Shown: positions 1 to 24,173 of the stretch, piece after piece | Numbering within the stretch: position 1 is the first letter of the stretch | How the letters are laid out: each line of letters begins with the position of its first letter | IMG/VR virus record: IMGVR_UViG_3300003314_000009 | Coordinates: 1-24,173 of that record | DNA from: a virus | Reading direction: 5' to 3' (one strand) | Length of the DNA stretch: 24,173 bases | Notes under the pieces: model-generated | Told to the model about the DNA's origin: nothing | Databases searched by the model: none | The model's input: only the letters and a program-made list of their open reading frames with translations | Translations under genes and position numbers: made by a program

Positions 1-968
1 TCTGAACCGCCACCTCCAGTTTCAATTGACGGAGTATTTGATCCAACCAATTGAAGGTCTTGAATGCTATTAATTTTATTACCGTTAAGATTCAAGTTTG
101 CATCGGCAGCCCCAAGATCTGAGACGTTTACATCTCCCTGTGCCATGGATACGTCTCCCCAGGAGATGTTACCAAGTTCAACTCCATCGAGTTGATCGGC
201 GTTCAGGCCCGATCCAGACCCTTGGTTTATCGAAATAGAAACAGTACCGTCTCCGTCATCAGAGACAGACAGATTTCCTTTAAAGTCAAAGTCGGTAACG
301 GAACTATAGAGTTGCGTTCCACTATCACTTGCTCCCGATCCAAGATCAGAAGCATGATTTCCGTCGAGGAGATCAGCGTGTAGTGTTGAGCCACTCCCAT
401 CATTCCCAGCGTGCCAGGACTCGTTACCGCCAATAGTGGTTCCACTAATCAGTGATGCACCCGTCTCAACCTCGTCGGGTCGTACACCCCCATGGTCCTC
501 CTCGTAATGTTCGTGAATACCTTCGAGGAGGTCAACGTACTCGGCGTCTGGCCCAAAACTACCAGCAGGATCGCCTGCTGTAGCATGTGTTACTTCCGTA
601 TCGTGTGTCGCTTCATGAACACATTGTGCACAAACAACACGTTTGCGCTTTCCGTACGTATCGTGATAATCGATGTATCCGTACGCTCCGTCGAGTTCCT
701 CGAATTCGACGACTCCAACGTAACGCTCTTCGTCAGCGACAACTTGTACGATCGGGTCGACGTCATCACCAACAAGTTCTGCAACAATTCTATGTGCAGT
801 TTTCGTTGTAATATCAAAGGCGTCTACGAACGACTGCTTAACATCTTCCCGTGGGTACAGGTGCCCCTCTCGATCGTGAAACCATTCTGCGCCTTGTCGA
901 ACGCATTCACTCGCTTCGACACGCTGGGACTCGGCTTTCTCGATGATAGAAGTTGCTTCTTCCGGCAT
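1..968 (-). CDS. Tail fibre protein, N-terminal part (3' end outside window)
   Basis: Open frame from ATG at 968 to the left edge (322 complete codons plus 2 nt). Residues 1-165 form a helical/mixed domain I cannot name. It holds CAQC (C113, C116) and a later H-rich stretch (H152, H154, H159) that could bind zinc. Residues 170-265 carry typical phage-fibre repeats: the ESWHAGNDGSGS stretch, then HADLLDGNHASDL and NADQLDGVEL. A glycine-rich beta-type region (LNLNGNKINSIQDLQLVG) runs to the edge. The LDG repeats identify a trimeric receptor-binding or adaptor fibre; its receptor is unknown. The frame is open upstream to a TGA near 1034 but has no ATG, GTG or TTG there, so 968 is the first possible start. 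A perfect hairpin (975-997) and TGTCGC precede it instead of a Shine-Dalgarno site. Confidence 0.85.
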   Translation of the reverse strand, partial: MPEEATSIIEKAESQRVEASECVRQGAEWFHDREGHLYPREDVKQSFVDAFDITTKTAHRIVAELVGDDVDPIVQVVADEERYVGVVEFEELDGAYGYIDYHDTYGKRKRVVCAQCVHEATHDTEVTHATAGDPAGSFGPDAEYVDLLEGIHEHYEEDHGGVRPDEVETGASLISGTTIGGNESWHAGNDGSGSTLHADLLDGNHASDLGSGASDSGTQLYSSVTDFDFKGNLSVSDDGDGTVSISINQGSGSGLNADQLDGVELGNISWGDVSMAQGDVNVSDLGAADANLNLNGNKINSIQDLQLVGSNTPSIETGGGGS

Positions 969-974
969 GCGACA

Positions 975-997
975 TTCAGCGAGCCTTGCTCGCTGAA
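975..997 (-). promoter_or_regulatory. Leader hairpin directly before the fibre start
   Basis: Perfect 10-bp stem (TTCAGCGAGC / GCTCGCTGAA) with a 3-nt loop on the minus strand. It is followed by TGTCGC and then the ATG at 968. It sits in the 35-nt gap after the 71-aa gene. There is no U-tract, so a terminator is unlikely; a role in translation or RNA stability is inferred from its position and from similar layouts at three other starts in this window. Confidence 0.5.
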
Positions 998-1003
998 GGA
1001 GCG

Positions 1004-1219
1004 TTATTCTGCCTCGGTAATCAGTTCCTCAGCGTCTTCACCAGCAGGCTCTGCCGGGGCCTGGTCGCGTGCACGCTCGACACGGCGATAGTACTCGTGA
1101 ATCAGATCCTCAACATCATTACGAACTTGTTCGGTGTAGTTCTCACCAAGTTCCTCCTCAAGTTCCTCGTGGAGGTCCTTATGAAGCGATGCAATCTCAA
1201 TAGTAAATTCTTCTGCCAT
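1004..1219 (-). CDS. Small acidic helical protein, 71 aa, unknown function
   Basis: Unrecognised. The protein is almost entirely helix-forming and strongly acidic, with heptad-like spacing (ASLHKDLHEELEEELGENY, then VEDLIHEYYRRVERARDQ) and a Pro/Ala/Glu tail ending ITEAE. It has no cysteines, signal peptide or membrane segment. It is the first gene after the promoter at 1287-1300 and is followed 35 nt later by a tail-fibre gene. A fibre chaperone, fibre-attachment factor or small coiled-coil virion component would fit, but this rests on position only. No Shine-Dalgarno site precedes it; the leader has a GTCGC 10 nt before the ATG. Confidence 0.7.
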   Translation of the reverse strand: MAEEFTIEIASLHKDLHEELEEELGENYTEQVRNDVEDLIHEYYRRVERARDQAPAEPAGEDAEELITEAE

Positions 1220-1233
1220 AGTCGATCAGCGAC

Positions 1234-1288
1234 GTTGACGTTCCGCGACAAAATAGGGTTCTTACTTATCCGTATGTACTACGTCAAC
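1234..1288. repeat. 8-bp inverted repeat in the promoter/leader of the 71-aa gene
   Basis: GTTGACGT at 1234-1241 and its exact complement ACGTCAAC at 1281-1288. The distal arm touches the TATA box at 1287-1293; the other lies 15 nt upstream of the start codon. Could be an operator pair; it could also be chance. Confidence 0.3.
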
Positions 1289-1300
1289 TTAAACCTTTCG
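1287..1300 (-). promoter_or_regulatory. Haloarchaeal-type promoter (BRE + TATA) for 71-aa gene and fibre
   Basis: The minus strand reads CGAAAGGTTTAAGT: a purine-rich BRE joined to a TTTAAGT TATA element, the standard haloarchaeal layout. The same 14 bases occur at 5026-5039. It begins 3 nt after the stop codon of the 284-aa fibre gene and leaves a leader of about 40-45 nt if transcription starts about 25 nt downstream. Confidence 0.7.
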
Positions 1301-1303
1301 ACT

Positions 1304-2158
1304 CTATAGGGACGAATTCTCAGTAAGAGTTCCGGCCGTATTAATATTACCGGAACTGTCGATCTCCGCCTGCTTCGTCCCACTGCTATACCAATCTGCG
1401 AGAACAGTGTTTGGTGAATCGACCGACAGTGTACCACTCGAGACGTCGACGTCTCCACTCTCGTGGAAGTCAGCGATAGTTGTTCCGTCACCGTGTGTGA
1501 TTTGTACGCCACCAGAGCCGCTCCCATCGCCACGCAGAGCGAGATTTGCTGCGGACGAAGGGGAAATAGCATCGACGATACTCGATCCGTTAGGGACCTC
1601 GAGATTACCGTTCTTATCGATATTGAGACTCCGGAGGCCGTTGCCATCGTCAAGGACGAGTTGGGATGTACTCTCGTCGTAATCAAAGATGAAGTCGTCG
1701 TTGAGCCCAAAGGTCAGGGTCTTCGCAGAGAGCGCAGGTTCCCTGTTGACGAGCGTTTTCGTCTGGTTGGCCGTATCAACTTCACCGATCTTAAATTCGG
1801 TCGAGGATGCGTTTCCTGTACTTGTGTATGAAGTAATTGTTGGCGAGTCGTTCGTCCCAAAATTCGGTGTAACGTAGATATGATTCACATCGCTACTAAC
1901 GAGTGATTCCGTAATTTGAGGCAGTTGGATCGCATAGTTCGCGGTAAGTCGTGTCTCACCGTTCCTGTCAGTCGTAATCGTATTACGTGAGATATAGACT
2001 TTACCTGTTGAGACTGTTACGCTCGGTGTGCTATAGTCAACACTAAATGTAAGCCCTCTTTCTACGTAATCAGACAGATTGTCCTGCCCAATGAGAGTTG
2101 CAAAACTTTCTGCATCAGGCGCGTCGCCGTTCTGTGGGAAGAGAAATTGTTCAGCCAT
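1304..2158 (-). CDS. Tail fibre / baseplate-attached structural protein, 284 aa
   Basis: Opens with a phage-type N-terminal region (AEQFLFPQNGDAPDAESFATL), followed by beta-rich sequence and then short glycine-rich turns (NGNLEVPNGSS, GDGSGSGGVQI, ESGDVDVSSGTLSVDS, DSSGNINTAGTL) typical of trimeric beta-helical fibre shafts. The NGNLEVPNG motif recurs as GGNVEVPNG in the fibre at the right edge, so the two share a module. No enzymatic motif is visible. It lies 10 nt after the 123-aa adaptor gene in the baseplate unit, preceded by an AGTGAT ribosome site. Probably a short tail fibre or a fibre connector; the exact position on the baseplate is inferred. Confidence 0.8.
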   Translation of the reverse strand: MAEQFLFPQNGDAPDAESFATLIGQDNLSDYVERGLTFSVDYSTPSVTVSTGKVYISRNTITTDRNGETRLTANYAIQLPQITESLVSSDVNHIYVTPNFGTNDSPTITSYTSTGNASSTEFKIGEVDTANQTKTLVNREPALSAKTLTFGLNDDFIFDYDESTSQLVLDDGNGLRSLNIDKNGNLEVPNGSSIVDAISPSSAANLALRGDGSGSGGVQITHGDGTTIADFHESGDVDVSSGTLSVDSPNTVLADWYSSGTKQAEIDSSGNINTAGTLTENSSL

Positions 2159-2168
2159 ATTATATCAC

Positions 2169-2540
2169 TTAGTTTTCAGTAACAGTAAGCGTCATTTCGA
2201 ACGTTTTTCGATCTCCCGATTCAAGTGTCACACCAGAACGAACTTCTCGAACAACAAGCCGCCCGTCCGTTGTAAATACCCCAAACTCCGTAACCGTAGT
2301 CCCAGCAGATACTTCTGTCCCGCCCGAAATAGTGATCGAGCAGTCTATCTCTCCATTATTCGATGAGTCCGAGATAGTCACATTACTATTGTCGACTGAA
2401 GATCGATATACCTCGTTTTCAAGCGACGTATCGCTATTAGACGGGGATGTTGTACCCGTACCAACGGCTATCTCGTAGAGGTCAGTAATAACTACCTCAG
2501 AAATCGCCTCCTTACCAGTATCAACAAGTACAGAAGTCAT
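2169..2540 (-). CDS. Small baseplate/fibre adaptor protein, 123 aa
   Basis: Contains the pattern YEIAVGTGTTSPSNSDTSLE (residues 22-41). I associate this with N-terminal regions of tail-collar and fibre proteins and small structural proteins placed after gpI in myoviruses. The rest is beta-rich (VTEFGVFTTDGRLVVREV near residues 83-100). No catalytic motif. It lies between the gpI-like wedge gene and the 284-aa fibre, so a fibre-docking or collar role is likely but inferred. The start lacks a Shine-Dalgarno site; a 6-bp hairpin (2549-2569) followed by GTCGC and then TCT precedes the ATG. Confidence 0.7.
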   Translation of the reverse strand: MTSVLVDTGKEAISEVVITDLYEIAVGTGTTSPSNSDTSLENEVYRSSVDNSNVTISDSSNNGEIDCSITISGGTEVSAGTTVTEFGVFTTDGRLVVREVRSGVTLESGDRKTFEMTLTVTEN

Positions 2541-2548
2541 AGAGCGAC

Positions 2549-2569
2549 AAAATCGACTACGTAGATTTT
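2549..2569 (-). promoter_or_regulatory. Leader hairpin before the 123-aa adaptor start
   Basis: The minus strand has AAAATC, a 9-nt loop containing the palindrome TACGTA, then GATTTT, followed by GTCGC and 3 nt later the ATG at 2540. It is the weakest of the four similar start-proximal hairpins because it is A/T-rich. Confidence 0.35.
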
Positions 2570-2576
2570 TGGTCCG

Positions 2577-3179
2577 TTACTGGCCGAGTTGCCAACTCCC
2601 ACCGAGTTGCCATTCAGTATTTCCTAACCCAACTGTTGTCGATGTATTATTGAATGAACTGGGTGTAACAACAATATCAGCGCCCTCAAGAATAATATAC
2701 GGCGGTGAACCAAGTTCAACTCCGGACGGATCGGCCAGTTCGGCCATGTCATTGATGGAAGACGCGATGAATCCATCACTGACGTTTTCTACACGAATCG
2801 TGTATGAGTTATTCTTAAAGTCTTCGTTGATGGTAATATTATCTGTCGTCGTCCCGATACCTGCTGCAACAGCGAACTTCATACCGGGCTTTGTTCCCCG
2901 ACCGCTGAAACTCTGTACGATCGATTTGAGATACGTTCGATACTCTTGATCGTCACGACCACGACGTCGTCCAAGTTCACCGAATAGTCGTCCGATTTGA
3001 TCTAATTCATCCCCGGTAGCAGCATCAATTTTCCGGCTCTGATACACATCATTGATCTTCTGATCCAGGTCCTCCAACTCTTTATCGTGAGAATCTATAT
3101 ACTTATAAATAACAGTATCTTCTTCACGTGGAAGAATTTCGGGGATGTTATCAATAAGATTACCAGTTTTAATATTCAT
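2577..3179 (-). CDS. Baseplate wedge protein, P2 gpI-like (tail protein I), 200 aa
   Basis: The second wedge component, which in P2-like tails connects gpJ to the fibre. Residues about 30-100 hold the helical block DLDQKINDVYQ, ATGDELDQIGRLFGELGRRRG and DQEYRTYLKSIVQSFSGRGT, which is characteristic of gpI-type proteins. A beta-rich C-terminal part ends in a Trp/Gly pattern (NTEWQLGGSWQLGQ) that resembles a fibre-contact tip. The length is normal for the family. It starts 6 nt after the gpJ-like gene with a good GGTGAT ribosome site. Family assignment rests on pattern plus gene order. Confidence 0.8.
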   Translation of the reverse strand: MNIKTGNLIDNIPEILPREEDTVIYKYIDSHDKELEDLDQKINDVYQSRKIDAATGDELDQIGRLFGELGRRRGRDDQEYRTYLKSIVQSFSGRGTKPGMKFAVAAGIGTTTDNITINEDFKNNSYTIRVENVSDGFIASSINDMAELADPSGVELGSPPYIILEGADIVVTPSSFNNTSTTVGLGNTEWQLGGSWQLGQ

Positions 3180-3185
3180 ATCCTA

Positions 3186-4559
3186 TCACCCACTCACTTC
3201 TGTTACGGACATAGTCCCAGGAATTGCAACTTCTCGGGATGCAATCTGCATATCTCCTTTCACATCGTACGTAACATAGAATTCGACACCGTCACTGGGG
3301 CTACTACCGCCAATACCCCAATCGATGCCATCGACTGACCCATCACCATCAGTGTCAACTTCTTCAAAATCCGTTCCCTCGGTGTACGAATTTCCGTTAG
3401 CATCCGTCACGTTATTGATCCCATCAGTAACCATCTGTTTGTTGAGAGAGTATTGCGTTGTCCCACTCTGATACGTGTGTGGTTCCTGGTAGATTTCAAT
3501 GTCGAGGGATTTTACGTATTCGGCAGTGTTATCACGAAGTGATCGAAGAACGATTTGATCACGCACCACGTTCTGGTTCATATTGAGATCTTCGAGATAG
3601 CGCTGGTAGCGATCTTCGATAACACTTGTGTCAAACCCTGAGCCGACAATATTGGCTGTGATATTAACAGTGTATTTAGCAGGGCGAACAAGATTGTGTT
3701 TAATCCCTACAGGACGTGAATTATCTATTGCGTCTTGTACTTCTGTCTCTCCCCCACCGTCGACAATAACGTCGACATATGGCGGTGAGGCACTTGTGAA
3801 CTCTTCGATATATACGTCCGTACCCTGAACGTTATTTTGGATGTATCCTTCAATACCGGCTGTCGTTCCACCTTCTGAAGATTCGTTGATGGAACGTTTG
3901 ATGTCATCTCGGAGACTCTCGTTACCCTGGCGATCTTCACCACCAGATGTGGAATCATTATTGACAACATCCGTAACACCAGCAGGCGGATTGGGTAAAT
4001 AGACGATCGTCCCGCTCCCAACGTTGTATTCTTCACCGATCTCTGTCGCCTCGATAGGGGCTGTTACAGTTGTATTTCCCGTGTCAGGTGACACATCTTC
4101 TGTCGTAGTGAATTCGTAGAACTCACCATCAGAGCCTGGTTCGGTCGCAACAGATGTCCCTTGTGGGACTGTTACCGAATCACTGGATACGGTAAAAGTA
4201 ACTTGTCCGGTTGCATGGTCGCCTGGGAAGCGTTCAACCCCGACAATTTTCGCGAGTTCGTCAAGGTCCGAGTCCTCCATATATTTATTAATTTCATCAG
4301 CCGAAACATAGTCTGTATTAACCCCAAGGTCCTCGAGATCCTTCTCTTCGAGTTCGCGGCCTGCGTATTCGACCCAACCAGACAACTGAGTCGCAAGTAA
4401 CGCTACTTCGTACTCGTGGAGTTGCTCTGCGAAGACATCGTGCGTCCAGACGTAGTTGAAACTCGTCTCTACAAAATTAGTTAATTTTTCAATACGTCCA
4501 GAGAGACGACTCCGGAGGGATTCATAGACCGTATCCGTATCTCGAGGCTGATAAACCAT
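3186..4559 (-). CDS. Baseplate wedge protein J (P2 gpJ / Mu gp47-like), 457 aa
   Basis: Core wedge protein of contractile baseplates. The N-terminal helical arm (about 1-120) is followed by a repeated beta domain: VTFTVSSDSVTVPQGTSVAT near residue 130, then the conserved TAPIEATEIGEEYNVGSGTI near 175-194. Next come the GGEDRQGNESLRDDIKRSI segment and AGIEGYIQNNVQGTDVYIEE, which are hallmarks of gpJ proteins. The C-terminus ends in a beta region with an aspartate-rich loop (DTDGDGSVDGIDW) that looks like a calcium-binding or haloadaptive insertion. It lies 17 nt after the gp25-like gene in the usual W-J-I order. The protein is longer than P2 gpJ but within the range of archaeal and Mu-like homologues. 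Confidence 0.92.
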   Translation of the reverse strand: MVYQPRDTDTVYESLRSRLSGRIEKLTNFVETSFNYVWTHDVFAEQLHEYEVALLATQLSGWVEYAGRELEEKDLEDLGVNTDYVSADEINKYMEDSDLDELAKIVGVERFPGDHATGQVTFTVSSDSVTVPQGTSVATEPGSDGEFYEFTTTEDVSPDTGNTTVTAPIEATEIGEEYNVGSGTIVYLPNPPAGVTDVVNNDSTSGGEDRQGNESLRDDIKRSINESSEGGTTAGIEGYIQNNVQGTDVYIEEFTSASPPYVDVIVDGGGETEVQDAIDNSRPVGIKHNLVRPAKYTVNITANIVGSGFDTSVIEDRYQRYLEDLNMNQNVVRDQIVLRSLRDNTAEYVKSLDIEIYQEPHTYQSGTTQYSLNKQMVTDGINNVTDANGNSYTEGTDFEEVDTDGDGSVDGIDWGIGGSSPSDGVEFYVTYDVKGDMQIASREVAIPGTMSVTEVSG

Positions 4560-4576
4560 AGAAAAACACCACTAAA

Positions 4577-4909
4577 TTATATTTGAATAACTGCTTCAAG
4601 TGTCTCATCGCCGACTTGTAACTCCATAACGATCTCCATCTCGTCAGATTCAACCGGCCTGGCAGAAACAGAGACAACATCATCAACCCGATCGTCAGCA
4701 CGGGCGATGCGGGCGGCAAGTATCTCGACGTCCTTCATGTATTCCGGCTGATTCCGGAACCCACGAATTCTGTCGAGATTTCTGATCATACGAAAGGCCA
4801 GGTCCTTCTCCAACTCGGAGGTCCCTTGCTCGTACCCAATGTCACCCGTTTCATCAATCACAAGATCAAGTGTAGAATCGAGAGAGATACCGGAGCCTAA
4901 GTCAGCCAT
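4577..4909 (-). CDS. Baseplate wedge protein W, gp25-like, 110 aa
   Basis: Member of the T4 gp25 / P2 gpW family, which initiates sheath assembly at the baseplate. Diagnostic features are TSELEKDLAFRMIRNLDRIRG near residues 30-50, the EILAARIARADDRVDDV helix, and a C-terminal beta strand pair with MEIVMELQVGDETLEAVI. The length is typical. It is the first gene after the promoter at 5026-5039 and is followed by the gpJ-like gene. A 7-bp hairpin (4916-4934) and TGTCGC precede the ATG; no Shine-Dalgarno site is visible. The family was once called gp25 lysozyme, but nothing here supports enzymatic activity. Confidence 0.92.
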   Translation of the reverse strand: MADLGSGISLDSTLDLVIDETGDIGYEQGTSELEKDLAFRMIRNLDRIRGFRNQPEYMKDVEILAARIARADDRVDDVVSVSARPVESDEMEIVMELQVGDETLEAVIQI

Positions 4910-4915
4910 AGCGAC

Positions 4916-4934
4916 AGCAGGCTTGTGGCCTGCT
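4916..4934 (-). promoter_or_regulatory. Leader hairpin directly before the gp25-like start
   Basis: The minus strand has AGCAGGC, a CACAA loop, then GCCTGCT: a perfect 7-bp stem. Its last T begins TGTCGC, and the ATG at 4909 follows one base later. It lies at the 3' end of a 131-nt untranslated region that starts with a clear promoter. There is no U-tract, so a role in translation start or mRNA stability is more likely than termination. Confidence 0.5.
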
Positions 4935-5025
4935 ACATACTCTATCGGAATGAACTACAAAAATGAGCCCCGTTGGAAGGAAGGGTCATCCCCCAACCCC
5001 CTGTATTTGGTTATGAGTTCTGTGC

Positions 5026-5039
5026 ACTTAAACCTTTCG
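5026..5039 (-). promoter_or_regulatory. Haloarchaeal-type promoter for the baseplate/fibre unit
   Basis: The minus strand reads CGAAAGGTTTAAGT, identical to 1287-1300. It begins one base after the stop codon of the spike gene. Expected transcription start is near 5000, giving a leader of about 90 nt that ends in the hairpin at 4916-4934. Confidence 0.75.
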
Positions 5040-5063
5040 GTCAGTTCGAACTGACGTTCGAAC
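5040..5063. promoter_or_regulatory. Tandem GTTCGAAC palindromes abutting the promoter
   Basis: A 16-bp perfect palindrome (GTCAGTTCGAACTGAC, 5040-5055) touches the BRE of the 5026 promoter. A second GTTCGAAC follows at 5056-5063, centred 12 bp away. The placement upstream of the BRE would suit an activator or regulator site. The same bases also encode a repeated Ser-Ser-Asn at the end of the spike protein, so a purely coding origin is possible. Confidence 0.35.
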
Positions 5064-5682
5064 TTCCGCTTGTAATCTGCCCACTCCCAGTACTTCCATC
5101 AGAGAGCGTTACTTCAACGGAGTCACCCTTCCTCGCGACAGGGTCGCCCCCAGATCCTGCGAGATTGATATCTCCATCAGCGTTAATGTTGACGTCTCCA
5201 GTCGTATCAATATTGATAACCGGGCTTGAGCCCGAGTCGTCGATCTCTACCCTGGCTTCTGGCGAAGCCAAGTCCCCCTGACCCTTTCGAGCCAAGCGTG
5301 CAACATCATCAGATGGGCTCAATTCTAAATAGAGGTTATCGGACACGCGAAGACGCCAGTCGCCCGCGTGTCCGAGAGGCGCTCGCTGTTTGTTCGTGTA
5401 GACGATGTCTTGGATGAAGGGTTTCTCCCCGTCTCCATCCATAAATCCAACCAGAACGACGTCCCCTTCCTCTGGGATACGAATGTGTCCGTTATAGTTC
5501 GTAGTGATGCCAACGTTACGTCGTTCGTGATTCTCGTCACGGAGTAAGACGTTTACTTCGTGGTTCGACGGCTTGTCTGCCGAGTCTCGGACATTGACTG
5601 TGGTTACTTGACCGATTTGCGGGAGTTTCTCCCGCTCTCGCATCTGCTGTTCTCGAATCTCGGGTTCTCTATCAAACACCAT
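5041..5682 (-). CDS. Baseplate spike / assembly protein V (gpV-like), 213 aa
   Basis: Membrane-piercing spike at the tail tip. An OB-fold core occupies about residues 25-100 (IGQVTTVNVRDSA, EVNVLLRDENHERRNVGI, then HIRIPEEGDVVLVGFMDGD). A short beta-helical shaft follows (INIDTTGDVNINADGDINLA, about 155-174). The last 35 residues (PVARKGDSVEV onwards) resemble the start of a PAAR-type tip fused to the shaft, although no full PAAR repeat is visible. The stop codon of the gpD-like gene overlaps this ATG by one base (TAATG), so translation is probably coupled. Order gpD-gpV-promoter-gpW is typical of a contractile baseplate. Confidence 0.9.
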   Translation of the reverse strand: MVFDREPEIREQQMREREKLPQIGQVTTVNVRDSADKPSNHEVNVLLRDENHERRNVGITTNYNGHIRIPEEGDVVLVGFMDGDGEKPFIQDIVYTNKQRAPLGHAGDWRLRVSDNLYLELSPSDDVARLARKGQGDLASPEARVEIDDSGSSPVINIDTTGDVNINADGDINLAGSGGDPVARKGDSVEVTLSDGSTGSGQITSGSSNVSSN

Positions 5683-6821
5683 TATGCGTTAGCACCATAA
5701 CTGTTGAGCGCTTCCATATCTTCTTCAGTGAGGTTCCGTTTTTCGGGCTTTGCGTTGTCGATTACGTCGCGAGTATCTTCGTGTGACATCCCGAGTTCGA
5801 TCTCGGTCACGTACCCATTCTGCGCATCGACCTTATGGCGAACAACTTGTGCCATATATTCACCCTGAATCGTATCATCAAGGTTTGCGTCTTCGGGAAC
5901 GTAGACAGTATCGAACGGTGTAATTGTTTCATCACCAACGATTGTCACTTTCCCTTCTTTCAGGTCTTCGGCGAATTCCCCAATCTTCGAGTTCATGAAG
6001 GCCTCGACCTCTGCCTGGGTAGTCAGATTCTGGTCTTTAACTTTGAACTCCTTGATACGCTTATCTTCTTCATCTCCGTAGGTGATGCGCGCGGACGATT
6101 TGATCTGGTTGTGCGCGTACATAGTGGCTGCTTCCTGACCTTCTTCAGAGGTCGGTGCCCCACCAAACACAACAACTTGATTACCGGCCGCTTGTCCATC
6201 TCCGAGCGAAATCTCCTTGATTCGGTCGAGATAGTGCCAACCCACTGGCGGGTCAGGGCGCATCTTTACAACATTATGCTCGTCAACCCACCAATACGCG
6301 TCGAGCCGCTTGGCAATATCATCAAGAATATACGACAACGAGCGATTTTCGTATTCATGCTGCGTCGGACCATTGTCGCCCCGATATTGCCCAGTCGCGC
6401 GTTGAATATCGTTCGGGACACCATTCCGGTAGAGTAGCCGACGAGCCATATATGCGTTGTAGTTCAGGAAAACACCTGTCGAGACGTTCTCCTTAATTTG
6501 ATTCATTGTTCGTGTATGGTCATAGGCTTCAACCGTGTAGACGTGATTGTGATTTCGTGTTGCACGAACAGCCTCTCCGGTGAAGATCAGATTGCCGTTA
6601 ATACGAACTCGTGTTCTATCACCTTCATCGGGCACGTTTCCGTGTGTAAAAATGCCCTTGATCTTGGCATAGTTTGCATCCTTTGTCTTCGATCGCTCGA
6701 CTTCGATGCTCGTCGCTTCGAATGTCTCAGACTCGAAGTGTACTTCTGCGTCGATCGTTTCAACACTGATTGATTGACTACTACCCGACGATTTCGATGG
6801 TCGTATGTCATCTGTTGTCAT
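5682..6821 (-). CDS. Baseplate hub protein, P2 gpD / VgrG-N-like, 379 aa
   Basis: Forms the hub that joins the tube to the spike. An N-terminal beta domain (about 20-100) ends in the swapped-strand pattern DRTRVRINGNLIFTGEAV, as in late-control protein D. The middle has NRSLSYILDDIAKRLDAYWW (about 158-177), the conserved insertion domain. A third block (KEISLGDGQAAGNQVVVFGG) and the C-terminal beta region (DETITPFDTVYVPEDAN, AQVVRHKVDAQNGYVTEIELG) complete the fold. Length matches P2 gpD. It has a GGGTGA ribosome site and overlaps the spike gene by one base. No lysozyme or peptidase domain is fused to it. Confidence 0.9.
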   Translation of the reverse strand: MTTDDIRPSKSSGSSQSISVETIDAEVHFESETFEATSIEVERSKTKDANYAKIKGIFTHGNVPDEGDRTRVRINGNLIFTGEAVRATRNHNHVYTVEAYDHTRTMNQIKENVSTGVFLNYNAYMARRLLYRNGVPNDIQRATGQYRGDNGPTQHEYENRSLSYILDDIAKRLDAYWWVDEHNVVKMRPDPPVGWHYLDRIKEISLGDGQAAGNQVVVFGGAPTSEEGQEAATMYAHNQIKSSARITYGDEEDKRIKEFKVKDQNLTTQAEVEAFMNSKIGEFAEDLKEGKVTIVGDETITPFDTVYVPEDANLDDTIQGEYMAQVVRHKVDAQNGYVTEIELGMSHEDTRDVIDNAKPEKRNLTEEDMEALNSYGANA

Positions 6822-6835
6822 TGCTCACCCACCCA

Positions 6836-7279
6836 TTAAAAACCGAAAGATCCAAAGACTGAATCAAATGTAAAGCCACCTCCTCCGGTGGTATCATTGT
6901 CCTCGCCACTTGTATTGATTGTATCCGTCACTTCCATGCATGTAATTTGGCAATCGTAGAGCCAATTCCCGTTGGAGTCTTTTGCTTTCATTGGATCGGT
7001 CGCTGTATCTGTGACAATAACATCACCGGACCAACGCTCTGAACGAAGTGTGATTGATGTATTTAGATCGACGAACTGATCGATTTGTTTAGCCTCACTG
7101 CGCGTACAGACACCAGAGATGTTTACTGTATCCGGCTCTCTCCCGATCTTCTGTACAACAACATCATCATCAATAAGATTATGTTTTGTTGTGCGAGCAG
7201 ACGTGTCGACAGAAATATCTGGCTGCTCGTATGTGAAATTAAGACTTCCAAGTCGTGTTGGATCGCGTCCTTGAGACAT
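6836..7279 (-). CDS. Tail/baseplate protein between tape measure and hub (P2 gpU-like position), 147 aa
   Basis: A beta-rich protein whose core (VVQKIGREPDTVNISGVCTR, then RSERWSGDVIVTDTATD and DCQITCMEVTDTI) resembles small proteins encoded between the tape measure and gpD in P2- and Mu-like tails, such as gpU or LysM-bearing tube-tip proteins. No LysM repeat is evident. The C-terminus is a Gly/Phe-rich tail (GGGGFTFDSVFGSFGF) that could act as a docking tail. It starts 11 nt after the tape measure with a strong GAGGTGAT ribosome site and ends 14 nt before the hub gene. Role in tube-baseplate connection is inferred from order. Confidence 0.72.
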   Translation of the reverse strand: MSQGRDPTRLGSLNFTYEQPDISVDTSARTTKHNLIDDDVVVQKIGREPDTVNISGVCTRSEAKQIDQFVDLNTSITLRSERWSGDVIVTDTATDPMKAKDSNGNWLYDCQITCMEVTDTINTSGEDNDTTGGGGFTFDSVFGSFGF

Positions 7280-7290
7280 AGAATATCACC

Positions 7291-10200
7291 TCAGTATCCT
7301 CGCCGATTGCGCCGCCGACGACGCATTTCGCGATCGACATCACGAGCCGTTTCACGGGCTTCTTGTTTTGACATCCCCCGCTCCGCGTTAACAGTAATAT
7401 TATTGTTATTCACGACACTCGGCGGGCCGATCTGTGGGCTTCTCTTCGCAGTAACCTGGCCACGTTGTCCACGGCCGGAGCCAACGTTTCTACCTCGGCT
7501 ATTGAGATCTGGTATGGCATCGCCCGCCATATCTGCGCCCTTTTTACCCCAATCCATAGCCGTTCCAATGGGGGAATCTTCTATCGCTTTCTTCGTGTCT
7601 TCTATATTTTTCTGGAATTTCTCGATCTCCTTGTTGACGCGGGCAATTTCATCCGAGACAGCGTTTCTGAACCACTCACCGAGTACCTGGAACAAACGCT
7701 TCAGGGTCTCGAGGGGGTGTGTGAGCGCCCATAGTGTCTCGTCGAGGAAACTGAGAGTCGCTCTGACGCCAGAGATATCTGTAATAGCATCCTTGAAATC
7801 GTTCCACTTCGCCATGATCGCATCCCACTTCTGGATCAGAACACCAAGGACCGTGATGGTGAGAAGAAGTGGATTCACGATGAGGATGAGAGCACCTGCA
7901 AGCATCGCTGCATACTTCGCTCCCTTAAACAACAAGACGAAGAAATCTTCGAGGAATCCGAACTGTGAGAACCAATCTTTGAATTTTTGGAACGGCTTGA
8001 TGAATAACTTGGTAACTGCTTTACTGATAACACTACCCGCTGCTCGGACAGCCCATCCGAGTCCTTTAATAAGTATAGACGCTCCTTTGATGAGACCGGC
8101 CAGGCCTGTTAGGAAGTAACTGAGAAGGCCCGTTCCTTCCTTCGTTTCCTCGAGTTTTGTGACAAGCCCATCAAAGTCGGTAATAGCCTTATTGACAAAG
8201 GTTAGCACGCCACCTATGGCTTTCTTCGTCGCCTCGATCGGGTTCGTCAAAGCCCACAGAGCATCTTGGACCCACTCGACGCGATCGATGGCTTTCTGTA
8301 GATCACCAGTTAGGTAGCCGATCGCGAAGATAAGGCCCACAATCGCAGCAACGATCGCTGCGATTGCAGCCGGTACACTCCCAACTGCAACTACAAGTGC
8401 ACCGAAGGCAACACCGAGTGCCTCAGCCACAGAGCCAGAACTCAACATAAGTCCAACAACGGTCGAAAGTCCCGCCGCAACTGTGGCAAGACTTCCGGCG
8501 AGACTCGATCCCCAAGCCGCAATACGGGCGAGTACACTCGCAAGACCGCTCGCGGTAGTAGAAAATTCTGTGAGCCATCCAGTGAACCCAAGAGCACGAA
8601 CACGTCCGATCGATGTACCTAATCGTCCAAAGACGCCAGAGAGCCATTTAATGGCTCCACCCATCTTAAAGGCTCCAGCGAGAACTGTAGCAACGAAGGT
8701 AGTAAATGCAACATCACTTTCCCCGATTGAAGATGCCATCTCATCACTCACACCAGGGATAACACTGAGGAGGCCTTCGAACGCTGCTTTGGCCTCATCA
8801 AGGGCACCTGTCACGTGGAGGAGAGCAACAGCGATAGCAGTTAGAAGGAGCACCGTACGGGTAAGAGACGCAGCAATGCCCATACTCTTCAGGGCAACAA
8901 TGGCTGCTTTCGCTTCAGAGACAGCGAACGCAACCATGAAGAAAGCACCTGCGAGTTGAATCGTATCCTCATCAACTCCATTGAGCCAGTGCCCGAGTTG
9001 GGCTCCTGCTTCAATTAAAACTGCGAGGTGTGGAATGATAACTTCGCCAAGGATCACACCGAAGTCGGCCAGGGCCGACATAAGATCGAAGAGAGCCCCG
9101 AGAAGGTCGATAATGTCATCACCAATGGCTGCGCTGGCATCGGACCACGAGTCGATAATATCAGGAATCTTGCCGCCGACGACAAGGAATGCTTCCGTAA
9201 TAATCGGAAGCACTTGTGCAGTGGCGTCACGAAGGGCGTCGAGTGTCCGGGCCAATCCACCCGCCTGCGCGTTCGCCCCAAGGATAGAGCCTCCTATCTC
9301 GTTGAAGAATTCCTGTACTTCCGGGAGCGCCAGGATATCACGGAAGCCAACAGCAAGAGTTCTGACGACGTCGACAAGACCGCCAAGTACGTCCATGAAT
9401 GCTTCCATGACTGACGTACCGTCGGCTAACTGTCCATGGACTAACGGCTGCATAGCGTCCGCTATGGCCCGTCCGAGGGCTTTCATGATGATCATCATCC
9501 CCTCACTCGTTCCCTCGACGGAGGCAAACTGCTGGTCCAACGCCTGGGCCCAGCCGAGCATACCACCGGCCATGAGTCCAGCGAACGCACCACCGGCTCC
9601 ACCAACAGCAAGTGCCATGCCACCGAATGCCTTTGTCAGTGACCCCAGTACAATACCGAGTTCGGGAAGCGTCTTCACGAGGTCGGACAGTGAGACGTGT
9701 AGAATACCAAAGTCGGCGGAGAGTCGTGCCGATGAAAACCCGAGTTTGTCGAATGCATCATCCGTGTCATCTGAGGCTTCTCTGACGTTATTGAGACCAC
9801 CGTCTGTCGCCATTAAAGATGCATTGAGGGCCTGCACTTCTCCAGCAGACTCAATCGCTTCATCACCAACCTCGTCGATCTGATTGGCGAGACTCATCGC
9901 AGTCTTGTTAGAAATGACCTGATGAGTCGAAAGTTCGTTCAGGGATTTTGTAAGTGTCTTTACACTTATCACATCACCCTTATCAACGACACGATCGATT
10001 GCCTTTCCAAGGGCGTCGGCTTCAGCCGCATTCTCAGGCTCGATTGCCTCCTCGAGCGATTCACGGAACCCCAGAATATCAACGGCCGTTTCGGAGAATT
10101 CCCTCCCGAGATCCTCAATTCGTTCCTTACTTACCCCGACGATCTCGCCTTGTTTAGCGAGTTCGTAGCGTGTCCGTCGAATCGAATCACGCCAAGCCTC

Positions 10201-10437
10201 GGCGGACGAAACGTCGCCGGAGTCAATCATGTCGTCGATTGCTTGCTCGAGAACCTTCGCTTCCTGCGTCGTTGACTCAGGAATGGCTTTCTCGAGCGTA
10301 CTGCGATACTGCGCGGCAGAAGAACTCCCTTCCTGTAACTCATCAGAGACTTCGTCCAGAGATTCCTCTATCCGTTCGAGCGTGGGAGTTACCTTGTCCT
10401 TGAGGGTCGCAATACCCTCGATGCTAAAGTCTACCAT
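7291..10437 (-). CDS. Tape measure protein, 1048 aa
   Basis: Sets tail length and is ejected during infection. It has the largest frame here and follows the G/G-T chaperone pair by 3 nt. Residues 45-200 contain two similar helical units about 80 residues apart, beginning RSTLEKAI (45) and RESLEEAI (125), each with a GDV-containing segment. Very hydrophobic stretches lie near 255-297, 525-545, 640-710 and 840-870, as expected for a protein that meets the membrane. A second short repeat, WALTNPIEATKKA and WALTHPLETLKRL, is at about 728 and 903. The C-terminus is NNNNITVNAERGMSKQEARE followed by an Arg-rich end (DREMRRRRRNRRGY), a common pattern. At about 1.5 Angstrom per residue the length would suit a tail near 150 nm. 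No peptidase or muramidase motif was seen. Confidence 0.93.
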   Translation of the reverse strand: MVDFSIEGIATLKDKVTPTLERIEESLDEVSDELQEGSSSAAQYRSTLEKAIPESTTQEAKVLEQAIDDMIDSGDVSSAEAWRDSIRRTRYELAKQGEIVGVSKERIEDLGREFSETAVDILGFRESLEEAIEPENAAEADALGKAIDRVVDKGDVISVKTLTKSLNELSTHQVISNKTAMSLANQIDEVGDEAIESAGEVQALNASLMATDGGLNNVREASDDTDDAFDKLGFSSARLSADFGILHVSLSDLVKTLPELGIVLGSLTKAFGGMALAVGGAGGAFAGLMAGGMLGWAQALDQQFASVEGTSEGMMIIMKALGRAIADAMQPLVHGQLADGTSVMEAFMDVLGGLVDVVRTLAVGFRDILALPEVQEFFNEIGGSILGANAQAGGLARTLDALRDATAQVLPIITEAFLVVGGKIPDIIDSWSDASAAIGDDIIDLLGALFDLMSALADFGVILGEVIIPHLAVLIEAGAQLGHWLNGVDEDTIQLAGAFFMVAFAVSEAKAAIVALKSMGIAASLTRTVLLLTAIAVALLHVTGALDEAKAAFEGLLSVIPGVSDEMASSIGESDVAFTTFVATVLAGAFKMGGAIKWLSGVFGRLGTSIGRVRALGFTGWLTEFSTTASGLASVLARIAAWGSSLAGSLATVAAGLSTVVGLMLSSGSVAEALGVAFGALVVAVGSVPAAIAAIVAAIVGLIFAIGYLTGDLQKAIDRVEWVQDALWALTNPIEATKKAIGGVLTFVNKAITDFDGLVTKLEETKEGTGLLSYFLTGLAGLIKGASILIKGLGWAVRAAGSVISKAVTKLFIKPFQKFKDWFSQFGFLEDFFVLLFKGAKYAAMLAGALILIVNPLLLTITVLGVLIQKWDAIMAKWNDFKDAITDISGVRATLSFLDETLWALTHPLETLKRLFQVLGEWFRNAVSDEIARVNKEIEKFQKNIEDTKKAIEDSPIGTAMDWGKKGADMAGDAIPDLNSRGRNVGSGRGQRGQVTAKRSPQIGPPSVVNNNNITVNAERGMSKQEARETARDVDREMRRRRRNRRGY

Positions 10438-10440
10438 GTC

Positions 10441-11222
10441 TTATATTCCAGACGGAGTCCCGGCTCCACCGGGCATCATACCACCACCGCCGGACATCTG
10501 CTGGTGGAGTTGCTGTTTATTCTGTGCTTCTTCGTCAGCGCCTTCTCGGACTTTTGTTCCTTCGAGAAGCAACTGAAATTGAACGTCATCGAGATCTGCG
10601 ATACTGGCGTCTCGCAGATATTGCTCCATACCAGTTCCTTCGCACCTGGCACACTCAACGATCCGCCCGGAGGAAGGCTCGTGGGGATCTGCTACGGCAC
10701 CTGTACCGTTACACGGGACACAAGGTTTCTCGTCCTCGACCTGAAATGTGTACCCCTTTTCGTGGGCTACAATCAGTTCTTGGCCGAGTCGAGTCCGTGA
10801 AAATCCTTGACTTTCCCCGTACTTTCGAAGGACATTTCAATAACTTCTGCACCAAGCGGGAACAGAACCTCGAAATCGAGTTCGCTGACAATCTCCTCGA
10901 TGTGGATCGAGGTAAGATTCTCATGCTCAATGCTCTGCGAGCAAATATTCTCGAACGCCTGGATCGTGTCCCCATTGACGTTCGTCATCATATTCTCTTC
11001 ACGGGCTGCCTCCTCTGCTTCATCAGGATTGTCTGCTTCGGATAGTGTCTCGAGCATCTCATCCGGAAGGCGGTTAATTTCGTCAAGAAGCGCCTTCCGT
11101 TCAACAACTGTTAGTTCGACATCGATGGCTGCCCCATCTTCGTTCTCGAGAGTAATCTCTGTCGTTTTACTATCTCCACCGACGACCCGTTCATAGAAGT
11201 CCATTGCTTCAACTTGTTCCAT
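10441..11222 (-). CDS. Tail assembly chaperone G-T fusion made by probable -1 frameshift, about 260 aa
   Basis: The G frame (10773-11222) ends 335 nt before the tape measure. The -1 frame is open from a TGA near 10839 to the stop at 10441-10443. A slip at GGGGAAA (minus 10818-10812) joins residue ~137 of G to about 123 more residues. The extension begins SQGFSRTRLGQELIVAHEKG and contains CVPCNGTG and CARCEGTG, two CxxCxGxG motifs as in the DnaJ zinc finger. It ends in a Gln/Met/Gly-rich tail (HQQMSGGGGMMPGGAG). Lambda-type tails use the G and G-T ratio to load the tape measure, and the gene order here is the same. Without the slip, the first in-frame ATG (10629) would give only a 62-aa product lacking the zinc motifs. 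Confidence 0.7.
10773..11222 (-). CDS. Tail assembly chaperone G, 149 aa
   Basis: The unshifted product of the tail chaperone locus between tube and tape measure genes. It is acidic and helical with a beta start (KTTEITLENEDGAAIDVELT), then VVERKALLDEINRLPDEMLE and a late ELDFEVLFPLGAEVIEMSFE segment. The last 12 residues after the slip site are KDFHGLDSAKN-like and differ from the frameshifted form. Sequence alone is weak, but length, acidity, position and the -1 overlapping frame all match G-type chaperones. The gap to the tube gene is 47 nt, with only a partial ribosome site (GGGTG). Confidence 0.75.
   Translation of the reverse strand: MEQVEAMDFYERVVGGDSKTTEITLENEDGAAIDVELTVVERKALLDEINRLPDEMLETLSEADNPDEAEEAAREENMMTNVNGDTIQAFENICSQSIEHENLTSIHIEEIVSELDFEVLFPLGAEVIEMSFESTGKVKDFHGLDSAKN
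10812..10818 (-). other. Candidate -1 ribosomal slippery site GGGGAAA
   Basis: In the zero frame it reads ACG GGG AAA GTC. After a -1 slip the P-site tRNA re-pairs perfectly with GGG, and the A-site lysine tRNA keeps two of three pairs on GAA. It lies inside the roughly 65-nt window in which both frames are open (about 10836-10776). No other good slippery heptamer was seen there. I could not establish a stimulatory structure by eye. Confidence 0.55.
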
Positions 11223-11269
11223 AATTGCAAAACACCCTTTGCGGCGAAAATAATTGGAGTCCGGTACGA

Positions 11270-11722
11270 TTACTCGCTAAAGGACATTTCCTCCGCAACG
11301 AAGTCATACGTCACGGAAACCGTATCATCGGACGGCATGTCCTTGGATCGCGAACTAACAAGACAGTTTTTGAACGTCGTTGTTCGACTACCCTCTCCCT
11401 TCGCATACTCCTTGACAACGATATTCGGACGCCGAGGTTCCATTTCCTCGTGGTAGTAGGCATTCCTACTACCTTCAGCCGTCCACTCAATGGCGTCTCG
11501 TAGCGCCTCATTTTCTCCCGCATGCTCGAAGGAGCCAGAGAAACGAAGGCCTGTCACAGCAATATCGGGCGTCAAACTGTCGTTCTGCTGGATCTCACTC
11601 GTTTCAACGTCTTTCGTGAACGAGACGTTCGTAACAGCAAACTCCTCGCCGCCGACCTTGAGAACAGCGTCCTGGCCGGTCTGCGTCGTATCACCAGATG
11701 TCGGATTGGTATTATTAGCCAT
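11270..11722 (-). CDS. Tail tube protein, 150 aa
   Basis: Inner tube subunit of the contractile tail. The sequence has the tube-like pattern QDAVLKVGGEEFAVTNVSFT, then DIAVTGLRFSGSFEHAGENE and NIVVKEYAKGEGSRTTTFKN, ending in VSVTYDFVAEEMSFSE. It directly follows the sheath gene, the standard sheath-tube order. Size fits tube proteins. A TTTGGTGAT ribosome site 5 nt before the ATG is shared with the sheath, decoration and scaffold genes, consistent with high expression. Assignment combines beta-pattern and position. Confidence 0.85.
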   Translation of the reverse strand: MANNTNPTSGDTTQTGQDAVLKVGGEEFAVTNVSFTKDVETSEIQQNDSLTPDIAVTGLRFSGSFEHAGENEALRDAIEWTAEGSRNAYYHEEMEPRRPNIVVKEYAKGEGSRTTTFKNCLVSSRSKDMPSDDTVSVTYDFVAEEMSFSE

Positions 11723-11753
11723 AATAGATCACCAAATATAATAGAATTGTTAT

Positions 11754-13076
11754 TTACGTATCCACCATGATGGAAACGTCAACTCGCTTGACGATTCCGA
11801 ACGGTGCGATACCAAGGTCAATTCCAACCTCGTCAGAACTCACATCGTAGACATCAACGTACCAATTGGTTTCATCCGATGTATTCGGCTGAATTAGGCC
11901 ATCAGAAGCCAGGGAACTAAGTTCAACGCTAATCAGTTCCTCAGCCGTTTCGCGTGTCTCGGGGTTATTGATACGTCCAAAGATAGACTCACCGACCTGC
12001 TTGGCAACAAGAATCGTCTGATCGACGATTCGGCGTCGCCAGAAGTCACGAGTCCAATCTGTTTCAGTAGATGTCGAGAGGTTATCTCGAAGGCGAACAG
12101 AGCCGACGTTGCGGATCGGCATGACCTCCTCGTCGCGAAGGTCATCAGCCTCACTCTTTGTGAACTCGTGCTGGATTTCTGTGAACCCACTAAGGGTGTT
12201 ATTGTAGATCGGCTCGGTCAGTGTGTTACCAGCAAAGAGGCCTCCGACAGCACCCGTGAGAACACTTCCAGTATCAGCCTCTCGTGTTGGACCGAAGAGG
12301 AAGACAGCGTCGTTGTCGATATTGTCTGAGTAGTTCGCTGTGTCGATGGTCGGTGTACCATCCGAGGACGTCGAATTCGGCTGTACCGGAGCAACGGCAC
12401 GAATCATCTTGTAGTCCTTGCGAAGGGTATTGACCTTTCCACTCAGCGTGCTCGTAACAGTCTCGGCCTCACTGAGGGAGCCGTAAATTCCGGTTTCGTC
12501 TTCACTAATGACACCATCGGCAGCATCGAACGCTGCGCCCCAATCACCGAAATCGTACGTGAACTTGTAGTCACCAGACGAATCTGCGTCCCACTCACCA
12601 GTCAGCGGGTTCACCTCAACTGTGTCGGAATCGCTCGCGGACGGACTCTCATAAACCTCGTTGACAGTAAGTGTGGTGTCATAGTTACCGTCAGACGAAG
12701 TGTCTTCGGCAGCCGAAATCGAGCCCTCGATAATGGGCGCATTCGACAGCGTTCCACTCGAGGAACCAGAGATAGTCTCTGTATTACCAGTTGTAATATC
12801 GAGAGCAACACCGTATAGATAATCGATGTTGGCCCCATTCGAAAGGGCATCCTTCATATTCTCAGCCAGTTCAGAACCATCACCGAATGTCCGGTCGGCA
12901 TCTTGCCGACTCCGGATCTGTGTCGGGTCGTTGGCGTTCGCAGAACCGTTGCTCACATCGGCTTCACCGAAGAGCACGAGTTTCTGCGTCCGCCCGACCA
13001 CGACGCCAGTAATGGCCCCACCAGCCGTCTGTACCTTGACGCCAGGGAAATCCCCAAACGTAGTAGTGCTTGACAT
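11754..13076 (-). CDS. Tail sheath protein, 440 aa
   Basis: Contractile sheath subunit. The N-terminus (FGDFPGVKVQTAGGAITGVVVGRTQKLVLFGEADVSNGSA, shown across residues about 7-45) matches the sheath start pattern. The C-terminal third is the conserved polymerising domain: MPIRNVGSVRLRDNLSTSTE, TDWTRDFWRRRIVDQTILVA, VGESIFGRINNPETRETAEE and the final GIDLGIAPFGIVKRVDVSI strand. The middle (about 100-290) is an acidic, Ser/Thr/Asp-rich surface domain that is likely lineage-specific. It sits between the tail terminator and the tube gene. It has a TTTGGTGAT ribosome site 6 nt before the ATG. It is the main evidence that this virus is a myovirus. Confidence 0.93.
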   Translation of the reverse strand: MSSTTTFGDFPGVKVQTAGGAITGVVVGRTQKLVLFGEADVSNGSANANDPTQIRSRQDADRTFGDGSELAENMKDALSNGANIDYLYGVALDITTGNTETISGSSSGTLSNAPIIEGSISAAEDTSSDGNYDTTLTVNEVYESPSASDSDTVEVNPLTGEWDADSSGDYKFTYDFGDWGAAFDAADGVISEDETGIYGSLSEAETVTSTLSGKVNTLRKDYKMIRAVAPVQPNSTSSDGTPTIDTANYSDNIDNDAVFLFGPTREADTGSVLTGAVGGLFAGNTLTEPIYNNTLSGFTEIQHEFTKSEADDLRDEEVMPIRNVGSVRLRDNLSTSTETDWTRDFWRRRIVDQTILVAKQVGESIFGRINNPETRETAEELISVELSSLASDGLIQPNTSDETNWYVDVYDVSSDEVGIDLGIAPFGIVKRVDVSIMVDT

Positions 13077-13110
13077 AAAATAATCACCAAATTAGAAAGT
13101 AGTTAGGTAT

Positions 13111-13818
13111 CTACTGATCAGTAATCTGAATCTCCCACGTATCCTTCTCACCGTCGCCGTCCGAGTCAACATGGACATATTCCATGAGGAAATCGCCGTC
13201 ATCAGCGATAGCAGACGATCCGTCTTCCTCGACTTCGGTAGAGATGTCCACAGATTTCACGAAGTCCTCCGGGCCATACTCCTGGGCGGTATTGATTTCG
13301 TCGTAGAATCGAAGATTAATAGTCTGTTGCCAGCGACGAAGGGCCGGAGTTGTCGTAATATCGTCGTTGTTTTCGCCATTCCCAACGACGAATTGAGTAA
13401 CTTCTGTCAACTCCCCTCCGTTCCCATCAGGAAGTGTATTGTTGTGATGGCGAGATCCCATCTGATAGGAGTCGTATTTTAGGAGGGCTCGACGAAGGGA
13501 ATGACCAAGAGAATCAGGATCATTCCCACCACCTTCGGCAGTATAGATGTTGACGGCAACGGTCATCTCGAACCGAGTTCGAAAAATGTACCCAATCCGA
13601 TTTCCATCGTCGTCGGTTGCATAGCCCACAAGATCTGTGTTGAACTGTGTATTGCGAACAGTATTTTGAACCTCCATCTCAACAATGGGCATCTGAAGTC
13701 CCGCCTGCCGACCATCCATATCCACTTGACGCGTCACATACGTTGTATCAGAAGGGAGATTCCCGCTGTTATGGAGCGCAACGGCAATTCCCTCAAGAAC
13801 GTCTTGTGGCGTCGTCAT
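13111..13818 (-). CDS. Probable tail terminator / tail completion protein, 235 aa
   Basis: Not recognised from sequence alone. It shows an alpha/beta start (TTPQDVLEGIAVALHNSGNL), beta strands with FRTRFEMTVAVNIYTAEGGG, a helix (DSLGHSLRRALLKYDSY), and WQQTINLRFYDEINTAQEYG. This strand-helix order is common in tail terminator and gp37/gpU-like completion proteins. It lies between the HK97 gp10-like neck protein and the sheath, where terminators are normally encoded. The C-terminal 60 residues are acidic and end in DSDGDGEKDTWEIQI, a possible metal-binding loop. It starts 5 nt after the preceding stop. Confidence 0.65.
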   Translation of the reverse strand: MTTPQDVLEGIAVALHNSGNLPSDTTYVTRQVDMDGRQAGLQMPIVEMEVQNTVRNTQFNTDLVGYATDDDGNRIGYIFRTRFEMTVAVNIYTAEGGGNDPDSLGHSLRRALLKYDSYQMGSRHHNNTLPDGNGGELTEVTQFVVGNGENNDDITTTPALRRWQQTINLRFYDEINTAQEYGPEDFVKSVDISTEVEEDGSSAIADDGDFLMEYVHVDSDGDGEKDTWEIQITDQ

Positions 13819-13823
13819 ATGGA

Positions 13824-14339
13824 TTAATCAATCTGGTCGAATCGGATCGTGTGTTCGTAATCACTGACAACGGCTTTCTGAAGGCCGTCCTCGACGTCAG
13901 GATCGTTGATCGCATCGGCGAGGAAGTACTGTGCCTCGTTACCAGGATGCATCACAGATTTCCCACGGAAATACTTCCCTTCATTTTCCCAGTAAAAATG
14001 AAGGAATTCCGCATCTTGGGCTTTAATTTCATGAGGCTGTGCGCCTTTTTCGATGGCCTCGGCGTATTCAAGATTAGAGCCAACACGGGCTACGTATCTA
14101 TCATCACGCCAATAGCCGCCACCGTACCGAATGCTGCGTTGAAGATCTCCGGGTTGGCCATCTTTCCCCGTGTGATCCATTTGATCTCCGACGGGGGCAT
14201 TTTTCTTGGCTTGGGGGACAACTACATCCTCCATCACATCATCAATGCTCTCGCCAATCTCACGCCGAATTTCATCTTCGGATTTGAAGGCACGACGAAC
14301 TTTGTCCGTCTGATTCTTCAATCCGTCAAACATTCCCAT
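13824..14339 (-). CDS. Neck / head-tail joining protein, HK97 gp10-like, 171 aa
   Basis: The helical N-terminal part (about 8-45) is followed by the gp10-type signature: PQAKKNAPVGDQMDHTGKDG, GDLQRSIRY, then VARVGSNLEYAEAIEKGAQP and FLHFYWENEGKYFRGKSVMH. The Ala-Pro-Val-Gly-Asp-turn and the GSNLEYA...EKG...PH pattern are characteristic of this family, which fills the head-tail interface. A GGTGATCTCTG ribosome site precedes the ATG at 14339; an alternative ATG lies two codons later. It follows the small membrane protein gene by 6 nt. Confidence 0.85.
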   Translation of the reverse strand: MGMFDGLKNQTDKVRRAFKSEDEIRREIGESIDDVMEDVVVPQAKKNAPVGDQMDHTGKDGQPGDLQRSIRYGGGYWRDDRYVARVGSNLEYAEAIEKGAQPHEIKAQDAEFLHFYWENEGKYFRGKSVMHPGNEAQYFLADAINDPDVEDGLQKAVVSDYEHTIRFDQID

Positions 14340-14345
14340 CAGAGA

Positions 14346-14582
14346 TCACCCAAGTAATTCATCGGTCTCAGATTCGATACGGTTCCAATATACGAACAGT
14401 ACCACAGCCGCGACGAAGGCGATACCCCACCCCACTAACATAGCCTCTGTTGACGTCGTAGACAGGGCAATAATTTTCTCCACGATCTTCATCGCAGAAG
14501 AACCAACAAACACAGAACCGAGAAGTTTCCGGGAGAAAATATGATCGATATGATCTCTAATCCGGCCCCCAGACATTGTCAT
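14346..14582 (-). CDS. Small single-span membrane protein, 78 aa, unknown function
   Basis: Begins with a basic, soluble part (GGRIRDHIDHIFSRKLL) followed by a moderately hydrophobic stretch and one clear membrane segment near residues 48-66 (GWGIAFVAAVVLFVYW within it). A short acidic tail ends ESETDELLG. There is no signal cleavage motif. The ATG overlaps the connector stop as ATGA, so expression is coupled to the neck genes; a second ATG lies two codons on. A membrane protein in the middle of a head-tail joining cluster is unexpected. It could be a holin, an exclusion protein or an assembly factor; the sequence does not decide. Confidence 0.75.
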   Translation of the reverse strand: MTMSGGRIRDHIDHIFSRKLLGSVFVGSSAMKIVEKIIALSTTSTEAMLVGWGIAFVAAVVLFVYWNRIESETDELLG

Positions 14583-15046
14583 GTAGCCGTGTATGTGCGG
14601 TTGTTATTGTTCCCGCCCGACTCGGCATCTGACTCGCGAATTAACTCGACCATGGACTCATAATCTTCGAGATATCGAGACGCATAGTCGTTGATCGCAG
14701 AGCCACTATCTGTAATATCCCCGAGGGAAACAGATGCAGGATCTTCTCCTGCATGGGTGAGAACATGCGTTGCCAGGTTCATCACCGCAGCCTTGTGCAT
14801 GTTTGTCACGTCTTGAATTGTACGGCCGTCATTCACATCCGCTTCGAGCCGAGTCTCTGCGTAGAAGAGCGCCTTTCGCTTCTCCACATCGGTGTACTGA
14901 GCGTTAGACGTTACTTCCGTCGGATTGAGAACGTTCGACGTATCGGACGTCGAATTATTCTCGTTCGGATCAGACCCTGGGCCCGAAATCGGGACGTCAT
15001 CCAGGTCAACATACTCTGGAGTATAATTATTTGGATTATCGGCCAT
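14579..15046 (-). CDS. Head-tail connector / adaptor protein, 155 aa
   Basis: The N-terminal 45 residues are polar and Asn/Ser/Asp-rich. The rest is helical: TDVEKRKALFYAETRLEADV, VTNMHKAAVMNLATHVLTHA, and INDYASRYLEDYESMVELIR. This matches the helical adaptor fold of HK97 gp6 / SPP1 gp15-like connectors that dock under the portal. Position immediately after the major capsid gene supports this. The C-terminus overlaps the next gene by 4 nt. The family is assigned by pattern and context rather than by a strict motif. Confidence 0.75.
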   Translation of the reverse strand: MADNPNNYTPEYVDLDDVPISGPGSDPNENNSTSDTSNVLNPTEVTSNAQYTDVEKRKALFYAETRLEADVNDGRTIQDVTNMHKAAVMNLATHVLTHAGEDPASVSLGDITDSGSAINDYASRYLEDYESMVELIRESDAESGGNNNNRTYTAT

Positions 15047-15083
15047 AGAAGACGTGACAGTTTACAGGCGTACGGTTGTCAAA

Positions 15084-15124
15084 CTGCGCAGCAGATATCT
15101 GGATAGATATCTATATATCTATCC
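15084..15124 (-). other. Hairpin cluster at the end of the major capsid gene
   Basis: A perfect 10-bp stem (GGATAGATAT, 4-nt loop, ATATCTATCC; 15101-15124) overlaps the capsid stop codon at 15119-15121. Two further palindromes follow in the message: CAGATATCTG (15092-15101) and CTGCGCAG (15084-15091). The structure may protect or process the capsid message or reduce read-through into the less-needed connector gene. No poly-U tract follows, so I do not call it a terminator. Confidence 0.45.
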
Positions 15125-15964
15125 TTCAACGGTAACAGCCGCGTCAGGCTGAACGACAACCCAGCCAATGCGGGTGTAGACGCGGTAGACCTCGGACATG
15201 GTACGAGTCTCCTCGTACTCCTCGGTCGTGATACCCTCACGGGTACCCTCGTAGCCGTAGTAGTCGGTGTCGACGAGGAACGCACCGGGGTTGGTGTTGC
15301 CAGTAATGTTGTGGTCGTCGCGAGCCTCGACAACGTCGAGACCAGCAATACGACCGATCTGGCCGGAGCGTCGCATCTCGCCCTGCATGTCCGACGCATT
15401 CAGGAAGTTGCTGTCCGACAGGAGGTCGGAGGCAGCGTCGACGTCGGCGATGAGCAGGTCCGGCTCGTAGTTCTGCTGGACCAACTGCTTACGCGCGTCG
15501 ATAACGTCCGAGTACGTGAACGTCCCGTCAGCGTCACCAGCATTGCTGGACTGGGTGTTGCCCTGAAGGACGTCGAACGCCTCGCCGTTCAGAGTCTCCT
15601 GAAGTTGCCGGGCCTGCCGGTCAACCTGGTCCTGAACGATGTTGAGCATCGAGTCCTCGATGGCCTCGTGCGTCAGCGTAACCTCGAACCCGTACTTGTC
15701 GAAGGTCAGCGTCTCCTTGCTGTAACTCTCTTCCTCACGCGGGAACTCGCCACCCTCGTCAATCTGGGAGGCAAGGCCCATGTCGTCGTCCGGGACAGGG
15801 ATCTCGATCGTGTTCGAGTTAATGTCCGACGCACCGGGATAGTCACGGAAGGCCTCACGGTACTGGAGGTCCTCCTGAACAATATCCTCGACGCGCTCCC
15901 GAATGACGGGCTGATTAATCGTATCGCTAAACTTGACCGTCAGTTCTTCAACTTCGTCAGTCAT
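15119..15964 (-). CDS. Major capsid protein, HK97 fold, 281 aa
   Basis: Main shell subunit. Recognisable elements are the extended N-arm and helix (VKFSDTINQPVIRERVEDIV), the E-loop with strands ASQIDEGGEFPREEESYSKE and TLTFDKYGFEVTLTHEAIED, the spine helix (MLNIVQDQVDRQARQLQETL), and the A-domain segment YEPDLLIADVDAASDLLSDS. Next come FLNASDMQGEMRRSGQIGRI, then IAGLDVVEARD. The last part (VYRVYTRIGWVVVQPDAAVT) is the typical end strand. The protein is compact for this fold and has no long N-terminal delta domain, in keeping with a separate scaffold. The ribosome site is GAGGT. It lies 40 nt after the decoration gene. Confidence 0.93.
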   Translation of the reverse strand: MTDEVEELTVKFSDTINQPVIRERVEDIVQEDLQYREAFRDYPGASDINSNTIEIPVPDDDMGLASQIDEGGEFPREEESYSKETLTFDKYGFEVTLTHEAIEDSMLNIVQDQVDRQARQLQETLNGEAFDVLQGNTQSSNAGDADGTFTYSDVIDARKQLVQQNYEPDLLIADVDAASDLLSDSNFLNASDMQGEMRRSGQIGRIAGLDVVEARDDHNITGNTNPGAFLVDTDYYGYEGTREGITTEEYEETRTMSEVYRVYTRIGWVVVQPDAAVTVEG

Positions 15965-16004
15965 ATCTAAAATACCTCGTTAGAAATTGTTAGAAAAATA
16001 GTAT

Positions 16005-16394
16005 TTACCGGAGCAGGATGAGGGCCTCGTACGTGCCATCTCCATCCGGATCTTCTGCGCCCGTCAGGGCACGAACACCAGTACTTCCACCGGACTCAGC
16101 AACACCGGCAGTGCCAGAGGTGCCGGTTGCGGGTGCACCGAGTTCCGCGTTCGGACCAACACCGCTGACAACCTTGCCCTTAACAGCACCACGGTACCAG
16201 ACAGTAACGGTCTCACCAGCAGCAGCGTCGTTCGACGCGATGCCGATCAGTTCGCCCGCATTATCCGTATCAGCGAGTGCAACCTCACCATTGCTGTCCA
16301 GGGCAACAAAGTCGCCCGCTTCAACATCAGCACCAGCAGTTTCCGTAATCGAATCGCCGTGACCGTATTCACGGTCTCCAAGATCAGTAGGCAT
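16005..16394 (-). CDS. Capsid decoration (head stabilisation) protein, 129 aa
   Basis: Small beta-barrel head protein of the DUF2190 / gpD-like type. Signature stretches are GHGDSITETAGADVEAGDFV, ALDSNGEVALADTDNAGELI and GIASNDAAAGETVTVWYRGA, followed by VKGKVVSGVGPNAELGAPA. Ala/Gly/Asp-rich composition and length are typical. It lies between the protease-scaffold and the major capsid gene, the usual place. A TTTGGTGAT ribosome site 5 nt upstream is consistent with a high-copy product. Expected to bind the outer capsid surface after expansion. Confidence 0.9.
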   Translation of the reverse strand: MPTDLGDREYGHGDSITETAGADVEAGDFVALDSNGEVALADTDNAGELIGIASNDAAAGETVTVWYRGAVKGKVVSGVGPNAELGAPATGTSGTAGVAESGGSTGVRALTGAEDPDGDGTYEALILLR

Positions 16395-16433
16395 AATATA
16401 TCACCAAATTAAATAGTTAATGCAGTAGAACCG

Positions 16434-17036
16434 CTACAGTTCAACTCCCATCTCTTCGAGGGAGAGTTCGCCACTACGGACCTTCTCGGCGGTCGAATTC
16501 CAGCCGAGATTCTCGTAGTGCTCCGCGTACTGCTCGCGGAGTTCGGCCTCAGTCTCCTCGGCCTCAATCTCCTCATCAGTCTCTTCGAGTTCCTCCTCAG
16601 TGGCCTGGCCACCCTTCGGCTCGGGTTCGTCCTGGCCAGCGGCCAGTTCGGCCTCCTCGGTCTCCTCGAGCATCTCCTGAAGTTCGAAAACCGTGAACTT
16701 CGACTCGAGCATCTCCGAGTCCATCGGGTAATGGGCCTCGAGTTCGTCAGCGTAGAGAGTCTTGACGTCACCGACCGCGTCGGTCAGTTCCTCGTAATCC
16801 TCGGTCTCGACGACCTTCGGGTCCTCCGCATCGCGAAGGGCCTCAACCTGGTCACGGCCAGCGGCCTCGACCAGATCCTTGGCTTCCGAGAGTTCGTCGA
16901 TCGTGTTACCAAGTTGCTCGAGTCGGCCGTCGACCGCCTCGTACTGTTCTGCCTTCTCCTCAAGTTCGGAGATTTCGTCCTGCTCAATAACGACAGGCTC
17001 TTCCATCTCTTCAATCTTCTCTTCAATATCGCTCAT
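16434..17036 (-). CDS. Nested scaffold protein from an internal start in the protease gene, 200 aa
   Basis: In-frame ATG at 17036 is preceded, 6 nt upstream, by TTTGGTGAT, the same ribosome site used by the decoration, sheath and tube genes. The product starts MSDIEEKIEEMEEPVVIEQD and is an acidic coiled coil (KAEQYEAVDGRLEQLGNTID), with a C-terminal EQYAEHYENLGWNSTAEKVR segment that could bind the capsid protein. This is the arrangement of lambda C/Nu3: a full-length protease-scaffold plus a more abundant free scaffold. The upstream frame is continuous, so both forms are possible. Confidence 0.7.
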   Translation of the reverse strand: MSDIEEKIEEMEEPVVIEQDEISELEEKAEQYEAVDGRLEQLGNTIDELSEAKDLVEAAGRDQVEALRDAEDPKVVETEDYEELTDAVGDVKTLYADELEAHYPMDSEMLESKFTVFELQEMLEETEEAELAAGQDEPEPKGGQATEEELEETDEEIEAEETEAELREQYAEHYENLGWNSTAEKVRSGELSLEEMGVEL

Positions 17037-18431
17037 TGTAGAATCACCAAAGTTAGTTAGTTCAGAAAGGCCACCAGAGGAACTCTTCAGCGCAACTGCG
17101 CTGGGCGCAGTTAGGGAATCGTGTGCTGAGTCATCGCTCCAGAAGCGCACATCAGAGAGCGAAACCGTCTCGCTCTCTTCGTCCGCTTCTGGGGTGGCAC
17201 TATTTTCGTCGGAGTCGCCGTCCCACTGTTTGTCGAATTCCTCCTCGACGGTATCAATAATCCAATTAACCGCTCGATCCTGAGTGTCTTCACTGATGCC
17301 CTCAACAGCCTGGACACCATGACCACCGATCGCTGCCCGAAGTCCACCGAGGGAAAGTTCCCCATTCGGTTCAACAACGGGAGCGGAAAGATCGGTATAA
17401 TTCTCAGGGTCCTCAAACCCAGACTTCGAGAGGAGGAAGTGGTCGGCAATTTCACCGAGATCGTCGGTATCGAAGTCCTTCATATCGGGCTGGGACCACT
17501 GACCTGAGGTCTTCCCATCCCAATCGGGCTCGTGGAAATTCCAATCTGCTAACTCCTCATCATCCGGTTCGTCGTTAGCAGTTTGAGTGTCACTGTCCGT
17601 ATGGACGTGGTAGTCAGCCTTCTCCTCAGAGATCGCCTTGATACCGATCTGGTCCTTGTCGACCTCGTGATACTCAGCCAGTACCGCCCGAACGTCTCGC
17701 TTTGCCTGTTCGGGCGAAAGATTGCTGACATCGAACGTAGCCGTCCACCGACGGATATCGTCGGCTTCTTCATGCCACGTCACGTCCTCGAGCAGAGATT
17801 CTTCTTCAGCGCCAGGAGCACTGAATTCGTCAGCGTCTTCGACGCTATCCTCATCATCGATGGACTCAGAACCAGTTTCCTCGACGTCCATCTCGGACTC
17901 GTAATCAAAAGCATCGCGAAGCGATGCTGCACTCATCTCGGTCGCTTCACCGACCTCGGCCGTGTTCGACGGAGCAGCCCCGGTCGGGACAACGCTCAGA
18001 TTGTCGAACGTGATGTTCTCAACAATCTTTGCGCCACTGTCCTCGTCTTCGTCCAACTCCTCGACGGGAGCATGGTACGCACGGACAGAGACATCGAGGC
18101 GATTATTCGCGATCTTCTTCGCGAGTTCCTCGAACTGCTCGTCGATTTCGGCTTCGTACAGGACACCGACTCCGTCCTTATACTTCGCTTTCGACACCTC
18201 ACCGATAACTCCTTCAACCGTATTCGTGTGGTTCTTTACCAGCGGAGTACCGGCGAGACTCTCAGCAGCCTTCTTTAGTTCTTCCGGCGGCCAGAGTTTC
18301 TTCACACCAGAGGCACCAGTGGTAATATCACCAGCACCCAGTGCGACGCCGTGGATCGTATACGGACCACTATCTCCAAGCGAATCGGAGAGTACAGCGG
18401 TCCCAGATGTAACATATAATTTATCAGTCAT
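16434..18431 (-). CDS. Prohead protease-scaffold fusion, 665 aa
   Basis: Residues 1-160 are a capsid maturation protease. H68 lies in GTPLVKNHTN and S115 in RLDVSVRAYHAP, the spacing expected of the HK97-type (S78) His/Ser pair; NLSVVPTGAAPSNTAEV closes the domain. Residues about 215-405 form a conserved-looking middle domain of unknown role (DVTWHEEADDIRRWTATFDV, ADWNFHEPDWDGKTSGQW, IADHFLLSKSGFEDPENYTD, VVEPNGELSLGGLRAAI). From about 466 the coiled-coil scaffold starts at an internal Met with its own ribosome site. The upstream ATG at 18440 would overlap the previous gene; I prefer 18431, two bases after its stop. Confidence 0.88.
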   Translation of the reverse strand: MTDKLYVTSGTAVLSDSLGDSGPYTIHGVALGAGDITTGASGVKKLWPPEELKKAAESLAGTPLVKNHTNTVEGVIGEVSKAKYKDGVGVLYEAEIDEQFEELAKKIANNRLDVSVRAYHAPVEELDEDEDSGAKIVENITFDNLSVVPTGAAPSNTAEVGEATEMSAASLRDAFDYESEMDVEETGSESIDDEDSVEDADEFSAPGAEEESLLEDVTWHEEADDIRRWTATFDVSNLSPEQAKRDVRAVLAEYHEVDKDQIGIKAISEEKADYHVHTDSDTQTANDEPDDEELADWNFHEPDWDGKTSGQWSQPDMKDFDTDDLGEIADHFLLSKSGFEDPENYTDLSAPVVEPNGELSLGGLRAAIGGHGVQAVEGISEDTQDRAVNWIIDTVEEEFDKQWDGDSDENSATPEADEESETVSLSDVRFWSDDSAHDSLTAPSAVALKSSSGGLSELTNFGDSTMSDIEEKIEEMEEPVVIEQDEISELEEKAEQYEAVDGRLEQLGNTIDELSEAKDLVEAAGRDQVEALRDAEDPKVVETEDYEELTDAVGDVKTLYADELEAHYPMDSEMLESKFTVFELQEMLEETEEAELAAGQDEPEPKGGQATEEELEETDEEIEAEETEAELREQYAEHYENLGWNSTAEKVRSGELSLEEMGVEL
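17043..17051 (-). promoter_or_regulatory. Internal ribosome site TTTGGTGAT for the scaffold
   Basis: Located inside the protease frame, 6 nt before the ATG at 17036. The same nonamer lies 5-6 nt before the starts of the decoration (16400-16408), sheath (13083-13091) and tube (11728-11736) genes. GGTGAT is complementary to the archaeal 16S rRNA 3' end. Confidence 0.65.
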
Positions 18432-18433
18432 AA

Positions 18434-18724
18434 TTAGCATGCACCCTTAATCTCGATAATCCCCTCGGAGCAATTATCCGAGAGTTCGCGCCACGACATC
18501 GAGTACAGGGCATCGTCCCCGTTGACGCGACGATAGATGACGTGCCCGTTAAGATCGCCACAGATCTCGAACTCGATCCCGTCCATCTCAAACCGAGTAC
18601 CGGCGCTATAGATGGGATCGAGCGAGTGCTCTGGCGCGTACTCGCCCTCGTACGCAAAGTAGTAGGGTTCGTCGCCTACGTCGTAATCGACGTAGGTGAT
18701 CCACGTTTGAGCGTCGTCAGACAT
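18434..18724 (-). CDS. Small acidic protein, 96 aa, unknown function
   Basis: Unrecognised. It begins MSDDAQTWITYVDYDVGDEP and is rich in aromatic and acidic residues (YYFAYEGEYAPEHSLDPIYS, RFEMDGIEFEICGDLNGHVI). Two central/late cysteines are present (C55, C85) and the C-terminus is EGIIEIKGAC. It looks like a compact beta protein. A longer frame starting at 18949 exists but overlaps the preceding gene almost completely, so the ATG at 18724 is chosen; it follows that gene by 19 nt. It sits between portal and protease, where minor head proteins are common. Its stop lies 2 nt from the protease start, so translation may be coupled. Confidence 0.72.
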   Translation of the reverse strand: MSDDAQTWITYVDYDVGDEPYYFAYEGEYAPEHSLDPIYSAGTRFEMDGIEFEICGDLNGHVIYRRVNGDDALYSMSWRELSDNCSEGIIEIKGAC

Positions 18725-18743
18725 AGTAATTATTCCGCGACGA

Positions 18744-19397
18744 TTAGAATTTACCGCGCCATTCCTCGGTACCCAAAATCTCGTCTTTAAAAGCCGAACA
18801 TATGCGCTTGCTTCCAATTTCAGAATAGCAACCGCGCCACGTACCACCCATACTCGCCCATGCGTCGAGCGCAATGGCACGAGCGGGTTCGTCGGCTTTC
18901 TCCCACGAGTCGGGCCACGAGTCAAACCCTGCGCCCGGATCTTCGACACCCGGAACGTTGATCAATTCCTCGTACTCGGCCCGAAACTGATCAAGATTAC
19001 TTGGGTCGTCTATACGGTAGTAGATAGTCGCGAGATCGGCGTCATCAGCCAATTTCTTCGGATTTGGATCTTTATCTGAGATCGATCCATCGTGACTTTT
19101 CAGGGCATCAGCCCTGAAAGGTTGACTTCCACCAGTCTCGCGTGCGACAATATATACTGGTTTCTCACTGCTGGCTTCTACTGTGCTGTCTTCGCCGTCA
19201 GGCGAAGGCCAATCGAATGATTCGGTAACTTTCGAGACAACAACTCCCAGGTTCCCGTCGGAATACTCTACGATGTCCCCTTCGGAGAAAGACTCGAGGG
19301 AAGAGAAAGAAAATTCCTCCTCCGGTGGCTCGTAGACAGAAATATCCGCGATAAGACTCTCGGTCAGTTCGTCAGGCGTGAGCGAGACACGGGACAT
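18744..19397 (-). CDS. Minor head-module protein, 217 aa, unknown function
   Basis: Unrecognised. Residues about 38-100 resemble a small SH3-like barrel: FSEGDIVEYSDGNLGVVVSK, then PVYIVARETGGSQPFRADAL. The C-terminal 65 residues form a distinctive block (FDSWPDSWEKADEPARAIAL, DAWASMGGTWRGCYSEIGSK, then RICSAFKDEILGTEEW) with two cysteines (C190, C200), four tryptophans and many charged residues. It is likely a separate folded domain. It lies 112 nt after the portal-MuF gene and is followed by the 96-aa gene and the protease. A role in head assembly or packaging is plausible by location only. Confidence 0.75.
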   Translation of the reverse strand: MSRVSLTPDELTESLIADISVYEPPEEEFSFSSLESFSEGDIVEYSDGNLGVVVSKVTESFDWPSPDGEDSTVEASSEKPVYIVARETGGSQPFRADALKSHDGSISDKDPNPKKLADDADLATIYYRIDDPSNLDQFRAEYEELINVPGVEDPGAGFDSWPDSWEKADEPARAIALDAWASMGGTWRGCYSEIGSKRICSAFKDEILGTEEWRGKF

Positions 19398-19429
19398 AGG
19401 CAGGTCAGCAAAAGATGAGAAAATATGGG

Positions 19430-19447
19430 GAGAGGGAACTCCCTCTC
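19430..19447 (-). other. Intergenic hairpin after the portal gene
   Basis: The minus strand has GAGAGGGA, a 2-nt loop and TCCCTCTC, in practice a 7-bp stem with a 4-nt loop. ATATTTTCTC follows a few bases later, so weak termination or attenuation between the portal and the 217-aa gene is possible. It lies 32 nt before the next start. Confidence 0.4.
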
Positions 19448-19470
19448 AGTTAATGAGTAATCGCCACGCC

Positions 19471-19482
19471 CCACTTAAATGG
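19471..19482 (-). promoter_or_regulatory. Possible weak internal promoter
   Basis: The minus strand reads CCATTTAAGTGG in the 112-nt gap after the portal gene. It contains the TTTAAGT core shared by the three clear promoters, but the CGAAA-type BRE is absent (GGATA instead). Start-site spacing to the 19397 ATG would be suitable. Confidence 0.3.
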
Positions 19483-19509
19483 TATCCAATGATTGTTCAT
19501 TTAATGCCA

Positions 19510-21825
19510 TTACTCCGTGAGAGGAGCAATTGAAGAACGACATCCGAAATGGAATGGAGGCGTCGCAGGCATGGGATCAAAGCCAGAAAACGGCGCTACA
19601 GACGTTTGTTCCATTAACTGCTCGGAGGCGTTCTGATCATCATCAAAGTGAATCTTGGCTGCTTCTTCGCTACCACATCCAGCAGCGTCTCGACAGAGGC
19701 GCGTCGTCTTGTGGGTACACGGATTGATGATCTTATACCCAGCAATGCGATCATCCCGCTCGTACTCCTCGAGTTTCGTCGCCTCGATTGCGTTCTGCAC
19801 TTGCATTCGAGAGATAATTCGCATCCGATCCTCGACCGTACTATCCGTAAACTCGTTCTCGATTCGTTCGCGAACATCCTCCCACTCCTCACCACGAGCA
19901 ATACCCTGGCGAACATGTGTCTCGATTTGAGCAGCCATATCATCGGCCGCCTTCTCGACGGAGCGCTCGTAGTTCTGGGAGATCGTCATGGCCTTGCGAC
20001 GGTGTCGCAGGCCATAGTCGGCGTCAATCTGTGGCTTGTGATTGTTCGACCCAAGCCGATTGAGTGTCTTCTGCGCAACACCCTCTACTTCTTCCATAGC
20101 GTTGGGCACAATCCGGGCATCCCCGAGTTCTGCCCGAATATTACTATCAATAATATTCCCAATATTGTCATCGCTCATCCCCGACCCGTCGAATCGACGT
20201 TCGAGTTCATCAAGCACAGCGTCGCGAGCGTCCGTAGCAGCGTCTGTGCCAAGTTCTTTGAGATTACCACGGTATTCATCCGTGTTGATCAGACGTGGAT
20301 CTGCGAGCGCCTCAGCGTCTCCTGAGCCGCTCTCAGGGCCGCCACCCGCACAACTAAATTCTGTCGAATTATCCTCGCCCATTCCATGAGACTCGAGGAA
20401 CTCATCATCCCAGATAGAGGCTTCGTTCTGCTCAGAACCTGCGTCGTCCGATCCGGAGCCACTGTCCTGTCCATCCTGATTCGGGCCAGGGTTTCGTTTG
20501 CCATCCTGCTGCGGGTTGCCGGTCGGAAGGTTATTCCCGTCACTACCGAAGCCACTCTCAGGACTGGCGTTGCCGCCCTGAGGCGAATCTGAAGTATAAC
20601 GGATGGTCTGGCCGTCCTCGGGCATGAAGTCTGGGCGATTCGGATCTCCAATGTGGAGTTGGACGCTGTCGGGGTTATCGAGTCCTCGTTCTTCGGCGAT
20701 CTCTTGCAGAAGCGGAGTGAACTCAGCCTCGAGTTCGCGTCGAGCCTCCCGGATCTGTCGGCGAAGGCGCTGCTGTTGGGCAGACGCCACAGGTTGTGCC
20801 ACATCGGTGGCATAGCCACCGAGCGCAAACTTCGGCATCGGCATTCCTGTAACGATGTGGTTAACGTCTTCCGTGAGAGCACCCTCAAGATCAGCCGTAT
20901 CGCCGGAGATAGTGTCGATGTCAACGTCGCCGGAAACCCCCTGCTTCATCGAGGGCTTGAAATTATCCATCTCATGGTGCTCCATGAAGTCCTCGACCTC
21001 GTCGAAGTCCCACGGATCATCCTCAGTCCCGAACTTGAACAGCCAGAACGGGTACGCCTTCGACGCGATCGCAGCGTCGTTATCCTGCAACTTCTTCTGT
21101 CGGGCCTCAACCCGAGGTGCAACGGCTTCGATCCGAGACGTCCCGAATACTTCACCGACGTCAGCGTCGCGAGTAAACTTGATCAGTTCGTCCGTCGTAA
21201 ACGGAATATCCGTCTCATGTCCTTCTTCGCGCCGACGACGCCACCGATTGAGGGACGTGTCATACTGCACGTACGCCGCGAACTCGTCGTCTTCTGTCTT
21301 TGGAACGTCGTCGCGAACTTCCGGCGGAAGATTTGCATCAGGCTCGATTAGCAGATTCGTACGCGGGTGCGTGTAAACCTCGAACTCTTCCGGGTTATGG
21401 AGGTAGAGAGCAACGACCTGATCCGAATTCCGACCACGGACCTTCTCGATGAGCGTCGTGCCACGAACTTCGCGCTGAACGATAACCTTCCGACAGAGAA
21501 GAGTGAAATCTTTATTCTTCTCACCCTCAATAATTGCACACTCACGAAGCCACTCAGTAAGTTCCTCAACTGTCTCCTCGTCTTCGGCCGTTACGTACCA
21601 GCCAGGTTCGACAACCTCACGACTGAACGCCGTGATCGGCTCACGAATCAGCGGCTCCGTTTCAAAGAGCCGCCAATACTGCTGCATCTCGTCCTTGGGT
21701 GGATCATTCCGATCGACACCCCCATGCTTGACTTCTGTTGATGCTTTCCGATCGCCCTTCGGTGAAGGGTCGTCCGGAGCAAACAATTCCTCGACCGTAT
21801 CCTTTAGATCATCATAGAGTCCCAT
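19510..21825 (-). CDS. Portal protein fused to a MuF-type head morphogenesis domain, 771 aa
   Basis: Residues about 1-400 are the portal: EMQQYWRLFETEPLIREPIT, TTLIEKVRGRNSDQVVALYL, IPFTTDELIKFTRDADVGEV and GTSRIEAVAPRVEARQKKLQ. Then come VNHIVTGMPMPKFALGGYAT and the long helix VASAQQQRLRRQIREARREL. A disordered Gly/Asn/Gln/Asp-rich linker (about 410-470) follows. The last 250 residues match SPP1 gp7 / Mu gpF minor head proteins, ending in a cysteine-rich site (C703, C711, C717, H759, C762; PPFHFGCRSSIAPLTE) that likely binds zinc. Single-protein portal-MuF fusions occur in several tailed viruses. It starts 29 nt after the terminase gene. Confidence 0.92.
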   Translation of the reverse strand: MGLYDDLKDTVEELFAPDDPSPKGDRKASTEVKHGGVDRNDPPKDEMQQYWRLFETEPLIREPITAFSREVVEPGWYVTAEDEETVEELTEWLRECAIIEGEKNKDFTLLCRKVIVQREVRGTTLIEKVRGRNSDQVVALYLHNPEEFEVYTHPRTNLLIEPDANLPPEVRDDVPKTEDDEFAAYVQYDTSLNRWRRRREEGHETDIPFTTDELIKFTRDADVGEVFGTSRIEAVAPRVEARQKKLQDNDAAIASKAYPFWLFKFGTEDDPWDFDEVEDFMEHHEMDNFKPSMKQGVSGDVDIDTISGDTADLEGALTEDVNHIVTGMPMPKFALGGYATDVAQPVASAQQQRLRRQIREARRELEAEFTPLLQEIAEERGLDNPDSVQLHIGDPNRPDFMPEDGQTIRYTSDSPQGGNASPESGFGSDGNNLPTGNPQQDGKRNPGPNQDGQDSGSGSDDAGSEQNEASIWDDEFLESHGMGEDNSTEFSCAGGGPESGSGDAEALADPRLINTDEYRGNLKELGTDAATDARDAVLDELERRFDGSGMSDDNIGNIIDSNIRAELGDARIVPNAMEEVEGVAQKTLNRLGSNNHKPQIDADYGLRHRRKAMTISQNYERSVEKAADDMAAQIETHVRQGIARGEEWEDVRERIENEFTDSTVEDRMRIISRMQVQNAIEATKLEEYERDDRIAGYKIINPCTHKTTRLCRDAAGCGSEEAAKIHFDDDQNASEQLMEQTSVAPFSGFDPMPATPPFHFGCRSSIAPLTE

Positions 21826-21854
21826 AGATAGATACCTATGTATATATCTGCAAT

Positions 21855-23210
21855 TCAGTCACGCAGGGAACCGAGATTAATCGGTTTCTTGATTCCCTTA
21901 TTCGAACCACGATTCCCCGTCGAATCACTCGCCCAAATAGCCAGGCACACCGCGTCGACGTAGTCGTCACGGCCACCGTTACGAGCGTGAATCGAGAGAT
22001 TCCCACTCTGCGTCTCGTTGTACCCCATCGACGTCATCTGCTCAATGAGGGTCTCGTCCTTCGGCAACGAAATGGCTCTAATGTCATTCCCATGCTCGTC
22101 CTGGCCCTCGACAGTTTCCATGGCTGCCTTTGCAGTCTGATAGATAGACTGCTTCTTCTGGATAGAGAATGTCTCCCCCTTCACTTTTCGACCAACTTCA
22201 TTCTCAAGAATCTCCATCGGACCAGCACCGAGCCCCGTCTCGTCGACGAGGATCTTCTTGAAGTCATACACCTGATCGAGCGCCTTGACCCGCTGAACAG
22301 AGTCTGTGAGATCGATCCGTTCATACTCCTCAATCGAGAACACATTACCGTTCGAATCAATAAGAGCCATAACCGTACTGTCGGTCCCGTGTCGCGCAAG
22401 GTCGACGCCAAGATAGACGTCGTCGGTCTCCTTCTTCACATTGGAGTCAACACACGACTTCACGAGATCCTGGGAGAAGAACGAGTTCGCGTCCTCTGTG
22501 AACCGACCATACACCTCCTGGTCGATCGTGACTTGCGTTTTCCCGGACATGAAGTCGTCAATCTTCTCCTCCGAGGCATGGGGGTTATCGTACGAAGAAA
22601 TGCCTCGCATCTCCCCATCACGCTCTTCGTACGTGGAGTACCAGTTCGGATCAGTAGCCTTCTGATAGAAGTAACCACTCTTCCCGAAGGGAGTGGAGAT
22701 AAGCACCATCTTCCCGTCGGAAACGAACATCATGGGCTCGAGGACGTCCTCGAAGATGTGATCCTCGATAAAGGCCGCCTCGTCGACGATCACCATGTCC
22801 GCTGTAAACCCACGAATCTTGTTTCCAGAGCGACCTGTGGGGACACACATGATACGTGACCCGTTATCAAACTCCATGATGGTCTGCGTCTGTCGCTCAA
22901 TGCCCCACATTTCGTCCGACATCTCGGACTCACCAATCTCTCCCTGAATCGTCTGGAAGAGTTCACTCGACTGACGAAGTGCGTCTGCTGTAACCAGTGT
23001 CGTTGTATTCGGATGAGTCACAGCAAAGTGAAGAGCCATCCACGACGCCACTCGGGACTTCCCAACCTGTCGTCCGGCAACAAATGCCTTCCGTTCGGCC
23101 GGGTGGTCCATAAATTCCTTTTGGTAATAAGTAGGTTCAATTCCAATAATATTTTCTACAAATTTCGACGGAGTCTCGCGCAACTCCTCTTTAGATAAAC
23201 TATCTGACAT
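21855..23210 (-). CDS. terL: Terminase large subunit (packaging ATPase-nuclease), 451 aa
   Basis: Powers DNA packaging and cuts the concatemer. Numbered from the 23219 ATG (subtract 3 for the chosen start): Walker A GRQVGKSR at 49-56, Walker B MVIVDEAA at 142-149, coupling motif STP at 175-177. The RNase-H-like nuclease has D273 (LGVDLARHGTDST), D326 (ILVDETGLGAG) and a late acidic pair in GGRDDYVDAVCLAIWA. Length is standard. I prefer the ATG at 23210: a hairpin followed by TGTCGC lies directly before it, as at three other genes, whereas the 23219 ATG overlaps that motif. No Shine-Dalgarno site is seen. A separate small terminase subunit is not evident in the window. Confidence 0.95.
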   Translation of the reverse strand: MSDSLSKEELRETPSKFVENIIGIEPTYYQKEFMDHPAERKAFVAGRQVGKSRVASWMALHFAVTHPNTTTLVTADALRQSSELFQTIQGEIGESEMSDEMWGIERQTQTIMEFDNGSRIMCVPTGRSGNKIRGFTADMVIVDEAAFIEDHIFEDVLEPMMFVSDGKMVLISTPFGKSGYFYQKATDPNWYSTYEERDGEMRGISSYDNPHASEEKIDDFMSGKTQVTIDQEVYGRFTEDANSFFSQDLVKSCVDSNVKKETDDVYLGVDLARHGTDSTVMALIDSNGNVFSIEEYERIDLTDSVQRVKALDQVYDFKKILVDETGLGAGPMEILENEVGRKVKGETFSIQKKQSIYQTAKAAMETVEGQDEHGNDIRAISLPKDETLIEQMTSMGYNETQSGNLSIHARNGGRDDYVDAVCLAIWASDSTGNRGSNKGIKKPINLGSLRD

Positions 23211-23218
23211 ATGCGACA

Positions 23219-23239
23219 TCGACCGCGAAGCGATCGAAT
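23219..23239 (-). promoter_or_regulatory. Leader hairpin before the terminase start
   Basis: The minus strand pairs TCGATCGC with GCGGTCGA across a TTC loop (8 pairs, one G-U). TGTCGC follows, then the ATG at 23210. Edge positions are accurate to a base or two. Confidence 0.4.
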
Positions 23240-23251
23240 GGAAACTACGTA

Positions 23252-23268
23252 ATCGCCGTAACGGCGAT
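23252..23268 (-). other. Small hairpin at the end of the zinc-ribbon gene
   Basis: Perfect 7-bp stem (ATCGCCG / CGGCGAT, loop of 3) touching the stop codon of the 49-aa gene. No U-tract follows. It may be an mRNA-processing or stability element between the two genes. Confidence 0.35.
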
Positions 23269-23417
23269 CACGGCTCTGCTCCGACGATTAAATCTGCAAG
23301 TAACGTACCGCACTCAGCACAGGTAAATTCCTCAGAAATCCCATCGGCCTCGGTGTAGACGTAGTTATGACCGCAGTCACACGACTTTACATGTTGTGGC
23401 TTGAGAATATGTCTCAT
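23268..23417 (-). CDS. Zinc-ribbon small protein, 49 aa
   Basis: Short gene between the promoter at 23478-23491 and terminase. It reads MRHILKPQHVKSCDCGHNYV and contains C13, C15, H17 and, 16 residues later, C33 and C36 (FTCAECGTLL), a classic single zinc-ribbon layout. It ends DLIVGAEP. It is too short to be a normal terminase small subunit, but as the first gene of the packaging unit it could bind DNA or regulate late transcription. Haloviruses encode many such small CxxC proteins whose roles are mostly unknown. The ATG at 23417 is the only sensible start; no Shine-Dalgarno site is visible. Confidence 0.72.
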   Translation of the reverse strand: MRHILKPQHVKSCDCGHNYVYTEADGISEEFTCAECGTLLADLIVGAEP

Positions 23418-23449
23418 AAGAGTGGCAAGTAGAAAATTGAACTAAAACA

Positions 23450-23464
23450 AACTATATATTAGTT
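23450..23464. promoter_or_regulatory. Possible operator at the transcription start
   Basis: AACTA-TATAT-TAGTT inverted repeat about 22-28 bp downstream of the TATA element at 23478-23485, where transcription should begin. A/T-rich, so chance is not excluded. Confidence 0.25.
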
Positions 23465-23477
23465 ACTATCTACTCAA

Positions 23478-23491
23478 ACTTAAAAGTTTCG
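23478..23491 (-). promoter_or_regulatory. Haloarchaeal-type promoter for the packaging/head/tail unit
   Basis: The minus strand reads CGAAACTTTTAAGT, differing at two positions from the 14-mer at 1287 and 5026. The core lies in a palindrome, AAACTT-AA-AAGTTT (23476-23489), and exact 8-bp arms flank it: ATCTACTC (23468-23475) and GAGTAGAT (23503-23510). It begins 5 nt after the stop codon of the fibre remnant. It is the only strong promoter upstream of terminase in the window. Confidence 0.7.
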
Positions 23492-23496
23492 AATAT

Positions 23497-23646
23497 TTAT
23501 GCGAGTAGATGGATACTGTAGTCGCTCGAGGAGCCGGTCTGGTTCTCGATCTCGAAGCGTGCGTTCGTCCCATCCCAGTAGACGTTCGTGGTACCTGCGT
23601 TGCCCTCAGTCGCGCTGAACGCGCTATCAGGGTCGTTGACGAGGTG
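23497..23646 (-). pseudogene. Stranded alternative tail-fibre C-terminus
   Basis: Directly after the TAG of the right-edge fibre gene, the +1 frame is open and reads HLVNDPDSAFSATEGNAGTT, then NVYWDGTNARFEIENQTGSS and SDYSIHLLA before TAA. This resembles the end of the active frame (VQIYYDGSALVQDTNSGYDQ...YQVTLHT), so both look like versions of the same C-terminal strand. It has no start codon of its own in coding-like sequence; the nearest ATGs lie in the shadow of the active gene. Hand-counted GC is about 62% over 23581-23640, versus about 44% over 23641-24000. It is best read as the displaced old C-terminus, or as a single-base frameshift of a longer fibre. Confidence 0.6.
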
Positions 23647-23647
23647 C

Positions 23648-24173
23648 CTATGTGTGAAGTGTAACTTGGTAAGTTTGGTCGTATCCACTGTTTGTGTCTT
23701 GTACCAGTGCGCTACCATCGTAATAGATTTGGACTCCTCCACCATTCCCCTGTTCTGTGATGCTTGATCCTCCTGCAACTTTCGTCACACTTCCACTACT
23801 TCGGTCCCAGTAAAAGATTGCTGCTTGATCGAATCTGCTATCATTGAATATCAGAAGGCCACTTGGTGGGGTTGCAGTGTCGAATAGTTGTGCGCCTGTG
23901 GCATTAGCAGAGACTGTATCTGAATAGGTGAGAATACCCGATGTAACGCTATTATTATCTTTATTTGCGGTGTTCTCTAACTGTCTGTGATTATTTCCTA
24001 CAGTTGTCCCACCGTTCGGCACCTCGACGTTGCCACCCTCGTTGGCGCGAAGGATGTCTTGGGCGTTTGCATTGTCGTAAATTGTAACCCGACCACTACC
24101 CGAGCCTGATGTGAATAAATGACGTTCACCATCCTCACTCGCCGTTAGAACTCTCCCAGTAGATAACTTCAGA
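23648..24173 (-). CDS. Tail fibre protein, C-terminal part (5' end outside window)
   Basis: The frame is open from the right edge to TAG at 23648-23650, about 174 codons. It starts LKLSTGRVLTASEDGERHLF, then SGSGSGRVTIYDNANAQDIL and NEGGNVEVPNGGTTVG. The last motif is shared with the 284-aa fibre. The C-terminal 115 residues (QLENTANKDNNSVTSG to YQVTLHT) are a beta-rich head with YWD/YYDG strands, likely the receptor-contacting tip. They are encoded by AT-richer DNA than the flanks, suggesting recent exchange. If the window is a closed circle, this is the end of the gene at 1-968. It is a fragment here, so nothing can be said about its start or promoter. Confidence 0.8.
   Translation of the reverse strand, partial: LKLSTGRVLTASEDGERHLFTSGSGSGRVTIYDNANAQDILRANEGGNVEVPNGGTTVGNNHRQLENTANKDNNSVTSGILTYSDTVSANATGAQLFDTATPPSGLLIFNDSRFDQAAIFYWDRSSGSVTKVAGGSSITEQGNGGGVQIYYDGSALVQDTNSGYDQTYQVTLHT

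Follow-up and report, generated by a model that had tools for sequence, protein, structure and literature searches.

Genes G and T of the viral DNA analyzed here (IMG/VR record IMGVR_UViG_3300003314_000009, positions 1 to 24,173, the whole of which is called the window below) appear to encode the paired tail assembly chaperones of an HGTV-1-related myovirus. The long form of the chaperone appears to be made by a conserved -1 slip on a UUUU-C site. With the zinc module that one lineage carries in the T part, the locus appears to be a lineage-specific form of a gene pair well known from phages. We consider this reading (fusion of G and T by a -1 slip at U_UUU_C, with a clade-specific zinc knuckle tip on the T hairpin) very likely to be correct. 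Frameshifted G-T chaperones are already known from haloviruses; what appears to be new here is the zinc variant in T, and the putative slip is non-canonical. Our search of the literature found no report of zinc in T, which is no proof that none exists.

Gene order and relatives of the G/T pair

As in other G/GT chaperones, the pair sits between the tail tube gene and the tape measure gene (Table 1). With T as a single query, no relatives were found among phages or viral contigs. A tblastn search with G retrieved one isolate, HGTV-1 (Halomagnusviridae), and scanning viral contigs with an alignment of G gave 24 loci, thus opening up a family where the T query alone had failed. Once identical and near-identical pairs had been dropped, 19 distinct G/T pairs remained (the window, HGTV-1, and 17 IMG/VR contigs). 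All 19 keep the order G, open -1 T frame, tape measure gene (the last wherever the contig extends that far), and the tube and sheath genes are found upstream of G in every locus whose neighborhood was compared. No relatives were detected in plasmids or in two scans of genome contigs; hence, no proviral copies were found.

Table 1. Features of the tail chaperone locus (window coordinates)
Feature	Coordinates	Strand	Remarks
Tape measure protein gene	7291..10437	-	1048 aa; phrog_167 tail length tape measure, E 9e-12
T extension, -1 frame	10441..10800	-	From TCA (10800) to TAA (10443-10441); fusion ~260 aa
Second CxxCxGxG knuckle	10630..10653	-	CARCEGTG
First CxxCxGxG knuckle	10699..10722	-	CVPCNGTG
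Possible 3' stimulatory stem	10729..10793	-	Starts 6 nt after slip codon; weak, unconserved
Gene G, tail assembly chaperone core	10773..11222	-	149 aa; homologs include HGTV-1 gene 19; AlphaFold model matches
Putative -1 slip site TTTTC	10799..10803	-	Sole shift-prone sequence common to all 19 homologs; zero frame GAT TTT CAC (10805-10797)
GGGGAAA	10812..10818	-	Slip site proposed in the earlier note; unconserved, unlikely slip site
Tail tube gene	11270..11722	-	phrog_12452 tail tube, E 1e-9; same position in every neighborhood-compared locus
Tail sheath gene	13076-11754	-	

The predicted structure of G (AlphaFold, mean pLDDT 69.5) was aligned to 995 chains, and the sole listed entries with Z of at least 2 were 3fgx (Z 6.4), the HK97 tail assembly chaperone 2ob9 (Z 5.4 over 98 residues), YqbN 3klu (Z 4.4), and 5ir0 (Z 3.6). 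A Foldseek search gave a weak match (E 0.55). The similarity of the model to HK97 and YqbN weakly favors a chaperone role, the Z values being modest by themselves.

Elsewhere in the window, an ORF of 771 aa (19510-21825, minus strand) is an apparent portal/minor-head fusion. Residues 31-390 hold a portal domain (phrog_9232), and a Mu gpF-like minor head domain that scores slightly below the Pfam cut-off occupies the C-terminal part (residues 633-766).

The T frame is open, under selection, and lacks a start

In the window, the open -1 frame runs from 10836 to the T stop codon, and its overlap with G spans 10836-10773. The coordinates bear out what the earlier note had seen, a -1 frame that stays open after G and ends 3 nt before the tape measure gene (ATG at 10437). 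This openness extends to the family, since the T frame is stop-free in the 19 distinct homologs, whereas every other frame of the same DNA has 1 to 10 stops. The dN/dS of T is about 0.1 in close pairs (0.08-0.13) which, together with the open frame, indicates that T is selected as a protein.

None of the five homologs with zinc motifs (the zinc clade, described below) has an ATG, GTG, or TTG in T before the first knuckle. For the window, L014, and L010, the stretch downstream of the slip is free of these codons up to codon 58, 105, and 111, respectively; in L004 and L011, a GTG (codon 54) falls between the knuckles. F-S-R/E, conserved in T, starts within the G overlap, ahead of the G stop. As in known G/GT pairs, then, the T frame overlaps G and is open and conserved with no start of its own; together with the position of F-S-R/E, this means that T is in all likelihood produced solely as a G-T fusion. 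Comparison of the homologs thus points to frameshifting as by far the likeliest route to T, which is in practice reachable solely by a -1 shift, as the earlier note had proposed. A conserved T start, which that note named as grounds for abandoning the idea, was sought in the homologs and not found.

Synthesis of T as a separate protein, from a non-standard start codon or by re-initiation after the G stop, seems very unlikely to us. HGTV-1 gene 20 is annotated as a CDS of its own, starting from a TTG 9 nt after the G stop, and the window has CTG ATT at the matching place. However, this TTG is not conserved (besides HGTV-1, it is present in L024 and L025 alone, and in 0 of 5 zinc clade members), the F-S-R/E residues precede the G stop, and related haloviruses are annotated with a fusion.

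A putative slip site shared by all homologs

A codon-by-codon scan of the permitted overlap in each homolog identified the TTTTC site given in Table 1, whose retention is in part imposed by the residues F-S encoded in the T frame. The context is mostly GAT TTT CAC, with GAT TTT followed by CAG, CAA, or CGC, and GGT TTT CAG, as variants. In HGTV-1 and L015, a T-frame stop lies directly before GGA-TTT, so that the frame opens just 3 nt ahead of T_TTT_C; therefore, no upstream sequence can serve in these two. The site is not a canonical dual-slip heptamer (X_XXY_YYZ), since the family has G/A_GAT_TTT and then T_TTT_C; L025 alone carries a canonical one, G_GGT_TTT, at the shared slip position (6423-6429). 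Whether tRNA-Phe slips while in the P site or while in the A site, the protein would be identical, and the two are thus indistinguishable here.

The earlier note had placed the slip at GGGGAAA and had taken the zinc module for a DnaJ-like grip on the hydrophobic tape measure, a combination that we regard as most improbable. GGGGAAA does lie within the overlap and is in frame for slippage in the P site, and a stable stem is found further downstream. On the other hand, it is present in the window alone and absent from the 18 other distinct homologs, and any site upstream of GGA-TTTT is impossible in HGTV-1 and L015. It is not an X_XXY_YYZ heptamer either: GGG in the P site re-pairs fully, but AAA in the A site must re-pair with GAA. 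The position of GGGGAAA in the overlap was therefore read correctly, but not its role as the slip site. As for the stem, the window segment 10793-10729 folds with -28.1 kcal/mol (z -3.9), and stable folds were also obtained for L014 (z -3.1) and L028 (z -3.5), while the other seven homologs tested lie between +0.7 and -0.8; a conserved 3' stem was not found among the tested homologs.

Putative zinc knuckles at the tip of the T hairpin

The two CxxCxGxG motifs reported in the earlier note are indeed present in T, and translation of the window in six frames yields no others. When the residues of T were shuffled 200,000 times, no shuffle contained two such motifs. The T model, of moderate confidence (mean pLDDT 65.7), consists of a helix, a beta-hairpin, a long helix, and a loose tail (H6-16, E22-28, knuckles, E60-66, H74-105), and both alignment and model place the C4 module at the tip of the hairpin, between the two helices. 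The four cysteines and four motif glycines, whose conservation the earlier note had set as a test, are invariant in five distinct sequences (the window, L010, L004, L011, and L014), in which the segment between the knuckles varies in length, but are missing from 14 of the 19, including the isolate HGTV-1. In these 14, the hairpin is short and cysteine-free (a bare FSVTEEDGTKRQAY in L026). T domains with and without zinc motifs are homologous (hhalign profile comparison, 97.3%, E 1.8e-11). In the G tree, the five zinc-bearing sequences form one side of a branch with support 100/100; hence, one gain or one loss suffices.

CxxCxGxG knuckles are also found in the DnaJ Cys-rich domain, BSD2/ZnJ2, Anti-TRAP, and phage Q. 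DnaJ has four motifs and two zinc sites, whereas T has two motifs on the tip of a hairpin, and no match to a J domain was found in G or T. The scores of T fall below the gathering threshold both for the DnaJ central domain PF00684 (22.2 bits versus 32.7) and for Anti-TRAP PF15777 (18.9 bits versus 32). Against zinc modules of known structure, T gave weak matches throughout (Foldseek E at least 0.27), with DnaJA2, BSD2, the DnaJ Cys-rich domain, Anti-TRAP, and lambda Q as the best look-alikes. Matches of T to PHROG "Q-like antitermination" families cover the zinc motif alone and were dropped. Judged by its motifs, the T module is a DnaJ-style pair of zinc knuckles with one possible zinc site, and not a DnaJ domain. 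The earlier designation of a DnaJ-type zinc finger is accordingly kept for the knuckle type and given up for membership in DnaJ.

A grip on the tape measure has in its favor that T, in local shape, comes closest to DnaJA2, BSD2, and the DnaJ Cys-rich domain. However, T carries two of the four DnaJ motifs, and most relatives, HGTV-1 among them, have the same T domain without the zinc module, which leaves a substrate-gripping role unsupported. In addition, ZnJ2, a DnaJ-type zinc protein that lacks a J domain, retained its holding activity in a mutant without cysteines (PMC5818400), so that the knuckles need not be the grip. Stabilization of the hairpin or a lineage-specific contact is likelier. 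That the zinc loop gained, beyond stabilization, a clade-specific contact (with the tube, the tape measure, nucleic acid, or a host factor) is a tentative idea that fits within the frameshift model. The C4G4 set is invariant although the inter-knuckle segment varies, and the similar knuckle modules of Anti-TRAP and phage Q proteins take part in contacts; still, five sequences are too few for mapping a contact surface.

Proposed mechanism

Under the frameshift model, most ribosomes would finish G. A minority would slip back one base (UUU to UUU) when tRNA-Phe is paired with the UUU of U_UUU_C, and would read on in the -1 frame to yield a fusion of G and T some 260 aa long (...GKVKDF-SRTRLGQEL...). 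The lambda G part binds the tape measure, and the tail-tube protein is the partner of the T part (PMC5009743). By analogy, G would coat the tape measure and the T part would recruit tail-tube subunits. If these roles hold, the zinc tip would be on the tube-binding part, a further argument against a grip on the tape measure. In the zinc clade, the two knuckles at the hairpin tip probably bind one zinc ion and may stiffen or shape the hairpin.

Comparison with known systems

Frameshifting in G-T tail chaperones is general (Xu, Hendrix and Duda 2004, as cited in PMC5009743). Like lambda gpG/gpGT, the window has a small gene pair immediately ahead of the tape measure gene, with T solely in the shifted frame and a -1 shift; unlike lambda, the virus is archaeal, the putative slip U_UUU_C is not a canonical heptamer, and T is predicted to be zinc-tipped. 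Among haloviruses, -1 frameshifted chaperones are described in HVTV-1 and HCTV-1/2/5, and a very likely +1 shift in HSTV-2 (PMC5009743). A +1 shift at TTT-CGC/UUU-CGC has been proposed for the HF1 group (PMC7230728), and G_GGA_AAT is the site in Hardycor1 (PMC7911831).

HATV-2, HRTV-25, and the HF1/HF2 group are, like the window virus, haloarchaeal myoviruses with an annotated or proposed frameshifted chaperone between tube and tape measure (annotated as -1 in HATV-2 and -2 in HRTV-25). The HATV-2 slip is A_AAA_AAC, different from U_UUU_C. HF2 (L039, 9277-9282) and HRTV-25 (L038, 9241-9246) do have TTT-C at the G/T junction, but there the +1 frame is needed, whereas T_TTT_C in the window and its relatives needs -1. 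No CxxC was found in the T parts of HATV-2, HRTV-25, or HF2, and their profile comparison with T is weak (14% probability), so homology is not claimed.

If UUU-C is read as the slip in all of these, a U before UUU would give -1 (U_UUU_C) and a non-U would give +1 (G_UUU_CGC in HF2, A_UUU_CGU in HRTV-25). It is possible, though rather doubtful, that haloarchaeal myoviruses make the chaperone fusion by such a single-codon slip, with the preceding base setting the direction, and that in one clade the T hairpin became a zinc knuckle. From the window and its relatives by themselves, archaeal frameshifting, of which there are few worked examples, would gain a compact conserved site, U_UUU_C, that has neither a shared canonical heptamer nor a shared 3' stem and is suited to a reporter test in Haloferax. 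A zinc-bearing form of T would also be added, and its natural zinc-free relatives are ready-made controls for the role of T in tail assembly.

The closest isolate is HGTV-1 (NC_021328), whose genes 19 and 20 are in the same order with the same GGATTTTCACG overlap, its G being 45% identical to that of the window. It differs in that its T hairpin has no cysteines and that the record annotates two separate ORFs. HGTV-1 gene 20 (L003, 6456-6662) is more plausibly the T portion of a fusion to gene 19 by a -1 shift.
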